Assembly: GCF_016481275.1 (NCBI RefSeq)
Contig: NZ_JAEMNW010000002.1
Span: 1,116,001 to 1,180,000, forward strand
Direction: 5' to 3'
Length of the DNA stretch: 64,000 nucleotides
Source of the DNA: Antrihabitans auranticaus
Lineage (GTDB): Bacteria > Actinomycetota > Actinomycetes > Mycobacteriales > Mycobacteriaceae
Both the position numbers and the translations under genes were made by a program. Positions 1-64,000 of the stretch are shown here, piece by piece. Under the pieces are notes generated by a model. The model ran no database searches. It was not told the origin of the DNA and worked only from the letters and a program-made list of their open reading frames with translations. Every line of letters starts with the position of its first letter. The first letter of the stretch is position 1.

Positions 1-1348
1 GAAAGTGTTCGAGAACTTTGGTGCCGAACTCCAACGCAGAAACGGGTACCCGCTCGTCGACGCCATGGAACAAGGATGCAAAGTCGAGTTCTGGCGGCAA
101 CTGCAGCGGCGCGAACCCGAAACAGCGAATACCCAAGCGGGCGAATGCTTTTGCGTCGGTACCGCCAGACAACATATACGGGACGGGTCGCCCGTCCGGG
201 TCGTACGCGAGGATCGCTTCGTTCATCGCGTCGACGAGATGACCGTCGAACGTCGTCTCGTAAGGTTCGAGTTTGGTGATCCATTCGCGCTCGACGTTCG
301 GACCGATCAATTCGTCGACTTCGCGCTCGAAAGCCTCCTGTCGACCAGGGACGACCCGGCAGTCGACGACGGCCTCGGCAGTCTGTGGGATGACGTTCGC
401 TTTGTAGCCCGCTTTGAGCATCGTCGGGTTCGCAGTGTCGCGCAGGGTCGCGCCGAGGATGCGCGAGATGCTGCCCAATTTCGCCAAGGTGCCGTCCAGG
501 TCGGGCGATTTCGGGTCGAAGTCCAGTCCGGTCTCCTCCCCCACGGCCGTCAAGAACTCGGCGACGGAGTCCGAGATCACAAGCGGAAAGGTATGACGGC
601 CAAGGCGCGCGACTGCCTCAGCGACATTCGTAACGGCGTTGTCCTCGTGGAGGAACGATCCGTGGCCCGCTTTCGCTTTGGCGGTCAGGCGCATCCACGC
701 CAAGCTCTTTTCGGCCGTCTCGACCAAATACAGGCGCCGTTCCCCGCCCTCTCGGGTTGGCACCGTCAACGAGAACCCGCCGACCTCCCCGACTGCTTCG
801 GTGACACCCTCGAACAGGTCGGGCCGGTTGTCGACGAGCCAGTGCGATCCGTACTTGCCGCCCGCCTCTTCGTCGGCGAGAAACGCGAACACGAGTTCCC
901 GAGGCGGAACGGTCCCGTCCACCTTGAACTGCCGGGCGAGCGCGAGCGCCATCCCGACCATGTCTTTCATGTCGATGGCACCGCGTCCCCATACATAACC
1001 GTCCTCGATCGCGCCCGAGAACGGATGGACGCTCCAGTCCGCCGGCTCGGCCGGCACGACATCGAGGTGCCCGTGCACGAGCAGAGCGCCACGATCGGTC
1101 GAACTACCAGGGAGGCGTGCAAACACGTTTCCCCTACCGGGAGCACCGGATTCGATGTACTCGGTTTCGTATCCAACCTCCTCGAGCAGGCCTGCAACCC
1201 ACTCGGCGCATTCGCGTTCGCCCTTGGTCGTTTCGAGTTCGCCCGTGTTCGACGTATCGAATCGAATCAGGCGACTGACGAGATCTACGACCTCGTTCAC
1301 CGCGCGTCCGCTGGATCCCTGCGCTTGCTCGTCCGAGTTGGTCGCCAC
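1..1348 (-). CDS. M20/M25/M40 family metallopeptidase (3' end cut by window edge)
   Basis: Zinc-dependent amidohydrolase of the M20 family (dipeptidase/desuccinylase/deacylase type) acting on N-acyl amino acids or peptides, probably cytosolic. Reading the minus strand from a GTG at 1348 gives one uninterrupted frame of 449 codons running off the window. A GGAAAG Shine-Dalgarno sits about 7 nt upstream of that GTG. Visible family motifs are H-G-H-L-D-V-V at about 92-98 (metal His/Asp), the bridging Asp in GAIDMKDM at about 126, and the E-E pair in DEEAGG at about 160-161. The dimerisation-domain signature AGHGS and the late metal His in FHGVDERV near the C-terminus are also present. Family members are around 440-450 residues, so only a few C-terminal residues are missing. 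Substrate cannot be assigned. A long + strand open frame over the same bases is a shadow. Confidence 0.9.
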   Translation of the reverse strand, partial: MATNSDEQAQGSSGRAVNEVVDLVSRLIRFDTSNTGELETTKGERECAEWVAGLLEEVGYETEYIESGAPGRGNVFARLPGSSTDRGALLVHGHLDVVPAEPADWSVHPFSGAIEDGYVWGRGAIDMKDMVGMALALARQFKVDGTVPPRELVFAFLADEEAGGKYGSHWLVDNRPDLFEGVTEAVGEVGGFSLTVPTREGGERRLYLVETAEKSLAWMRLTAKAKAGHGSFLHEDNAVTNVAEAVARLGRHTFPLVISDSVAEFLTAVGEETGLDFDPKSPDLDGTLAKLGSISRILGATLRDTANPTMLKAGYKANVIPQTAEAVVDCRVVPGRQEAFEREVDELIGPNVEREWITKLEPYETTFDGHLVDAMNEAILAYDPDGRPVPYMLSGGTDAKAFARLGIRCFGFAPLQLPPELDFASLFHGVDERVPVSALEFGTKVLEHF

Positions 1349-1489
1349 CGGTCTTTCCTACCACCACCCAGCGACAGATGTGCTGATCACGGGGCGGATT
1401 TTGGCTGCGCGACCAAATCGGATAACCTTGCTCAGCGCGCACGAAGTGAGCGCAAGAAGTTGCGAAGCGCACGGTGCAGAGCAACGGAA

Positions 1490-1575
1490 GTCCGAGTGGC
1501 GGAATGGCAGACGCGCTAGCTTGAGGTGCTAGTGCCCTATTAACGGGCGTGGGGGTTCAAGTCCCCCCTCGGACA
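1490..1575 (+). tRNA. tRNA-Leu (anticodon GAG)
   Basis: Class II tRNA with the acceptor pair GTCCGAG/CTCGGAC. Its anticodon arm is CTAGC-TTGAGGT-GCTAG, placing the GAG anticodon at 1523-1525. It also has a long variable arm and a T arm GGGGG-TTCAAGT-CCCCC. No CCA is encoded; the discriminator base is A at 1575. The 3' half of this gene is shared with the end of a serine recombinase reading frame on the other strand, the usual arrangement when an element has integrated into a tRNA 3' end. Confidence 0.95.
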
Positions 1576-3317
1576 CGCACGCTAGTTACACGCGGTTCGG
1601 CTTTGACACGCACTGCGTGATCGAAGTGGAAATATCGCATCTGGAGGCGTAACGCCTTGTAGAGCGCGGCCTGGTCCTCCGGATCTCCATCTCGAAGCAC
1701 TTCGGCGATATCCCCAAGCGAGTCGATCAACCTGTCGACGTCCGATGCTGTCAGTCTTGGACCCTTGGCAATGCCTTTCAACTCCGCAAGGGCAGCGGCA
1801 CGGTCCGCTTGTGCAGCATTCATTGCCTCCGCGAGCGCCACGGGGTCAACTCCAGCTTCGATCGCCTTGCTATGCCGACGCAGTCGAGACTCGGCATCCG
1901 AAAGCCGTTGACGCACAAGTTCTCCCCTGAGTTCATCGGCCGACGCGTGTTGAGCTCCGAGCAGCGCTGCAACAGTGCTCTCACGATTTTGATCGTCGAA
2001 ACAGACGGCAATCCACGCATTGAGCGGGCCAATCACATGGTCCTCACGGAGATTCATCGTTTTGGGATGGTTCGCGAGCGCAGGTGACCCGGGAGCGATC
2101 GTTCGAGCGAGGCAGCGGTAATAGACACCCGCCCGGATGGGTGCGGCGAACATCTTCCGACCACAAAGGTCGCACCGAATAAGGCTACGAAGCAGATACG
2201 GCCGATTCGGCGTGGCGCGTTCTACCGTCCGCTCGAGCCTCGCTTGTCCCTCAAGGCCGCCATTGGCCCGCGCGCGGCGGATCAGCTGGGTCTCGGTGAA
2301 TTCCTGAACCGAGACGATTGCTGGATGAGCTGGATTCCGGGATCGCACAACCCGTTCCCGCGGGGACTTGCGAAAGCGCACAACATGTCCGGAGGCGACA
2401 TCGTCGGGGTCAAGGAGCATCTCCTGCTTGAACCAGCGACCGAAGAACGCGTATCCCGTGTAGCGAGGATTCTCGAGGATTGATCGGATTGTTGATGGCT
2501 GCGATCCATCGGCGAGACGATGCCGGTTTTGGTCGGGCCGCCGTGCGGACGGACACAAAATTCCGTCGCGATTCAAGCGGGCAGCAATTGCGCGATCGCC
2601 GGCGCCATCGAGATAGTCGGCAAAGATGCGCCGAACGACGTCGGCGGACGCATCATCGATCGCCAAGACCCTTAGCCTGTAGCCCTCAGCAGCCTTGCGG
2701 GGATTTGGATGAGTTCCGCTGTCTATGACGATGTAGCCGTATGGCGCTCTACCACCCTGATGTCGCCCTTCGTTGACGACCTGCGCGTCCATTGCCGCAC
2801 CGACCCTCGCTTGAACGTGCTGGCGCTCTGACTCGCTCATACCACCCAGCACGCTCATCAACATCTTGTGCGACGGATTGCGGGCCTCGAACCTTCCCCC
2901 GAGTTCCGGAACCCACAAGTCCACGCCATCTGCAGCGAACTTTGGGGCGATCAGCGAGAACTGGTTTCCGAACCAGCATCTCGTGCCTTCTCCGACGACG
3001 AGCGCATCCCAGCCGCGGTCTGGATTCTTCAGGTCCGCGAGGACCCGCCTGCCTTCGTCTCGACGCTCCCACGGCACTGGGCGAGATTGCCCCACATCGA
3101 AGAACTCCGTGACGACCTTCCCGCCGAGCGGCTCCACAAACTTGCGCGCGTTTCCGAGCTGCCAGCCGAGGGACGTCTCCGGGTCCTGGTTATCTTCGGT
3201 CGAGCATCATCCGTAGAACGCAATCGGGCCGATACCCTCGTCCGGAACGTCGACCGCTTCGACGCCCAGCAGCTCGTCAAGTGTCGCCCAATCATTTCCC
3301 TCGTCCACACCCGTCAT
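1557..3317 (-). pseudogene. Serine recombinase (large resolvase/integrase), disrupted by in-frame TGA
   Basis: Large serine recombinase of the phage/ICE integrase type: N-terminal resolvase catalytic domain, recombinase domain, a zinc-ribbon (CDLCGRK...YYRC), then a C-terminal coiled region. An ATG at 3317 opens a frame of 36 codons ending ...IAFYG. It then hits TGA at 3209-3207, followed directly in the same frame by C-S-T-E-D-N-Q, which contains the catalytic Ser and continues open to the stop at 1559-1557. Homologues normally have Arg in place of the TGA (FYGR-x-S-T), so a CGA-to-TGA change is likely. The frame downstream of the TGA is otherwise intact (a GTG at 3137 opens 526 codons but lacks the catalytic Ser). 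The last codons are read from the tRNA-Leu 3' end. Probably inactive, unless read through or a sequencing error. Confidence 0.85.
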
Positions 3318-3324
3318 CCTCGCA

Positions 3325-3507
3325 CTATGCCGCAGCCGTGCGCTGTTGTTCGGCCCGCCGCAGAATTCGCAGAAGCAGTTGAGCTGCAGTTGGATTCAAC
3401 GACGGCGGCTCTCCGGACAGCGCACGACGACCTCGCGAGACACGCTCGAAGTCAAGGTCTCGACACTGCTCGCTCGATCTTGTTGCACTGCCCTGCCCCC
3501 TAAGCAT
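3325..3507 (-). CDS. Possible small protein upstream of the serine recombinase
   Basis: An open frame of about 60 residues ends 7 nt before the recombinase ATG on the same strand. Its C-terminal half is Leu/Arg rich (…AQLLLRILRRAEQQR) and could form a helix. Spacing suggests it was co-transcribed with the recombinase, as small ORFs often are in integrated elements. No family is recognised and no convincing ribosome-binding site is seen at the ATG at 3507; an alternative ATG is at 3537. It may be a remnant like its neighbours. Confidence 0.3.
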   Translation of the reverse strand: MLRGQGSATRSSEQCRDLDFERVSRGRRALSGEPPSLNPTAAQLLLRILRRAEQQRTAAA

Positions 3508-4363
3508 TTCGATGTATGGACAAGTCCATCTCGTCATGCCCAGGAACGGAAGTCGACGCCTGTGAACCCCACAGGGCGTTAACTGATTCGAACCGATGGC
3601 CGCGCCGTCCACTGTTGGACGATCACACGTGGTCAGACGGCGCGCCGCCGACACCAGGCGCGTCGGCGATCTAACCGTCGTTCCCCGCATACGTTTTCAC
3701 TGCCGAACCTTGTTCTGGTCCGGAGGACCACCGGGGCAACGGCCTGGTCGTCGAAGTTCACGCACTTTGTTGCGAATGGCTACGACGGCTCCATTTCGGC
3801 CGTTGACCCAACTGAGTCATTGACTTCTACCTCTGGCGGCAGCAGCAGCCTTTCTACTGCGTGGACACCGCAGGCGAATGGTTGGGCAAAGCGTTCTTCG
3901 CCAACTGCCAACTCACCAACTCGGGGACAAGTCCGTCTCGCCGGTTCGCGCGTCAATATCGAACGCCCCCAATTCGACGAGGCCGCGAACTGAATGCTGG
4001 GGCGGTGATCAGACTCAAACAAACTGTCGCACAGCAGGATCGAGGAATGTCACTTCGCTGACAGACGCCACCGTCGGGGGCGCGCTGTTTCACCCGATCA
4101 CCGGTCTCCACGTGGCCGGGGCGACGTGCGGCGACGCCACAGCTGTCCCGAGGGAAATGCGCCCAGAGAGTCGCTGCGTTCCGCACGCCCCACCTCCGAA
4201 AGGTCGTCGTGTGTATACGAATCCGACGACGGAGATCTAGATTTGCAGCAGCAGGGCGGCGGAACACAACGGTATCGGCGAGAGCCGCGCCGATGACGAC
4301 TCGGATATCCTCTACCCCGGAGAAAGTCTCAACTTCCGGGTTCGTGCACTAGCGGTCAGGGCG
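3508..4363. other. Degraded region with gene fragments, no intact gene
   Basis: About 850 bases without a believable complete gene. On the + strand, 3706-3993 keeps one open frame with protein-like composition (…FTHFVANGYDGSISAVDP… to …RPQFDEAAN, then stop) but no start. At about 4241-4345 a + frame reads EHNGIG…DSDILYPGESLNFRV, which resembles the second half of a LysM peptidoglycan-binding domain. The fragments are separated by stops and frame changes. With the broken recombinase next door, this looks like the decayed cargo of an integrated element. No second copy of the tRNA 3' end (attR) was found here. Confidence 0.45.
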
Positions 4364-4828
4364 TCATGCGGCCGTGTTCGGGAGTCTGGCGGCGGGAACG
4401 TTGGCCAACCGCACCTGGCCGCGGGCGACCAGCTTGCCGGTCTCGACGCTTGTGATGGATACCTGCCACAGTTGCTGACTACGTCCTTGTTGGATCGGTT
4501 CGGCCGAAATCAAAACGGTGCCGCCGGTGATCGGACGCAGGAAGTCGGTGCTGTTGGCCACCCCGACCGCGACTTGACCCCGATCGGCAACCGCGGCCAC
4601 CGCGCCTACTGTCGCCGCGGTTTCGACCACCGTGGTGTAGACGCCGCCGTGCACCACACTCCAAGGGGTGTGGTGTGCCGGGCCGAGCTGCAGTTCCCCG
4701 CGCACTCGAGTCGGCGTGATCTCAGTGAGGATCAGGCCGACCGCCGTCAGGAACGCGCCAGGCACGGTCGGGTCGGGCGTAGCCGTCCCGTCAGCGTCCG
4801 CCGACGGCTGTGTTGTCTGCTGGGTCAT
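4364..4828 (-). CDS. PaaI-family hotdog-fold thioesterase
   Basis: 154-residue hotdog thioesterase that would hydrolyse acyl- or aryl-CoA thioesters. The active-site helix signature is seen as TPWSVVHGGVYTTVVETAATVG (HGG with the downstream acidic residue) near residues 55-75, typical of the PaaI/4HBT-II group. ATG at 4828 is chosen because GGAG lies about 8 nt upstream; longer open sequence before it is out of character. It is the last gene of a minus-strand run that starts with an enoyl-CoA hydratase at 8638, so it may release product from CoA or rescue CoA in that pathway. Substrate unknown. Confidence 0.85.
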   Translation of the reverse strand: MTQQTTQPSADADGTATPDPTVPGAFLTAVGLILTEITPTRVRGELQLGPAHHTPWSVVHGGVYTTVVETAATVGAVAAVADRGQVAVGVANSTDFLRPITGGTVLISAEPIQQGRSQQLWQVSITSVETGKLVARGQVRLANVPAARLPNTAA

Positions 4829-4874
4829 GGACTTGCTCCAATTCTTTTGCTCGAACGCACGTGGGACGTCGTGC

Positions 4875-5585
4875 TCATTCCAGGACCGATCCCGAGGGCG
4901 ACCAGGCCGGGCTGTCGACCGCGGAGTACTCGGCTCCCTGGCCGTCGAGACGCACCATCCGCTGGTTCGACCACTCGAGCACCATCGCTGCGTCCAGCGG
5001 CGGCACGAAGGCGTTGTTGACCAGGGTGTACTCGGCAGCGAGGCGGCCGACCGGGGCAATGGCGCCGAAATCGACACGGCCGTTGATGTACAGGTCGTCG
5101 CGGATGTAGAAGGCAACGACGTCGCCGATCACGAGGTTGCTCAGGCCGTCCGGCGACGGGACGATTGTGAACACCTTGCATTCCAGCGCTAACGGAGCAC
5201 CTTTGATGCGAGGAGGTTTCACGAACGCGGACGGCTCCTTCTCCACGCCCACGGCATCGAACTCGTCGACGTCGGGCTCGAACTCGATGGCACTGCGGTG
5301 CAACGCGGAGACCTGCGGCAGGGTCGCCAAGTTGGTGACGAACTCGCCGGTGTCGCGGATGTTGACCAGGCTGTCCTTGAGCGTTGCGCCGTCAGACCGC
5401 GGCTGAATCGACAGCGACACCCGCGGCGGCTTGCGCCCCACACACGTGAAGAACGAGATCGGAGCGAGGTTCCCGATCCCTGCGGCCGATAGCGTGCTCA
5501 CCCACGCGATAGGTCGGGGGATGATGCTGCCGATCAACAGCTTGTACGCGGACGTCGCATCGAGATCCTGAGAGTCGATCAACAT
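4875..5585 (-). CDS. Flavin reductase-like FMN-binding protein
   Basis: 236 residues, a split-barrel FMN-binding fold of the flavin reductase-like family (DIM6/NTAB type). The N-terminus has the family pattern: a start near LLIGSIIPRPIAWVST, then NLAPISFFTCVGRKPPRVSLSIQ, which forms the flavin pocket. These proteins either supply reduced flavin to a partner monooxygenase or act as stand-alone flavoproteins. No oxygenase is encoded in this operon, so the partner is elsewhere or it has another role. The ATG at 5585 overlaps the last codons of the upstream hydrolase by 7 nt, indicating translational coupling. Confidence 0.87.
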   Translation of the reverse strand: MLIDSQDLDATSAYKLLIGSIIPRPIAWVSTLSAAGIGNLAPISFFTCVGRKPPRVSLSIQPRSDGATLKDSLVNIRDTGEFVTNLATLPQVSALHRSAIEFEPDVDEFDAVGVEKEPSAFVKPPRIKGAPLALECKVFTIVPSPDGLSNLVIGDVVAFYIRDDLYINGRVDFGAIAPVGRLAAEYTLVNNAFVPPLDAAMVLEWSNQRMVRLDGQGAEYSAVDSPAWSPSGSVLE

Positions 5586-6445
5586 AGGGTGGAACCTTCC
5601 TGCGGCCGCTCGATACCGCCGTCGCGAGATAGAAACTCTGTGAGAAGCGCAGCCACCCGGGTGGGCGCCTCGCGGGGAGCCAGGTGCGCTACGCGCTCCA
5701 GCACCGCCAATTTCGCGCCGGCTATGCCATTGGCCAATTCTTCGGAGTGGGGACGCGCCGGCAACGCCTTGTCATCCGCGCCGGCGATCACGAGGGTCGG
5801 TGCGGTGATCTGGTCGAGGTCATCGACGACTGTGCCGCGCTCGACCAGCACCGACCGCATGGCTCTCGAGAGTCCAGCGGCATCGAGGTCGTTGACCTTG
5901 GTCGCCATGTCAGCCACGAACCCAGGATGAATGCGGCGTGTGTGGGCGCTGAGCATGCCAGCCACGACCAATCGACCCGGCCCGCCCGGAACTCCGACTC
6001 GGACAAGGGCTGAGTTGAGCCGGTCTCGCTGACGTTCGGCGAAAGACATCCCGCGCGCGCTGGTGTTGGACAGAACCAGAGCGGTCACGCGCTGTGGCGC
6101 GGCGAGAGCGACCCGCAGCGCGACGAACCCGCCCCACGACAACCCGAGAATGGCCGCCCGCTCCACTTCCAAGGCATCAAGAATGTCGAGGGCCGCCTCG
6201 GCGCACTCCTCCATCGTGAACCGCCTCGGCGACGGACGGCTGCTGCCGGTACCAGGAGGATCGACCAACACCGTCCGCCAGCCCCGACTGTGCAAACCCG
6301 CCAGCTGAGCACCCCAGCTGGTCTCGCCGTCGCTGAACAAGCTGGGCCACAGCAGCGCTACCAGACCGCCGGACGGGCCCGCGTCCTGTACGTGTAGCGA
6401 GCCGAGGTTTGTCAGCACGAAAACACTGCGAGCGGCTGCGGTCAC
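5579..6445 (-). CDS. Alpha/beta hydrolase
   Basis: 288-residue alpha/beta hydrolase (carboxylesterase/C-C hydrolase type). The nucleophile elbow G-L-S-W-G-G puts Ser at about residue 103. A late Asp (VIAGADDKALP) and His (RVAHLAPREAP) fit the catalytic triad. Oxyanion HG motif is replaced by LLWPSLFSDG, as in some distant members. The GTG at 6445 overlaps the stop of the preceding gene (GTGA), so it is coupled to that hydrolase. It belongs to the run of catabolic genes 8638 to 4364. Substrate not identifiable: ring-cleavage product, lactone or ester are all possible. Confidence 0.85.
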   Translation of the reverse strand: MTAAARSVFVLTNLGSLHVQDAGPSGGLVALLWPSLFSDGETSWGAQLAGLHSRGWRTVLVDPPGTGSSRPSPRRFTMEECAEAALDILDALEVERAAILGLSWGGFVALRVALAAPQRVTALVLSNTSARGMSFAERQRDRLNSALVRVGVPGGPGRLVVAGMLSAHTRRIHPGFVADMATKVNDLDAAGLSRAMRSVLVERGTVVDDLDQITAPTLVIAGADDKALPARPHSEELANGIAGAKLAVLERVAHLAPREAPTRVAALLTEFLSRDGGIERPQEGSTLC

Positions 6446-7350
6446 AGGTAACGCTCCCACCACGCCAGCGCAGCTTTGCTGCCCTGCTCGTAGCCGTCGA
6501 AGTAGATGCCGTAATGCGTTATGCCGGCGATCACTTCGTGATCGACCACCCCGCCGGGAATGGTCCGCAAAATCTCCGCCGCTCGGCCCCCATTGTCGGC
6601 GACGGGAAACATCTCCTCCTCGCCCGCGTCGCGAATCAGCGTGGGCACCCGAAGCCGCTCGACCTGCGCCATCGGATTGAAGTGCGCTAACGCCGCAAGG
6701 TGGGGAGTTCCCGCCAGGTTCGGCCACGGGTCGACGCCCTGCGGAATCGGCGCAGCGTCGCCACGCGCCGCGTCGATCGCACGCTGCCGGGCGTAGTCGG
6801 CGACGGGTCCACTCAGTGGAGCGATAGCCGGGACTTGTAAAGCCAGGGCCTTGACCCGGTCGTCGTGAGCCGCCTGATAAACGGCGACACCGCCGCCGAA
6901 GCTGGTGGCCCACAGGCCAATCCGTGCCGGGTCGACGTTGGGCTCCCCCTCGATGTAGTCCACCGCCGCGCGCACATTTGTCGCCCAGGCGAACGGGTCG
7001 ACGAGATCGCGGATGAATCGAACGCGCGTGAGCGCCTCTTTTGCGTCGTCCATCCCAGGCGCGTCACCGACCAGCTGCAGCGGCGAGGCCGACGCGAACC
7101 AGCTTCCCTGCGTGAATGTCAGAGTGATCATGCCAGCGGCGGCGAACAACGCCGCGTACCGCTCGGCGGTGAGCTTGCTGCCGCCCCAGCCGTGACACAG
7201 CACGACCGCGGGCAGGGCCGCATCAGGGGCGATCGTCGACGGGCGGTACACGTCCGCGTCGAGCGCGATCCCAGTGTTACTCCAGACCGTGACCTGCTTG
7301 CGCTCGACGCCGTCGGGCATGACCAGCGGTGGGTAGACCGGTTCAGCCAT
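6442..7350 (-). CDS. Alpha/beta hydrolase, dienelactone hydrolase/YcjY-like
   Basis: 302-residue alpha/beta hydrolase of the dienelactone hydrolase/X-Pro peptidase-like group. It has the HGWGGSK oxyanion region near residue 53, the nucleophile elbow A-T-S-F-G-G with Ser about 150, and a C-terminal His in AGITHYGIY. The start ATG at 7350 lies within the end of the preceding NTF2-like gene (8 nt overlap). The insertion between strands with DPW and FNPMAQVERL is typical of family members acting on bulky or aromatic esters. Member of the six-gene operon; substrate unknown. Confidence 0.85.
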   Translation of the reverse strand: MAEPVYPPLVMPDGVERKQVTVWSNTGIALDADVYRPSTIAPDAALPAVVLCHGWGGSKLTAERYAALFAAAGMITLTFTQGSWFASASPLQLVGDAPGMDDAKEALTRVRFIRDLVDPFAWATNVRAAVDYIEGEPNVDPARIGLWATSFGGGVAVYQAAHDDRVKALALQVPAIAPLSGPVADYARQRAIDAARGDAAPIPQGVDPWPNLAGTPHLAALAHFNPMAQVERLRVPTLIRDAGEEEMFPVADNGGRAAEILRTIPGGVVDHEVIAGITHYGIYFDGYEQGSKAALAWWERYL

Positions 7351-7825
7351 GGCTGACGACCTCCCCGGACAGGCCGCGGGGCCAGACTTCGTCGAGGCTG
7401 TCCTTATCGGTGGCCGTCGCATGAATGCCGACAACGCGCCAACCTTGGTCGGACCTGGCCACCTCGAAATGCGTGCCCCAGCGCTGGATCTCGACGTCGT
7501 CGGCACGACGCCGGGACCAAATGACCTCGATCGCGGCGCCCACCGTGCTGTAGACGAAGACGCGACGATCCGGCACGACGGTGTGGCTGTATCCGGACTC
7601 GCGCAGGGGCGCGTAGTTCAACTCCAGGAAGCCGAGCACGCTGGCGTCATCGAGACACCAGAACGACTGCTCCAATCCAGTGACGTGCATCGGCGTGCCC
7701 CAGTACTGGTGAATGAACTCGGGACCCTCCGCTCCGCCTGCGGCTGCGACCCAGCGCGGCAGGTAGTCTTCGAAAAACCACCCCGTCACCTCAGCGCGGG
7801 TGGTTGCGATTCGATCATCAGTCAT
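7343..7825 (-). CDS. SnoaL/NTF2-like small protein
   Basis: 160-residue protein with the cone-shaped NTF2-like fold suggested by length and by a C-terminal pattern of beta strands ending WRVVGIHATATD. Such proteins act as small isomerases/cyclases or accessory binding proteins. It has no clear catalytic His/Asp pair that I can place with confidence. It follows the enoyl-CoA hydratase by 24 nt and overlaps the next hydrolase by 8 nt, so it is part of the same operon. Function in the pathway is inferred only from position. Confidence 0.7.
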   Translation of the reverse strand: MTDDRIATTRAEVTGWFFEDYLPRWVAAAGGAEGPEFIHQYWGTPMHVTGLEQSFWCLDDASVLGFLELNYAPLRESGYSHTVVPDRRVFVYSTVGAAIEVIWSRRRADDVEIQRWGTHFEVARSDQGWRVVGIHATATDKDSLDEVWPRGLSGEVVSHG

Positions 7826-7849
7826 TGCAACAAATCCTTTCTGATGGCC

Positions 7850-8638
7850 TCAGTGGCCGGTGAACTCGAGATCGGGACGAGCGATACCTGCTGCGTCAGC
7901 GTCGACCGCTGACGCGACGCCGTTCTTCGCGTCAGCGGTGCGGATCAGCTTCGCGGCCAGCTCGGGAATGAGGGCGTCGGCGGCTTTCACCCCACCGTTG
8001 GCCCAGGCGTTGAGCAGCGTTTTGTGTGTCGCGTGGGCGCGCGTAGCGCCGCAAGCGAGCCTGGCGGCCCATTGCGCAGTGACCGCGGCGAGCTCGGCAT
8101 CAGGAACAACCTCGGCAACGACTCCTGCGGCGAATGCGTCGGCGGCCGACACCCTCTCCGACGTCAGCGCCCACCGGGCCGCGCGGCTTCGACCCGCGCG
8201 CTCCGCGACACGCTGGACACCGCCCAGGAGCGTGAACATGCCCAGCGCCGCTTCCGTATGACAGAACTTGGCTGACTCGGCCGCGACGATGACGTCTGCC
8301 CGCAGTGCGATCTCGAAGCCGCCGCCAAAGCAGTTGCCGTGCACTGCAGCGATGACCGGGAACGGCAGCTGCTCAAACGCATTCGTGATCTGCAAGCCCA
8401 CGCCGAACAACGCGACCGTCTGCTCGGGATCGGTCATGTCCCAGCCCGCGATCTCGCCGCCGAACGAAAAGTTGTCGCCCTCGGCGCGGATCACGAGCAC
8501 CCGCACGCTGTCATCGTCTTTGAGCTGCTCGACAGAGCCGGCGAAGCCCATCATCAGCTCGGTGTTGAGCCGGTTCTGCGGCGGGTTGTTCAGAGTGAAC
8601 GTCGCAACGCCTGCCTCTGTTGATACTTCGAAAGCCAT
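7850..8638 (-). CDS. Enoyl-CoA hydratase/isomerase family protein
   Basis: 262-residue crotonase-fold protein. Oxyanion-hole segments are visible as NFSFGGEIAGWD and HGNCFGGGFEIALRADV. The two crotonase catalytic acids are kept (E in GGGFE, E in CHTEAALGM), so hydratase activity is plausible; C-C hydrolase or isomerase activity also occurs in this fold. First gene of the six-gene minus-strand operon. Its ATG at 8638 has GGAG about 8 nt upstream, and the promoter region carries a perfect 9-bp inverted repeat next to a divergent TetR gene, so it is probably derepressed by an acyl-CoA-type or other catabolic ligand. Confidence 0.88.
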   Translation of the reverse strand: MAFEVSTEAGVATFTLNNPPQNRLNTELMMGFAGSVEQLKDDDSVRVLVIRAEGDNFSFGGEIAGWDMTDPEQTVALFGVGLQITNAFEQLPFPVIAAVHGNCFGGGFEIALRADVIVAAESAKFCHTEAALGMFTLLGGVQRVAERAGRSRAARWALTSERVSAADAFAAGVVAEVVPDAELAAVTAQWAARLACGATRAHATHKTLLNAWANGGVKAADALIPELAAKLIRTADAKNGVASAVDADAAGIARPDLEFTGH

Positions 8639-8687
8639 GGGGAACTCCTCCTCCGTACCGGCGGCGTTCGCGTCGGTCCTTTACATT

Positions 8688-8709
8688 AAAGGAACCCATT
8701 GGTTCCTTT
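8688..8709. promoter_or_regulatory. Probable TetR operator (9-bp inverted repeat)
   Basis: AAAGGAACC-CATT-GGTTCCTTT, two perfect 9-bp arms separated by 4 nt, lying between the divergent enoyl-CoA hydratase operon (start 8638) and the TetR gene (start 8758). Length and position fit a TetR-dimer operator controlling both directions. Confidence 0.75.
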
Positions 8710-8757
8710 GTCAAGGCCCACTTTCGTCGATCCGAAGCGCTGTGGGAGGTTTGGTCC

Positions 8758-9429
8758 GTGACATCGGAGAAACGAGCCGACTCGGAGCGGCCGCAGCCGC
8801 GTGCAGTGAGCCCCGGTCGACCACCGAAATCGGCGGTCGCCGCGCTACAGCGGCAGATCCTTCGTGTCGCCGGAGCCGAGTTCCTGAGTCGGGGGTACGC
8901 CGAGGCCAACATGTCCCGAATTGCTAGTGACGCAGGAGTTTCGAAGAAGACGATCTACGCGCGGTATCCCAGCAAGGACGAACTGCTGGTCGCCGTGACG
9001 AGTGATCTCGCGACGCGTTCGTATCAGCGAGTCATCGCAGCAATGTCCGCCTCCGACGGCGACCCAGAGCACGTACTGACCAGCTTCGGCACCCAGGTGG
9101 CAGAGGCCTGGGCATCTCCCGAGGAGGTCGGCGTGTATCGGTTGATCGTGTCCGAGGCGCCGCGCTTCCCGCAACTTGCGTCGATCTACCGCGACACGAT
9201 GGACCTCTTCCGCGTGACGCTGGCCGAGTACCTAAAAGAGCAGTGTGCCGCCGGGACCCTGGAAATCGCCGATACGGACGTGGCATCACGCCAGTTCGGG
9301 ATGCTCGTTTACGGCGAGATCCGCGAGAAGGGGCTGCTCGGCGAACCGGTGACCAACGACGAGTTGGCCTCGGCCGTCAAGCGAGCTGTCAAGTTGTTCC
9401 TGACCGGCTACGCAACGATGCGGCGGTAA
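8758..9429 (+). CDS. TetR/AcrR family transcriptional regulator
   Basis: 223 residues. N-terminal TetR helix-turn-helix at about 30-75, with the hallmark run FLSRGYAEANMSRIASDAGVS followed by KKTIYARYPSKDELL. The C-terminal ligand domain is of the AcrR/TetR_C_33-like type. Starts with GTG at 8758, with GGGAGG 8 nt upstream; earlier ATG-free extension has no ribosome site. It is divergent from the enoyl-CoA hydratase operon and separated from it by the palindrome at 8688-8709, so it is the likely repressor of that operon and of itself. Confidence 0.9.
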   Translation: MTSEKRADSERPQPRAVSPGRPPKSAVAALQRQILRVAGAEFLSRGYAEANMSRIASDAGVSKKTIYARYPSKDELLVAVTSDLATRSYQRVIAAMSASDGDPEHVLTSFGTQVAEAWASPEEVGVYRLIVSEAPRFPQLASIYRDTMDLFRVTLAEYLKEQCAAGTLEIADTDVASRQFGMLVYGEIREKGLLGEPVTNDELASAVKRAVKLFLTGYATMRR

Positions 9430-10640
9430 GCCGACGACCGCCCACCACTCCACAAGCTCGTAACGGAATCGGCCTGCTTTGCGGGTCAAGCCGTCTGGGC
9501 GACGCCTGCCGGACCATCCCTGGCGTCCGGCGAATCCGCGGGACCGATCAGCGGTGAGCATTTGCCGGACAACGGATCAATTCCGCAATTGGTGGTAGCA
9601 GCTCTGCAACGCAGCTTCGAAAAGGCAATTAACGTCTGGGGTCTGCGGTATCGGGCGAAGGTATGTGGTGAACCGCGATGAAACCCTTAGTCCGCGACGT
9701 GCCGATCGCCCGAAGGTTTGGTTACCCCACACATCACTCTTGGCGTTCCGCGACGAGGCGAGCGGCTTCGAATACTCGACCGACGGTGGCGTAATTGCTG
9801 CCGATCCGTTTGGGGATGGTGCGGTTGGACATGTCGTGTTCGAAGCTGCACCGCACGATCTCGACGACGTCGTCGAAACCGAGCCGCGTGGTGAGTTCGC
9901 TGTCGATAAGGGTCCGGGCAATTTCATGCCAGCTCGGTCCAGCGCCGCACCACCGATGACGGCGCCCAAACCACCGACGGTTGCCGCACCGATGATGCAT
10001 GCGGGAATTGCACCCACGAGCGCGATCGCAGCTCCCGCGAGACCAGGAATGACGCATCCGATGGCTGCGCCTCCGACACCGCCGGATGACCCCGCGCAAC
10101 CGCAGACTACAACGGCCCTGTGAGCACATCCGGCTTCTCAATTTCACTGGTTTCGACCACAACGGCTGCAGCCTTCGCCCGCCCCCGCCCGTCAGCGACG
10201 CCGGCGACCACGACAACGCGGTGGCCCTGCTCATCGTCGTATTGCCCATTCAGTCGGACAGGGCGAAGACTGGCGTCGTTTGCCCGGCCGAGACCCATTC
10301 ACCCGCGCCAAGCACCCCCGGAGCGACCTCATATACCTCTAACCCGTCGGGCCGTTGATCCAAGTCAGCCGCGCTGAGGTAGTAGCCCGTTCTCGCCGTC
10401 CTTCACAACCCGCGTGACACCACTCGGGAGGAGTACCGTGAGATCCTCTAAGTCGAATCTATGGCCATCGAGCCACGCCTTGACCTGCACACCAGGATTG
10501 CAATCAGCGCGCTAACCGAGTTAGGTTTGAGCGGTGCGGACATCGGCGCGTTCGTTGGTGTCGAGAAGTGCTCAACGAACGGACCCGCTCTGGGTTGAGG
10601 GCGGTGAGTATCTGCGAGAGCATTCCACCCGCCGGGCCGC
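9430..10640. other. 1.2-kb stretch of gene remnants, no intact gene
   Basis: Nothing here reads as a complete gene. On the minus strand, 9734-9950 keeps a protein-like frame (…WHEIARTLIDSELTTRLGF… to …FEAARLVAERQE). The segment 10107-10298 keeps another (…VRLNGQYDDEQGHRVVVVAG… to …EKPDVLTGPL). The segment 10370-10510 keeps a third (…VKAWLDGHRFDLEDLTVLL… to …ENGLLPQRG). All lack starts or are broken by frame changes. On the + strand, 10461-10598 could encode a 45-residue peptide from ATG with a possible HTH (LTELGLSGADIGAFVGV), but it overlaps a remnant on the other strand. The stretch looks like a decayed island between two operons. Confidence 0.5.
9925..10116 (-). pseudogene. Remnant of a glycine-zipper-tailed secreted protein
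   Basis: Within the remnant stretch, the minus strand reads a start-less frame rich in Gly/Ala/Ile with repeated AAIGCVI, GAIPACIIGAA and LGAVIGGAA motifs. The tail of the intact secreted protein at 27718-28422 has the same style (GLIGCLVGG, AGCLIGAAALAPLG). The upstream part that would hold the signal peptide is missing, and the frame runs on into unrelated sequence. Most likely a broken paralogue of that protein; low certainty because the similarity is compositional. Confidence 0.35.
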
Positions 10641-11573
10641 CTACGACGTGTGCTGGACTCGATGCCGAGATGGTCGATCAACCGACGACGTCGTCGCGCA
10701 ATCAGGAAGCTTTTCGTGCCAGGGTGGTGTTTTGATCGTCGCGTCGTACATGGGTAGGCGAATGTCGCGACCATGGCGAGCCAGCTGATCCCATGGTCGG
10801 TTGAGGCCCATGGTGCCGAAGGCGCGTGCCTTGGTTACGGCGTCCAGATCGAGGATGTCGATCAGCACTTCCTCGCCAACTCCCGCGTGCTGGCGGATTG
10901 TTCCTTCCGGATCGACGATTACGCTGGCGCCGACGCCGGCGGGGTTGGCGGCGTTGACGTTGACGACGTACACCTGGTTGGTCCAGGCGTTGGCGCGCGC
11001 GCAGACGATCTCCATGTCACGGTCGCGAGTTGGCGTCAGGGTGGGCTGAACAATCACCTCGGCTCCGAGCCAGGCCAGTTGCCGAGCTGTTTCAGGGAAA
11101 GAACCGTCGTAGCAGATTGCGAGACCGACCCGGCCGATCTCGGAGATGTCGAAGACAACGAATTCATTGCCAGGGGTCGTTCGTTCGTAGGGTTGCCACG
11201 GGAAGATCTTGCGGTAGGTCGCAATGATCTCGCCCTGCGGTGAAATTGCGAGCGCAGTGTTGTAGACCTGCTGATCAAGACCTCGCTCGTAGACGCTCCC
11301 CGGCACGAGCCACAGACCGGTTTCCCTTGCCAGCGAACAGATTCGATCGGTGGCGGGACTCGGTATCGAGATCGCGGTCTGCTCCATCCAGCCGTCGCGA
11401 CCCTGCAGGAGCGACCCCTCCGCCGCCAGCATCAGCTCGGGAACGACGACAAGTTGGACATGCGGGAAGGTGTCGCGGACAGCGCGGACCTGGTCTGCGT
11501 ACAGCGCCCAGGTGGCGTCGGGATCGAAAGCGATCGGTGCGGTTTGGATTGCGGCGATAGCGAGTGTGCGCAT
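10641..11573 (-). CDS. Carbon-nitrogen hydrolase (nitrilase superfamily amidase)
   Basis: 310 residues of the nitrilase superfamily, cleaving C-N bonds of amides or carbamoyl compounds. The Glu-Lys-Cys triad is visible: E46 in VVVPELM, K123 in YRKIFPW, C155 in AICYDGSF. The last 25 or so residues (from about WHEKLPD) look like a non-conserved extension. It begins 3 nt after the APC permease stop, so it is co-transcribed with that transporter. Located next to semialdehyde dehydrogenase and aminotransferase genes, it may release an amine or beta-amino acid (for example a ureidopropionase- or formamidase-type step), but the exact amide is not identifiable. Confidence 0.88.
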   Translation of the reverse strand: MRTLAIAAIQTAPIAFDPDATWALYADQVRAVRDTFPHVQLVVVPELMLAAEGSLLQGRDGWMEQTAISIPSPATDRICSLARETGLWLVPGSVYERGLDQQVYNTALAISPQGEIIATYRKIFPWQPYERTTPGNEFVVFDISEIGRVGLAICYDGSFPETARQLAWLGAEVIVQPTLTPTRDRDMEIVCARANAWTNQVYVVNVNAANPAGVGASVIVDPEGTIRQHAGVGEEVLIDILDLDAVTKARAFGTMGLNRPWDQLARHGRDIRLPMYDATIKTPPWHEKLPDCATTSSVDRPSRHRVQHTS

Positions 11574-11576
11574 AAC

Positions 11577-13082
11577 TCAGGCCTCGATGCTGGTCGGTGC
11601 GACGACGGCGGTGCGACCGTCGCGGAAGAATGGGCGGAAGCGGGCTCTGACGATCAGCATCACGACGGCGCCGACGACGATCGAGCCGATGCCGAGCAGG
11701 AATACGCCACCGACGCCGTGGAACGAGGTGACGCCGTATGCGGGGTCGAGCATGTCGTGCGCGCTGCGAGCGAACGCGGCCAGCATCAGGACTCCCCCGG
11801 TCGCCGGCAGCACACCTTTCAACAGCAGATCTCGAATCGAGCCGCGAAGTTGATTGCGGAAGAACCAGACACAGGCGAAGCCGGTGACACCGTAGTACAG
11901 AGCGATGAGCAGGCCGATAGACAGAATCGCGTCGCCCAGGAAGTTGCGAGACACCAACGTGAGCAGCGCGAGGAGAGCGGTGGCAAAGATGCCGTAGAAG
12001 AGCGTGCCGAAGGCGGGTGTGCCGTAGACGGGATGAATCTTTGTGAACGCCTTGGGAAGTGCGCCGTGACTACTCATCGAAAGAGTGGTGCGTGGACTAG
12101 CGATCATGCAGGTGAGGAGCGCGGAAACGGCCGAGACGCAGATCGCGATCTTGACCACCGTCGCCAGTGCCGACCCCAGCACCGGAGTGCCGAGCGCCGC
12201 CAACACATCCGCGGCGTTGTCGGCGTTACCGAGGCCCAGGCCTTCCGTCCCGGTGCCTGCAAAGCTGATCGCGGCGAAAGCGGTGAACAGGTACGAGCCG
12301 AGCAGCACGAGGGTGGAGATCACGGCCGCTTTGCCGGGAATCCGGTCGCCGTCCTGCGTCTCTTCGTTGACTGTGATCAGCGCATCCCAACCCCAGTAGA
12401 TGAACAGGCAGAGCAGCACAGCTTCGGCGAACGGGCCCAAGCCGCCCATCGTAAAAGGGTTGAGCCACGACAGGCTTGGAGCGGACGCGCCGTGACGAGC
12501 AAACGCCGCGATACCGAATCCGAGCAAGGCAACGAACTGAATTCCGACGAGCACATACTGCACCGATGCTGCGAGTTGGAGACCGCGATACGCGACCGTC
12601 GTGACAGTGGCGAGGATCAACACAGCTGTAATGAGGACGGCAATATCGTTGGTAGCCAATGAATCCAGACCGAAGAGGTCGAGTAGATAGGTAGCACCCA
12701 CCCGGGAAAGCGCGGTCATTGCGATGAGCGTCGCGATCTGCGGAACCCAGCCACCGGATAGCCATCCAGGCAGCGGCCCGAACGCCCTCGTGGTCCAGAC
12801 GAACGTCGTCCCGCAGTCCGGCATCTCGCGGTTGAGTTCTCGAAATGCGAACGCTGTCAGCAGAATCGGCACGAATCCCAGCAGCAGCGCTGCCGGAGCG
12901 AGGTTGCCGACCACCATCACGACGAATCCGAGACTGACCGCGAGGCTGTAAGCCGGCGCAACACTGGACAAGCCGAGCGTGACGGCCGCGAGCAACCCGA
13001 CGGTGTTGCCGCGCAATCCTTTTTCGGTATGAGTGGGCGGAGCGTCGAGGCCGGCCGCAGCTTCGATTGGGTTGGTTGCCAC
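11577..13082 (-). CDS. APC family amino acid/polyamine permease
   Basis: 501-residue integral membrane protein of the APC superfamily, about 12 hydrophobic segments. The N-terminal transport signature is visible as GLSSVAPAYSLAVSLG near residues 38-53, and an FIYWGWDALITVNEET segment follows in the middle. It would import an amino acid, amine or related cation. Start is GTG at 13082 with AGGAGC 5-6 nt upstream. Transcribed with the amidase at 10641 and divergent from the TetR at 13206, with two matching inverted repeats in between. Substrate inferred to be an amine or amide fed to the neighbouring enzymes. Confidence 0.88.
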   Translation of the reverse strand: MATNPIEAAAGLDAPPTHTEKGLRGNTVGLLAAVTLGLSSVAPAYSLAVSLGFVVMVVGNLAPAALLLGFVPILLTAFAFRELNREMPDCGTTFVWTTRAFGPLPGWLSGGWVPQIATLIAMTALSRVGATYLLDLFGLDSLATNDIAVLITAVLILATVTTVAYRGLQLAASVQYVLVGIQFVALLGFGIAAFARHGASAPSLSWLNPFTMGGLGPFAEAVLLCLFIYWGWDALITVNEETQDGDRIPGKAAVISTLVLLGSYLFTAFAAISFAGTGTEGLGLGNADNAADVLAALGTPVLGSALATVVKIAICVSAVSALLTCMIASPRTTLSMSSHGALPKAFTKIHPVYGTPAFGTLFYGIFATALLALLTLVSRNFLGDAILSIGLLIALYYGVTGFACVWFFRNQLRGSIRDLLLKGVLPATGGVLMLAAFARSAHDMLDPAYGVTSFHGVGGVFLLGIGSIVVGAVVMLIVRARFRPFFRDGRTAVVAPTSIEA

Positions 13083-13109
13083 GGTAAGCTCCTAGATTCG
13101 GGAAAGTTG

Positions 13110-13125
13110 TTAAATATGAATTTAA
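13110..13125. promoter_or_regulatory. Inverted repeat, probable TetR operator copy 1
   Basis: TTAAAT-ATGA-ATTTAA: perfect 6-bp arms with a 4-nt spacer, just upstream of the permease start. The same half-site recurs at 13167-13182, 57 nt away, which argues for a real regulator site rather than chance AT richness. Confidence 0.6.
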
Positions 13126-13166
13126 GAGAACGTGAGCCAGTAGGTCAATAGCTGCGGGTACATCTG

Positions 13167-13182
13167 TTAAATTTGTATTTAT
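13167..13182. promoter_or_regulatory. Inverted repeat, probable TetR operator copy 2
   Basis: TTAAAT-TTGT-ATTTAT: same half-sites as the copy at 13110 with one mismatch in the last base, located 24 nt before the TetR ATG. The two copies sit one in front of each divergent gene. Confidence 0.6.
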
Positions 13183-13205
13183 CCAGCGACTGAGCGGAGA
13201 TCAGG

Positions 13206-13802
13206 ATGGCACGGAAGGCGAGTCGAGACGTTCGTCGAGCTGAGCTCAGTGACGCGGTCGAGCGCGCAGTGTTCGCACGAGGACTCGAAGGCGTCCGGCT
13301 GCGCGACGTAGCCGAACAGGCCGGGATAACACCGGCGGCCGTTCTGTATTACGGCGATCTCGACGCCTTGATCTACGAGACCTACCAGAAGGCCATCGAG
13401 CGCTACAGCCAGCTGCGCGAGGACACAGCGGAAAAGTTTCCCGACCCACGCGAGAAGCTCCGCGTCTGCATCGACCAGGGTGTCGCCACCGGACCGGACG
13501 ACACGCTCACGCGGATGCTGTTCGAGTGCTGGCCACGTTGCTTGCGCGATGCACGAGCAGCGGCGCTCGACAGCGCACTCACGGAACGTCAGATCGCCGT
13601 CTACCACGGGATACTCGTCCTCGGACAGTCCCAAGGTCACTTCGAGCTCACCGAAAAGCCGCGAATGCTCGCCGCGAATTTCGTAGCGATGGAAGACGGC
13701 TATCAGATGGAAGTACTCGCCGGGCGTCGCACCCGGAACGAAGTGATCGACGCGCTGCACTCCTACGCTCGATCGGCGACCGGATACGACCCCGCGACCT
13801 GA
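13206..13802 (+). CDS. TetR/BetI-like transcriptional regulator
   Basis: 198 residues. N-terminal HTH of TetR type at about 20-55 (GLEGVRLRDVAEQAGITPAAVLYYGD), with the YY-G-D pattern seen in the BetI-like subgroup, and a C-terminal helical ligand domain of the BetI_C type. ATG at 13206 follows GGAGA. It stands between the divergent permease/amidase pair and the downstream dehydrogenase/aminotransferase genes and is bracketed by two matching inverted repeats, so it probably represses transport and breakdown of the same nitrogen compound. Confidence 0.88.
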   Translation: MARKASRDVRRAELSDAVERAVFARGLEGVRLRDVAEQAGITPAAVLYYGDLDALIYETYQKAIERYSQLREDTAEKFPDPREKLRVCIDQGVATGPDDTLTRMLFECWPRCLRDARAAALDSALTERQIAVYHGILVLGQSQGHFELTEKPRMLAANFVAMEDGYQMEVLAGRRTRNEVIDALHSYARSATGYDPAT

Positions 13803-13941
13803 CCTTCGGAGCGCCTGACGAAGTGTATTGAAGTCGGCGGGGTCTCTTACAGTCTGCTCGCTCGAATCGGGCTGCGCGCGGGTGAAAGTGGAGTCATCGA
13901 TCTGGCGGTTGCGTCGAATCACTTCACGAAAGGGCTCCTTC

Positions 13942-15435
13942 ATGACCGAGACAGTGCAGCACTGGTGCGACGGCAAAGCATTCGCCGGCGCCACGACAGC
14001 GACAGCGCCCGTGACCAATCCGGCGACCGGTGCGGTCAGCACGCTGGTGGCGCTCGCGAGCGTCGAGGACGCGAAGTACGTCATCGATGCAGCCGCGGGA
14101 GCGTTTTCGGAGTGGCGCGATACCTCGGTCGCAAAGCGCACCCAAATCCTGTTCGCGTTCCGTGAACTGCTCAACGCCCGCAAGTCCGAGCTGGCGGAAA
14201 TCATCACCCGCGAACACGGAAAGGTGCTGTCCGACGCGCTCGGTGAGGTGACCCGAGGTCAAGAGGTCGTCGAGTTCGCTTGCGGCATACCGCATCTGCT
14301 GAAAGGCGGCTTCACCGAAAACGCCTCGACCAACGTCGACATCTACTCGATCCGTCAACCCCTCGGTCCGGTCGCCATCATCAGCCCGTTCAACTTCCCC
14401 GCAATGGTGCCGATGTGGTTCTTTCCCATCGCTATTGCCGCGGGCAACACTGTGGTCCTCAAGCCCAGCGAGAAGGACCCGTCAGCGGCGATGTGGATGG
14501 CACAACTGTGGGCAGACGCGGGACTGCCCGCTGGCGTCTTCAACGTCTTGCAGGGAGACAAGGTCGCCGTCGACGAGCTGCTGAGGAATCCGATGATCAA
14601 ATCGGTCAGCTTCGTGGGCTCCACTCCGATCGCGCGGTATGTGTACGCGACCGGAACCGCAGCAGGTAAACGCGTCCAGGCGCTCGGCGGGGCGAAGAAC
14701 CACGCGATCGTGCTCCCCGACGCCGACCTCGACCTCACCGCCGACGCAATGGTCAACGCGGGCTTCGGCTCCGCAGGCGAACGGTGCATGGCGATCTCGG
14801 TATGTGTCGCTGTCGGCCCGATCGCCGACGATCTCGTGGCAAAGATCGCCGCGCGAACCCGAACGATCAAAACCGGTGACGGCACCGGGGGTGCCGATAT
14901 GGGCCCCCTGGTGACGAAGGCACATCGCGACAAGGTCGCGTCCTACGTCGACGCCGGCGAAGCCGACGGCGCCACGATCGTGATCGACGGCCGGACGGTC
15001 GAGGCCGACGGCGGCGCAGACGGCTTCTGGTTGGGTCCTACCCTGATCGACCACGTCGATCCCGACATGTCGGTGTACACCGATGAAATCTTCGGACCGG
15101 TGCTCGCGGTCGTCCGCGTCGAGTCCTACGACGAGGCAATGGATCTGGTCAATGCGAACGCCTACGGCAACGGGACCGCCATCTTCACCAACGACGGCGG
15201 TGCGGCCAGGAGGTTCCAGAACGAAATCGAGGTCGGCATGGTCGGCATCAACGTGCCCATCCCAGTTCCCATGGCCTACTACAGCTTCGGGGGCTGGAAG
15301 AACTCATTGTTCGGTGACACGCACGCCCACGGCACCGAGGGCGTGCACTTCTTCACGCGAGGAAAGACCGTGACGAGCCGGTGGCTCGATCCCAGCCATG
15401 GCGGTATCGAACTCGGCTTTCCGCAGAACGCCTGA
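13942..15435 (+). CDS. mmsA: CoA-acylating methylmalonate-semialdehyde dehydrogenase
   Basis: 497-residue aldehyde dehydrogenase of the MmsA/IolA type, converting (methyl)malonate semialdehyde plus CoA and NAD to propionyl- or acetyl-CoA and CO2. Family features include GPVAIISPFNFPAMVPMWFFP near residue 150, KPSEKDPSA, and the nucleophile in GSAGERCMAIS with C282. Also present are EIFGPVLAVVR and the C-terminal FGGWKNSLFGDTHAHG typical of the group. ATG at 13942 was preferred over upstream in-frame starts because family members begin close to this point. Followed 18 nt later by an aminotransferase, it likely handles the semialdehyde that enzyme produces. Confidence 0.9.
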   Translation: MTETVQHWCDGKAFAGATTATAPVTNPATGAVSTLVALASVEDAKYVIDAAAGAFSEWRDTSVAKRTQILFAFRELLNARKSELAEIITREHGKVLSDALGEVTRGQEVVEFACGIPHLLKGGFTENASTNVDIYSIRQPLGPVAIISPFNFPAMVPMWFFPIAIAAGNTVVLKPSEKDPSAAMWMAQLWADAGLPAGVFNVLQGDKVAVDELLRNPMIKSVSFVGSTPIARYVYATGTAAGKRVQALGGAKNHAIVLPDADLDLTADAMVNAGFGSAGERCMAISVCVAVGPIADDLVAKIAARTRTIKTGDGTGGADMGPLVTKAHRDKVASYVDAGEADGATIVIDGRTVEADGGADGFWLGPTLIDHVDPDMSVYTDEIFGPVLAVVRVESYDEAMDLVNANAYGNGTAIFTNDGGAARRFQNEIEVGMVGINVPIPVPMAYYSFGGWKNSLFGDTHAHGTEGVHFFTRGKTVTSRWLDPSHGGIELGFPQNA

Positions 15436-15453
15436 CCGGTAAGGACTTTCGAC

Positions 15454-16839
15454 ATGACACTCACCACCGACACCCGGTCCCTGCCGAACGGGGCGACACT
15501 GGCGGATCTACGCAGTGCGGCTGCGCGTACGTACGAACTCGACCGCGCCCATGTGTTCCATTCCTGGTCGGCGCAGGCGCAGATCAACCCGATGACGATC
15601 ACGGCAGCGGACGGTGCCTACGTGTGGGACGGCGACGGCAACCGACTGCTCGACTTTTCGTCCCAACTGGTCAACGTCAACATCGGACACCAGCATCCGA
15701 AAGTCGTCGCCGCGATCCAAGCGCAGGCGGCGACGCTGTGCACGATTGCCCCGCAACACGCCAATGCCGCTCGCTCGGAGGCGGCGCGTCTGATCGCCGA
15801 GCGCACGCCCGGGGACCTGAACAAGATCTTCTTCACCAACGGCGGTGCGGACGCGAACGAACACGCTGTACGGATGGCACGGCTGCACACCGGCCGCTAC
15901 AAGGTGCTGGCTCGCTACCGCTCCTATCACGGTGGTACCGACACCGCGATCAATCTCACCGGTGACCCGCGCCGATGGCCGAACGACTACGGCAACAGCG
16001 GCGTCGTCCACTTCTTCGGCCCCTTTCTCTATCGCTCACATTTCGACGCGACCACCGAAGCCGAAGAATGCGAACGGGCGCTCGCGCACCTCGCGTCCGT
16101 CATTGCGCTGGAAGGTCCGTCGACGATCGCCGCCATCATGCTCGAGTCCATTCCGGGGACCGCCGGAATCATGATCCCGCCGCCCGGTTATATGGCCGGC
16201 GTGCGGGAGCTGTGTGACCGCTACGGCATCGTCTTGATCGCCGACGAAGTGATGGCCGGTTTCGGACGTTGTGGAAAATGGTTCGCCATCGACCATTTCG
16301 AGGTCGTCCCGGACTTGTTGACGTTTGCGAAAGGCGTCAACTCCGGATACGTCCCGCTCGGAGGAGTGGCGATCAGCCCGGCCATCGCCGCCACGTTCGC
16401 TGACCGCCCCTATCCCGGTGGGCTCACCTACTCCGGCCACCCGTTGGCGACTGCAGCTGCAGCGGCAACGATCACCGTGATGACCGAGGAAGGCATCGTC
16501 GACAACGCGGCACGCGTCGGGGCGGAGGTCATCGGACCCGGGCTGAACGATCTCGCTGCTCGGCACCCGAGCATCGGCGAAATCCGTGGAACCGGAGTGT
16601 TCTGGGCGGTCGAATTGGTCAAGGACCGGATCTCGCGTGAGCCGCTGGCGCCCTACGGCGGATCGAGCCCCGCAATCAATGCGGTTGTCGCGGAATGCAA
16701 GTCACGAGGAATGTTGCCGTTTACGAACTTCAACCGCATCCACGTTGTGCCGCCGTGCACCGTCACCGACGCCCAGGCCCGAGATGGTCTCGCGATCCTC
16801 GACGCGGCACTGGACGTCGCCGACAACAGCCTTGGCTGA
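15454..16839 (+). CDS. Class III PLP-dependent aminotransferase (omega-amino acid type)
   Basis: 461 residues, fold type I class III aminotransferase (beta-alanine/taurine/omega-amino acid:pyruvate group). The PLP lysine is K293 in TFAKGVNSGYVPLGG, preceded by LIADEVMAGFGRCG. FFTNGGADANEHAVRMAR binds the cofactor phosphate and SYHGGTDTA is conserved. Placed between MmsA and a PucR-type regulator, it would give a semialdehyde such as malonate semialdehyde from beta-alanine or methylmalonate semialdehyde from 3-aminoisobutyrate. The exact donor is inferred from context only. Confidence 0.88.
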   Translation: MTLTTDTRSLPNGATLADLRSAAARTYELDRAHVFHSWSAQAQINPMTITAADGAYVWDGDGNRLLDFSSQLVNVNIGHQHPKVVAAIQAQAATLCTIAPQHANAARSEAARLIAERTPGDLNKIFFTNGGADANEHAVRMARLHTGRYKVLARYRSYHGGTDTAINLTGDPRRWPNDYGNSGVVHFFGPFLYRSHFDATTEAEECERALAHLASVIALEGPSTIAAIMLESIPGTAGIMIPPPGYMAGVRELCDRYGIVLIADEVMAGFGRCGKWFAIDHFEVVPDLLTFAKGVNSGYVPLGGVAISPAIAATFADRPYPGGLTYSGHPLATAAAAATITVMTEEGIVDNAARVGAEVIGPGLNDLAARHPSIGEIRGTGVFWAVELVKDRISREPLAPYGGSSPAINAVVAECKSRGMLPFTNFNRIHVVPPCTVTDAQARDGLAILDAALDVADNSLG

Positions 16840-16962
16840 GCACCGACCGCGTCGACTCGACGCCCCGATGCCGCGTTCTTCCAGCGGAATCCGCCGGCAT
16901 GGCTCGATCGCATCGTCCCGAGCAACGGGCCTTCCGGACGGGGAAACCGTTTGACGACAATA

Positions 16963-16990
16963 TGTATGTCATCTGCCATTCATGCATACA
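16963..16990. promoter_or_regulatory. Inverted repeat around the pucR-like start
   Basis: TGTATG at 16963-16968 and CATACA at 16985-16990 are complementary arms flanking a 16-nt spacer, and an ATGCAT palindrome lies in the right arm. Position just before or at the start of the PucR gene suggests an autoregulatory site; evidence is positional only. Confidence 0.25.
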
Positions 16991-16999
16991 CTTCGTAAC

Positions 17000-18559
17000 A
17001 TGACGACGACCGTCGCGGACATTATCGAGCTGCCTGTCATCCAGGCCGGGAAACCTGACGTATTGAGTTCGCAGGGTTTCGACACACCGGTCCGATGGGT
17101 CCACGTCAGCGATATCTCGGATCTGTCCCAGCTCCTCCAGGGCGGGGAGCTGGTCCTCACTACCGGCGCCGCGCTACGGCACTCGCCGCGGCGCTATCTC
17201 AACGGACTTGCGCAGGCGAAGGCGTTGGGCGTCGTCGTCGAACTCGGCAACCCGGACGTCCCGCTACCTCCGGGCACCGGCGACATCGCCGCCGAGCTCG
17301 GTCTCGCATTGATCGCGCTGCATCGCGTGATCCGGTTCGTCGACGTCACCGAGCACGTCCACCGCGCGATCGTCGCCGAGCAGTTCGCGGAGGTTGCGTT
17401 CGCGCGCAGCACCCACGAGATCTTCACCGAGCTAGGCATGAGGCGTGGTTCACCGGCCGACATCGTCGAGGCGACGGCACAACTGCTGGACGTGCCGATC
17501 GTGCTGGAGGACCTCGCGCATCAAGCGGTCGCGGTGGCTGCCGCAGGCCACGTCACCGCGGAGCTTCTGCAGGATTGGGAACGTCGATCGCGGTTGCGCG
17601 CCAGCCCGGGCACCGACCCGGCGGAAACGCAGGAGTGGGTATCGGTTCCCGTCGGTCGACGCAGTGAGGAATGGGGTCGTCTCATCGCCCTTCGGGCAAT
17701 CGCGGCACCGCGCACCACGATGGTCCTCGAGCGCGCAGCGCAGGCGTTGGTGCTGCACAGAATGGCAGAGCGAGGTCGTTTCGACATCGAACATCAAGCA
17801 CAAGCAGGACTGTTGGAAGAGGTTCTGCAGGAACGAATTCGCAGCGCGGACGACATCAGCGCTCGAGCATTCGCACTTGGCCTACGACCGGTCGCTTCGT
17901 ATGTGCCCGCAGCTGTACGTTCCCGCGACTGGCCGCACGATTCCGACCCGGTCGCAGCCCGGCGACGCAGTACCCAGCTGCTCGATGCCGTCGTCCACGC
18001 GGTGAAAGCGGCTGGCCATACCGGCTTGTTCTGCATCCGCAGCCCCGGCGAAATAGGCATGGTCCTAGCTCTTCAGGTCGCCCGGGGACGGTCGCAGCAA
18101 GAGGTGCTCGACGCACTCGGCGACGCACTGCACCGCGGCCCCCGACGCCAAATCGGCTCGGAGGAAATCGTTTTTGGAATCGGCACGCCCCAGCGCGATC
18201 TCGTCGAAGCAATTCGCCGCATCAGCGAAGCAGGACACGTCGCCGAAGCGGCAGTGTCGATGCCGTCGAGCGGACGAACCTGTTTCCGCGTTGCTGACAT
18301 ACGCCTACGGGGGCTCGTATCACTTCTGCGCGGCGATCCGCGCGTACAGGCCTTCGCCGAAGCCGAGCTGCGAGCACTGATCCTGAACGACATCGTCTCC
18401 GGCGATCGAAACATCGAAATCTTGCGCGGATATCTCGATCTTGCGGGGAACAAATCCGCCCTCGCCAATCGGCTACATATGAGCAGGCCCGCGTTGTACG
18501 CAAACTCGCTCGAATCGAAGACATCCTCGGGGTCGACCTCAGCGAAGGCGAATCGATGA
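17000..18559 (+). CDS. PucR family transcriptional regulator, C-terminus frameshifted
   Basis: About 519 residues. N-terminal PucR ligand-sensing domain (ADIIELPVIQAGKPDVL, then VRWVHVSDISD), central GGDEF-like domain, and a C-terminal PucR helix-turn-helix. The HTH begins normally (GNKSALANRLHMSRPALYA) but then diverges into low-complexity sequence and stops at 18559. Shifting by one base after the AAA at 18502-18504 restores the expected continuation (…KLARIEDILGVDLSEGESM…) to a stop at 18619-18621. So one base appears lost in the final helices, or is a sequencing error. Start may be 17000 or the ATG at 16982; neither has a good ribosome site. Probable activator of the aminotransferase or P450 genes beside it. 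Confidence 0.85.
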   Translation: MTTTVADIIELPVIQAGKPDVLSSQGFDTPVRWVHVSDISDLSQLLQGGELVLTTGAALRHSPRRYLNGLAQAKALGVVVELGNPDVPLPPGTGDIAAELGLALIALHRVIRFVDVTEHVHRAIVAEQFAEVAFARSTHEIFTELGMRRGSPADIVEATAQLLDVPIVLEDLAHQAVAVAAAGHVTAELLQDWERRSRLRASPGTDPAETQEWVSVPVGRRSEEWGRLIALRAIAAPRTTMVLERAAQALVLHRMAERGRFDIEHQAQAGLLEEVLQERIRSADDISARAFALGLRPVASYVPAAVRSRDWPHDSDPVAARRRSTQLLDAVVHAVKAAGHTGLFCIRSPGEIGMVLALQVARGRSQQEVLDALGDALHRGPRRQIGSEEIVFGIGTPQRDLVEAIRRISEAGHVAEAAVSMPSSGRTCFRVADIRLRGLVSLLRGDPRVQAFAEAELRALILNDIVSGDRNIEILRGYLDLAGNKSALANRLHMSRPALYANSLESKTSSGSTSAKANR

Positions 18560-18815
18560 CCTCGCTACACGTCGCCCTGCTTGTTTCCGAAGCACAACCG
18601 ACTTCGGACAGGCGAAGTTGAGCTGTTGACACAACTCGCAACCCCGGCGGCACCTCGAGGGTCATCCGATCGCGAACTATCTTGGTGATTTTGTCGCGTA
18701 GTTAGACAAATCACTGCTATTGTAAAGTTCATTCCGCTTCAGATCGCATGCAGTTTCAAGGTGGCAACGTGGCCCATCGAGCCTCCCCTTGCCCCCGGCT
18801 ATCAAAGGTAGGGAC

Positions 18816-19136
18816 ATGGGAACCATTACTTTCGTTTCACACGACGGCGAAGCGCACGAGGCTGAGATCGTCGAGGGAGATTCGTTGATGCAAATCGCGA
18901 CCAGCAACGGCGTCGCGGGCATCGACGGCGACTGCGGCGGGGAATGTGCCTGCGGCACCTGTCACGTCATACTCGATCAAGAGTGGCTCAGCCGGACCGG
19001 CGAGCAGAATCCCGAAGAGCTGCAGATGCTCGATTTGACACCCGAGCGCGAAGTGACGTCGCGACTCGCATGCCAGGTCAGGGTGACCGAGGCGATGGAC
19101 GGCATGACCGTCAAGCTCCCCGAATTCCAGATGTAG
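18816..19136 (+). CDS. [2Fe-2S] ferredoxin (adrenodoxin/putidaredoxin type)
   Basis: 106-residue plant/adrenodoxin-fold ferredoxin that delivers electrons to the P450 encoded next. Cluster ligands are C40, C46, C49 and C86 in the pattern C-x5-C-x2-C…C (DCGGECACGTC then LACQV); an extra Cys at 44 is typical of this subgroup. ATG at 18816 has GGTAGGG directly upstream. It is the first gene of a three-gene electron-transfer operon, 38 nt before the P450. Confidence 0.93.
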   Translation: MGTITFVSHDGEAHEAEIVEGDSLMQIATSNGVAGIDGDCGGECACGTCHVILDQEWLSRTGEQNPEELQMLDLTPEREVTSRLACQVRVTEAMDGMTVKLPEFQM

Positions 19137-19174
19137 CCCGGATACTTTCAAGCCACGGCGAGGTAACTGAAATC

Positions 19175-20602
19175 ATGAACGCAATCGATCGCGTCAAAAG
19201 TCGGGTCGAGTCGGCCAATCCGCTGCCCCTCGTAAGAAGCAAGGTCGAGGCGAACCTCCCGCTTCCCTTGCTGGTCCGCGGAGCGCATGCGTACAACCGC
19301 GCGCTACGCACCGTCTACAAGGGTGCGCGGCAACCGAAGTTCGTCGAGAAGCCGATTCCAGATGGTGCGACGGTGCCCCTCGCCGACATCGACATGAGCA
19401 ACCCGTTCTTGTATCGCCAGGGGCAGTGGCTCTCGCACTTCAAGCGCCTGCGGGACGAGTCGCCGGTGCACTACCAGAAGAAGGGTCCGTTCGGCCCGTT
19501 CTGGTCGGTTACTCGTTACGACGACATCCTCGCCATGGACAAGAACCACCACCTGTTCTCGGCCGAGCCGTACATCATCATCGGCAAACCGCCCGCGGGT
19601 CTGGACGTTCGGATGTTCATCGCGATGGATCCGCCCAAGCACGACCAGCAGCGCAATGCCGTGCAGAGCGTCGTCGCGCCTAAGAACCTCAAGGAGTTCG
19701 AGGCTCTGATCCGAACGCGTGTGCAGGAAGTCCTCGACGGCCTGCCGGTCGGCGAGCCGTTCAACTGGGTAGACGCGGTCTCCAAAGACCTCACCGCGCG
19801 CATGCTCGCGACTCTGCTCGACTGGCCGCAGGAGGCTCGTAGCGAGCTGACCAAGATCGGCGACATGGGCGTCGGAGTGCCGGCGGTCGCCGGTGGCGAC
19901 TCGGACATCGACGAGACCTTCGAAGATGGTGTGATCTACGCCGGGAAGCTGCTCGAGCTGTGGAACGACAAAAAGGCGCGAATCGAAGCGGGCGAGGCTC
20001 CCGGCTTCGACCTGCTGAGCCTGATGCTGACCGACCCGAGCACCAAAGACATGATGGACAAGCCGATGGAGCTCCTCGGCAATCTATTTCTCCTGATCAT
20101 CGGCGGGAACGACACAACTCGGAACTCGATGTCGGGTGGCGTGTACGCCCTGAACAAGTACCCGGAGGAATTCGCCAAGCTCAAGGCGAATCCGAAGCTG
20201 ATCCCGAGCGCGGTTTCGGAGATCATCCGCTGGCAGACGCCTCTGGCCTACATGGCCCGCCGCGCCAAGGAAGATACCGTCGTCGGTGGCAAGAAGATCC
20301 GCAAGGGCGACAAGCTCGTCATGTGGTACGCATCTGCCAACCGTGACGACAGGCACTTCGAGGAGCCTGACAAGCTCATCATCGATCGAAAGAACGTGCG
20401 CAACCACCTGGCGTTCGGCTTCGGCATTCACCGGTGCATGGGCAACCGACTCGCCGAGATGCAGTTGCGCATCCTCTGGGAGGAATTGCTCCAACGCTTC
20501 GAGGACATCGAGGTCGTCGAAGAGCCGGAGATCGTGCAGTCGACCTTCGTGCGCGGCTACTCGAAGCTGATGGTCAAGCTCACCAAGAAGCAGCAGGTCT
20601 GA
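19175..20602 (+). CDS. Cytochrome P450, CYP153-like alkane/fatty-chain hydroxylase
   Basis: 475-residue soluble class I bacterial P450. Heme-binding loop FGFGIHRCMGNRLAEMQ with C421, I-helix GGNDTTRNS, and ExxR in SEIIRWQTP. The N-terminal stretch and the C-terminal FVRGYSKLMV ending match what I know of the CYP153 family, which hydroxylates the terminal carbon of medium-chain alkanes, alcohols or fatty acids. Its operon with ferredoxin before and ferredoxin reductase after is the known CYP153 arrangement. Start ATG at 19175 chosen from family length. CYP153 assignment is by motif memory, so a related family is possible. Confidence 0.85.
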   Translation: MNAIDRVKSRVESANPLPLVRSKVEANLPLPLLVRGAHAYNRALRTVYKGARQPKFVEKPIPDGATVPLADIDMSNPFLYRQGQWLSHFKRLRDESPVHYQKKGPFGPFWSVTRYDDILAMDKNHHLFSAEPYIIIGKPPAGLDVRMFIAMDPPKHDQQRNAVQSVVAPKNLKEFEALIRTRVQEVLDGLPVGEPFNWVDAVSKDLTARMLATLLDWPQEARSELTKIGDMGVGVPAVAGGDSDIDETFEDGVIYAGKLLELWNDKKARIEAGEAPGFDLLSLMLTDPSTKDMMDKPMELLGNLFLLIIGGNDTTRNSMSGGVYALNKYPEEFAKLKANPKLIPSAVSEIIRWQTPLAYMARRAKEDTVVGGKKIRKGDKLVMWYASANRDDRHFEEPDKLIIDRKNVRNHLAFGFGIHRCMGNRLAEMQLRILWEELLQRFEDIEVVEEPEIVQSTFVRGYSKLMVKLTKKQQV

Positions 20603-20605
20603 CCA

Positions 20606-21841
20606 GTGCGGGCGATCATTGTCGGGGCGAGCCATGCCGGCGCGCAGCTTTGTGCGAGCTTGCGCCAGGAAGGCTGGGATGGGGAGATCCTCGTCATCGG
20701 CGACGAGCCGGCGCTGCCTTATCACCGCCCGCCGCTGTCCAAGACCTACCTCGCGGGTAAGACGACTCTCGAGGAACTGCTGATTCGGCCGTCCGCGTTC
20801 TACGCGAAGAACGACATCACCTTTCGGCAGGCGACGGTCGTGAGCATCGATCGTCAAGCACATTCGATCACGCTGAGCGACGGCGAGGAAATCCGCTACG
20901 ACAAGCTCGCGCTGTGTCTGGGTGCGAGACCGCGTCTCTTACAACTCGCGGGCTCGGAGTTGCCCGGCGTGCACTACCTGCGGGATGCCGCCGACATCGA
21001 GGCGATCCGTCGTGGGATCACCCCCGCCGGCCGCGTTGTCATTATCGGCGCCGGCTACATCGGTTTGGAGACCGCGGCTTCGCTGCGCAAACTGGGTGCT
21101 GAGGTGACCGTCTTGGAAAGCGCTGAACGCGTGCTGCAACGCGTAACTGCGCCGGAGGTGTCGGCTTTCTACGCCCGTGTGCATCGCGAAGAGGGCGTCG
21201 AATTGCGTACCGGCGTATCGATTTCGGCGATCGAGGGCGATGATCACGTCCGCGGTGTGCGTCTCGCTGATGGCGAGCTCATCGACGCCGATCTGGTCAT
21301 CATCGGAATCGGCGTTGTCCCGAACACCGAACTCGCGGAGGCCGCCGGGCTGTCGGCGGACAACGGCATCATCATCGACGGCAAGGCAACTACCAGCGAC
21401 CCCGACATTGTGGCCGCCGGCGACTGCACGAACAATTTCATGCCTCGCTACGACCGCCGCCTGCGTCTCGAGTCGGTGCCGAGTGCCGGCGAACAAGCGA
21501 AGGTCGCCGCCGCGACGATGTGCGGCAAGGACAAGAACATCAAGGCATTGCCGTGGTTCTGGTCCGATCAGTACGAACTCAAGCTGCAGATCGCCGGGCT
21601 CAACGAGGGCTACGACAGCGTCGTACTTCGTGGAGAGCCGGAAAATGGCCGCAGCTTCGCTTGCTTCTACTTCAAGGAAAGTGAGCTGATCGCCGCCGAT
21701 TGCGTCAACCGGCCGCAGGAGTTCATGTTCAGTCGCCGGGTCATCGGTGAACGGATTCCGGTAGATCCGACCCAATTGGCGGATCCGGAAAGCTCGCTGA
21801 ATGATCTACTCAAGGCAGCCCTAGCCCAGCAAAAAGTGTGA
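20606..21841 (+). CDS. FAD-dependent ferredoxin reductase (P450 partner)
   Basis: 411-residue NAD(P)H:ferredoxin oxidoreductase of the putidaredoxin reductase/rubredoxin reductase class. N-terminal FAD site IIVGASHAGAQLCASLRQEG, central NAD site VVIIGAGYIGLETAASLRKLG, and second FAD site DPDIVAAGDCT. The C-terminal reductase domain begins near WFWSDQYELKLQIAG. Starts with GTG 3 nt after the P450 stop, so it is translated with it. It passes electrons from NADH to the ferredoxin at 18816. Ends with a short linker and no obvious terminator. Confidence 0.93.
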   Translation: MRAIIVGASHAGAQLCASLRQEGWDGEILVIGDEPALPYHRPPLSKTYLAGKTTLEELLIRPSAFYAKNDITFRQATVVSIDRQAHSITLSDGEEIRYDKLALCLGARPRLLQLAGSELPGVHYLRDAADIEAIRRGITPAGRVVIIGAGYIGLETAASLRKLGAEVTVLESAERVLQRVTAPEVSAFYARVHREEGVELRTGVSISAIEGDDHVRGVRLADGELIDADLVIIGIGVVPNTELAEAAGLSADNGIIIDGKATTSDPDIVAAGDCTNNFMPRYDRRLRLESVPSAGEQAKVAAATMCGKDKNIKALPWFWSDQYELKLQIAGLNEGYDSVVLRGEPENGRSFACFYFKESELIAADCVNRPQEFMFSRRVIGERIPVDPTQLADPESSLNDLLKAALAQQKV

Positions 21842-22074
21842 CACGTTACTGAAACGTAGGGTCCACCGCGAGGTGCCGGCCAGGTGCCGGCGGCGTCTGG
21901 CATCAAGTGATTATTCGCGGCGATCAGCGTGGGCATGTCCGCGGCAATCAGTTCCCAGCCGTCTCCTAAGTCGGCGAGAGTATTTTTTTGGACTTCTCCG
22001 CTCGGACTGCATGATTCACCAGGCAGAGAAGCGGATTTGTGCTTAGGTGATGGGGACAATAGAGAGGACTCTCC

Positions 22075-22413
22075 ATGACAACGAAGTCGTTGACGCACAT
22101 ACTTCTTGGTACTGCGGCGGCCGCAGCGTTGTCTCTCGGCTTTGCGCCGGGAGCATCCGCGCATCCGGCCGGGCCCTGGGGCGTGGAGGGGCCGTGCGTA
22201 GGGCAGACGCCGGACGAATGCCTTTGGAGCCCTTCAGAAGACGGCTTGACGTGGAGTCTGTACGGCCGCACGGCGCACTACGACAAACTCGGAAACTTCG
22301 TGTGCCAGACCGGCTACGTCCAGAGCGACGCCGCATACTGCGACACGCTGATGACGACGGTGCGAGCGTTGCCGCAACTGCCGATCGGCGACTGGATTTG
22401 GGTAGGCGCCTGA
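22075..22413 (+). CDS. Small secreted protein, unknown function
   Basis: 112 residues with a clear Sec signal peptide (LLGTAAAAALSLGFAPGASA, cleavage expected after about 29). The mature domain of roughly 80 residues is Trp-rich and holds four cysteines (GPCVGQ, ECLW, FVCQ, YCDT), which could form two disulfides in the exported protein. No family recognised. Stands alone on the + strand, followed by two inverted repeats that probably end transcription from both sides. Confidence 0.75.
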   Translation: MTTKSLTHILLGTAAAAALSLGFAPGASAHPAGPWGVEGPCVGQTPDECLWSPSEDGLTWSLYGRTAHYDKLGNFVCQTGYVQSDAAYCDTLMTTVRALPQLPIGDWIWVGA

Positions 22414-22468
22414 ACTAGCGGAGTGCACGGGAATCGGCGCCAAGTAGCGGCCGATTCCCGAACGGTTG

Positions 22469-22500
22469 TGGCCCGAGCCGTAATACGTTGGCTCGGGCCA
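22469..22500. terminator. Bidirectional hairpin terminator
   Basis: Perfect 11-bp stem (22469-22479 with 22490-22500, arms TGGCCCGAGCC/GGCTCGGGCCA) and a 10-nt loop, between the convergent genes ending at 22413 and 22520. A second stem, GGGAATCGG at 22429-22437 with CCGATTCCC at 22451-22459, precedes it. Only a short T run follows, as is usual in actinobacteria. Confidence 0.75.
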
Positions 22501-22519
22501 TTTCAGTCAGCTCGATTAG

Positions 22520-22984
22520 TCAGGCGGTATTCATCGGGTTCGACGGACTCATCGGATTGAGCGGGCTCATCGGATTCGAAGGGTTCATCGGATTCGACTG
22601 GTTGGCCGGGTTCGCCGGATTCAATGGGCTGTTGGGGTTCGCCGGATTCGACGGGTTCAGCGGACTATTGGGGTCCGCGGGATTCGACGGGTCAGTCAGA
22701 GGGTCGTCGCTCGGCCCACTGGGAAGCGGGTTTTGCGGGGCGTTGGGCACAGCGACCCAAGGGCCGTTCGCGCAAATCGGGTTTCCCTGCGCGAGTATGC
22801 AACGAGGATCGTACGGACCCGACGGCGTAATTTGGCGAAATCCGACCGCGGTGGAGACCCCATCGCTCGCAGGAATCGCTTGCGCAGCACCGGTTGTGGC
22901 GGTCCAAGTGACGCCGACAAACACCGCAACCACGGCTGTTCGAATTATCGAATTGCGACCTCGCGAGGTCATCACCCTGCTCAT
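22520..22984 (-). CDS. Secreted protein with Asn-Pro-rich repeat tail
   Basis: 154 residues: N-terminal signal peptide (TAVVAVFVGVTWTATTGAAQA), a short middle domain with two Cys (DPRCILAQGNPICANG), then a 55-residue tail. The tail is made almost wholly of N-P-based repeats such as LNPSNPANPNSP and SNPMNP. ATG at 22984 is selected because GGGAG lies 6 nt upstream; a longer frame from 23035 lacks one. The tail is probably extended and surface-exposed, but no function is known. The underlying DNA has short tandem repeats, so tail length may vary between strains. Confidence 0.75.
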   Translation of the reverse strand: MSRVMTSRGRNSIIRTAVVAVFVGVTWTATTGAAQAIPASDGVSTAVGFRQITPSGPYDPRCILAQGNPICANGPWVAVPNAPQNPLPSGPSDDPLTDPSNPADPNSPLNPSNPANPNSPLNPANPANQSNPMNPSNPMSPLNPMSPSNPMNTA

Positions 22985-23169
22985 CCGGCGCTCCCTACAT
23001 GCAGGCCTGGAATGACCAGGCGGACCTGTACTCACCGGATTTTGTCACATTCGCATTTCGGCGGAGGTGAAACAGTCCGAGCGATTCTGTTGGCTCTCAC
23101 CAAGGTTGCGGCAGAGGCACAATGGTCCTGTACCCGACCACCCATTACGGAGAGGAAAGGTAAGGAGTC

Positions 23170-23628
23170 ATGAACGACAGCAATCAGGCCCGGTCGGGCC
23201 CCTTCTGGGACGGCGTCGATGGCCGGGCCCCGATCCCCCCGGCCGCCGCAACACTTGGATTCGAGTTCGTCGATTACGACGCCACGAAAGCCACCATCGA
23301 GGTCGCATTTACCGCAGGCCGCGAATTCACCAATCCGGTCGGCAACGTTCTAGGTGCCTTTCTGGCCGCAATGCTCTACGACACAGTCGGACCCGCTTTA
23401 CTCGCGACTCTCGAACCGAACCAGTTTCAGTCGACGCTCGAGCTGAATACGAGCTTCCTGCGTCCGGTCCGACCCGGCCGAATCGTCGGGACCGGCCGAG
23501 TAGTTCACCGCGCCGGGGACGTCGCGCATCTTGACGGGAACCTCAAAGACGAGCACGGCACCCTGGTTGCGACGGCCACCGCCACCGCGCGCGTCATCGA
23601 TCTCGACCAAGCCGCCTCGTCGGCGTGA
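23170..23628 (+). CDS. PaaI-family hotdog thioesterase
   Basis: 152-residue hotdog-fold thioesterase. The pattern NPVGNVLGAFLAAMLYDTVGPALL corresponds to the family's active-site helix, with N and D in catalytic positions. STLELNTSFLRPVRPGRIVGTG is the central strand signature of 4HBT/PaaI proteins. A GGAAAGG ribosome site precedes the ATG. Single gene convergent with a LysR gene; probable broad acyl-CoA hydrolase. Not closely similar in sequence to the thioesterase at 4364. Confidence 0.85.
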   Translation: MNDSNQARSGPFWDGVDGRAPIPPAAATLGFEFVDYDATKATIEVAFTAGREFTNPVGNVLGAFLAAMLYDTVGPALLATLEPNQFQSTLELNTSFLRPVRPGRIVGTGRVVHRAGDVAHLDGNLKDEHGTLVATATATARVIDLDQAASSA

Positions 23629-23649
23629 TTGTTGGCCGCTGCACGAGTC

Positions 23650-24558
23650 TCACTGCCGGTTTCGATTCTCCCGCAGAATCGATTTGAGCAGATCACCCGC
23701 CGGACCGCTCAGCCGACGAGGTTGGCGCCAGACTGCCCGCAGCGTCCGGGAAAGGTCGACCCCCTCGATGTCGACCACCGAAAGCTCCCCGGACGCAACC
23801 TGATCGGCGACCGCGAGGGTGCTCATCACGGCGGGGCCCACACCACCGAGCACGCTGGCGCGAATCGCGGCACTGCTGGCGAGCTCGAGCAGCGGCGCCG
23901 GCCGGTCGTACTCCTGCAGTGCCAGATCCAGGGTCCGCCGCGTTCCCGATCCGGGTTCGCGCGCTAGCAGCGGAGTCGCCGCGAGTTCGGCGACGGTGAG
24001 CGGCCGCCGGCGACGCGCCCATTTGTGGCTGGGGTGAACGACGACGATCAAGCGGTCCTTCGCAACGGTGATCTTGTTCAGGTGATCCGGCACCGCCGGA
24101 CCTTCGACGAATCCGACGTCGCAGGACCTGTCGTCGATTCGGTCGAACACCTGCATCGAGTTGAGCATCTGCAGGTGGATGTGTACGTCGGAATTGGCTC
24201 GCCGGAATTCGCCCAGCCACTCGGGCAACAAGTATTCGGCGACAGTGAGACTGGACGCGATCGTCAACTCTGCTTCCTGTTCAACGCGCAGCGCGTCTGC
24301 CGCATCGACGAGTTGGCGCATGTCCGCGAGAACCTGACGAGCCCAGTGCACGATCACCGTGCCCTGCGCGGTCAACGTCGATCCGCGCGGACTGCGCTGC
24401 ACGAGTGCCGTTCCAAACCGACTCTCGAGCTGCCGGATAGCCCTACTCGCGTTCGGCTGTGCCATACCGATCTGTCTGCTGGCAGCGCCGAGACTGCCGC
24501 GGTCGTCGATGCCGACCAGCAGTTCCAGCGTCGCCATCTCGGGCCATTCGCTACCCAT
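23650..24558 (-). CDS. LysR family transcriptional regulator (probable exporter regulator)
   Basis: 302 residues. N-terminal winged HTH of LysR type (LGAASRQIGMAQPNASRAIRQLESRFG) and a periplasmic-binding-like effector domain. ATG at 24558 gives the family length; an upstream in-frame ATG would run into the divergent promoter. It is divergent from a YeiH-type exporter gene, the same pairing seen for YeiE/YeiH in other bacteria, and an inverted repeat sits between them. It likely responds to a small sulfur or organic anion, but the ligand is not known. Confidence 0.88.
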   Translation of the reverse strand: MGSEWPEMATLELLVGIDDRGSLGAASRQIGMAQPNASRAIRQLESRFGTALVQRSPRGSTLTAQGTVIVHWARQVLADMRQLVDAADALRVEQEAELTIASSLTVAEYLLPEWLGEFRRANSDVHIHLQMLNSMQVFDRIDDRSCDVGFVEGPAVPDHLNKITVAKDRLIVVVHPSHKWARRRRPLTVAELAATPLLAREPGSGTRRTLDLALQEYDRPAPLLELASSAAIRASVLGGVGPAVMSTLAVADQVASGELSVVDIEGVDLSRTLRAVWRQPRRLSGPAGDLLKSILRENRNRQ

Positions 24559-24567
24559 GTCGGAAGT

Positions 24568-24591
24568 ATATGAGCTGGAGCTGACACATAT
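24568..24591. promoter_or_regulatory. Probable LysR-binding inverted repeat
   Basis: ATATG at 24568-24572 and CATAT at 24587-24591 form an inverted repeat with a 14-nt spacer, lying 10 nt from the LysR start in the divergent intergenic region. Arm and spacer sizes fit a LysR T-N11-A-type site. Confidence 0.5.
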
Positions 24592-24659
24592 TGCTGTGAT
24601 ATCCATTCATGCTGAGATGCCGTCTACTGCCGGGTTCGGTTGTCGCGCAGTCTCGGAGC

Positions 24660-25715
24660 ATGAGCAGTCAAGCGCTGGAACATGACCCGAACGATCTCGA
24701 AATCCGGCCGGCGCCGACACTCCGACGGGTTCGCGAGTCGGTCGATGCGCTCGCGCCGGGAATTGCCGTGTGCGCGGCGGTTGCCGCCGCAGTGCTGACC
24801 GTGAGCAGATTTCTGCCGACAGTGAGTCCGTTGCTGATCGCGATCCTGGTCGGCGCTGCGTTCGCCAATCTCGGCGGGTTGCCTTCTCGGTGCAAGCCCG
24901 GACTCACGTTCTGCGCGAAGCGGCTCTTGCGATTGGGAATCGCGCTGCTGGGCCTGCAGTTGATGTTCGGCGACATCCTTGCGCTCGGAATTCCGATGAT
25001 TGCCGTTGTCGTCGCGATCGTTGTGCTCGGCATCGCCGGCACGATGTTCGTTGGCCGCCTGCTCGGTATCGGGTGGAAGCAACGGTTGCTGATCGCATGC
25101 GGCTTCTCCATCTGCGGCGCGGCTGCGGTTGCCGCCGTAGACGGTGTGGCGGACGCCAAGGAGGAGGAGGTCCTTACTGCGGTCGCACTCGTCGTCATGT
25201 TCGGCACCTGCATGATTCCCGCCGTGCCGCTCCTTGCTCGCCTCCTCGGGCTCGACGAACACGCCGCCGGAATGTGGGCCGGTGGGTCGATCCACGAGGT
25301 CGCTCAGGTCGTTGCTGCGGGCGGTGCAATCGGTGGCAGCGCACTCGCGGCGGCGGTCGTGGTCAAACTTGCCCGCGTCGTCCTTCTTGCCCCCGTCATC
25401 GCCGTGGTCAGCGCGCGCATGCGCCGAAACCGCGAGGCGGCCGACGACCGTCGACACCCCGCGCTGGTCCCCCTGTTTGTCGTCGGCTTCCTCGCATGTG
25501 CCGGGCTGCGCTCGGCCGGCGTGGTGCCGGGCAACGTTGTGGCCCTTGCATTGTCGGTCCAGACGGCCCTTCTGACTGCGGCAATGTTTGCACTGGGAGC
25601 GGGAGTGAATGTCGCGACGATCAGACGTGTGGGTCCGCGCCCGTTCGTCCTGGCGCTGATCTCGACAGTGTGGGTAGCCGGAATCGCCCTCGGCGGAGTG
25701 TTGCTCGCGGGATGA
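24660..25715 (+). CDS. YeiH/UPF0324 family putative sulfate/sulfonate exporter
   Basis: About 351 residues, 10 or so membrane segments. Features of the YeiH (UPF0324, Cons_hypoth698) family include FAKRLLRLGIALLGLQL-like (here CAKRLLRLGIALLGLQLMF), FSICGAAAVAAV, and the conserved AAGMWAGGSIHEVAQVVAAG. Members are proposed exporters of sulfate or small sulfonates; direct evidence is thin. Start is uncertain: ATG 24660 leaves room for the divergent promoter, whereas ATG 24609 would add 17 residues. Divergent from the LysR at 23650. Confidence 0.85.
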   Translation: MSSQALEHDPNDLEIRPAPTLRRVRESVDALAPGIAVCAAVAAAVLTVSRFLPTVSPLLIAILVGAAFANLGGLPSRCKPGLTFCAKRLLRLGIALLGLQLMFGDILALGIPMIAVVVAIVVLGIAGTMFVGRLLGIGWKQRLLIACGFSICGAAAVAAVDGVADAKEEEVLTAVALVVMFGTCMIPAVPLLARLLGLDEHAAGMWAGGSIHEVAQVVAAGGAIGGSALAAAVVVKLARVVLLAPVIAVVSARMRRNREAADDRRHPALVPLFVVGFLACAGLRSAGVVPGNVVALALSVQTALLTAAMFALGAGVNVATIRRVGPRPFVLALISTVWVAGIALGGVLLAG

Positions 25716-25717
25716 CG

Positions 25718-26362
25718 TCATCGAGCTGGATTCGCCAGGGGCGCGTCCGTTGCCACGCGCACCGACTCTTCGGATACACCAGGCGCGCATTCCCGCAGGA
25801 CAAGCCCGTTCGCACCGACGTCGATGACGGCGAGGTTCGTGATGATCCGCTGCACGACGGCCTGCCCGGTCAGTGGCAACGTGCAACGACGCACGATCTT
25901 GGCGGCGCCGAACTTGTCGGTGTGCTCCATCAGAACGATCACCCTGCGGGCACCGTGGACGAGGTCCATCGCGCCGCCCATCCCCTTGACCATGGCGCCG
26001 GGGACCATCCAGTTCGCCAGGTCGCCGGATTCGGAGACCTGCATCCCGCCGAGCACCGCGGTGTCGATATGCCCACCACGAATCATTCCGAACGAGAACG
26101 CGGAGTCGAAAAATGCCGCGCCGGGGTTCACGGTCACTGTTTCCTTGCCTGCGTTGATCAAATCGGCGTCGACGGCACTCTCTTCGGGATAAGCACCGGT
26201 TCCGAGAATCCCGTTCTCACTGTGCAAGACGATGTCGACGCCGGCCGGCAGGTGGTTGGGAATCGATGTGGGCAGACCTATTCCGAGGTTGACGTACTCC
26301 CCCGGGCGAAGTTCGGCAGCGGCGCGAGCTGCCATCTCGTTGCGCGTCCAGCCCGTTGTCAT
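25718..26362 (-). CDS. 3-oxoacid CoA-transferase subunit B
   Basis: 214-residue beta subunit of a class I CoA-transferase. The catalytic Glu is E49 in HSENGILG, with GIGLPTS before it and the C-terminal [21 protein letters not shown] of the ScoB/PcaJ family. It works with the alpha subunit upstream to move CoA from succinyl-CoA to a 3-oxoacid such as acetoacetate (or 3-oxoadipate; the two cannot be separated by eye). Its ATG overlaps the alpha-subunit stop by 4 nt (ATGA). Last gene of a likely long minus-strand operon. Confidence 0.9.
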
Positions 26363-27105
26363 GCCGCTACCTCCGTGACTGTGCGTTTCTCGATCTGCTT
26401 GTCCTGTTTGCCGGTGTGCACAACCCGGTCGACAAAGACTCCGGGTAGATGTACTTGTCCGGGATCCAATTCGCCTGCCGGCACAAGGTTCTCGACCTGC
26501 GCGATGCAGATTCGACCAGCCATCGCGGCCAATGGGTTGAAATTTCTAGCAGCCTTGTCGAATACGAGGTTTCCTGCGGTGTCCCCGATGAGCGCGTGCA
26601 CCAACGCGTAGTCGGTGGTTATCGATTCTTCGAGCACATGACGGTGCCCGCGGTATTCGCGAGTTTCCTTCGGCGGGGATGACACAGCCACCGACCCGTC
26701 GGGGTGGTACCGCCACGGCATACCGCCCTCGGCAACGGGGGTTCCGACACCGGCCGGTGTGAAGAAGGCGGGGATCCCGGACCCGCCGGCTCGAAGCTTT
26801 TCGGCGAGCGTGCCTTGCGGCGTCAGTTCTACTTCGAGTTCCCCCGACAAGTACTGTCGCGCGAACTCCGCGTTGTCGCCCACGTAGGACGCGATCACGC
26901 GTCGAATCTGCCTCTGCGCCAGCAGGAGTCCCAGCCCGTGCCCATCGGTGCCGCAATTGTTCGATACCACCATCAGATCTGTCGCGGCGATCGCGGCAAT
27001 GAGTGCGTCGGGGATTCCACACAGACCGAATCCTCCGACCGCCAGCGAAGCGCCGCTCGGTATGTCGGCAACTGCCTCTGCCGCCGTCCGGTACACGCGC
27101 GTCAC
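26359..27105 (-). CDS. 3-oxoacid CoA-transferase subunit A
   Basis: 248-residue alpha subunit of a class I CoA-transferase. Features include [15 protein letters not shown] near the N-terminus, the [10 protein letters not shown] loop, and the [13 protein letters not shown] segment followed by [26 protein letters not shown]. The GTG at 27105 overlaps the upstream hydrolase stop (GTGA), giving tight coupling to both neighbours. With a beta-keto acid cleavage enzyme 2.7 kb upstream on the same strand, acetoacetate is the most economical substrate. Confidence 0.9.
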
Positions 27106-27686
27106 GCCGAGACCTCCGAATGCGTGTGGCCCATATCCTGCAGAAGTTGTTCTGCCCCTTCCCAATACCCGAAGCCGGCGGCCGGGTTCAAGTGGCCGAC
27201 CGCACCCAGTTGCACGAGCCGACTGCCCCAGGCTTCTGCCAAGCCTGCTACTCGTCTGCCGCTCGCCAGTGGGTCGTTGCTACTGGCCGCAACCACGCTC
27301 GGGAAGGGCAGCCGCCGCCGTGGAATGGGATTCCAGCCGGCGCGGTCCAGTTGCTCGATTGTCGGATAGCCCTCGGGCAGTGGCTGTTCCAGGTCGGCGG
27401 GCGTTGCAAGGAGCGCGCCCACAATGGGACGCGCGGCGTGCTGCGCCCAGTGCACCGTCGTCATCACTCCAGCACTGTGTGCGACGAGGACGACAGGCCC
27501 GACGACGGACGTCAGGACCTCGTCGAGCGCGGCGACCTGGGCAGCGCGGCTGAGGCGATTCTGTTCGAGCGGTGGAACAGTGCGCGCGTTGCCGAGGCGT
27601 GTGGCCAGATGCGTCTGCCAATGGTCGGCGACGTGATCGCGTAGGCCGGGCACGATCACCACCGTCCGTGAAATGGTGTTATCCAT
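27102..27686 (-). CDS. RBBP9/YdeN family alpha/beta hydrolase
   Basis: 194-residue small serine hydrolase of the RBBP9/YdeN family. Nucleophile Ser71 in VLVAHSAGVMT, oxyanion motif IVPGLRDHVADHWQ at the N-terminus, late Asp (SSNDPLAS) and His (GAVGHLNPAAGFG) complete the triad. The H-W-Q motif and G-H-[IL]-N ending are family hallmarks. ATG at 27686 fits family length. Translationally coupled to the CoA-transferase genes, so it may hydrolyse an ester or thioester in the same pathway. Confidence 0.85.
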   Translation of the reverse strand: MDNTISRTVVIVPGLRDHVADHWQTHLATRLGNARTVPPLEQNRLSRAAQVAALDEVLTSVVGPVVLVAHSAGVMTTVHWAQHAARPIVGALLATPADLEQPLPEGYPTIEQLDRAGWNPIPRRRLPFPSVVAASSNDPLASGRRVAGLAEAWGSRLVQLGAVGHLNPAAGFGYWEGAEQLLQDMGHTHSEVSA

Positions 27687-27717
27687 GAATTTCCCCTGAT
27701 CGTCGTCGAAGTGGTGG

Positions 27718-28422
27718 CTACCTGGGCGCAGCAGGAGCGAAGGGGGCGTTGATCGTGTCCTGGTATTGGATGAACGCCGCGATTGCCACCGGCGCGCCGA
27801 CGAACATCGCGCCACCGACGACGCCGAGCGGTGCGAGTGCAGCCGCGCCGATGAGGCAGCCCGCCAAGGGTCCGGCTCCGAAAAGCATTGCCAGCGGGCC
27901 TGTTGCGATTCCGGCCGTGGTGCCGCCGACGAGGCAGCCGATCAGCCCGGTACCGATCGCACCGGCGATAGCTCCGGCCGCGGCGCCCGTGGTGATCGTT
28001 TGGGTCATTCGCGCCCATGCCGCCTGCTCACGTTCGTACGCGGTTCGCCAAGGCGCTTGATCCTGAAATGGCATAGCGACCGGCTTGTAGTACGCCCTGG
28101 CGGGATCCACCGACGGCGTCAACCGCGCGGTGTGGCCGTCGATCGTCGCATCGATCGGGAAAGCGATCTCGTCGACGTTGTATTCGAGCGGAACGCCGGC
28201 CAGGACGTCGCCGTTGGCCGACCGGATCTGGAACCGGCCGCCGTCCACGACGAGCGAACCTTGATCGATGCTGATCACCGCCGCCGCGCCGTCCTTGTAG
28301 GTCGTGTAGTGGACAGTCGGCGCCAGTTCGATATTCAGCGGTTCGGTATGGGCGGTGCCTGCGGTGCCAACCACTGCGGCCGCGACAATTGCTGCCGCAC
28401 AAACGAATTTGGAAGTGATCAT
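27718..28422 (-). CDS. Secreted protein with glycine-zipper C-terminus, unknown function
   Basis: 234 residues. Signal peptide (FVCAAAIVAAAVVGTAGTAHT) followed by a beta-rich domain of about 110 residues, then a hydrophobic Gly/Ala-rich tail (GAIGTGLIGCLVGGTTAG, AGCLIGAAALAPLGVVGG). Such domain order is common in Nocardiaceae exported proteins of unknown function (DUF8020-like). The tail may insert in or pack against the outer mycolate membrane, which is inference. It sits inside the catabolic operon with gaps of 66 and 31 nt. A broken relative may be present at 9925-10116. Confidence 0.7.
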   Translation of the reverse strand: MITSKFVCAAAIVAAAVVGTAGTAHTEPLNIELAPTVHYTTYKDGAAAVISIDQGSLVVDGGRFQIRSANGDVLAGVPLEYNVDEIAFPIDATIDGHTARLTPSVDPARAYYKPVAMPFQDQAPWRTAYEREQAAWARMTQTITTGAAAGAIAGAIGTGLIGCLVGGTTAGIATGPLAMLFGAGPLAGCLIGAAALAPLGVVGGAMFVGAPVAIAAFIQYQDTINAPFAPAAPR

Positions 28423-28488
28423 TGGAGTACCTTCGTGAGTGAATGAGCTGAAACGGGTCGGCCGGGGCTGTCCGGCCGACACGGACGA

Positions 28489-29823
28489 TCAGTGGTGCGC
28501 AGATACCGTGCGCGTGGTCGCGGCGTCCAGTGCAGCGAGCTTGGCCAGTCCGCGAGGGTGCATGCGCTTGCCGAGTGCCATCGCCAGGGCCGCGGGAATG
28601 TAGGCCAGCGGTGCGAGTTGTAGTGCACCGAGCAGACCCAGGTCGTCGGCAAGAATTCCTACGACCATCGGCCCGAGGGCCAGACCCAGCAAGTTGTTCG
28701 CAAGGGTCAACGTGCCCATCGCGGAGGCCTGCACCGACTGATGAGACAGCCCTGCGACCATAGCCGCAGTCGTTCCCGACGAGCCGGCCGAGAAGAACGC
28801 GCCCACCGCGAGCAACGCCAGTTGTCCCGCACCGGTATCGAGACGAAAAGCAACGAGGAGAGATACGAGGCCGATTGCGCAGTACCCAACTCCCACAGTC
28901 CATTTGCGGGTGACGTCGGTGCGGCTGAGCCGGTCGGCGAAATAGCCGCAGCAGATCATCCCCGTGGCGATGAGCAATACGTAGATCGAGGCGATCACCG
29001 CCGCACGGTCGGCGGGATAGCCGTAAGTGCGGTTGAAAAAGCTCGGCAGCCAGGCGAGCATCACCGCGGCCGTGAACATCTGCAACCCGCCGCCCACGTA
29101 GGCGCAGAGCACAGCCGGGTTCGTGAAGAGGCTTGTAAACGGCGCCCGTTGAACGACGACTCCGGGTGCTGGACGGTGCACCAGGTGCTGTGCGACGCGA
29201 CGTTCGGTGATGAGCAGTTTGAAGACCGCGGCGAGTAGGAGCCCGAGGACTGCCATCGCGGCGAACGACCACCGCCACCCGAACTGGGTCGCGATCACGC
29301 CGCCCATACTCACGCCGACAACCGAGCCGAACGAACCGCCTGCCATGAAGGCGCCCGACAGCGCAGCGTGCACACGGGGCGCAAACACGCTCAGTACCAA
29401 TGCAATTCCCACGCTGCCATACGCGGCCTCACCGACACCCACCAGGAAGCGAGCGAACAGCATGTGCTCGTAGCCGGACGCGACAGCACACCCGAGGGTC
29501 GCGAAGCTCCACAGCACGGCCATCAGGACGAGACTGCGGACGCGACCCCACCGGTCGGCCAGAATCGAAATGGGCAGGGTAAGCAACCCGACCATCAGCG
29601 CGACGACCGAGGTCAGCGAAGCGAGCTGCGAATCGGTCAGCGACCAGTCGGTCTTGAGGAACGGGAACACGGCGCTGAGCACCTGCCGGGACATGTAGTC
29701 CGACAGCAACAGCGCGAATGCGAGAGCGAATACGGCCCACGGGAAGAACCGGCGCCCGGACGACGGCGTCCGGGCTACCGGCGGTCCTGCTGGCTCGCCC
29801 ACCGAGGAGATGATGGCGGTCAT
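28489..29823 (-). CDS. MFS transporter (probable organic acid:H+ symporter)
   Basis: 444-residue major facilitator with 12 predicted membrane segments. The loop 2-3 signature is seen as SILADRWGRVRSLV, and the N-terminal half has the RFLVGVGEAAYGSVGIAL segment typical of the anion/aromatic-acid cation symporter and related sugar-phosphate groups. It begins 14 nt after the beta-keto acid cleavage gene stop. It probably takes up the growth substrate of this operon, but substrate cannot be read from sequence. Confidence 0.85.
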   Translation of the reverse strand: MTAIISSVGEPAGPPVARTPSSGRRFFPWAVFALAFALLLSDYMSRQVLSAVFPFLKTDWSLTDSQLASLTSVVALMVGLLTLPISILADRWGRVRSLVLMAVLWSFATLGCAVASGYEHMLFARFLVGVGEAAYGSVGIALVLSVFAPRVHAALSGAFMAGGSFGSVVGVSMGGVIATQFGWRWSFAAMAVLGLLLAAVFKLLITERRVAQHLVHRPAPGVVVQRAPFTSLFTNPAVLCAYVGGGLQMFTAAVMLAWLPSFFNRTYGYPADRAAVIASIYVLLIATGMICCGYFADRLSRTDVTRKWTVGVGYCAIGLVSLLVAFRLDTGAGQLALLAVGAFFSAGSSGTTAAMVAGLSHQSVQASAMGTLTLANNLLGLALGPMVVGILADDLGLLGALQLAPLAYIPAALAMALGKRMHPRGLAKLAALDAATTRTVSAHH

Positions 29824-29837
29824 TATCTCGTGTCCCG

Positions 29838-30890
29838 TCAGGCGTGGCCGGTGAAGCCGACCTGGCCCGGTGCGCGGTTCGGCGCGTAGCCAAGCTTGGC
29901 GAGGGTTTCGTCGACGGTCGAGTACTGCTCGCCGATCCGGTAGATATCGCGGGCTTCCTTGCCGTCCGCGACCTCACGGCCGAGTTCCTCGGCGATGCGG
30001 ACCAGCTGCCGGACCTGATCGACCGACTTGATCTTCTGGCCCTTGCGGCCCCACAGCGTGTCTTCGTTGCCGCAACGCGGATGTAGGCCCATCGCTATCG
30101 CCATGGCGTTGACCGGCAGTACCGAGCGCATGAGTGTCTCGAGAGTCAGGATCGCGCCGTCGGGCACCCGCTTGACGAACTCCATGATGTTGTACGGGTT
30201 CGGGCCGTCGAAGCCGCCGCCGATGCCGACCCAGGTCACGTTGAACGGACCCATGTACGTGCCGCGCCGGATCAGCCGCTCCACGGTCTCGAGCTGCGGG
30301 ATGGACGATAGCTGGAAGTGCGGCTGGATGCCCGCCGCAGCGAGACGGCGCAGGTGCTCCTCGACCCAGGCCGGGCCGGCGGGCACCGTCATCTCACGGT
30401 AGGTGTCGGACAACTCAGGGCGTGTCATGGACGTGCCGGCGATGTCGTCGTCGGTCATCAATTCCATGATGTTCATCTGGCTCGTATTGATAGCAATGGT
30501 GACTTGATCCGGCTTCGGATCCAGCTCGGCCAGCATGTGCCGCGTGTCGTCCGAAAGCCACTTGGCATCGGCTCCATCCCCCTCGGGCGCGAACGAAATC
30601 GAGCCGCCCACCTGCAGAATCATGTCCGGCACAGCCTCGCGCAGACCGGCCAGCAACTCGTTGAACTTCGAAAGTCGCTTGCTGCCCTTGCCGTCCATTT
30701 CGCGGACGTGAATGTGCAGAACAGTCGCGCCGGCGTCGTAACAGTCGACGGCCTGCTGCACGTGCTCCTCGATGGTGAGGGGCAGGTCTTCACGGAAGTC
30801 GTCGAGCTCCCATTCGGGGCCGTACGGCGCGCAGGTGATCACCAGTTTGTCCTGGACCTCGGGGAACAGGGCGTCGTCGTGGAAATGCAT
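29838..30890 (-). CDS. Beta-keto acid cleavage enzyme (BKACE, DUF849 family)
   Basis: 350-residue TIM-barrel enzyme of the DUF849/BKACE family (founding member: 3-keto-5-aminohexanoate cleavage enzyme Kce). These zinc enzymes condense a beta-keto acid with acetyl-CoA to give acetoacetate plus a new acyl-CoA. Metal and substrate motifs are visible: HIHVRE near residue 60, the GG-S segment VGGSISF, and LHPRCGNEDTLWG near residue 280. The last matches the family's metal-His and CoA loop. Substrate side chain cannot be assigned. Downstream CoA-transferase genes would re-activate the acetoacetate product. Confidence 0.88.
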   Translation of the reverse strand: MHFHDDALFPEVQDKLVITCAPYGPEWELDDFREDLPLTIEEHVQQAVDCYDAGATVLHIHVREMDGKGSKRLSKFNELLAGLREAVPDMILQVGGSISFAPEGDGADAKWLSDDTRHMLAELDPKPDQVTIAINTSQMNIMELMTDDDIAGTSMTRPELSDTYREMTVPAGPAWVEEHLRRLAAAGIQPHFQLSSIPQLETVERLIRRGTYMGPFNVTWVGIGGGFDGPNPYNIMEFVKRVPDGAILTLETLMRSVLPVNAMAIAMGLHPRCGNEDTLWGRKGQKIKSVDQVRQLVRIAEELGREVADGKEARDIYRIGEQYSTVDETLAKLGYAPNRAPGQVGFTGHA

Positions 30891-30922
30891 GGTCTCTCCT
30901 TGTGTTCGGTTGTGCGGTGTGG

Positions 30923-31804
30923 TCAGAAGGGGCGGTCACCCGCGATGCCGGCGCGTTCCATGCGTCGGACGCCGGGCCAGTAGTCCTGGACCGCGTAGTG
31001 CTGGGTGCAGCGGTTGTCCCAGATGGCGAAGCTGTCCGGCGTCCAGCGCCAACGAACCTGGAATTCGGGAACAGTCGCTTGGCTCAGCAAATAGCGCAGG
31101 AGGTCGGCGGCGCCGGGTGCGTAGTCGAGGCCGAACCGCACGTTCTCCGGCGTGTGGAAGTTGGTGAAATGCGTGGTGAACGAGTTGACGAACAGCACCT
31201 TGTCGCCTGTCTCGGGGTGGGTGCGGACAACCGGGTGCTCGGCGTCGGGAAAACGCCGGTGCAGCTCCGCACGCTTCTCCGTCGGCATGACGGCCCCGAA
31301 GCTCGACTCGATGCTGTGGCGCGCCCGCAGTCCGGCGATGCGCTCCTTGATGTTGCGGGGCAGACGTTCGTAGGCCGCGACCATGTCCACCCAGATCGTG
31401 TCGCCGCCGACCGCGGGACCTTCGATGCAGCGCAGCACCGAGCCCATCGGCGGGTTGTCCCGCCACGTTGCGTCGCAATGAAAGGCGTTCTCGTAGTGCT
31501 CGGGCGGGCTGTCGAGATCCTTGTAGATCCGCACGAGACCGGGATGCGTGGGGTCGCTGCCCAGCACGGGGTGGTCTTCGAGAGTGCCGAAACGCTCAGC
31601 GAGCGCGACGTGGTCCGCACGGTTGATCGGCTGATCACGAACGAAAAGCACCTTGTGCCGCAGGAGAAGTGAGCGAAACTCGGTAAAAAGCTCGGCGTCG
31701 TGTGCCACCTCGGCGAGGTCGACGTCGAACAGTTCGGCACCAAGGCCGGCGGTCAGGCGCTCGGCGCGAATACGAATGGACGGTGGGACAGTGGCTGTGG
31801 TCAT
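30923..31804 (-). CDS. TauD/TfdA family Fe(II)/2-oxoglutarate dioxygenase
   Basis: 293 residues, alpha-ketoglutarate-dependent dioxygenase of the TauD/TfdA family. Facial-triad residues H109 and D111 in FHCDATW, the distal His in NRCTQHYAVQDY and the 2-oxoglutarate Arg in VRRMERAGI. RDQPINRADHVALAERFG near the N-terminus is typical. The enzyme hydroxylates and often cleaves taurine-, aryloxyacid- or amine-type substrates. ATG at 31804. Second gene of the operon, 20 nt after the quinone oxidoreductase; it could supply the alcohol or keto acid for the BKACE step. Confidence 0.88.
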   Translation of the reverse strand: MTTATVPPSIRIRAERLTAGLGAELFDVDLAEVAHDAELFTEFRSLLLRHKVLFVRDQPINRADHVALAERFGTLEDHPVLGSDPTHPGLVRIYKDLDSPPEHYENAFHCDATWRDNPPMGSVLRCIEGPAVGGDTIWVDMVAAYERLPRNIKERIAGLRARHSIESSFGAVMPTEKRAELHRRFPDAEHPVVRTHPETGDKVLFVNSFTTHFTNFHTPENVRFGLDYAPGAADLLRYLLSQATVPEFQVRWRWTPDSFAIWDNRCTQHYAVQDYWPGVRRMERAGIAGDRPF

Positions 31805-31824
31805 GGTCGTTTCCAGTTCTCGAT

Positions 31825-32814
31825 CTAGACGGTCAGGACGGACGAGCCGACACTGATGCCGGCTTCGAGGTCGTCGTGTGCACGCGCGGCATCGGACAGT
31901 TGGTAGCGCTGGTTGATGTCGATCGCGATTCGTCCGCTGGCGACGTGGTCGAACAGCTCGCCCGCGAGTTCCGCTCGCTCGGTGTGGTCGGCGATGTAGT
32001 CGGCGAGTGCGGGTCTTGTGACGAAGATCGAGCCCTTGATCGCGAGTTGCATCGCGTTGATCGGCGGGATGGGCCCGGACGCGGTGCCGAAGCACACAAG
32101 CAGTCCGCGTCGCGCCACGCAGTCGAGCGAGGTGTGGAACGTCGTCGCGCCGATGCTGTCCAGAACGACCGGCACACCCGCCCCGCCGGTGAGCTCACGC
32201 ACCCGGGCGACGACGTCTTCGTCGCGGTACAGAATCACGTGGTCGCAGCCGTGGGCTCGCGCGATCTCCGCCTTTGCAGCGGTCGAGACCGTGCCGATCA
32301 CGTTGAGGCCGAGCAGCTTTGCCCACTGCGTGACGATGAGGCCGACGCCCCCGGCAGCGGCGTGCAGCAGGATCGTGTCGCCCTCGCGGTAGTTGTAGAT
32401 TCTAAGCATCAGGTACGCGGATGTGAGCCCACGCATCGTCATCGCGGCGGCAGTGTCAAACTCGATCGCGTCAGGCAACGAGATCAAGTGCTCGGCCGGC
32501 ATGACGCGCACTGTGCTGTACGCGCCGAGCGGGCTGCCCGTGTACGTGACCCGGTCGCCCGGCGCGAAGCCGACTACGTCGGCGCCGATCGCCTCGACGA
32601 CTCCGGCGGCCTCGACCCCCATGCCTGCCGGCAGTGGCGACGGATAGAGACCGGTGCGGAAGTAGGTGTCGGCAAAGTTCAGTCCGACTGCGCCGTGCCG
32701 CACACGGACCTCGCCAGGGCCCGGATCGCCGACCGCTACCGTCTCCCAGCGGAGAACTTCCGGCCCGCCGGTCTCGTAGAAGCGAATTGCCTTGGCGTCT
32801 GTCTGCCTGGTCAC
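31825..32814 (-). CDS. Quinone oxidoreductase-like zinc-independent MDR enzyme
   Basis: 329-residue medium-chain dehydrogenase/reductase of the QOR (NADPH:quinone oxidoreductase) group. It lacks zinc-ligand cysteines and shows GVEAAGVVEAIGADV, the DRVTYTGSPLGAYS QOR motif, and the nucleotide-binding LLHAAAGGVGLIVTQWAKLLG. GTG at 32814 has AAAGGA 7 nt upstream. First gene of the minus-strand operon, divergent from an AraC regulator. Likely reduces an enal, enone or quinone intermediate; alternatively acts in detoxification. Confidence 0.88.
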   Translation of the reverse strand: MTRQTDAKAIRFYETGGPEVLRWETVAVGDPGPGEVRVRHGAVGLNFADTYFRTGLYPSPLPAGMGVEAAGVVEAIGADVVGFAPGDRVTYTGSPLGAYSTVRVMPAEHLISLPDAIEFDTAAAMTMRGLTSAYLMLRIYNYREGDTILLHAAAGGVGLIVTQWAKLLGLNVIGTVSTAAKAEIARAHGCDHVILYRDEDVVARVRELTGGAGVPVVLDSIGATTFHTSLDCVARRGLLVCFGTASGPIPPINAMQLAIKGSIFVTRPALADYIADHTERAELAGELFDHVASGRIAIDINQRYQLSDAARAHDDLEAGISVGSSVLTV

Positions 32815-32835
32815 CCGGTGTTCCTTTCTGCTGAT

Positions 32836-32852
32836 CCGACCGCGGCGGTCGG
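32836..32852. promoter_or_regulatory. Inverted repeat in the divergent qor/araC-type promoter
   Basis: CCGACCG-CGG-CGGTCGG, 7-bp perfect arms and a 3-nt spacer, 22 nt from the oxidoreductase GTG. It could be an operator or the start of a leader hairpin; AraC proteins usually bind direct repeats, so a second regulator is possible. Confidence 0.35.
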
Positions 32853-32973
32853 TTGTGATGCAGATGACACTACGAAGCTGAAACCGGCTAAACTGTTCTT
32901 GACGGGACGTTGTTCTATTCATATCGGGACACCGCGGAGACCCGGCTCACACTCTTGGGAGGTGCTATCACCC

Positions 32974-33999
32974 TTGCGAAGTGCGGCGAAGCCCCTCGCG
33001 CGGTACGCCTCGCTGGCCAACTTCGTCGAGCTGACGCAGACGCTCGGTGCCGACCCAGCGACGCTCCTCCGCCGCGCCGGCCTAGATCCGGCCGGCGTCC
33101 GTTTGCAGGATCGCTGGGTGCCCGCAGCATCGGTCGCCGAACTCCTCGAACGGACCGCGGTGGAAACCGGCAAGTCCGACCTCGGCCTGCGGCTGGCGGA
33201 GTTACGGCGACTCTCACATCTCGGACCGGTCAGTCTCGTGCTGCGCGAAGAACCGGATGTTCGCAGTGCACTGCAACTGCTGGTCCGGTCGGAGAACATG
33301 TACAACGAGGCGCTACATACGCGGGTGAGCAGCGCCGATGGGATTGCGTCAGCCCGTATCGAACTCGATCTGGGCACGCGGCAGCCGCACCACCAATCCA
33401 CCGACCTGGCCGTCGGCGTCCTGTTCGGCTTCCTGCGCGGACTGCTCGGCCCGGACTGGCGACCGCTGGCGGTGTGCTTCACGCACCCCGAGCCGGCCGA
33501 CCCTACGACCGCGCGCCGGATGTTCCCGTGCACCGTGCGCTACGACCACGATTTCGACGGGGTCGTGCTGTACGAAAGCGACCTCGACCGACCGAATGCA
33601 CTGTCGGACCCGCAGCTTCGAACCTACATTCAGCGAGTTCTACCGCCGACCGACGCCGCTGGGCGAGATCCGCGCACCGCAGCACGGGTGCGGGAGCTGA
33701 TCGAAATGCTGCTCCCCACCGGCCGTTGTTCGGTCGAACAGGTCGCTCGCAGCATGGGTGTCGACAGACGGACAGTGCATCGCCGTCTGACCGCGGAAGG
33801 GACTACGTTCAGCGCGGTACTCGACGCTGCACGGACCGAATTGGCGCGGCATCTCGTCGGGGGTCGACGGCACTCGTTCACAGAAGTCGCCGCCTTGCTG
33901 GGGTTCGCGTCGCCGAGCAACTTCTCGCGCTGGTTCCGCGATCGGTTCGAGGCCAGCCCCCGCGGGTGGCGCGCGACGTCAGTCGGTCGACCCCGCTAG
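32974..33999 (+). CDS. AraC family transcriptional regulator (Arabinose-binding-domain type)
   Basis: About 341 residues. N-terminal ligand domain of the AraC-binding-like type found in OruR/ArgR-like regulators (LARYASLANFVELTQTLGADP, LLRRAGLDP). C-terminal double HTH: CSVEQVARSMGVDRRTVHRRLTAEG then TEVAALLGFASPSNFSRWFRDRFEASPRGWR, the AraC signature. Start is unclear: TTG at 32974 is 11 nt after GGAGG, and GTG at 32962 is too near it. It is divergent from the oxidoreductase/TauD/BKACE operon and is the likely activator for that pathway's substrate. Confidence 0.87.
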   Translation: MRSAAKPLARYASLANFVELTQTLGADPATLLRRAGLDPAGVRLQDRWVPAASVAELLERTAVETGKSDLGLRLAELRRLSHLGPVSLVLREEPDVRSALQLLVRSENMYNEALHTRVSSADGIASARIELDLGTRQPHHQSTDLAVGVLFGFLRGLLGPDWRPLAVCFTHPEPADPTTARRMFPCTVRYDHDFDGVVLYESDLDRPNALSDPQLRTYIQRVLPPTDAAGRDPRTAARVRELIEMLLPTGRCSVEQVARSMGVDRRTVHRRLTAEGTTFSAVLDAARTELARHLVGGRRHSFTEVAALLGFASPSNFSRWFRDRFEASPRGWRATSVGRPR

Positions 34000-34012
34000 T
34001 CGTCGATAGTCG

Positions 34013-35167
34013 CTACTCCGCCACGGCCGTGCAGTTTCGCCCCCGTGACTTCGCGTCGTACAACGCGCGGTCTGCCGCATCCAGCAAGGCGGGCAAAGAC
34101 ATTCGTGGCCCAGCGGTCGCGACCCCGAAGCTCGCCGTGACCGCGGCGCTCGCACCGCCGTAGGAGATCGACTGCCTCGCGAGGCGCGTGCGCACCGACT
34201 CGGCGAATTCGAGGGCCACTCGCGAATCGGTGTCCGGTAGCAACACCGCGAACTCCTCACCGCCGATTCGGCCTGCGACCTGCCCGATGTCCGGTGCGGT
34301 TCGGAGGACTCGCGCAAACGTCGCCAGGGCGAAGTCTCCACCGGCATGTCCGAGTGCGTCGTTGACCTCTTTGAAGAAGTCGAGATCAGCCAATATCAGT
34401 GTGCTGGTGGGGGTTCGACTCAACGTGACTGCGGCTTGTTCGGTGAAACCACGGCGGTTCAGCAGCCCGGTCAGCTCGTCTCGATCGCGCTGAAACCGGA
34501 GGTCGGAAACGATGTCCACGAGGGTTACGGCGAGCAACGTCACCATCAGACCCGGGAGAAGCAACGCACTGGCGATGATCAGACCGATTTCGAGGGGCGA
34601 CGCGAGGTAGGCGTCCAACTCCGCGTCGGTGGTGATCTCGCGCGGAACGTCGGAAAACGGTACCAACAACACATTCACGAGCAGACCGAGCGCCAGTGCC
34701 GATGTCGCAATCACTGTCACGCGGTCCGAGACCTGCCGCCACGTGGTGGTCCACAGCTTGCTCGCGACGAACAGCAGCAACAACCCGACGCCGAGATTCT
34801 GCGTAGTGATGCGGCCGACCATGAGTGGCGTCACGTACGCGAAGTAGCACACCGCAACCGCCAGAACGACGACGAACGTGACCGCGGTCCGCCGACCCAA
34901 CCGCTGGCCGGAGCGCCGGAGCAGACCGTCGACGAGCAATACGAAACCGATGGGAAACAAGACGCCGTGGATCGTTGCCAGGAGCGCGATATCGGCGTTG
35001 ATGGACAGAGCCGCTGTCCCGGCAAAGTAGAACGCGATCATGCCCGCGAAGGACAGAGCGTGTCGACGGCTTCGATCGATGCTCCAGAGCACCACGAAAA
35101 CCAGCGCGATGCCGATCATTGCAAAGGACCCCAGATTGACCACGAACAGCCAATCTCGGCCCATCAC
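34013..35167 (-). CDS. Membrane-bound diguanylate cyclase (GGDEF domain)
   Basis: 384 residues: about seven membrane helices (residues 8-220) followed by a cytosolic GGDEF domain. The active-site loop is GGEEF at 302-306, preceded by DELTGLLNRRGF at about 230-241, with the metal Asp in LADLDFFKEVND. No RxxD inhibitory site is present five residues before GGEEF, so feedback inhibition by c-di-GMP is not expected. Start is GTG at 35167 or ATG at 35164. Convergent with the AraC gene, 13 nt between stops. The membrane domain is of the 7TM-sensor style; the signal is unknown. Confidence 0.88.
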   Translation of the reverse strand: MMGRDWLFVVNLGSFAMIGIALVFVVLWSIDRSRRHALSFAGMIAFYFAGTAALSINADIALLATIHGVLFPIGFVLLVDGLLRRSGQRLGRRTAVTFVVVLAVAVCYFAYVTPLMVGRITTQNLGVGLLLLFVASKLWTTTWRQVSDRVTVIATSALALGLLVNVLLVPFSDVPREITTDAELDAYLASPLEIGLIIASALLLPGLMVTLLAVTLVDIVSDLRFQRDRDELTGLLNRRGFTEQAAVTLSRTPTSTLILADLDFFKEVNDALGHAGGDFALATFARVLRTAPDIGQVAGRIGGEEFAVLLPDTDSRVALEFAESVRTRLARQSISYGGASAAVTASFGVATAGPRMSLPALLDAADRALYDAKSRGRNCTAVAE

Positions 35168-35301
35168 AATGCCTCTCGTCTCGGCTCAGCAAGCGTGTAC
35201 ACAGCGGCCGGCGGGGCGCCGGGCAACACGATCGCATCACCCACTTCACCGGCATCGTAGCGGTTTCGCCGCAACGATCTGGCGCAGATTATTCGGCCAC
35301 T

Positions 35302-36333
35302 ATGGGAGATTCCTGTGCGACTCCAGATCGGAAGTGTTTTGATACCCAAGTGTCCTTGATTGCGCTCGAAGAGCATTACGCCTGGGATCCGGCGAGCGAT
35401 GGCAATGTCGTTGCGACATGGCTGCGTTCGAACAATCCCCTCGGGTACGACCGGCTGTACGACCGCGGACCCCTACGGCTCGAGCAGATGGACGCAGCCG
35501 GAATCGATTTCCAGATCCTGTCGCTGTTCGACCCCGGCGTGCAGGACCGCACCGATGTCGCTCAGGCGATCGAGCACGCGCGCCTCGCCAACGACAACCT
35601 GGCCGAGACGGTGCGCGACAACCCAAGTCGCTTCGGCGGGTTCGCAACCCTGGCGACTCAGGATCCCGACGCCGCCGCGGCCGAATTCGAGCGCGCAGTA
35701 ACGGATCTCGGCCTTGTCGGTGCGTTGATCAACGGGCATTGCCAGGGACGCTATCTCGACGATCCGGCGTACGAGGGATTGTTCGAACGCGCTGAAGCGT
35801 TGGGTGCACCCATCTACCTGCATCCGACGACGCCGCACAAGGCGGTCATGGAAGCGTGGTTTGCGCCCTACGTCAACGACGGAATGCACCTTGCGTCATG
35901 GGGCTTCTCGGTCGAAACCGGCACACATGTGCTGCGACTGATCTACTCGGGCTTGTTCGACAAGTTCCCCGGTTTGCAGATGATCATCGGCCACCTCGGG
36001 GAAATGCTGCCGTTCAATGCGTATCGCGCCGACCGCTATTACGGACTCGGCGGCGACGGGGTCAAGCGCCTCAAGCGGCTCCCCTCGGAGTACTTGCGCG
36101 ACAACTTTCACGTGACGACGAGCGGCAACTTCAATCCCCCGGCGTTCGCATGCACGCTCGAAGTGATGGGCGCCGACCGCGTGATGTTCTCGGTCGACTA
36201 TCCGATGGACAACAACGTCGACGGCGCGCGGTTCTTGGCCGACTTCCCCATGGAGGAGTCGACGCGTCGAAAAGTGAGCTCGGAGAACGCTGTACGGCTC
36301 TTCGGCGACCGTATCCCGGCCGCCCTCGCGTGA
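35302..36333 (+). CDS. Amidohydrolase-2 family protein (ACMSD/resorcylate decarboxylase-like)
   Basis: 343-residue TIM-barrel metal enzyme of the amidohydrolase_2 group, which includes non-oxidative decarboxylases such as 2,6-dihydroxybenzoate decarboxylase and ACMSD. Seen: IALEEHYAW at the start of the barrel, YLHPTTP (metal His), MIIGHLGEMLPF (second metal His), and the VMFSVDYPMD Asp loop. ATG at 35302 is given, but family members begin close to IALEEH, so GTG at 35350 is quite possible. Single gene; aromatic acid decarboxylation is the likeliest activity. Confidence 0.82.
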   Translation: MGDSCATPDRKCFDTQVSLIALEEHYAWDPASDGNVVATWLRSNNPLGYDRLYDRGPLRLEQMDAAGIDFQILSLFDPGVQDRTDVAQAIEHARLANDNLAETVRDNPSRFGGFATLATQDPDAAAAEFERAVTDLGLVGALINGHCQGRYLDDPAYEGLFERAEALGAPIYLHPTTPHKAVMEAWFAPYVNDGMHLASWGFSVETGTHVLRLIYSGLFDKFPGLQMIIGHLGEMLPFNAYRADRYYGLGGDGVKRLKRLPSEYLRDNFHVTTSGNFNPPAFACTLEVMGADRVMFSVDYPMDNNVDGARFLADFPMEESTRRKVSSENAVRLFGDRIPAALA

Positions 36334-36341
36334 CCTCCTGA

Positions 36342-37466
36342 TCAGAGCTCGAAGACGCCGCCGTCCTTGCCGACTGTGACTTTCCCCGAGTAGTGCATCC
36401 CGACTTTGCCGAGCCATTCCGAATCCGGTAGGTCGCTCGGCTGGTAGTGGCTCAGGATCACATGCTTCGCGTTGGCCGCCGCGGCAACCTCTCCGACCTG
36501 CTCAGCCGAGGTGTGCGAGTTCTTCAGGTAATTCGGTGGGAACCTATTGCCGTAGTAGGCATCGTCGAGACTGAACTGGGCCTCGTGGACGAGAATGTCG
36601 GTGTCCTTGGCGAGCAGGATCAGATTGTCGGACTTCGTCGTGTCACCCGAGAACGTCACTGACTTTCCGGACTTCTTCAAATCGAAGCGGAACGCGAACG
36701 CCGGGTAGGTGTCGTAGTGGGAAACCAGTGTCGCGGTGACGTCGATATTGTCGTCGGACATAACTGAGAACGGATCGGTTTTCGGCGCCCTGTTCTGGTA
36801 GTCCGAGCCTGGTGGCACCACAATCTCGTTGACCTTCAAAGTGTCTTGAATGTCGACGATCCCCATGTCACGGATGAAGAGGTTGCTGGTGTACGCATAC
36901 GCCTGCACCAACGCCGCAGTAGTCGTCGCCAGCCCGCGGGCGGGTTCGGCCGGATCCACGATGGGCGGATTCGCGTTGCCGATCTGGCTCGGCGGCAACC
37001 CACCGGCCGGGCCGGGCCCGTACACCTGCACCGCGGCTTTGCCCGGTTTTGCGGTGTAGCCGCCCGATAGGAAGAAACTGAAGTAGTCGACCATGTGGTC
37101 GGTGTGCAGGTGGGTGATGAACATGCTCTTGAGATTCTCGAAGGTGAGCCCGGCGTTCGTGAACGCGTTGAACGAGCCTAGGCCACAATCGATTTGGTAG
37201 ACATCGTCGCCGATCTTCAGCGCCGATGAGATGCCGATTCTGCCGCGAATGGGCGGTGGACCCGCCGCGACACCCAAAGTGATGAGGGCGTTGTCGGGCA
37301 GCGTCGGTGCGGGCTCGGGCGATGGTGCAGAACTCTCCGATGGAGAGTCCGATGACGAATCGGAACTGCAGGCCGCTGCTGTGAGCAACGCGCCACCGAT
37401 GACTGCGGACATGGAGCCCGCTATGGCGGACCTCCGCGAAATGCCACCCTTGCCGTGGAAGTCCAT
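36342..37466 (-). CDS. Tat-exported lipoprotein, metallo-beta-lactamase fold hydrolase
   Basis: 374 residues. N-terminus carries a twin-arginine motif (S-R-R-S-A, R11-R12) and a lipobox ending LTAAAC with C33, so a Tat-dependent lipoprotein is predicted. A Ser/Pro-rich linker follows. MBL domain with the metal motif THLHTDH (H119, H121, D123, H124), later TFSGDTTKSD and LSHYQP. Resembles arylsulfatase/RNase Z-like or lactonase MBL proteins (ribonuclease Z-type cap missing). ATG at 37466. Folded export with metal is consistent with the Tat route. Substrate unknown. Confidence 0.85.
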   Translation of the reverse strand: MDFHGKGGISRRSAIAGSMSAVIGGALLTAAACSSDSSSDSPSESSAPSPEPAPTLPDNALITLGVAAGPPPIRGRIGISSALKIGDDVYQIDCGLGSFNAFTNAGLTFENLKSMFITHLHTDHMVDYFSFFLSGGYTAKPGKAAVQVYGPGPAGGLPPSQIGNANPPIVDPAEPARGLATTTAALVQAYAYTSNLFIRDMGIVDIQDTLKVNEIVVPPGSDYQNRAPKTDPFSVMSDDNIDVTATLVSHYDTYPAFAFRFDLKKSGKSVTFSGDTTKSDNLILLAKDTDILVHEAQFSLDDAYYGNRFPPNYLKNSHTSAEQVGEVAAAANAKHVILSHYQPSDLPDSEWLGKVGMHYSGKVTVGKDGGVFEL

Positions 37467-37705
37467 GCCGAACAGGATAAGACGTTGCGACTGTCCAACT
37501 GGGCAGAATGCTGCCGGGGGTTCGAATCTTGCGTGAGCAAGACCCGGACCGACCACAGTTGCAGGTCTGGTGGGTATCGTCGTGGCCGAAGCTCAACCAC
37601 CGCGCCGACCGCAGCCAAAGCTGCGACCGACGCGGTGATCGAGCCGCCGCTACCCGCGGCAACCCCCAAAGCATCTGACCAAGACAGCAACGCCGGGAGA
37701 ACACA

Positions 37706-39943
37706 ATGAATGCCCAGCAGCCGACCATCATCTACACGCTGACCGACGAGGCACCCTTCCTCGCGACAGCCGCCTTCCTTCCGATCGTTCGCGCATTCAC
37801 CGAACCGGCGGGCATCAAGATCGAGACCAGCGACATCTCGCTGGCAGCGCGTATCCTCGCGGAATTTCCCGATCGCCTCACCGACGAGCAACGCGTGCCG
37901 AACAATCTCGAGGAACTCGGTCGGCTGACGCAACTGCCCGAGACCAACATCATCAAGCTGCCGAACATCAGCGCGTCGGTGCCGCAGCTTGCGGCCGCCA
38001 TCAGGGAGTTGCAGGGCAAGGGCTACGACCTCCCCGACTTCCCGCAGGATCCGAAGACCGACGAAGAGAAGGAGACCCGCGACCGGTACGCCAAGTGCCT
38101 GGGGAGCGCGGTGAACCCTGTGCTGCGCGAAGGTAACTCAGATCGTCGCGCGCCCAAGGCGGTCAAGGAGTACGTGCGGAAGCACCCGCACAGCATGGGC
38201 GAATGGTCGATGGCGTCGCGCAGTCACGTTGCGCACATGAAGCACGGCGATTTCTACCACGGCGAAAAGTCGATGACATTGGACCGTGCCCGGGATCTGA
38301 AGATGGAGCTGCTGACAAAGAGCGGCGAGACGATCGTGCTCAAGCCCGAGGTCTCGATGGGTGAGGGCGATGTCATCGACAGCATGTTCATGAGCCGGAA
38401 GGCGTTGCTCGAATTCTACGAGGAGCAGATGGAGGACGCGCGCAAGACCGGCGTCATGTTCTCGCTGCATGTGAAGGCGACGATGATGAAGGTCTCGCAC
38501 CCCATCGTCTTCGGTCATGCTGTCCGAATCTTCTACAAGGATGCGTTCGCCAAGCACCAGGAGCTGTTCGACGAGCTCGGCGTGAACGTCAACAACGGTC
38601 TCGGCGATCTCTACGACAAGATCGAGACACTCCCCCAGTCGCAGCGTGACGAGATCATCAAAGATCTGCACGAATGTCACGAACACCGACCGGAGCTGGC
38701 GATGGTCGACTCGGCCCGGGGAATTTCGAATTTCCATTCACCGAGCGACGTGATCGTCGATGCCTCGATGCCCGCGATGATTCGCGCCGGCGGCAAAATG
38801 TACGGCGCCGACGGACGGACCAAAGACGCCAAGGCCGTGATGCCCGAGTCGACGTTCGCGCGGATCTACCAGGAGATCATCAACTTCTGTAAGACCAACG
38901 GCGCCTTCGATCCGGTGACGATGGGCACGGTTCCCAACGTCGGCCTCATGGCGCAGAAGGCCGAAGAGTACGGCAGTCACGACAAGACGTTCGAAATTCC
39001 CGAGGACGGCGACGCCAACATCGTCGACATCGCCACCGGCGAAGTGCTGCTGACCCAGCACGTGGAGGCGGGCGATATCTGGCGGATGTGCACGGTAAAG
39101 GACGCGCCGATCCGCGACTGGGTGAAACTCGCCGTGACCCGCGCACGCGACTCCGGCATGCCGGTCCTCTTCTGGCTCGACCCGTACCGCCCGCACGAGA
39201 ACGAGCTGATCAAGAAGGTCCACCTGTACCTGAAGGATCACGACACGACCGGCCTCGACATTCAGATCATGTCGCAGGTGCGATCAATGCGATACACACT
39301 TGAACGCGCGATGCGCGGACTCGACACCATCGCTGCCACCGGCAACATCCTGCGCGACTACCTGACCGACCTGTTTCCGATCTTGGAGCTGGGCACCAGC
39401 GCCAAGATGTTGTCCATCGTGCCTCTGATGGCGGGCGGCGGCCTGTACGAAACGGGAGCCGGCGGATCCGCGCCCAAGCATGTCAAGCAGCTGACCGAGG
39501 AAAATCACCTGCGCTGGGATTCGCTCGGCGAGTTCCTCGCGCTCGCGGTCAGCCTGGAAGATCTGGGCCGCAAGGAAGACAACCACAAAGCAAAAATCCT
39601 CGCGACGACCCTCGACACCGCGACCGGAAAGCTGCTCGAGCACAACAAGAATCCATCGCGCAAGACCGGCGAACTGGACAACCGCGGCAGCCAGTTCTAC
39701 CTTGCGCTGTACTGGGCGCAGGACCTTGCCGCGCAAACCGACGACGAGGAACTGGCGAAGCAGTTCACACAGCTGGCACAGACACTGGCCGACAACGAGG
39801 AGGCCATCGTGGCCGAACTCGCCGCGGTCCAGGGCGAAGCAGTCGACATCGGTGGTTACTACTACACCGATGCCGACAAACTTGCCGCGGTGATGCGGCC
39901 GAGCAAGACGTTGAACGCTGCATTGTCCGGCGCGCAAGACTGA
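37706..39943 (+). CDS. icd: Monomeric NADP-dependent isocitrate dehydrogenase
   Basis: 745-residue monomeric-type isocitrate dehydrogenase (IDH-II), oxidising isocitrate to 2-oxoglutarate with NADP in the TCA cycle. Family stretches are present throughout: [14 protein letters not shown] at the N-terminus, [11 protein letters not shown] substrate site, [26 protein letters not shown], and [30 protein letters not shown]. The length matches the family. A ribosome site (GGGAG) lies before the ATG and a strong stem-loop follows the stop. Single-gene transcript. This monomeric form is common in Actinobacteria. Confidence 0.97.
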
Positions 39944-39958
39944 CTCTGAAGTACGCGA

Positions 39959-39996
39959 AAGGGCGGCCACCGGAAGTAGTTCCGGTGGCCGCCCTT
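39959..39996 (+). terminator. Strong stem-loop terminator of icd
   Basis: Near-perfect 17-bp stem, AAGGGCGGCCACCGGAA paired with TTCCGGTGGCCGCCCTT around a 4-nt GTAG loop, 16 nt after the icd stop and before the convergent monooxygenase. Probably serves both strands. Confidence 0.88.
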
Positions 39997-40037
39997 CCGT
40001 CGTTCAGTTGCCAGCTCCCATAAGCGCAGGCTGATCG

Positions 40038-41393
40038 TCAGGCAACGGCGACTCGACGGGGTGCCGGTGTGAGGCTCGCTTCGCCGAGTCCGAGGTGGTC
40101 ACGCAAAGTCGTCCCGGTGTAATCGGTGCGGAACAGGCCGCGCCGCTGTAGTTCCGGGACAACGAGGTCGACGAAGTCGTCGAACGTTCCCGGCGCCTGC
40201 GCCGCCGACAGAATATAGCCATCGGCCTCGCCGCCGTGAAAGCCCTCTTCGATCTGGTCGGCGATCTGGGTCGGAGTTCCGACGAACTGCGGGAGCAGCA
40301 CGCCTTGTGCGTACAGCTTTCCGATGTCGCGCAGTGTCAGGTTGTCGTTCACGCTGAGCCGCCGAGCGACGTCGAACAGACCCTGTGTGCCGGGGACGAG
40401 AATGTCTTCCACGGGCGAGTCCAGGTCGTACTGCGAGAAATCGTGATCGGTGTGCACCGACAGCGTGATCAGACCCGAGATCGGGTCGGCCAACTCATTG
40501 TGGAATGCCTGCTTCTCGCGCGCGATTGCCTCGGTTTCGCCGATGAACGGGACGAACGACGGGAAGATTTTGATCTCGTCTGGATTCCGGCCGAAGTTCG
40601 ACGCCCGTGACTTCACGTCGTCGTAGTACGCGCGGCGCCCTTCGGGAGTCGGGTCGATCTCGAAAATCGCCTCTGCCCAGCGCGCCGCGAAATCCTTACC
40701 GACGTTGGATGATCCAGCCTGTATGAGCACAGGCCGACTCTGCGGTGAATGCGGGACGGTCAGCGGTCCGCGGGACCGGAACCAGGTGCCCTCGTGATCG
40801 ATGGTCCGCACCTTGTCCGGATCCGCGAAGACGCCGGAGGCCTTGTCCTGCACGAGAGCGTCGCGGTCCCAGCTCCCCCACAGTTTCAGCGCGACCTCGA
40901 GGAACTCGTGTGCGCGTTCGTAACGCTCGTCGTGGCCGAGATGGTTGTCGAGACCGAAGTTCTGGGCTTCGGCCTGGTTCAACGATGTGACAACGTTCCA
41001 CGCCGACCGCCCGCGCGAGAGGTGATCGAGCGTCGAGAAGATCCGGGCCACCTCGTACGGGTGGAAGTACGTGGTGGACTTGGTGATTGCGACGCCGATC
41101 TTCTCGGTCACGTTCACCAGACTCGCCGCGACCAGCGCTGGGTCGATCGTCGCGGACGCCTGTGTGCCACTGCTCAGCGGCACCCGAATGTCGTTGCCGT
41201 AGCGCACCGGCGTTGCGAGGAGGTCCGCGAAGAACAGGAAGTCGAACTTTCCGCGCTCGAGCGTCTGCGCGACGCGGCGGTAGTAGTCGGGGCCGAGGTA
41301 ATCCGTCTCCGATCCGGGATGCCGCCATGCCGCGTGCGAATGCGTGACGTGCGAGGCGATCAGGAAGCCGGCCAGGTGTAGCTCACGTGTCAC
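40038..41393 (-). CDS. LLM-class flavin monooxygenase (NtaA/SnaA/DszA family)
   Basis: 451-residue bacterial luciferase-like FMNH2-dependent monooxygenase of the nitrilotriacetate monooxygenase group. Family sequence includes ETDYLGPDYYRRVAQTLERGKFDFLFFAD, TTYFHPYEVARIFSTLDHLSRGR, AWNVVTSLNQAEAQNFG, and VLIQAGSSNVGKDFAARWAEAIF. It needs reduced FMN from a separate reductase; none is adjacent, but the flavin reductase-like protein at 4875 could be tested as partner. GTG start at 41393. Possible roles are C-N or C-S bond cleavage of small organics. An amidase gene lies 140 nt upstream on the same strand. Confidence 0.88.
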   Translation of the reverse strand: MTRELHLAGFLIASHVTHSHAAWRHPGSETDYLGPDYYRRVAQTLERGKFDFLFFADLLATPVRYGNDIRVPLSSGTQASATIDPALVAASLVNVTEKIGVAITKSTTYFHPYEVARIFSTLDHLSRGRSAWNVVTSLNQAEAQNFGLDNHLGHDERYERAHEFLEVALKLWGSWDRDALVQDKASGVFADPDKVRTIDHEGTWFRSRGPLTVPHSPQSRPVLIQAGSSNVGKDFAARWAEAIFEIDPTPEGRRAYYDDVKSRASNFGRNPDEIKIFPSFVPFIGETEAIAREKQAFHNELADPISGLITLSVHTDHDFSQYDLDSPVEDILVPGTQGLFDVARRLSVNDNLTLRDIGKLYAQGVLLPQFVGTPTQIADQIEEGFHGGEADGYILSAAQAPGTFDDFVDLVVPELQRRGLFRTDYTGTTLRDHLGLGEASLTPAPRRVAVA

Positions 41394-41534
41394 GGGAAAG
41401 TCCTTGGTCTGTCGAATGTTTCGGCCCCCACACCGGGGGCGACCGCCTTTCGCAGCGGATCCGACTCAACCTTCGACCGAGGCGGTCACCGTGTCAGCGG
41501 TTCTACCCACGGTGATATTTAGTCGGCCGGTGGG

Positions 41535-42953
41535 TCAGCCGGGGATGACGCCCGGGCGCCGTTCACCGGCTTTCGTGACCTGCTCGATGGCATGCGCGAT
41601 GCCGAGTGCCTGGAAGTCTTGGTGATGCGGAGCCACGACCTGCACCCCGATGGGGGGGCCCTCCTTCGAGAATCCGACCGGCACTGCCGTCGCGGGGCAT
41701 TCCGTGACCGACACCAGGATTGCCGCCTGCATCCAGCCGAGATAGTCCGCCATCTCGACGCCGGCAACGCTGGTCGGATACTCCAGGTCCGCGTCGAACG
41801 GGAGTGCCTGACACGAGGGCAGGACGAGCGCATCGTATCCCTGGAAAAATGCGAGGACCCGGTTGTACAGCGCACCGCGCAAGGCACTCGCGCGAGCAAC
41901 GTCCGGCCCTGTCAAAGCGCGGCCCTGTTCGACATTCGAGCGAATCGTCTGCTTGACCATGTCCGGCGCGCGATCGACGAGGTCACCGAACATCAGTACG
42001 TAATTGAGCGTCCGCAGGGTAGTGAAGACTTCGCTACCGCCCGTGAAGTCGACGCAGTCCGAGACGACCGTCGCGCCCAGCTCCGTCAGCGTTGCAACCT
42101 GCGCTTCGACCAGTGCTGCGACCTCCGGATCGACGACGACCGCGCCACCGAGATCGGGTGACAACGCGATTCGCATGCCGTCCAGCCGAGTCGGCAGGGC
42201 GGCGGTGAAGATCGATCCGGGTTCGGGCAGTGAGACCGTGGCCCGCGGGTCCGGGCCTGCCTGCACCGACAGCAACAACGCCGCGTCAGCCACGGTTCGG
42301 CCCATCGGCCCCTGCGAGGCGAGGGTGAACCACGGGTCCTGTACCGGCCACGTCGGCACTCGCCCGGGCGACGGGCGGTGGCCGACGACGTTGCAGAACG
42401 ACGCCGGATTGCGCAGCGATCCGCCCATGTCGCTACCGTCGGCCAGCGAGACCATTCCGCAGGTCAGCGCGGCCGCAGAGCCGCCGCTCGAGCCGCCGGC
42501 CGACCGGTCGAGCGCGTAGGGATTGCGCGTGACGCCGAACACGCGGTTGAAGGTATGCGAGCCTGCGCCGAACTCCGGAGTGTTGGTCTTGCCCAGGATG
42601 ACGGCGCCTGCGGCGCGTTCCCTCGCGACCAGCAGTTCGTCGGCGTCCGGAACATTGTTCGCGAGGACGGGAGACCCGTAGGTCGTACGCATGCCCGCGG
42701 TCGCGTGAAGATCCTTTATACCGAGGGTGAGGCCGTGCAGTGGGCCGAGCAGCCGACCGGACGCTTGCGATTCGTCTGCGGCGGCCGCCGCCTTCTCCGC
42801 TGCCTCGGCGTCGAGCGTCACGACGGCATTCACCTCGGAGTTCGTCGCCTCGATCCGCGCGAGGGATTCCGCCAGCAACTCGCGGGCCGAGACCTTCCCG
42901 TCTCGGAGCAGGGCCGCTTGTTCGGTGGCGGACAGATCGCACAGATCGGTCAT
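41535..42953 (-). CDS. Amidase signature family hydrolase
   Basis: 472-residue amidase with the Ser-cisSer-Lys triad visible: K80 in TLGIKDL, S155 in SAGGSSGGSAAAL, and nucleophile S179 in DGSDMGGSLRNPAS. The family hydrolyses amides to acid plus ammonia. Close in style to 6-aminohexanoate- or acylamide-type enzymes, but substrate cannot be set. Followed downstream by the flavin monooxygenase and preceded by a GNAT gene 22 nt away, so the acetyltransferase and amidase may be co-transcribed. Confidence 0.88.
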   Translation of the reverse strand: MTDLCDLSATEQAALLRDGKVSARELLAESLARIEATNSEVNAVVTLDAEAAEKAAAAADESQASGRLLGPLHGLTLGIKDLHATAGMRTTYGSPVLANNVPDADELLVARERAAGAVILGKTNTPEFGAGSHTFNRVFGVTRNPYALDRSAGGSSGGSAAALTCGMVSLADGSDMGGSLRNPASFCNVVGHRPSPGRVPTWPVQDPWFTLASQGPMGRTVADAALLLSVQAGPDPRATVSLPEPGSIFTAALPTRLDGMRIALSPDLGGAVVVDPEVAALVEAQVATLTELGATVVSDCVDFTGGSEVFTTLRTLNYVLMFGDLVDRAPDMVKQTIRSNVEQGRALTGPDVARASALRGALYNRVLAFFQGYDALVLPSCQALPFDADLEYPTSVAGVEMADYLGWMQAAILVSVTECPATAVPVGFSKEGPPIGVQVVAPHHQDFQALGIAHAIEQVTKAGERRPGVIPG

Positions 42954-42975
42954 CGAATTTCTCCTCTTCGGGTTG

Positions 42976-43629
42976 TCAACGCAGCTCGAGTCGCATGAGG
43001 ACGCGCGGAAATGTGGCGAGCACAGACGTCGTGTCGGCCGCTTTCACGAAGCCCGCCTTCTCGAACAGGCGCCGAGTGCCGACGTAAGCCATCGTGAGAT
43101 CGACTTTCGCGCCGGCGTTGTCGACCGGGTACCCCTCGACTACCGGAGCACCCTGATCGCGCGCGAATGCCACGGCACCCGCGAGCAGTCGATGCGAGAT
43201 CCCCTCGCCGCGATGGCCGGGCCGAACCCGGATGCACCAGACCGACCACACGGGTCGATCGTCGACGTGCGGGATCTTCCGGTTGCGGGCAAACGTTGTA
43301 TCGGCACGAGGTGCGACGGCCGCCCAACCGACGACGGTATCGCCGTCGTATGCGAGTACTCCAGGCGGTGGATCCGACCGCACAAGGCTTTTCACTCGCT
43401 CGCCACGCGCCGAGCCGCGCAACGAAAGGTTCTCCTTCGACGGAATGCGGTAGCTCAGACACCAGCACACGTTGGCGTCCGGACGTTTCGGACCGACCAT
43501 CGCGGCGACATCGTCGAAAGCGGTCGCGGGCCGCGTTTCGATCACCATGTGGCCAGGATGCCACCCGCAGCGCGAGCCGGGGTCGAATCGCGCACTACCG
43601 GGTCCGAATAGTTCACTGCCACTGCTCAT
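42976..43629 (-). CDS. GNAT family N-acetyltransferase
   Basis: 217 residues with a GNAT core: acetyl-CoA site V-R-P-G-H-R-G-E-G-I-S near residue 130 (Q/R-x-x-G-x-G/A pattern), preceded by WSVWCIRV. The N-terminal region has conserved C-W-C (DANVCWCLSYRIPSKENL), seen in a group of actinobacterial acetyltransferases of unknown substrate. Start may be ATG 43629 or the internal ATG at 43548, which matches homologues better. Reads into the amidase gene. Confidence 0.82.
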   Translation of the reverse strand: MSSGSELFGPGSARFDPGSRCGWHPGHMVIETRPATAFDDVAAMVGPKRPDANVCWCLSYRIPSKENLSLRGSARGERVKSLVRSDPPPGVLAYDGDTVVGWAAVAPRADTTFARNRKIPHVDDRPVWSVWCIRVRPGHRGEGISHRLLAGAVAFARDQGAPVVEGYPVDNAGAKVDLTMAYVGTRRLFEKAGFVKAADTTSVLATFPRVLMRLELR

Positions 43630-43658
43630 TCGGCTTCGAGCACGCCGACTCCCCCGCC

Positions 43659-44291
43659 TCAGCTCCCGAGGAGGTCGGCTACTTCGGTCGTCATGGCCCG
43701 ATTGACGAGCGCCGAGCGCTTCCGGTTCTGCGGCAGTTCCGAGATGTCGAACCGTTCGTAGAGTGCCTGCAGGTGCCGTGCAACCGTCTCGACGGTGACG
43801 CCGAGTTCGGCGGCGATGTCTTGATTCGTAGCCGGATTGGCGAACTTCCGATTGTCCAGAAACGGTCGGCACAACGCGCGCAACACCGCGGTCTGGGCCT
43901 TCGTCAGCACCATCGGTTCGCCCGACCCCGCCGCGGTTCGCACGCCTTCCACCGGACCTTCGAACACCAGCTGCGCATCGCCGACGCCCACGGTGTCGCC
44001 GGCGCAGAGCCGGCGCCGCCCGAAGACGCGTTCGCCGTTGACGAATGTTCCGTTCGTCGACACCCCGTGGTCTGCGATGGTCCACTCGTCGGCGATCAGT
44101 TCGAGGACGGCGTGCAGTCGAGACACTTCGGGATGGCCGCTCAGCGGAATGTCAGCAGTCGAATCGCGGCCGATCGTCAGGCGCGGCGTGTTCTCGGCCA
44201 GCGGCACGAGAGTGTCCGCAGCCCCCGATTGCGGTACCCGAAGCCAGGACCGCCCAACAGCTTTCGTGGATTCCGCATCGTCGGCACTCAT
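43659..44291 (-). CDS. FHA domain protein with C-terminal helix-turn-helix
   Basis: 210 residues. N-terminal FHA phosphothreonine-binding domain with the classic R-x-S…S-R-x-H-A pattern (TIGRDSTADIPLSGHPEVSRLHAVLEL) and GVSTNGTFVNGERV. C-terminal winged/LuxR-like HTH (NQDIAAELGVTVETVARHLQALYERFDI). The domain order suggests a DNA-binding regulator controlled by a Ser/Thr kinase, as found in other actinobacteria. ATG at 44291. Divergent from the ChaB/Rho_N gene at 44452. Confidence 0.82.
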   Translation of the reverse strand: MSADDAESTKAVGRSWLRVPQSGAADTLVPLAENTPRLTIGRDSTADIPLSGHPEVSRLHAVLELIADEWTIADHGVSTNGTFVNGERVFGRRRLCAGDTVGVGDAQLVFEGPVEGVRTAAGSGEPMVLTKAQTAVLRALCRPFLDNRKFANPATNQDIAAELGVTVETVARHLQALYERFDISELPQNRKRSALVNRAMTTEVADLLGS

Positions 44292-44451
44292 CAGCGGTAA
44301 TCCTCCTGCGCACGAGTGATCGACGTAACCGGCTGTCGGAACGATTTCGATACTAGGGTTTGCGCGCGCCCGACGAAAGCGTGCCGCCACCCGCCGTTTC
44401 ACTGGGGTCGCTGCGGGTATCCGAATTTCGAACCAGCTCCGATCGGAAGGG

Positions 44452-44877
44452 ATGACCGTGCCGAAGACCACCAAGACCGGCAAACCCAAGCAGGACGAAT
44501 TGTCCAGCACCTTGCAGAAGTCGGATGCCAAGGCGCAACGCACTTTCGCCAAGACCTACGATTCCGCGGCCGATCAGTACGGCGAAGGCGAACGTGCTCA
44601 TCGCGTCGCGTACGACGCGTTGAAACACAGCTACGAGAAGGTCGGCGACCACTGGGAGGAGAAGGACAAGAAGGGGCCATCCGACGCGCGAGCCAAGAGC
44701 GGTGGACCGAATGCCAAGGGAAAGACCGCAGAGGGCGTCGACGCCAACTCGACAAAGAAGCACTTGCTCGATATCGCGCGCAGGCTCGACGTACGCGGCC
44801 GATCGACGATGAGAAAGGCCGACCTGGTTTCCGCCATCGAGAAGGCGAATCGGCGAGAGTCCGCCAAGAATCGGTGA
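44452..44877 (+). CDS. ChaB-like/Rho_N domain protein
   Basis: 141-residue, very basic protein. Residues 14-65 resemble the ChaB fold (ELSSTLQKSDAKAQRTFAKTYDSAADQYGEGERAHRVAYDALKHSYEK). A flexible Lys/Gly/Pro linker leads to a C-terminal Rho_N/SAP-like nucleic-acid binding segment (TKKHLLDIARRLDVRGRSTMRKADLVSAIEKANR). ATG at 44452 follows GGAAGGG. ChaB was named as a cation transport regulator, but this domain pair more likely binds DNA or RNA. Expression as a stress protein is plausible and unproven. Confidence 0.82.
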   Translation: MTVPKTTKTGKPKQDELSSTLQKSDAKAQRTFAKTYDSAADQYGEGERAHRVAYDALKHSYEKVGDHWEEKDKKGPSDARAKSGGPNAKGKTAEGVDANSTKKHLLDIARRLDVRGRSTMRKADLVSAIEKANRRESAKNR

Positions 44878-45001
44878 ACAGGCACGACCGAATACGATCC
44901 GGAACCCGGAATCTGTCGGCAGCTTTCGCTACCGTCGATTCGTGCCGGCCAGGAAACCGGGTCTTGACCTCAACCGAACTCGAGGCTTTAGCGTTCGTCG
45001 C

Positions 45002-46426
45002 ATGACGCAAACGACGTTCGAAACCCCGGGTGCCGAGCAGCTCGGCACCTGGCGAGAACTCCTTGTCGGAAGGTACGCACCGGTTGCCGCCGTACTCGCC
45101 GGTGGCGTGCTGCTCGAGGCCAGCAATGTCTACATCACGACGAGCCTCCTGCCCACGATCGTTGCGGACATCGGGGGCGAGCAGTACTACGCGTGGACGA
45201 TGACCTCGTTCCTGACCGCCTCCATCATCACGGCCATGCTGGTCAGCCGCATACTTACCAGGTACGGCTCGGTGAACGCATACGTTGCCGCGTTCGGCCT
45301 CTTCGCTGTCGGTTCGCTGCTGGCGGCATTGAGCCCGAACATGTTGGCACTCTTGGTCGGCCGCGCTGTGCAGGGTCTCGGTGGTGGACTGCTCGCCGGC
45401 CTTGGCTACGCCCTGCTCCAACGCGCACTGCCACAGCGACTCTGGGCACGAGGGGCCGCGCTCGTCTCGGCGATGTGGGGGGTCGGCAACATCCTCGGCC
45501 CACTTGCCGGTGGCTTGTTCGCCCAATTCGATTCGTGGCGCGGCGCGTTCGGTCTACTCGTCGCGTCCTCGGCCGTCCTCATCGTGATGACCGTGCGGGT
45601 CATCCCGCGTACGGCCAAGGGGACGCCGTCGGACGCCGTGCCGTTGGCTTCGCTGCTCCTGCTCACACTGTCCGTTGCGGCGGTGAGCATTGCCGGCATC
45701 GTCCCGCACGGGATCGCGACGATCGCGACGATCGCACTCGGACTCGGCTTCGGCGCATGGTTCATCGACCACGACCGGCGCGCCCACGGTGCGGTCCTGC
45801 CTGCCGTGACGTTCCACCGCGGCTCGACGTTGCCGTGGGTCTATGTGACGGTCGGCGTCTTGGCCTTCGGAATCGGCACCGAGGCGTTCATCCCGTACTT
45901 CGGTCAGGAAGTCGGCGGGCTTGCGCCGCTCGTCGCAGGCTTTTTGGGAGCCGCAATCTCCCTCGGCTGGTCGCTGTCGCAGATCGCCAGCGCGACCGCG
46001 ACCAGACGGCAAACCGTGCGCCGGTTGACCACGGCCGGACCCCTCGTCCTCGGCGTCGGCCTCGCGCTCTATGGCGGCCTCACGGTAGAGGCGCCCAGCG
46101 GGTGGCTCGTCCTGGGTTGGTTCTTCGCGCTGTTCGCTGCAGGCACCGGCATCGGCATCGCGTTCCCACATCTCACCGTCAGCGCGTTCGCCAGCAGCAG
46201 CAGCGAAGAGGAGGGCGCGAAGGCCGCGTCCGGCATCAACACGGTCTTCATCATTGCCAGTGCATTCAGCGCTGCGCTCGCCGGAGTGCTGGTCAATCTT
46301 GGCGACTCCGTTGTAGATTCCGCGCACCTGCTGTTGTTCGCTTTCGCGGCGGTGGCTGCGCTCGGAGTGGTCCCTGCAGCGAGAGCGACTCTCACAGAAC
46401 GCAATACGAACGGAGACCGTCGATGA
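45002..46426 (+). CDS. MFS transporter, multidrug efflux type
   Basis: 474-residue major facilitator, about 14 membrane helices (EmrB/DHA2-like). Seen are EASNVYITTSLLPTIVADIGG with the usual TALP-like motif, YAWTMTSFLTASI, and LVGRAVQGLGGGLLAGLGYAL (antiporter motif C-like). ATG at 45002. Its stop overlaps the ATG of the arylamine N-acetyltransferase gene (ATGA), so the two are coupled and may together handle arylamine-type compounds. Confidence 0.87.
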   Translation: MTQTTFETPGAEQLGTWRELLVGRYAPVAAVLAGGVLLEASNVYITTSLLPTIVADIGGEQYYAWTMTSFLTASIITAMLVSRILTRYGSVNAYVAAFGLFAVGSLLAALSPNMLALLVGRAVQGLGGGLLAGLGYALLQRALPQRLWARGAALVSAMWGVGNILGPLAGGLFAQFDSWRGAFGLLVASSAVLIVMTVRVIPRTAKGTPSDAVPLASLLLLTLSVAAVSIAGIVPHGIATIATIALGLGFGAWFIDHDRRAHGAVLPAVTFHRGSTLPWVYVTVGVLAFGIGTEAFIPYFGQEVGGLAPLVAGFLGAAISLGWSLSQIASATATRRQTVRRLTTAGPLVLGVGLALYGGLTVEAPSGWLVLGWFFALFAAGTGIGIAFPHLTVSAFASSSSEEEGAKAASGINTVFIIASAFSAALAGVLVNLGDSVVDSAHLLLFAFAAVAALGVVPAARATLTERNTNGDRR

Positions 46427-47241
46427 CCGATATCCTCACCCGATACCTCAAGCGGATCGAGCACCACCGACCGGCCAACGCAACCGAACAAGAACTCGCC
46501 GACCTCGTGACCGCACAGCTGACCGCGATCCCGTTCGAGAACCTCGACCCGCTGTGCGGCGTCCCCGTGGCCGACCTGACTCCGGAAGCATTGGCGAAGA
46601 AGATGGTCGACGGCAAGCGCGGCGGCTTCTGCTACGAGCTCAACGGCCTACTCCGATACGTTCTGGGCGAACTGGGGTACGAGGTCGTCGGGCTGTCCGG
46701 TCGCGTCGTATGGGGCGACACCAGTGGTGCCGTGCCGCCTCGTACGCACCACGTTCTGCAAGTGACTGTCCCCGAGACCGGCCGCACATTCCTGGTCGAC
46801 GTCGGGTTCGGTACGCATACACTGCCAGCGCCGATCTTGTTGGAGAACAACGCAATCCAGCGGACGCCGCACGCCGACTACAACCTCGTCGGGTCCGATG
46901 GCCGATTCACGCTGAACATGCAGAGCAGTCGCGGCGACAAGCCGATGTACTACTTCGACACCGAACCGACCGAAGCGATCGACCTCCAGGTGGGCAGCTG
47001 GTATGCCTCCACCTTTCCCGGGTTTCCGTTCGTCGGCGCAATCGTTGCCGGACGAGTGACCCCGGAGGCCAAATGGGCGCTCGGTGGCGCCAGCCTCGTC
47101 GAATACCGTCCCGGGAAGGCTGTGCTCCGAACCGAACTGTCGAGCGCTGCCGAAGTCGTTCGGGTCCTGGGCGAAACCTTCGCGATCGACACCGACGCAA
47201 TCGCGGGGTTGACCGACCACGTCGCAGCGGTCCTCGGATAG
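46423..47241 (+). CDS. nat: Arylamine N-acetyltransferase
   Basis: 272-residue NAT, transferring acetyl (or propionyl) from CoA to arylamines and hydrazines. The Cys-His-Asp triad matches mycobacterial NAT: C70 in RGGFCYELN, H110 in PRTHHVLQV, D126 in FLVDVGFG. The length is right. Starts within the stop of the preceding MFS gene. In mycobacteria NAT is linked to sterol breakdown and isoniazid acetylation; here only the efflux carrier is beside it. Confidence 0.95.
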   Translation: MTDILTRYLKRIEHHRPANATEQELADLVTAQLTAIPFENLDPLCGVPVADLTPEALAKKMVDGKRGGFCYELNGLLRYVLGELGYEVVGLSGRVVWGDTSGAVPPRTHHVLQVTVPETGRTFLVDVGFGTHTLPAPILLENNAIQRTPHADYNLVGSDGRFTLNMQSSRGDKPMYYFDTEPTEAIDLQVGSWYASTFPGFPFVGAIVAGRVTPEAKWALGGASLVEYRPGKAVLRTELSSAAEVVRVLGETFAIDTDAIAGLTDHVAAVLG

Positions 47242-47250
47242 TCGAAGGTC

Positions 47251-47427
47251 CTACTGACCGTCCACGGTGCCGTCGGTGCCGCCGAGCGCCGCACCCGGCG
47301 ACTCGTCGTCGGGCGTGCCGAGCGTTTTCTTATGCTCGGCGGCCCGGTAGATGTGTTCCTGTTCGTCCAGTCTTTCGGATTCGACACCGGGTTCGTTGCT
47401 GTGTGGAAAGGTCACCAGTTCTCGCAT
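47251..47427 (-). CDS. Small acidic protein, 58 residues, unknown function
   Basis: ATG at 47427 opens a 58-codon frame ending in TAG at 47253-47251, on the strand opposite nat with stops 9 nt apart. The protein is hydrophilic and acidic: ELVTFPHSNEPGVESERLDEQEHIYRAAEHKK, then a flexible G/T/D tail. Codon choice is GC-rich at third positions like real genes. It falls between the nat stop and the next gene and explains an otherwise empty 300-bp gap. No family recognised. Confidence 0.6.
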   Translation of the reverse strand: MRELVTFPHSNEPGVESERLDEQEHIYRAAEHKKTLGTPDDESPGAALGGTDGTVDGQ

Positions 47428-47545
47428 TCGCTAGGTCCGTAAACACCCGTGTTCCCCAGAGGACCGCCGGAGAAACCGGCGGCTACCGCCGGGATCGCGT
47501 GCGTGCGAAGATCAAAGCGAAGCGTCGGGCAGATGAGGAGCGAAC

Positions 47546-48496
47546 ATGCCCAAACAGTTTCCAACGCAGCAGCCCGGGGTGCACTACCTCACCGAGGGCG
47601 GCCAGGAAACCGAGATCATGTACAAGTACGGATTCGATCTCCCTTCCTTCGCGATGTTTCCGCTCTTGGACAATCCACGCGCTGTCACCGAGCTCCGCGG
47701 CATGTACGGCCGCTACCTCGAAACCGCAGCACGGTACGGATTCGGCGTTGTTGTCGGCGGACTCGACTACCGAGCCAGCCCTGATTGGGCGTCGCTCCTC
47801 GGGTATTCACGAGAAGCGTTGGCCGACTTTCAATTACGAGCGATAGATTTTCTGCGCGATGTGGCGGAACCGTACCGGGACCAGGTCCCCGCGATCATGT
47901 ACGCGGGTGTTGTCGGCCCGCGCGGCGATGCCTACCAAGCGAACCGGACGATCACCGCGGACGAGGCCGAGGAGTATCACGGCGCACAACTCGCGACCCT
48001 CGCCAACGCCGGCGTCGACCTGGTCGAGGCGATGACGTTCAGCAGCGTGCCCGAGGTCATCGGACTTTCTCGCGCAGCCGCGCGAGTCGGTCTGCCGCTG
48101 GGTGTCCTGTTCACGCTCGACAGCACGACGCGACGGCTGGCGACCGGGCCCACGTTGAAGGAGGCAATCGAGGCGATCGACGCAGAGGCCGGCGCAGACC
48201 GACCCACGTTCTACGGCATCAATTGCTCGCACCCGTTGGAGTTCATGCCCGCGATCGAGCCGGGCGACTGGTTCGAGCGCGTGCGCTGCCTGCGACCCAA
48301 TGCCGCGATGATGGACAAGATTTCCCTCTGCACGATCGGGCACCTCGAGGCGGGCGACCCAGCGCAGCTCGGTCAGCTGATGGGTGACTTGGCCGCGCAG
48401 TACCCGCATATCGACATGTGGGGCGGTTGCTGTGGCACGTGGGAGACCCACCTCGACGAGATTGCGCAAAACGTCCAGATCGTCAGGGCGCAGTAG
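47546..48496 (+). CDS. Homocysteine S-methyltransferase family protein
   Basis: 316 residues of the homocysteine S-methyltransferase (Pfam S-methyl_trans) fold. Zinc-cysteine motifs are seen as YGINCSHP and GGCCGTWETHLDEIA near the C-terminus, and LTEGGQETEIMYKYGFDLP replaces the usual N-terminal LDGGMGTELQ. It could methylate homocysteine using a small methyl donor, or act on a related thiol or selenol. ATG at 47546 after GGAGCG. Single gene, convergent with the MFS gene at 48501 (4 nt between stops). Confidence 0.85.
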   Translation: MPKQFPTQQPGVHYLTEGGQETEIMYKYGFDLPSFAMFPLLDNPRAVTELRGMYGRYLETAARYGFGVVVGGLDYRASPDWASLLGYSREALADFQLRAIDFLRDVAEPYRDQVPAIMYAGVVGPRGDAYQANRTITADEAEEYHGAQLATLANAGVDLVEAMTFSSVPEVIGLSRAAARVGLPLGVLFTLDSTTRRLATGPTLKEAIEAIDAEAGADRPTFYGINCSHPLEFMPAIEPGDWFERVRCLRPNAAMMDKISLCTIGHLEAGDPAQLGQLMGDLAAQYPHIDMWGGCCGTWETHLDEIAQNVQIVRAQ

Positions 48497-48500
48497 GGCA

Positions 48501-49808
48501 TCAGGCCAGGTTGCTGCGTGACAGCTCTGCCCAGAGCTCGGGATCGTCTGTCTTCATGCGTGCTCGTGCCTTGACTCGATAGCGCCAGATCTGGACGAGC
48601 CCGAGCGTCCAGAGGACGTACTGAAAGCTCATTGCCCAGCGAAATGCGTTCGGCGCGTAGTCGGTACTGGCACCGGGGGTCCGCCAATCGAGAATCAGGC
48701 CGATCGCGATCACGAGCACAAGGCTCGCGTAGAAACCACCTTGGTTGATGATTCCCGTAGCGCTGGCCAGTCGGTGGGGCGGGTTCGACGTTCGGCCCAG
48801 GTCGAAGCCGATCATCGACGCCGGCCCACCGATACCGGTCACGATCACGAGCAGAATGAGCAGCCACAGTGGCGCATTGCCGGGCCACGCGAGTACCACG
48901 GTCCACACGGCGACTATCGAGGACACGATGCCGAGCACGATCGTGGACCGATGCCACGGTCGCACGGTGATCCGCCAGCCCAGAACCGGTCCGGCGCTGA
49001 TCACCGCCAGCACCATGATGGTGAGCAGCAATCCGGCGACCTCGTTGCTCGTCCCTTCGCCGCGGACGAAGAAGGGGTAGCCCCACAGCAAGCCCAGCGT
49101 GGTTGCGCTGAACTGCGTCGAGAAGTGCATCCAGAACCCCAATCGGGTTCCAGGATGCTCCCACGATTGCGCGAGGCTATGGCGAATCTCTGCCGGCGTC
49201 AGCGACGGACCGCGTAGCGAACGCGACCCGGGCGCATCGTGGACCACCAGAATCAAGGCAATGATCAGCACCACGCCGAAGGATGCGGCGAAGAGGTACG
49301 CCCTGGTCCAGCCGAGTTGGCCGAGCGCGAACGTCATCGGAACGGCCGCGATGATCGCGCCCGCTTGACCGATGACGCCCGTCAGCTGGGTGACCAGCGG
49401 AATGCGCCGTGGGCCGAACCAGCTGTTGACCAGCCGGAGAACACAGATGAAGGTCATCGCGTCGCCCATGCCGACGAACACCCTCGCCGTCAGCGCCGGC
49501 AGATAGCTGTCGGCAAAGGCGAATCCGGTTTGGGCGAGGGTCAAAAGGACTGCGCCGACCAGCAGTACGTTGCGCGGACCGAAGCGGTCGACCAGCAGGC
49601 CGACCGGAATTTGCATCAACGCGTAGACGAGCAGCTGAAGCATCGTGAACGTCGCGAGTTGCGCGGCGTTGATGTCGAATCGATCGGTCGCGGCCAAACC
49701 TGCGACTGCGAGCGACGATCGGTGGAAGACCGCCAGCAGGTAGACGAGCAACCCGACGATCCAGATGCCGATCGCCTGTTTCAAACGACGTTCGACAGGT
49801 TCGGTCAC
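48501..49808 (-). CDS. MFS transporter (nitrate/organic anion-like)
   Basis: 435-residue major facilitator with 12 helices, loop motif GLLVDRFGPRNVLLVG and ARVFVGMGDAMTFICVLRLVNSWFGPRR. The overall pattern is like the NarK/OPA-like and hexuronate groups. GTG start at 49808. No neighbour hints at a substrate. A perfect 42-bp palindrome lies just upstream, between this gene and the GH25 gene. Confidence 0.82.
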   Translation of the reverse strand: MTEPVERRLKQAIGIWIVGLLVYLLAVFHRSSLAVAGLAATDRFDINAAQLATFTMLQLLVYALMQIPVGLLVDRFGPRNVLLVGAVLLTLAQTGFAFADSYLPALTARVFVGMGDAMTFICVLRLVNSWFGPRRIPLVTQLTGVIGQAGAIIAAVPMTFALGQLGWTRAYLFAASFGVVLIIALILVVHDAPGSRSLRGPSLTPAEIRHSLAQSWEHPGTRLGFWMHFSTQFSATTLGLLWGYPFFVRGEGTSNEVAGLLLTIMVLAVISAGPVLGWRITVRPWHRSTIVLGIVSSIVAVWTVVLAWPGNAPLWLLILLVIVTGIGGPASMIGFDLGRTSNPPHRLASATGIINQGGFYASLVLVIAIGLILDWRTPGASTDYAPNAFRWAMSFQYVLWTLGLVQIWRYRVKARARMKTDDPELWAELSRSNLA

Positions 49809-49848
49809 TGCCCCAGTCTAGGAACCGGGTCGACAGGGCCTGAAACCT

Positions 49849-49890
49849 TGTGCGCGGTTGGCGAGTCCATGGACTCGCCAACCGCGCACA
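49849..49890. terminator. Perfect 42-bp palindrome, probable terminator
   Basis: Two 21-nt arms, TGTGCGCGGTTGGCGAGTCC plus A and its exact complement, with no loop. It lies 12 nt after the GH25 stop (minus strand) and 40 nt before the MFS start. Best read as the transcription end of the GH25 gene, although no T run follows. The symmetry without any spacer is unusual. Confidence 0.65.
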
Positions 49891-49902
49891 GGGGCTAGCC
49901 CG

Positions 49903-50646
49903 TTACATGCCGTAGAAGCCCTGTGTGGCCCACTCGGTCAGCGGACCCAACGTGCCGTTGTAGACGTTGCTGTCGCACGGAACGCTGATGCCCGGGATCG
50001 TTGCTGCGTCGGTCGTCTGCCAGAACACCCAGTTCGTCCAGCCACCGACGAGGTAGGGGTCCTTCACGTCCTTGCCCCAGTCGGAGATCCAGAGCGGGTA
50101 CTGCGAGAACTCGTGGGTGTCGTTGACACCGTCCTCCCAGAACTCCGTGGTGTAGATGATGGCCTTCTTACCGGTCATCACCTCGACCACATTGAGCCAG
50201 CGGTGCAACCAGTTGATGATGGTTGCCGCGGAAGCTCCGTTGGACCGTTCGACGGCGATGAGCGGTGGCAGCGAACCCATGACGTTCTGCGGGAAGACCG
50301 TCGTCACGTAGTGGATCGCCTGCATTTCCGGCGACTCACCGAAGACTGGGAAGTGGTAGGCGCCGCGGAGCACACCGGCCGCACGCATCCGCGCCGTGTC
50401 GTCGTTGAAGTACGGGTTGACGTAGTCCGTGCCTTCGGTCGCCTTGATCATGCCGAAGTCGTGGCCGGCATCCTTGACCGCCTGCCAGTCGATCGGCGCC
50501 CCGCCGACGTGCTGGTGCGAGGAGATATCCGGACCGGTCGGCCGATCTTCGGCCTGCGCGGTCGGCGTCGCGACGAGCGCGACCACCAACGCGAGCGGGA
50601 CAGCAGAGAACAGCGTTCGACGAAAAACGGGGAGCACCGAGACCAT
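49903..50646 (-). CDS. Secreted GH25 lysozyme-like protein, degenerate active site
   Basis: 247 residues. Signal peptide (SAVPLALVVALVATPTAQA), then a single GH25 (N,O-diacetylmuramidase) domain: GPDISSHQH with D40, DFGMIKATEGTDYVNPYF, VLRGAYHFPVFG, and LWISDWG. In GH25 enzymes the catalytic pair lies in a D-x-E motif (LDLE or similar). Here the motif reads LIAVE, so the Asp position is A131 and only E133 remains. That change is expected to lower or abolish muramidase activity and may leave a peptidoglycan-binding protein. ATG at 50646. Divergent from the SEDS-PBP fusion. Confidence 0.87.
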   Translation of the reverse strand: MVSVLPVFRRTLFSAVPLALVVALVATPTAQAEDRPTGPDISSHQHVGGAPIDWQAVKDAGHDFGMIKATEGTDYVNPYFNDDTARMRAAGVLRGAYHFPVFGESPEMQAIHYVTTVFPQNVMGSLPPLIAVERSNGASAATIINWLHRWLNVVEVMTGKKAIIYTTEFWEDGVNDTHEFSQYPLWISDWGKDVKDPYLVGGWTNWVFWQTTDAATIPGISVPCDSNVYNGTLGPLTEWATQGFYGM

Positions 50647-50941
50647 GGCTGAGGACGCTATCGCGACAGCGTGCGCCGAGCAAGCCAAACACGAAGAAAC
50701 GGACAACGGCCACGACCCGCCGTAGCAGTTGTGCAACACCGGAATCAGTCTGTGGGGCATAATTCGGAGGACCCCGTTCACGCCCGGCAAGTCCCTTGTG
50801 TCGTATTTCACCTGCGGAATCGGGTCGGGGCTTTGCCCTGCCGATGTCGGGTACGATCTTCCGAGCGCCGGATCCATCTATGTTCACGGTAGATTGAGCG
50901 CAACTTTGATCACGCGCGTGCAACGGATGGAGGTCGTTATA

Positions 50942-53900
50942 GTGCTTCGCGGCCTCGATGCACTCTTTTTAGATGGCTGGATCGGCATTAGCCGACTGTT
51001 CATTTTGTCCGGCCTCGGGCTCGCGATTGTGAACGGTTTACGGTTCCTCGCTGATCGCCCCAGCGCAGCATTTCCCGTCATCGCAGCGCCGTCCGCCGCT
51101 GCCCGCGCGAGTGCAGCCAGATATTTCCACGGCGGGTACGCGTCACTGGGCTGGCCGCTGCTGCTTGTATGGCTCGGCTTCTGGGTCGGCACGCACCTCC
51201 GGACCACACCCTGGGAACTGATCGCCGGTTTACCAATTGCCGTGCTGGCCGTTCTCGGAATCCGAGTGCTGCGTACGGCGCACGCGAAGCGCGGCGACGA
51301 ATTCATTGCCGGTCCCGCGGTCGCCGTTCTTTTGGCAATGCTCACGCTCGTGCAATTCGGGCTTTTGCTGGTCGTCCGATTGGTCGTCGTGAGTCAGCCG
51401 GACGACGGCTTGGAAGCGGGACTCTCTGCCGAACATGCCGCGGATGGATTACGGACCGTCGTACTTCCCGCTGCGACGCTGCTCATTGCGGTTGCCGTGA
51501 CGATTCTCGCGCAGCGGCGGGGCACGGAATTTGCACCGGGTGTCCGCCTGCGGTTTGCACGGATAAAGGCCATTCTCTTCGATCGGCCGCGCACATGGGC
51601 GCGGCAATTCTCCCCCGACGCGCGATACATCGCCGCAATCGGATTCGTGTTCCTGCTTTATGCCGCGCCGCTCCTGGACGACGGAATGGTCATAGGCGGT
51701 GTAGCGACGCCCGAGTACGGCAAGATCGTCTACTTCGCCGTCCTGGCGCTCGTCATGGCGGAGTATGCGCACCTCTTCCGGGCGCGCTCCAGCCGCCAGC
51801 CCGGCTGGCGCGAATTCCTTCGTGCGCGCCGGCACATCGCATACCCCATCGCGCTCTTCTGCGCCGTCGGCGTCGCGAGCGTCCTGAAACTGGATATGGG
51901 CCCGACGATCCCGGTTTTCGCCGGCACAGCCGTCGTGATGCTCTACGTCATTGCGATCCAGTCCGGACGGGCACAGAATGTCGCCGACCAGCACGGGATC
52001 AGACGAGCGTTCGCGTGGTTGCGGGACGCCACACGGTCGGCACGCCCGCTGCTCCCGATCGCAATCGTCGTCCTGATCGGCATCGCGATCATGTTCCTCA
52101 CGCCGTACATCTCCGTGCGCGCAGAGGTCTGGAAAGACCCGTGGAAGTTCAATTGGTCGCCGCCGTGCTCGGCGCCGCCCGCGACCGCAGTCGTGCCGCC
52201 GACTCCGCCCGGAACCGAAGCCTGCATCGAAACGCTGATCGGTTACTCGGCAAGTAATCGTTCGCAGATCGCGCATTCGCTTTCCGACGTCGCCGACGGC
52301 GGGCTGTGGGGCCGCGGTTTGACCGACACGACGTCGGGTCGGCTCCCGGCGGGATCGACCGACTTCATTTTCGCGGTGATCTGGAGCAAGCTCGGCGGAA
52401 TTGTCGTCGCGATGCTCGGGGCGGTTCTTGCAATTCTCGCCGCGGGACTGGCGAGGCTCGGGCGATATCTCAGCACGGACGAAGACGCCGAATCCTCGAG
52501 CAGGCTTCGCGCCGACCGACTTTTCGTTCTCGGAGTCGTCGGAGCGATTGTCGGCCAGTTCCTGTTCGTGCTGGCCGCGACATTGAATGTCGTGCCGCAC
52601 TCGGGCATTACTGCACCATTTCTTTCCCGTGGTGCGCAGTCGACGATGGCGCTTTCTTTGGGCGTATTCCTGGCAATGGTGTGGCAATACGCCGCGAGTG
52701 CGCCGCGAGTTCGAACCGACAGACCAACAGCGGCGGCCACCGACAAGACGTCCGGCACTCCACCGTGGTTGCTTCGGCAGTGGATTCCCGCGGGCGCCTT
52801 TGCGCTTGCCTGCTTCATGCTGACCGCCAACATCACGTTGAACCCGTATTCCGGTTACGACGAGAGCAGGCCGTTCTGCTCCTCCACCGATCCGATCGTC
52901 GATCCTGAACTGTGCTCGACCGACCGCATCGCCTACGCCCGGACAACCGTCGAGTTGAAGATCGACGGCGTCCCGCAGTATCTGCACGATCGCTCGGCGA
53001 TGCGCTGGGAACCGATCGGCCGGCCGATGCTCACGCCGGCGCAGATGGGTGGGCTCATTCAGGTCGGCAACATCGCCGGTGCGCTCGAGCCGACTCTCGG
53101 AGAAACGCTGGGTACGTCGCTTCGTGCGCGCGTCCTGCCGCCGTCGATGAGCGAGGCGGAGCCCGGCGTCATCGACCTCTCCGTCAACCCGGAGATCCAG
53201 CGGACCGCCGCAACCGCACTGAACGCAGATGCGAACGGCGCCGGTCCCCTTGCCGGCGGCGTCGTGGTCATCGATGCGGCGAACGGTCACATCCTTTCGG
53301 CTTCGAGCGCGCCGGGTGTCGACGCGCCTGTTCAGTCGGTCGCCCCGATCGATGACGATGTCAAAGCCGAGTTCGCCGAAGACCATTCCTGGGGTCAGAT
53401 GACCGCAGGCGGAATCGACGAGTCCGGGCCCGACTGCTCCTTGACCGGGATCGACCGTGAGCAATGCGGGCGGTGGATCCTGCAGCCGGTTCCGGCGCGC
53501 GAGGCGGCCGCTGACACACGCCGCTTCGTCGAGAACGATCCAGTCGTGGACCAGCCCCAGCCGAAGGTCAACCGCGCCTTCGACACCACGTACGGACTCG
53601 GTTCGGCCTTCGAGGTTGTCGTCGCCGCCGCGTACCTCACCGAACCGAACACGTCGGCGTCCGATCTCATCCCGGCGCCCGAATCGGTGGACCTCGGCTA
53701 CGACCAGGTCATCTACAACGAAGACGGTGCCGAGTGCGCAGGCACGGTCGACGGTGAGCTGTCGTTGACCGATGCCCTCGCGGTTTCGTGCAATACAGCC
53801 TTCGTCGCACTGAGCCAGCAGATCGGTTGGCCCAAGATTCGCGACACCGCACGAAGCCTCGGCTTCGAGCCGAGTTCGGCACCGGAAGGCACGCCTGCCT

Positions 53901-54460
53901 GGCTCGCCGGCGTCACGATCGGCAGCGGGTCGCGAGTTCCGGAAGGCCCCGAGAACGCAGGTTTGGTGAGCAACGTCTTCGCCGGTGGCGAGGTCGTCGG
54001 TACGCCGTTGCAAATGGCGACCGTCATGGCGGCAATTGCCAACGGCGGCACCGTTATTCAGCCGACCTTGATCACCTCGACGACAGCGGCCGGCGGCGGG
54101 CCCACGAAGACGATCTGGGGTCAGTCACGCTCTGTTCTGACGCGCGATCAGGCCGGCGAGCTCCGCCAGGCACTGTCGGCGACGACGGGCGAGAACGGCA
54201 CCGCAGCAGCGCTCGACGCCGGCGGCGACCGGCAGCTGTGGGTGAAGACGGGAACTTACGACGTTGTCGACGGTGACCTCCCCAGCCCGCCCGGGCAATT
54301 CACTCGCCAGATCACGTGGCTCGTCGGCTTTCTCGACACGCAAGCCGGTCCCGTTTCCTTCGCGGTGGCAGTCGAGAGCCGCGATGAGGCCTCGGGTGCC
54401 GATCGTGTGAGGTGGGTCGCTCAACAGGTGATCGATGCCATTGTGAAGGAGCGGGGATAG
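50942..54460 (+). CDS. SEDS (FtsW/RodA)-penicillin-binding protein fusion
   Basis: 1172 residues in one frame. N-terminal half (to about 585) is a multi-pass SEDS glycosyltransferase. It shows the conserved STDFIFAVI loop with D474 (the Asp essential in RodA) and PHSGITAPFLSRGAQS at about 550-566, equivalent to the FtsW LPFLSYGGS motif. A further membrane helix at about 615-640 leads to an extracytoplasmic domain, then a transpeptidase domain from about 800. There the SxN motif is S949-C-N951 and KTG is K1102-T-G. The SxxK position, however, reads S888-A-F-E891, so the general-base Lys is Glu (GAG at 53612-53614). The usual separate SEDS and class B PBP genes are joined here. GTG at 50942 chosen for GGAGG 8 nt upstream. 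Likely a peptidoglycan polymerase whose own crosslinking is lost or altered. Confidence 0.9.
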   Translation: MLRGLDALFLDGWIGISRLFILSGLGLAIVNGLRFLADRPSAAFPVIAAPSAAARASAARYFHGGYASLGWPLLLVWLGFWVGTHLRTTPWELIAGLPIAVLAVLGIRVLRTAHAKRGDEFIAGPAVAVLLAMLTLVQFGLLLVVRLVVVSQPDDGLEAGLSAEHAADGLRTVVLPAATLLIAVAVTILAQRRGTEFAPGVRLRFARIKAILFDRPRTWARQFSPDARYIAAIGFVFLLYAAPLLDDGMVIGGVATPEYGKIVYFAVLALVMAEYAHLFRARSSRQPGWREFLRARRHIAYPIALFCAVGVASVLKLDMGPTIPVFAGTAVVMLYVIAIQSGRAQNVADQHGIRRAFAWLRDATRSARPLLPIAIVVLIGIAIMFLTPYISVRAEVWKDPWKFNWSPPCSAPPATAVVPPTPPGTEACIETLIGYSASNRSQIAHSLSDVADGGLWGRGLTDTTSGRLPAGSTDFIFAVIWSKLGGIVVAMLGAVLAILAAGLARLGRYLSTDEDAESSSRLRADRLFVLGVVGAIVGQFLFVLAATLNVVPHSGITAPFLSRGAQSTMALSLGVFLAMVWQYAASAPRVRTDRPTAAATDKTSGTPPWLLRQWIPAGAFALACFMLTANITLNPYSGYDESRPFCSSTDPIVDPELCSTDRIAYARTTVELKIDGVPQYLHDRSAMRWEPIGRPMLTPAQMGGLIQVGNIAGALEPTLGETLGTSLRARVLPPSMSEAEPGVIDLSVNPEIQRTAATALNADANGAGPLAGGVVVIDAANGHILSASSAPGVDAPVQSVAPIDDDVKAEFAEDHSWGQMTAGGIDESGPDCSLTGIDREQCGRWILQPVPAREAAADTRRFVENDPVVDQPQPKVNRAFDTTYGLGSAFEVVVAAAYLTEPNTSASDLIPAPESVDLGYDQVIYNEDGAECAGTVDGELSLTDALAVSCNTAFVALSQQIGWPKIRDTARSLGFEPSSAPEGTPAWLAGVTIGSGSRVPEGPENAGLVSNVFAGGEVVGTPLQMATVMAAIANGGTVIQPTLITSTTAAGGGPTKTIWGQSRSVLTRDQAGELRQALSATTGENGTAAALDAGGDRQLWVKTGTYDVVDGDLPSPPGQFTRQITWLVGFLDTQAGPVSFAVAVESRDEASGADRVRWVAQQVIDAIVKERG

Positions 54461-54483
54461 CGGTACGTCCCTATCCTGACGAC

Positions 54484-55527
54484 GTGACCGACAACGTTTC
54501 CGCACCCGAAGCAGCTACAACCGGGGAGAAAGCCGACCTACTGCTGACAGCTCTCGTCGAGTATTGGCGGCAGCAGTTGACCGGTCCCGCGTTGGACGTA
54601 CTACTCGAGCGCGAGGTGGATGACGCGCTCGATACTGCGGATCGCCTGACGTTGAATCAGGTCGTCACGCCGGAGCAGATCACGACGACGGCGCAGAAGT
54701 ACGCCACCCAATGGCGCATCGAAGGTTCCATTCCGGAGCTTGCCGGTGAGATTGCGAGGCGCTTGTACGCGCACAGCGCGCACGATCGTGAACCGCTGCG
54801 CCTACTGCTCGACCAGCGTCAGTTCGAAGAGTTCACGGCCTCTCTCGCCGGTCTACCCGCGTTCGGGCGATTGATCGACCGGCTGTATGCGAGTCCCCTC
54901 ACCACCAGTTGGGCGTCGTGGTTCGTCCATCGCATCGCGACCGATGTGGTCGCGGACAATCGGCGGGTGGCAGAGAAGGTCCCCGGCGTCACCGAGGTCA
55001 TCAACGTCGGTGCCCAGATCCTCGGCAAGATCGCGCCGAACGCCGGACGTGAGGCGGATCTGCGCCTTCAGGAGCTCTCCGAGCGCATCGTTCGCTATGT
55101 CCAGGCAAAGACGCGCACCGCCCAGCCCCTGGACGACACGGGCGTTTTCGTCGACGCGGCTGCCGACCTCTGGCGCGAGCACGAGAACGATCCGATCAGT
55201 TCGTTCGGCGATCTGCTCTCGACCGACGACATCGAGGACCTCATGGTCCTGGCGTTCGAGTTCTTCTTCACCTTCCGCACGACGGACTACTTCCGAGAGC
55301 TCCTGGCCGAGGGGGTCGGCTACTTCTTCGAAAAGTACGGCGAAGCGACGTTGGCCGAGTTGCTCGAAGACATCGGTGTCGGGCGCGCGGACATACTCGA
55401 GGAAGCTAGGCGTTTCGCGCCCTCGATCCTGCAGCTGGTGCTGGACAACGGGATGTTCGAGGACTGGATTCGGCGCACCCACGCCGACTTCTTCAACTCT
55501 CCCGCAGTCCATACAATCCTTGCGTGA
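54484..55527 (+). CDS. Conserved hypothetical protein, unknown function
   Basis: 347 residues, soluble and mostly helical, no signal peptide or membrane segment. Sequence is acidic with repeated helical stretches (DLLLTALVEYWRQQ, FEFFFTFRTTDYFRELLAEGVGYFFEKYG, LQLVLDNGMFEDWIRRTHADFF). No catalytic motif or known domain recognised. GTG at 54484, 23 nt after the fusion gene stop, so it is in the same transcription unit and may serve it. Ends just before the long leader region. Confidence 0.8.
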   Translation: MTDNVSAPEAATTGEKADLLLTALVEYWRQQLTGPALDVLLEREVDDALDTADRLTLNQVVTPEQITTTAQKYATQWRIEGSIPELAGEIARRLYAHSAHDREPLRLLLDQRQFEEFTASLAGLPAFGRLIDRLYASPLTTSWASWFVHRIATDVVADNRRVAEKVPGVTEVINVGAQILGKIAPNAGREADLRLQELSERIVRYVQAKTRTAQPLDDTGVFVDAAADLWREHENDPISSFGDLLSTDDIEDLMVLAFEFFFTFRTTDYFRELLAEGVGYFFEKYGEATLAELLEDIGVGRADILEEARRFAPSILQLVLDNGMFEDWIRRTHADFFNSPAVHTILA

Positions 55528-56063
55528 ACCGCACTCGTTGATCACGTGCAAATAACGACCATTTGGGATCTAAACCTCGAAAACGTTGCGAAACGATCAA
55601 TATCGTTACGAAGCAACCATTTATTTCTGTGAGCCGGGACACAATCTGCATGGCTCGAATAACTCCTGGTAGGCATACCATTCGCCGCACGGCCAACACC
55701 TGAACACCTGTCCAGAACCCCATGTCGGCCAGGTTTTGTTCACCTGCTGTTCATCTTCTGCGATCATTCTGTTATCTGAGCAGAACAGACCAAAACGTCA
55801 GCAAAGCGCGAGGAGTTGTTGCCCAGATGCGGATCTACCCGCATGGACAATTCTCGGGCGAGAGGAATTAGCCGTCGATCTTGTATCGACAGGTTTCCCG
55901 AGTTTGCGCCATGCCGACGCAGAAGCGAACGCGCTTCTTGATTGTTCATACAAACAACAGCACACAGCGCACCGGTTGAGCGGCTTCCGACCGCCCTCAC
56001 TGTGATTGCGCGCTGTCTTGTGCTGGCCGATCACCGGCCGAATTGGTTAGGAATCCACAGCTC
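55528..56063 (+). promoter_or_regulatory. Long structured leader/intergenic region before the transglycosylase gene
   Basis: A 536-base stretch, less GC-rich than its surroundings, with no convincing gene. It holds several short hairpins: AACGAT/ATCGTT at 55592-55607 (with GTTGC/GCAAC outside it), ATGCGG/CCGCAT at 55827-55844, GTCGAT/ATCGAC at 55874-55890, and AGAAGCG/CGCTTCT at 55921-55938. A possible Crp-type site lies at 55628. The c-di-AMP (ydaO) riboswitch that precedes many actinobacterial rpf genes was looked for and its conserved core not found. May be a distinct cis-acting RNA or may contain an unannotated small RNA. Confidence 0.4.
55628..55643. promoter_or_regulatory. Possible Crp/GlxR-type site
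   Basis: TGTGA-GCCGGG-ACACA, differing from the TGTGA-N6-TCACA consensus by one base, about 420 bp before the transglycosylase ATG. In mycobacteria a Crp protein controls rpfA, so the position is suggestive but unproven. Confidence 0.35.
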
Positions 56064-56603
56064 ATGCCTGCTATCACCATGCCCCGTCGCTCCAAATCCG
56101 TCGTCACGATCGGTCAAGCCGCCGGCGCCGTAGCGCTCGCCCTGGCCGCGGTTGCCACCAGCACAACGACCGGTGGCGCGCGCACGATGGACGTCTCCCC
56201 TGTCGCACAGGTGTCGATCGTCGAGTCGACTCCGGCGCCTGTCGCATTGCCCGTTGCGATCGTGCCACCGGCACCTGTGTACGCGGACAACCTCGACGGC
56301 TGGATCCGGCAGGCAATGGACATCTTGCGCGCCCACAACATCCCGGCCAGCTACGACGCGATCATGCGCAACATCATGCGTGAGTCGACCGGAAACCCAC
56401 GTGCCATCAACCTGTACGACTCGAACGCCGCCGCCGGCATCCCCTCGAAGGGTCTGCTGCAGGTCATCGACCCGACGTTCGCCGCCTACCACGTCGAGGG
56501 CACATCCACCGATATCTACGACCCGGTCGCCAACATCGTCGCAGCGTGCAACTACGCCGCCCACCGCTACGGCTCGATGGACAACGTCAACTCCGCGTAC
56601 TGA
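56064..56603 (+). CDS. Secreted lytic transglycosylase / Rpf-like (SLT domain) protein
   Basis: 179 residues: signal peptide or membrane anchor (AAGAVALALAAVATSTTTGGA), a Pro/Val-rich spacer, and a C-terminal SLT domain of about 95 residues. The domain opens with DGWIRQAMDILRAHNIPASYDAIMRNIMRESTGNPRAIN; the Glu in MRESTGNP is the expected catalytic acid. GLLQVIDPTFAAYH and the YGSMDNVNS ending are typical of this group. It cleaves peptidoglycan glycan strands during growth or resuscitation. ATG 56064 or 56079 is possible. Long upstream region suggests tight control. Confidence 0.87.
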   Translation: MPAITMPRRSKSVVTIGQAAGAVALALAAVATSTTTGGARTMDVSPVAQVSIVESTPAPVALPVAIVPPAPVYADNLDGWIRQAMDILRAHNIPASYDAIMRNIMRESTGNPRAINLYDSNAAAGIPSKGLLQVIDPTFAAYHVEGTSTDIYDPVANIVAACNYAAHRYGSMDNVNSAY

Positions 56604-56612
56604 TTCACGCGC

Positions 56613-58049
56613 TCAAGCAAAGAGCCGTTCGATCGGCTCCTTCATGAAATAGAGCACGAACAGCGCTGACACCGCGTACAGCAGCGGGTGGACGGTCCGG
56701 AACCGCCCGCTGGCGACCGCGAGCGTCACATAGCTGATGAAGCCGAGGCCGATGCCGTTGGCGATCGAATACGTGAACGGCATTCCGACGATGGTGAGGA
56801 ATGCCGGCATCGCGATCCGGAAGTCCGTGAAGTCGATGTGCCGCACCTGGCTGATCATGAGTCCGCCAACGACGACGAGCGCGGGCGCCGCCGCTTCGAG
56901 CGGCACGATTCGATACAGCGGTGTGAAGAACATCGCGACGAGAAACAGCGCGCCTGTCACGATGTTCGCCAGACCGGTTCGCGCGCCCTCGGCGATGCCC
57001 GCGGCTGATTCGACGAAGACCGTATTCGACGATGCCGAGCCCGCGCCACCGGCAACCGCTCCAGCGCCCTCGACGATGAGGGCTTTGCCGATCCCGGGCA
57101 GGTTCCCATCCTTGTCGGACAGACCTGCCTCTTTGCCGAGACCGGTCATCGTGCCCATCGCGTCGAAGAAGTTGCTCAGAACGAGCACGAACACGAAGAT
57201 CGAGGCGCTCAAGACGCCGATCCGGGTGAATGCACCGAACAGGCTGACGTCGCCGACCAGAGAGAAGTCCGGAAGGCCGCCCGGGGAATCCGGCCAGGAC
57301 GGAATGTTCAGACTCCAGCCGTCCGGGTCCACGCTGGCTGGACCGAGTTCGGCGACTCGCTGGACCAGAATGGCGAGCAGCGTCGTGACTACTATCCCGA
57401 TCAGCAGCCCGCCCTTGACCTGACGGACTACGAGGATCGCCATCAGCAAGACTCCGAACGCAAACACCGCGACCGGCCACGATGCGATCGAGTTGTCGAT
57501 CCCCAGCGTGACGGGGACCGTCGTCCCCGCCGCATCGGGAATCCGTTCGACGAACCCCGCGTCGACGAACCCGATGAACGCGATGAAACAGCCGATGCCC
57601 GCCGCGGTGGCCGCTTTGAGGTCGGCAGGTATCGCGTTGAAGACCGCGGTCCTGAATCCGGTCGCCGCGAGAACGACGATGATGATGCCGTCGATGACGA
57701 CGAGGCCCATCGCTTCGGGCCAGGTCACCTCCGGAACGAGACTGACGGCGAGTAGCGAGTTGATTCCGAGTCCGGTGGCGAACGCGAACGGATACTTCGC
57801 GACGAACCCGAACACGATGCACATCACGCCCGCGACCAGTGCGGTGACAGCAGCGACCTGGTCGATCGGAAGCACATTCCCATCGACGTCCGCGTTGCGC
57901 GGATCGCCGACCACGCCGCCGATGATGATCGGATTCAGCACGACGATGTAGGCCATCGTCACGAATGTGACGATTCCACCCCGAATCTCACGGCCGACCG
58001 ACGAGTCTCGCTCGCTGATCGCAAAGTAGCGGTCGACAACACCTTTCAT
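56613..58049 (-). CDS. NCS2 family (AzgA-type) purine/hypoxanthine permease
   Basis: 478-residue membrane protein of the NCS2 AzgA-like group. It shows FVTMAYIVVLNPIIIGG in helix 1, ATGLGINSLLAVSLV (the usual GMGLNA is GLGINS), EVTWPEAMGLVVIDG and FVLVLSNFFDAMGTMTGL. Transports adenine, guanine or hypoxanthine with protons. ATG at 58049 after GGGGAA. Convergent with the transglycosylase gene (9 nt between ends). No purine enzymes are adjacent. Confidence 0.9.
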   Translation of the reverse strand: MKGVVDRYFAISERDSSVGREIRGGIVTFVTMAYIVVLNPIIIGGVVGDPRNADVDGNVLPIDQVAAVTALVAGVMCIVFGFVAKYPFAFATGLGINSLLAVSLVPEVTWPEAMGLVVIDGIIIVVLAATGFRTAVFNAIPADLKAATAAGIGCFIAFIGFVDAGFVERIPDAAGTTVPVTLGIDNSIASWPVAVFAFGVLLMAILVVRQVKGGLLIGIVVTTLLAILVQRVAELGPASVDPDGWSLNIPSWPDSPGGLPDFSLVGDVSLFGAFTRIGVLSASIFVFVLVLSNFFDAMGTMTGLGKEAGLSDKDGNLPGIGKALIVEGAGAVAGGAGSASSNTVFVESAAGIAEGARTGLANIVTGALFLVAMFFTPLYRIVPLEAAAPALVVVGGLMISQVRHIDFTDFRIAMPAFLTIVGMPFTYSIANGIGLGFISYVTLAVASGRFRTVHPLLYAVSALFVLYFMKEPIERLFA

Positions 58050-58220
58050 CGAAGTTCCCCTCCCGCAGGCGAATCAGGCTCGACCGATCGAGACGTTACT
58101 CCCGCCGGCGCCGCCGCGCTGTCCGAAACCCCGCGTGCGTTTGCGGATCGGTTTGGGATTAGGAGTCGTCCTGCCGGGGCATTCGTACGGGATCGGCGAC
58201 CGCTCGGAAGGACCGGATCG

Positions 58221-58769
58221 ATGAGATCGAACAGACCCGCCACAGAAGACGACTGGAATTGGAAGGCACGTGGCGAAACGGACACCCAACGCCTCGACCG
58301 CCAGTGGAACGGCCTGCTGCAAGAGTTGCGCGTCCTTCAGACAGGCGTCCAGCTGCTCACCGGGTTCCTTCTGATTCTCCCGTTCCAGCCTCGGTTCGAC
58401 CAGCTGACGAGCGGTATTCAGTATCTTTACCTCGCGACGGTCAGCGCCTCGATGGTGGCAACCGTTTTCATACTCGCGCCCGTCTCCAACCATCGCGTGC
58501 TGTTTCGGCAACGCAAACTGCGGCACCTCGTCGAGTCCGCACACCGCTTTGCGATCATCGGACTGTTCTTCCTGGGCCTGGCGCTGGTCGGCAGCGTGGT
58601 CTTGATTTTCGATGCCGTGCTCGGACCCGTGTCGGCAGTGATCGGTGCCGTCATCGCGGTTGTGTTGTTCGCCTACGTGTGGCTCGTAGCTCCGTGGTCG
58701 CATCGGGCGGACCCAGCGACCTTTGCAAAGATCGACCAGCCGACGGCGGCTGCCTCTCGCTCAACATGA
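58221..58769 (+). CDS. DUF6328-like small membrane protein
   Basis: 182 residues with four membrane helices (LLTGFLLILPF, YLYLATVSASMVATVFILA, FAIIGLFFLGLALVGSVVLIF, VSAVIGAVIAVVLFAYVWLV) and a charged N-terminus (TDTQRLDRQWNGLLQELRVLQTGVQ). Matches the pattern of actinobacterial DUF6328 proteins; function unknown. ATG at 58221. It is divergent from the NCS2 gene and precedes the amidotransferase by about 110 nt. Confidence 0.78.
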   Translation: MRSNRPATEDDWNWKARGETDTQRLDRQWNGLLQELRVLQTGVQLLTGFLLILPFQPRFDQLTSGIQYLYLATVSASMVATVFILAPVSNHRVLFRQRKLRHLVESAHRFAIIGLFFLGLALVGSVVLIFDAVLGPVSAVIGAVIAVVLFAYVWLVAPWSHRADPATFAKIDQPTAAASRST

Positions 58770-58878
58770 CGAGCGTGTCGGGGTGCACACCATCGGCCTG
58801 CATCGATCGTTTACTTGAAGCATCCGCCTGAATCGGGTTTGAAAGCATCGGGCCCGACGGGACCGAGCGCTCGGTAGT

Positions 58879-59694
58879 GTGCCCACTAGCCACCCTGACG
58901 AACAGGCTGAACCGTTGCAGACGAACCTCGAACACGCGCCCTTCCTGTTGCTGTCGATCCGTGCCGAAGACGAGGCGGCAGACGACGAGTACTACGCCGT
59001 TCTTCGCTTCGGGGGACTCGAGGAGAAGAGCCTTCATCGCCGTCGGCTCACTCATGAGGATCTGGGCCGGATCGATCTCGCAGACTGGTCGGGCATCATT
59101 CTTGGCGGTGGCCCCTACAACGTCAGCGACCCGCACGGTGAGAAGGATTCGACGCAGCTGCGGGTCGAACGAGAGCTGCTCGAGCTGATCGCGACCATCG
59201 TCGACGAAGACTTCCCGTTTCTCGGATGTTGTTACGGCGTAGGCACTCTCGGCACAGTCGTCGGGGCGACGATCGACCGGACCTACAGCGAACCGGTCGG
59301 CGCGGTAACTGTCACACTCACGCCGGACGGTCGCGGTGACCCGCTCTTCGCGGACCTCCCCGAGGTATTCGACGCGTACGGCGGGCACAAAGAGGCGGTG
59401 ACGGCGTTGCCCGCGCATGCGGTAGGTCTCGCGTCGTCGCCGGACTGTCCGGTCCAGGCCTTCCGAGTCGGCGCAATCGCGTATGCGATGCAGTTTCACC
59501 CCGAGCTCGACGTCGACGGTCTGTCGACTCGCATCGACGTTTACAGCAACCACGGCTACTTCGCGCCCGAGACCGCGGAGGATCTGAAATCGGCTGCGCG
59601 CGAACGCGATGTGACGCACCCGCCCACCATCTTGCAACGCTTCGTGCAGCGGTACGCGCGGCCGATCGGGGGCGTTCAGGAAGTCGTTCCGTAG
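58879..59694 (+). CDS. Class I glutamine amidotransferase domain protein
   Basis: About 271 residues, class I (triad) glutamine amidotransferase fold. Cys118 in FLGCCYGVGTLG, His207 and Glu209 in QFHPELD. Similar stand-alone proteins are annotated as GMP synthase-like amidotransferases and often act on gamma-glutamyl or similar amides. GTG at 58879 is uncertain; a TTG further in is possible. Overlaps the 3' end of the SGNH gene by 19 nt on the opposite strand. Confidence 0.85.
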   Translation: MPTSHPDEQAEPLQTNLEHAPFLLLSIRAEDEAADDEYYAVLRFGGLEEKSLHRRRLTHEDLGRIDLADWSGIILGGGPYNVSDPHGEKDSTQLRVERELLELIATIVDEDFPFLGCCYGVGTLGTVVGATIDRTYSEPVGAVTVTLTPDGRGDPLFADLPEVFDAYGGHKEAVTALPAHAVGLASSPDCPVQAFRVGAIAYAMQFHPELDVDGLSTRIDVYSNHGYFAPETAEDLKSAARERDVTHPPTILQRFVQRYARPIGGVQEVVP

Positions 59695-60494
59695 CCGGCG
59701 GCCGCGACCAGTGCCTCCGATATCTTCTGGTGCCCGGCCTGATTCGGGTGGTCCCCGTCGTCGGCCAGCAACGCCGTCGGGTCGTTCGCACCTTCCGCGC
59801 CTTTGAACGGCTCGAACAGGTCGACGTAAGTAGCGCCGAGCGCTGTGCTGACGGACTCGATGACTGAGTTCACCCGCCGCGTTACTGCCGCGCTGTCTTG
59901 CAAGAACTGTGCGCCGTACAACTCGTCGGCAACAGCGCCGTCGGTGAAGACGTTCCAATATCCCGTTACCAGAACATCCGAAAGCCGCTCGTCCCGCAGG
60001 TCACCGACCAGCGACAGTACCGTTCCCAGCCGCTCCCGCAGCCCCGCGAGTTCGTCGTCGAAGCACGCCAACGGCTCGGGTCCGCAGTCATCGGCGAGGT
60101 AGGACACGAGATCGGGATAGAAGTCGTTCGCTCCGATCGTGATCGTGAGCACGTCGGAACTGCGCACGGCTTCGGCGTCTGCGCTCGCCGGTGCCAGGGA
60201 GTCCAGAACATCTTGGCTCGTCCAACCGCTGACTCCCAGGTCGAGGACCTGCACGTGGGCCCCCTGCCTTTCCGCGATCTGTTGCCCGAAAAGTTCGACG
60301 AAAGACTCGCAGCCCGGACAATTGGCAGCGGCAGGGATCGAGTCGCCCAGCGCGGTCAGTGTCAGGCTCTGTGTGATCGGCGGTGGCACCGGAGCCGCGT
60401 CCTTCACCGGCGCTGTGCTCGTGCAACCCGCGGCTGCACCCGCAAGCGCAAGCAGCACCGTAGTCGACGCTACGAAGCGGGGGCTCTGTCGCAC
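59676..60494 (-). CDS. Secreted SGNH/GDSL hydrolase lipoprotein
   Basis: 272 residues. Lipobox LAGAAAGC with C24 marks a lipoprotein. The SGNH domain has GDSIPAAA with Ser about 52, then LGVSGWTS (block II), GANDFYPDL (block III) and DGDHPNQAGHQ with the late Asp-His pair (block V). Cys-rich insert (NCPGCES, DDCGPEPLACFDD) suggests disulfides outside the cell. GTG at 60494 has GGAG 8 nt upstream. Probably a secreted lipase/esterase. A longer frame reading through from upstream is a different gene in another frame. Confidence 0.88.
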   Translation of the reverse strand: MRQSPRFVASTTVLLALAGAAAGCTSTAPVKDAAPVPPPITQSLTLTALGDSIPAAANCPGCESFVELFGQQIAERQGAHVQVLDLGVSGWTSQDVLDSLAPASADAEAVRSSDVLTITIGANDFYPDLVSYLADDCGPEPLACFDDELAGLRERLGTVLSLVGDLRDERLSDVLVTGYWNVFTDGAVADELYGAQFLQDSAAVTRRVNSVIESVSTALGATYVDLFEPFKGAEGANDPTALLADDGDHPNQAGHQKISEALVAAAGYGTTS

Positions 60495-60574
60495 GCGGGC
60501 AGCTCCATGTCGGGGTGGATCGGTTGGGATCGATCGTACTTTCGCGAGGTTTCGAGCGGATTGCGCCGACGTCG

Positions 60575-61870
60575 TCACGACGGCGACGGCGGATGCACTT
60601 GCGAGACCAGCCACGGCAGCGCGTCGGAGAATGCCCGGGCGGCAAATTGCCAGGTGTGGCCACTGGCGACGGTGTGCACCGTGCAGCCGATGTCCACGGC
60701 GACGGCCGCGGCGCAGAGATCGCGGGCCGCACCGTTCTCGTCTGGATCGTTGCCGTAGCGGCCGCCGCGGCCTGGCCCGGCGCTGGTGTCCTCGAACCAG
60801 CCGGAAACACCTGAGTACGGGCCATGCTCGGCCATGACCGTCACCGGGTCGTACGCGTGCCACTGTGCGATGTCGCCGCCGTAGAGCCGGTCGACGGTCT
60901 GCTGTTCGGTACCCGCGATCGGTCTGCGGTCCCCCGCGATATCTTCGAACGTGCTGAAGAGATCCGGGTGCATGACGACGAGGTCCACAGCGCACGTTCC
61001 GCCCATCGACCACCCGACAATCCCCCAGTTCGCAGGATCGGGCGCTGCGTTGTAGTTCGAAACCACATACGGGCGTACATCTTCGGTCAGATGGTCGGCC
61101 GCATTGCCGCGCGGTCCGTCGACACATTCGGTGTCGGTATTGAAACTGCCGCTCGCATCGACGAAGACGAAGATCGGCGCTTCGCCGTTGTGCGCCTGGG
61201 CATATTCGTCGATGACCGGTACAGCATTTCCGCTGCGCATCCAGTCCGCCGCCGTGTTGAACTCGCCGGCGATCATCATCAGCACCGGCAGCCGGGGCGG
61301 GCTGGAACCGGCGAACCAGGCAGGCGGCAAGTAGACGTACTCGCTTCGATGCTTGAATCCGCTTGCGTCGTCGGGGATATCGACCTCGACGAGCTTGCCG
61401 GTGGTCTGCACGGTGTCGCGGAGCCCGGGGAGTTCGTCGGCATCGACCTGATCGGGCAGTGGTCCAGCGGTCACCGCGTTCCACGCCGTCTGCACCGTCG
61501 GGAAGTAACCGACCCACTGATTCAATGCGACCAACGCACAGAGGAAAGCCATCGGCAGCGCAATCACCGACACAACGCGCCGCCACCAGCGGGCACTCGT
61601 CCAGCCCGCCAACGCTACCGCTAGCGCGCCGACGAAGACGGCCAGCCAGATCCACACGGCCGGGGGCGCGGGATCCGACGCGAGACCTTCGTCGTTCATG
61701 TAGGCCCTCGCCGCCAGGGATCCCGCAGTGCCCACCACGACGCAGGCCGGCAACCACACGAATCGCCATCGGCGGGTTCGCCAGCCGATGGCCCACATCA
61801 GCACGAGCAGAGTCAGAATCCGCAGCGACATAGGGAACCAACCGCGTAGCAGCGATATCCCGTGGCTCAT
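60575..61870 (-). CDS. Membrane-anchored esterase (Ag85/esterase D-like)
   Basis: 431 residues: four N-terminal membrane helices (about residues 10-155) followed by an extracytoplasmic esterase domain of the antigen 85/esterase D-like family. Nucleophile is in GIVGWSMGGTCAV, with VLMMIAGEFNTAADWM and FVFVDASGSFNTDTECVDG, and a C-terminal HTW. Resembles actinobacterial enzymes acting on mycolates or surface esters. ATG 61870 is chosen, but its ribosome site is weak. Precedes the SGNH lipoprotein gene by 80 nt on the same strand. Confidence 0.85.
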   Translation of the reverse strand: MSHGISLLRGWFPMSLRILTLLVLMWAIGWRTRRWRFVWLPACVVVGTAGSLAARAYMNDEGLASDPAPPAVWIWLAVFVGALAVALAGWTSARWWRRVVSVIALPMAFLCALVALNQWVGYFPTVQTAWNAVTAGPLPDQVDADELPGLRDTVQTTGKLVEVDIPDDASGFKHRSEYVYLPPAWFAGSSPPRLPVLMMIAGEFNTAADWMRSGNAVPVIDEYAQAHNGEAPIFVFVDASGSFNTDTECVDGPRGNAADHLTEDVRPYVVSNYNAAPDPANWGIVGWSMGGTCAVDLVVMHPDLFSTFEDIAGDRRPIAGTEQQTVDRLYGGDIAQWHAYDPVTVMAEHGPYSGVSGWFEDTSAGPGRGGRYGNDPDENGAARDLCAAAVAVDIGCTVHTVASGHTWQFAARAFSDALPWLVSQVHPPSPS

Positions 61871-62123
61871 TCCGTCGACGATGGCCGTTACAGGTTGCGA
61901 CCGCCTGACACGGGGCTGTGAGGCGGCTGTCAGTTTCAGAGGTCCGTGAAGCGCCCGATCGCGACGAACAGCGCGAGTGCGATAGTCATGATTCATCTAG
62001 CCTCGCCGGCGCTCGGCAGCGACGAAGATCCAAGTCGATTCGACGACATGAAGAGGAGTCCGCGGTGCCCGAGGTCCACGTCGACGAAAACACCGCCGTA
62101 CCGACGAAGATCGTGGCACGGAG

Positions 62124-63248
62124 GTGACCTTCTCCACCCTTGCGCTGATCGCGGTCATCGGTATCGCCGGTCCCGTACTCGCAGCGCGCAGACAGTGGCA
62201 CGTGCCTGTAGTTCTCGGCGAGTTGCTGGCCGGGATCGTCTTTGGTGCAACCGGTTTCGGTCTGCTCGACGCGTCGCAGCCCACCTTCGAGTTCCTCGCC
62301 GACGTCGGCTTCGCGTTGACGATGTTTGTCGCCGGTACCCACGTACCCGTGCGAGATCCCGCCGTCCGGTCTGCCCTGGGCAAAGGCGCCCTGCGGGCGA
62401 TCGTGGTCGGCGCCCTCGCGAGCATCCTCGGTGTAGCACTCGCGCAGGCCTTCGATACGGGACACGCGGCGCTCTATGCGGTGCTGATGGCATCGTCTTC
62501 GGCAGCATTGGTCTTGCCGATCGTCGATTCGCTCGGTCTGCGGGGCACGTCCGTGCTCGATATGACCGCTCAAGTCGCCATCGCCGATACGGCCTGCATC
62601 GTCGCCCTCCCCGTCGTGATCGATTCAGCCAACGCCGGTAGAGCCGCGATCGGCGCCGTAGTTGTGTCGGCATGCGCGATAGCGCTGTTCTTCGGTCTGC
62701 GGCAGCTGGAGAATTCGGGCTTGCGGCGCAGAGTGCACGACCTGTCCGAGGACAGGAAGTTCGCCATCGAGCTACGCGTCAGCCTGGCCGTGCTCTTCGC
62801 CCTGGCCGCACTTGCGACGAGCACTCACGTGTCGGTCATGTTGGCGGGCTTCTCCTTTGGGCTGGCGGTGGCCGCCGTCGGCGAACCGAGACGCGTCGCG
62901 AAGCAGCTGTTCGCACTCAATGACGGGTTCCTCGGCCCACTCTTCTTCGTGTGGCTTGGGGCACGTATCGACCTGCGCGAGTTGGGCGATCATCCCGCGT
63001 TCATCGCGCTGGGCTTCGCCCTCGGCGCCGGTGCCGTGCTGGTCCATCTCGCCGCCAGGGCGCTCGGGCAGCCGATGCGACTCGGCGCGCTCGCCGCCTC
63101 GCAACTCGGCGTGCCGATCGCCGCGGTCACAATAGGCACCGGTCTCCAGATCCTCGAGCCCGGCGAGCCGTCGGCGTTGATTCTCGGCGCGCTCGTCACC
63201 ATTGCGGTTGCCGCTGTCGGCGGCGCGGTCGCAGCCAGGCGCGGGTGA
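62124..63248 (+). CDS. Kef-type monovalent cation/proton antiporter membrane domain
   Basis: 374 residues, 10-12 helices, CPA2/KefB-type Na+(K+)/H+ exchanger without a TrkA-N domain. Seen are PVVLGELLAGIVFGATGFGLL, FLADVGFALTMFVAGTHV, and the ion-site stretch VLMASSSAALVLPIVDSLG. The FFVWLGARIDLRE ending of the domain is also present. Start GTG 62124 has the ribosome site very near, so the true start is not certain. No regulatory subunit in the window. Confidence 0.85.
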   Translation: MTFSTLALIAVIGIAGPVLAARRQWHVPVVLGELLAGIVFGATGFGLLDASQPTFEFLADVGFALTMFVAGTHVPVRDPAVRSALGKGALRAIVVGALASILGVALAQAFDTGHAALYAVLMASSSAALVLPIVDSLGLRGTSVLDMTAQVAIADTACIVALPVVIDSANAGRAAIGAVVVSACAIALFFGLRQLENSGLRRRVHDLSEDRKFAIELRVSLAVLFALAALATSTHVSVMLAGFSFGLAVAAVGEPRRVAKQLFALNDGFLGPLFFVWLGARIDLRELGDHPAFIALGFALGAGAVLVHLAARALGQPMRLGALAASQLGVPIAAVTIGTGLQILEPGEPSALILGALVTIAVAAVGGAVAARRG

Positions 63249-63296
63249 ACTCTGCGCGAACATCGCGCCGAGCATTGGCTCTACGCCCTGCGGGGT

Positions 63297-63527
63297 GTGC
63301 ACGATGGAGGTGTGTCCACCAGCGAGCCGTTCCTGCCGATCAAGAATGCCCATGCCGACGCGATCGACGCCGCAGACCCAGGTTTGGGCGCACCCGGCAC
63401 GATAATCCCGCCAGAGCGAGACGAAGCGGAGTTGAGCGCTGCCGAGCAGGCCTTCGAAGAGCGCATGGACCAGGAACGCGAGCGCGAGCCGCTGTTCCGG
63501 CCACCGGTTCCGAAGCAGCACGACTGA
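63297..63527 (+). CDS. Small acidic protein, unknown function
   Basis: About 76 residues, very acidic and hydrophilic, likely disordered, with a glutamate-rich helix (ELSAAEQAFEERMDQEREREPLF). GTG at 63297 or 63315 could be the start. Lies 49 nt after the antiporter gene on the same strand and converges with the STAS gene. No family recognised. Confidence 0.55.
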   Translation: MHDGGVSTSEPFLPIKNAHADAIDAADPGLGAPGTIIPPERDEAELSAAEQAFEERMDQEREREPLFRPPVPKQHD

Positions 63528-63548
63528 TACTCGGCTGAACTGCCCTAC

Positions 63549-63971
63549 TCAGCGAGCAAGCGCCTTCACGGCCTGAGCGAGATCCGGGTGCACGCCGATG
63601 ACGCCGGCAACGTCCGTCAGCGTCAATGGGCGCAAAGTTGTTGGGCTGTCTGCGATTATCGTGAACCGGACCGCGGAGGCCGCGGCCTCGCGATGCGCGA
63701 CGATCAGGGCCGTAAGCCCTGCCGAGGCCAAGAAAGTCACGCGCCGCAAATCGACGATGACTCCGCGGGGCCCGGCCCCGACGGCCGAGAGCACAGCTTC
63801 GGTGAATCGCGGAGCGGTGAGCATGTCCAGTTCGCCACTGGCAGTGAGCTTCACCAGCCGATCGTCCAGATTCTCGATCATGATCGGGAGTTCATTCTGG
63901 CCTGAAACCGTGCCGTCGAACGACGGGTCATCCAACATCTCAGTCACCTCGCATAGGTCGAAGGAATCCAT
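63549..63971 (-). CDS. STAS domain protein (anti-anti-sigma factor type)
   Basis: 140 residues, STAS domain of the SpoIIAA/RsbV type with a short N-terminal extension. The phospho-acceptor loop is VTFLASAGLTAL with Ser83 in place of the usual D-S-S (S kept, preceding Asp replaced by Ala, a frequent actinobacterial variant). In this role it would bind an anti-sigma kinase and release a stress sigma factor. No sigma or kinase gene is within the window. ATG 63971. Confidence 0.85.
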   Translation of the reverse strand: MDSFDLCEVTEMLDDPSFDGTVSGQNELPIMIENLDDRLVKLTASGELDMLTAPRFTEAVLSAVGAGPRGVIVDLRRVTFLASAGLTALIVAHREAAASAVRFTIIADSPTTLRPLTLTDVAGVIGVHPDLAQAVKALAR

Positions 63972-64000
63972 GCCTTGCAGATAACCTCAGTCATTTGGTG

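What the first reader, a model, noticed from the sequence alone, without database searches (positions are those of the whole stretch)
50942..54460. SEDS polymerase fused to a PBP whose SxxK motif is SxxE
One 1172-residue protein joins an FtsW/RodA-type glycosyltransferase (conserved D474 kept) to a transpeptidase domain. In the latter SxN and KTG are intact, but the Lys of SxxK is Glu (SAFE at 888-891, a one-base change from AAG). The Lys is considered essential for acylation, so this may be a natural polymerase with a catalytically silent or differently acting partner domain, perhaps serving as an activator or beta-lactam-insensitive scaffold. SEDS and PBP normally work as separate cognate proteins.
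Basis: partly seen in the sequence, partly recalled or inferred. Interest (0 to 1): 0.8.

Follow-up and report, generated by a model that had tools for sequence, protein, structure and literature searches.

The report
Fused wall polymerase with silenced crosslinker
One bacterial protein joins the enzyme that strings cell-wall sugars together to the enzyme that normally cross-links them, but in this genome the cross-linker has lost a key active-site lysine, so it probably survives as a switch for the polymerase rather than as a working, penicillin-sensitive enzyme.

Summary
Window 50942-54460 (+) encodes one 1172-aa protein: a SEDS-type polymerase followed by a PbpA-like class B PBP domain. The catalytic Asp (D474), SxN and KTG are kept; SxxK reads S-A-F-E. 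The Glu is not a family trait: all 15 distinct full-length relatives found (Actinokineospora, Lentzea, Saccharothrix, Dactylosporangium and others) read STFK, so two of the four motif residues differ here. The domain otherwise shows no clear sign of decay: 7 of 149 otherwise invariant columns differ, the frame is intact and composition is host-like. In all 15 relatives the fusion is followed by a kinase-like protein, a zinc-ribbon P-loop GTPase resembling DO-GTPase2 and a GAP1-like protein. The window has none of these, and the GTPase query found nothing in the genome. Best reading: an orphaned, probably horizontally acquired SEDS-bPBP fusion whose transpeptidase is silent in this lineage and kept as a built-in polymerase activator. 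Early decay, a recent mutation or a base error are not excluded. Natural SEDS-PBP fusions are already mentioned in print; in the papers I could search I saw no report of the GTPase association.

The parts
50942..54460 (+). SEDS-class B PBP fusion, 1172 aa, GTG start
50929..50933 (+). GGAGG, likely ribosome-binding site, 8 nt before the GTG
   Evidence: sequence shown; the reading is inference
52265..52669 (+). part of the SEDS domain matched by PF01098 (residues 442-576)
52361..52363 (+). catalytic Asp codon, D474, invariant in the 12-row alignment
   Evidence: equated by motif with E. coli FtsW D297, called the putative catalytic residue in PMC8765783 (passages)
53261..54406 (+). transpeptidase domain, PF00905 match (residues 774-1155)
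53603..53614 (+). S888-A889-F890-E891 in place of STFK; GCC at 53606-53608, GAG at 53612-53614
53786..53794 (+). SxN motif S949-C-N951
54245..54253 (+). KTG motif K1102-T-G1104
54484..55527 (+). next gene, 347 aa, starting 23 nt after the fusion's stop; unnamed family with 4 copies in the genome; a copy 74% identical (query 36-370) lies in a congener that lacks the fusion
   Evidence: start choice and co-transcription are inference
49903..50877 (-). divergent neighbour with a GH25 (lysozyme-type) domain
   Evidence: PF01183, E 2.1e-38

Best explanation
This is an orphaned member of a conserved actinobacterial family of natural SEDS-bPBP fusions. It was probably gained from outside its own family of bacteria and kept long enough to take on host composition (inferred). 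The SEDS half still polymerises lipid II, using D474 (inferred from sequence). The PBP half keeps its fold and its tethered stalk (pedestal) and helps hold the polymerase in the active state, but without the SxxK lysine it no longer acylates, so it should neither cross-link nor bind penicillin efficiently (inferred). Cross-linking of its glycan would fall to the cell's other PBPs, which are present by sequence.
For: Both domains over Pfam cut-offs; D474, S888, SCN and KTG kept. T889A and K891E are the only changes in the catalytic motifs; in all, 7 of 149 columns invariant in the other 11 rows differ. In a 6-row comparison P0001 departs from the other five at 15 of 112 SEDS and 15 of 109 TP columns, no excess in TP. 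TP/SEDS terminal branch ratio 1.51 against 0.47-3.73 in 11 relatives. Intact 1172-codon frame with GC3 0.766; 33 window genes 0.799 (sd 0.028); 11 relatives 0.865-0.982. Two further SEDS genes in the genome, one beside a PbpA-like gene with STFK. Absent from the 3 other genomes of the genus at E 1e-30 and, at E 1e-20, no other fusion in two overlapping family draws of 401 and 381 genomes. In B. subtilis and S. aureus transpeptidase-dead FtsI homologues still support division, explained by pedestal-to-ECL4 activation of FtsW (PMC8078798, passages).
Against: No other genome shares the Glu, so selection for it is unproven; a recent or slightly harmful mutation, or an error, would look the same. 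T889A adds little by itself: a canonical PBP of the same genome has another residue there (SVNK). Of the 7 relatives with whole-protein branches over 0.3, five have TP/SEDS ratios of 0.73-1.00 and two 1.78 and 2.23, so mild acceleration of TP at 1.51 is not excluded. The operon present in all 15 relatives is missing here, which fits a protein that has lost its job. In an engineered E. coli fusion the PBP2 membrane helix alone stimulates RodA (PMC10449877, passage), so a whole PBP half need not be kept for activation. RodA working while PBP2 is inactive causes a toxic futile cycle in E. coli (PMC6207328, passage). No activity data exist.
Confidence: 0.48

Rival explanations
1. Early decay: after transfer or loss of the operon the fusion became useless; K891E is an early hit in a future pseudogene.
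For: 15 of 15 relatives keep STFK and the operon; the window carries none of the operon genes and the GTPase query gave no hit in the genome (which had no positive control). Both motif changes fall in one motif.
Against: Frame intact and composition host-like; TP/SEDS ratio within the family range; other catalytic motifs intact.
Confidence: 0.25
2. Sequencing or assembly error at 53612; the true residue is Lys and the protein is an ordinary fused synthase.
For: One base from the codon for the residue that all relatives have, seen in a single draft genome of 24 contigs.
Against: The neighbouring Ala at 889 is a second change in the same motif and needs another base, though it could be a true and harmless change. 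The genome is rated 99.94% complete with 0.15% contamination; neither number measures base accuracy.
Confidence: 0.18
3. Glu takes over as general base or gives a different chemistry, for instance hydrolysis instead of transpeptidation.
For: S888, SxN and KTG are kept, so a nucleophile and its pocket may still form. Serine-glutamate catalysis exists in sedolisins (recalled).
Against: No precedent seen; two library searches with SXXK terms returned 0 papers. All 15 relatives keep Lys, as do 9 of 10 canonical PBPs examined, the tenth not covered by its alignment.
Confidence: 0.05

Closest known systems
Fifteen actinobacterial SEDS-bPBP fusions found here (among them Actinokineospora, Lentzea, Saccharothrix, Dactylosporangium)
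   Same: Same order of domains in one frame; 37-48% identity to the 11 aligned over the full length; same catalytic Asp, SxN, KTG
   Different: They read STFK and are followed by kinase-like, GTPase and GAP1-like genes; the window copy reads SAFE and has none of these
RodA-PBP2 and FtsW-FtsI (separate proteins)
   Same: SEDS polymerase plus class B PBP; the pedestal-ECL4 activation logic is assumed to carry over
   Different: Two genes; FtsW has 10 membrane segments (PMC8078798, passage), whereas a low-confidence model here suggests about 14 helices, 10 of them before ECL4; a plain hydropathy scan passes only about 11
Natural SEDS-PBP fusion cited to the Rhodococcus sp. RHA1 genome (PMC10449877, passage and reference list)
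   Same: Single ORF for both activities
   Different: The cited paper is not held and I did not see its sequence, so whether it belongs to this family is unknown
M. tuberculosis PbpA (3un7, 3lo7)
   Same: Closest solved sequence to the TP domain, E 1.1e-21, and best fold match of a low-confidence model
   Different: Not fused; STFK intact
GAP1-N2-type double-GTPase conflict systems (PMC7159879, passages), for the relatives' operon only
   Same: Zn-ribbon-like CPxC, P-loop, DLxGE and K-x-D residues in the GTPase; GAP-like gene just downstream
   Different: Pfam scores are below cut-off; the paper's main text has no FtsW, RodA, SEDS, penicillin or transpeptidase

Membership tests
SEDS polymerases (PF01098) | Profile match over curated cut-off | tested here: met
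   55.9 bits against 26.4, over profile positions 219-345 only
SEDS polymerases (PF01098) | Catalytic Asp in ECL4 | tested here: met
   D474 invariant in 12 of 12 rows
SEDS polymerases (PF01098) | Ten-helix membrane core | tested here: inconclusive
   Model of mean pLDDT 63.4 suggests about 14 helices in all, a hydropathy scan about 11; residues 1-441 are not matched by PF01098
SEDS polymerases (PF01098) | Lipid II polymerisation | not testable with these tools
   needs purified protein
Active class B penicillin-binding transpeptidases (PF00905) | Profile match over cut-off | tested here: met
   83.4 bits against 22.1
Active class B penicillin-binding transpeptidases (PF00905) | SxxK with Lys | tested here: not met
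   SAFE; so it is filed as a PBP homologue, not as an active PBP
Active class B penicillin-binding transpeptidases (PF00905) | SxN and KTG | tested here: met
   SCN 949-951, KTG 1102-1104
Active class B penicillin-binding transpeptidases (PF00905) | Covalent beta-lactam binding | not testable with these tools
   needs a Bocillin assay
Actinobacterial SEDS-bPBP fusions found here | One frame, full-length homology | tested here: met
   37-48% identity to 11 relatives
Actinobacterial SEDS-bPBP fusions found here | Followed by kinase-like, GTPase and GAP1-like genes (a shared trait, not a definition) | tested here: not met
   15 of 15 relatives yes, two of them (L031, L035) being also the source of the queries; window no; GTPase query found nothing in the own genome
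GAP1-N2 double-GTPase systems (relatives' operon) | Pfam DO-GTPase2 / GAP1 over cut-off | tested here: not met
   DO-GTPase2 in 3 of 9 members, best E 0.018; GAP1-M in 1 of 9, E 0.0043, 17.7 bits against 24
GAP1-N2 double-GTPase systems (relatives' operon) | Zn ribbon, P-loop, Glu in Walker B, GAP gene downstream | tested here: met
   By pattern: CPxC 9 of 9, DLxGE 9 of 9, TKxD 8 of 9, a strict P-loop pattern 5 of 9; G112, A115, G117, K118, D246, L247, G249, E250, K352 and D354 invariant in 9 of 9; gene order
GAP1-N2 double-GTPase systems (relatives' operon) | FNIII-repeat component | not tested
   named in PMC7159879; not looked for specifically

The most novel reading that the evidence does not exclude
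A family of fused SEDS-bPBP wall synthases serves as the membrane output of a GTPase/kinase-like conflict-type or stress operon in actinobacteria; in the window lineage the fusion has broken free of that control and turned its transpeptidase into a catalytically silent, beta-lactam-blind activator domain, a natural polymerase-only SEDS-bPBP.
Probability: 0.25. Interest if true: 0.8.

Novelty: new variant of a known kind. Interest (0 to 1): 0.5.

Why it matters
Whether the class B PBP partner is needed as an enzyme or as an allosteric activator is a live question about SEDS synthases. A natural fusion with an altered acylation motif would let the two roles be separated without engineering, with SxxK-bearing relatives as natural controls. 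The relatives' operon, a wall synthase beside a GTPase, a kinase-like protein and a GAP1-like protein in 15 of 15 cases, suggests wall synthesis under a signalling system of the kind proposed for biological conflicts, which is testable by deletion.

Tried and rejected
Glu conserved in a subfamily: rejected for what was found, 15 of 15 distinct relatives read STFK. Frameshift or split gene: rejected, open frame and homology throughout. General relaxation of the TP domain: no clear support. Fusions elsewhere in the family of the genome: the seven weak hits cover only the PBP part; the two I opened, L007 and L008, have separate rodA-like and pbpA-like frames. Plasmid origin: 0 of 12 matching plasmid records cover 80% of the query. 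The single-protein scan of genome contigs found no relative, probably because its exact patterns are private to this protein; the alignment scan worked. Repeats, promoters and terminators around the gene were uninformative. The structure model was weak (mean pLDDT 63.4, pTM 0.48) and is used only for helix order and for the TP fold match. Weak ZorA, SMC and similar hits of the coiled-coil gene lie in its long helical C-terminal part and are not taken as homology. A rough pattern for canonical PBPs failed on 9 of 10 loci and was replaced by alignment.

The tree and the invariant-column counts use 11 of the 15 relatives, the composition table the same 11. L031 and L035 supplied the operon queries and so match themselves.

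Full report
Observation. The frame 50942-54460 (+) is one open 1172-aa protein. Pfam places FTSW_RODA_SPOVE at 442-576 and Transpeptidase at 774-1155, both over their cut-offs. The phmmer alignment to M. tuberculosis PbpA sets S888-A-F-E891 against STFK. S949-C-N951, K1102-T-G and D474 are present, and D474 is invariant in 12 of 12 aligned rows. The Glu codon is GAG at 53612-53614 and the Ala codon GCC at 53606-53608. The gene starts at a GTG with GGAGG before it; the longer TTG start at 50729 is not supported by relatives' N-termini.

The host. The genome (G000, 6.5 Mb, 24 contigs) holds two further SEDS genes, one beside a PbpA-like gene that reads STFK; I take them as FtsW and RodA by position. 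Its name is not given and I did not determine it. The fusion is absent from the 3 other genomes of the genus. In two overlapping draws from its family, 401 and 381 genomes, only G000 has a fusion at E 1e-20; seven further genomes of the first draw matched only through the PBP part, and the two of these I opened have separate rodA-like and pbpA-like frames.

Relatives. A search of 397 genomes of the order with the SEDS half found 6 with a match, one being the own genome. A scan of genome contigs with an alignment gave 10 loci, among them Actinokineospora, Lentzea, Saccharothrix and Dactylosporangium by record title. A search of 297 genomes of the family holding G516 found 12. After removing duplicates, one truncated locus and one SEDS frame without PBP, 15 distinct full-length fusions remain. 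All 15 read STFK, SCN and KTGT; the window alone reads SAFE (partial counts). As a control, 9 of 10 canonical PBPs from the own genome and the family have Lys in SxxK; the tenth is not covered by its alignment.

Is the transpeptidase domain decaying? In the 12-row alignment P0001 differs at 7 of 149 columns that are invariant in the other 11: L249M, D701Q, L702M, T889A, K891E, G903N, G1014A. Two of the seven lie in the SxxK motif. In a 6-row comparison P0001 departs at 15 of 112 SEDS and 15 of 109 TP columns. On a fixed topology the terminal branch of P0001 is 0.514 for SEDS and 0.776 for TP, ratio 1.51; the 11 relatives span 0.47 to 3.73, but of the 7 with whole-protein branches over 0.3, five lie at 0.73-1.00 and two at 1.78 and 2.23, so a mild speeding-up cannot be excluded. 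P0001 groups with two Actinokineospora and one Lentzea on a branch with 88% bootstrap support. GC3 is 0.766, near 33 window genes called by my own simple script (0.799, sd 0.028) and below the 11 relatives measured (0.865-0.982). Its codon usage is closer to the window mean (0.051) than 15 window genes of 1.1-2 kb are on average (0.075), part of which is due to its length. So the gene looks resident and constrained; how old the Glu is cannot be told, and a donor of similar composition would give the same picture.

Home operon. In 15 of 15 relatives the fusion is followed by a kinase-like protein, a zinc-ribbon P-loop protein and a further long protein; a small protein and a coiled-coil protein were matched in 10 of 15 each, one locus ending before the latter. 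The kinase-like protein matches only part of the kinase profile, below cut-off. The P-loop protein has CPxC and DLxGE in 9 of 9 members and invariant residues of P-loop and K-x-D; it matches DO-GTPase2 below cut-off in 3 of 9, and its profile found no solved structure with confidence (best E 0.22). The next protein matches GAP1-M below cut-off in 1 of 9. In L031 it ends in a hydrophobic segment, as do the kinase-like and small proteins. This resembles the GAP1-N2 GTPase-centric systems of PMC7159879 (passages), whose main text holds none of FtsW, RodA, SEDS, penicillin or transpeptidase; its supplements were not read. The window holds no match to these genes, and the GTPase query found nothing in the own genome (without a positive control in that call; the other operon proteins were not searched genome-wide).

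Context in the window. Upstream and divergent lies a GH25-domain protein; downstream, 23 nt after the stop, a 347-aa gene of an unnamed family with 4 copies in the genome; further on an SLT-domain protein. In a congener the 347-aa gene's 74% identical copy lies near DUF445-type membrane genes, one of two over the Pfam cut-off, without the fusion.

Mechanism. Shown: sequence, motifs, absence of the operon. Inferred: polymerase activity through D474; loss of acylation through K891E, since the SxxK Lys is held to be needed for acylation (recalled); an activator role of the remaining PBP half. The last is plausible because transpeptidase-dead FtsI homologues still support division in two Gram-positive species, explained by pedestal-to-ECL4 activation (PMC8078798, passages). 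In an engineered E. coli RodA-PBP2 fusion the PBP2 membrane helix is enough to stimulate RodA (PMC10449877, passage), which shows activation without transpeptidation but also that a whole PBP half is not required for it. Against the reading, glycan made while PBP2 is inactive feeds a futile cycle in E. coli (PMC6207328, passage), so other PBPs would have to cross-link here.

Known or new. PMC10449877 states that single-ORF SEDS-PBP fusions exist and cites the RHA1 genome paper (passage and first part of the reference list), so the architecture is not new. Ten searches of the paper library showed me, in their listings, no paper on a natural SxxE variant or on the GTPase association; some searches listed only part of their hits (15 of 966, 10 of 51, 10 of 42), and most subscription journals are not in that library.

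Verdict. A one-off variant in a conserved and little-described family. The Glu alone is moderately interesting and needs reads first; the family with its operon is the more durable result.

Noticed in passing
L031:8317-19004 and the equivalent stretch in 14 other relatives: Conserved operon: SEDS-bPBP fusion, kinase-like protein, zinc-ribbon DO-GTPase2-like protein, GAP1-like protein, often with a small TM protein and a coiled-coil membrane protein; possibly a wall-linked type of GTPase-centric system.
   Followed up: partly
window 52628-52630 (R563): The Tyr of FtsW ECL5 that does not tolerate Ala (Y379 in E. coli, PMC8765783) appears to be Arg in this family (PFLSRG), with Tyr in L031 only of the 12 aligned rows; equivalence judged by eye, meaning unknown.
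   Followed up: no
window 54484-55527: Unnamed 347-aa protein of a family with 4 copies in this genome; in a congener it sits near DUF445-type membrane genes.
   Followed up: partly
L025:176-1347: Two further small genes downstream of the operon, one with an apparent single TM segment, no match in Pfam or NCBIfam at E 0.1.
   Followed up: no
window 43659-44552 (-): Protein with an FHA domain and weak helix-turn-helix matches.
   Followed up: no
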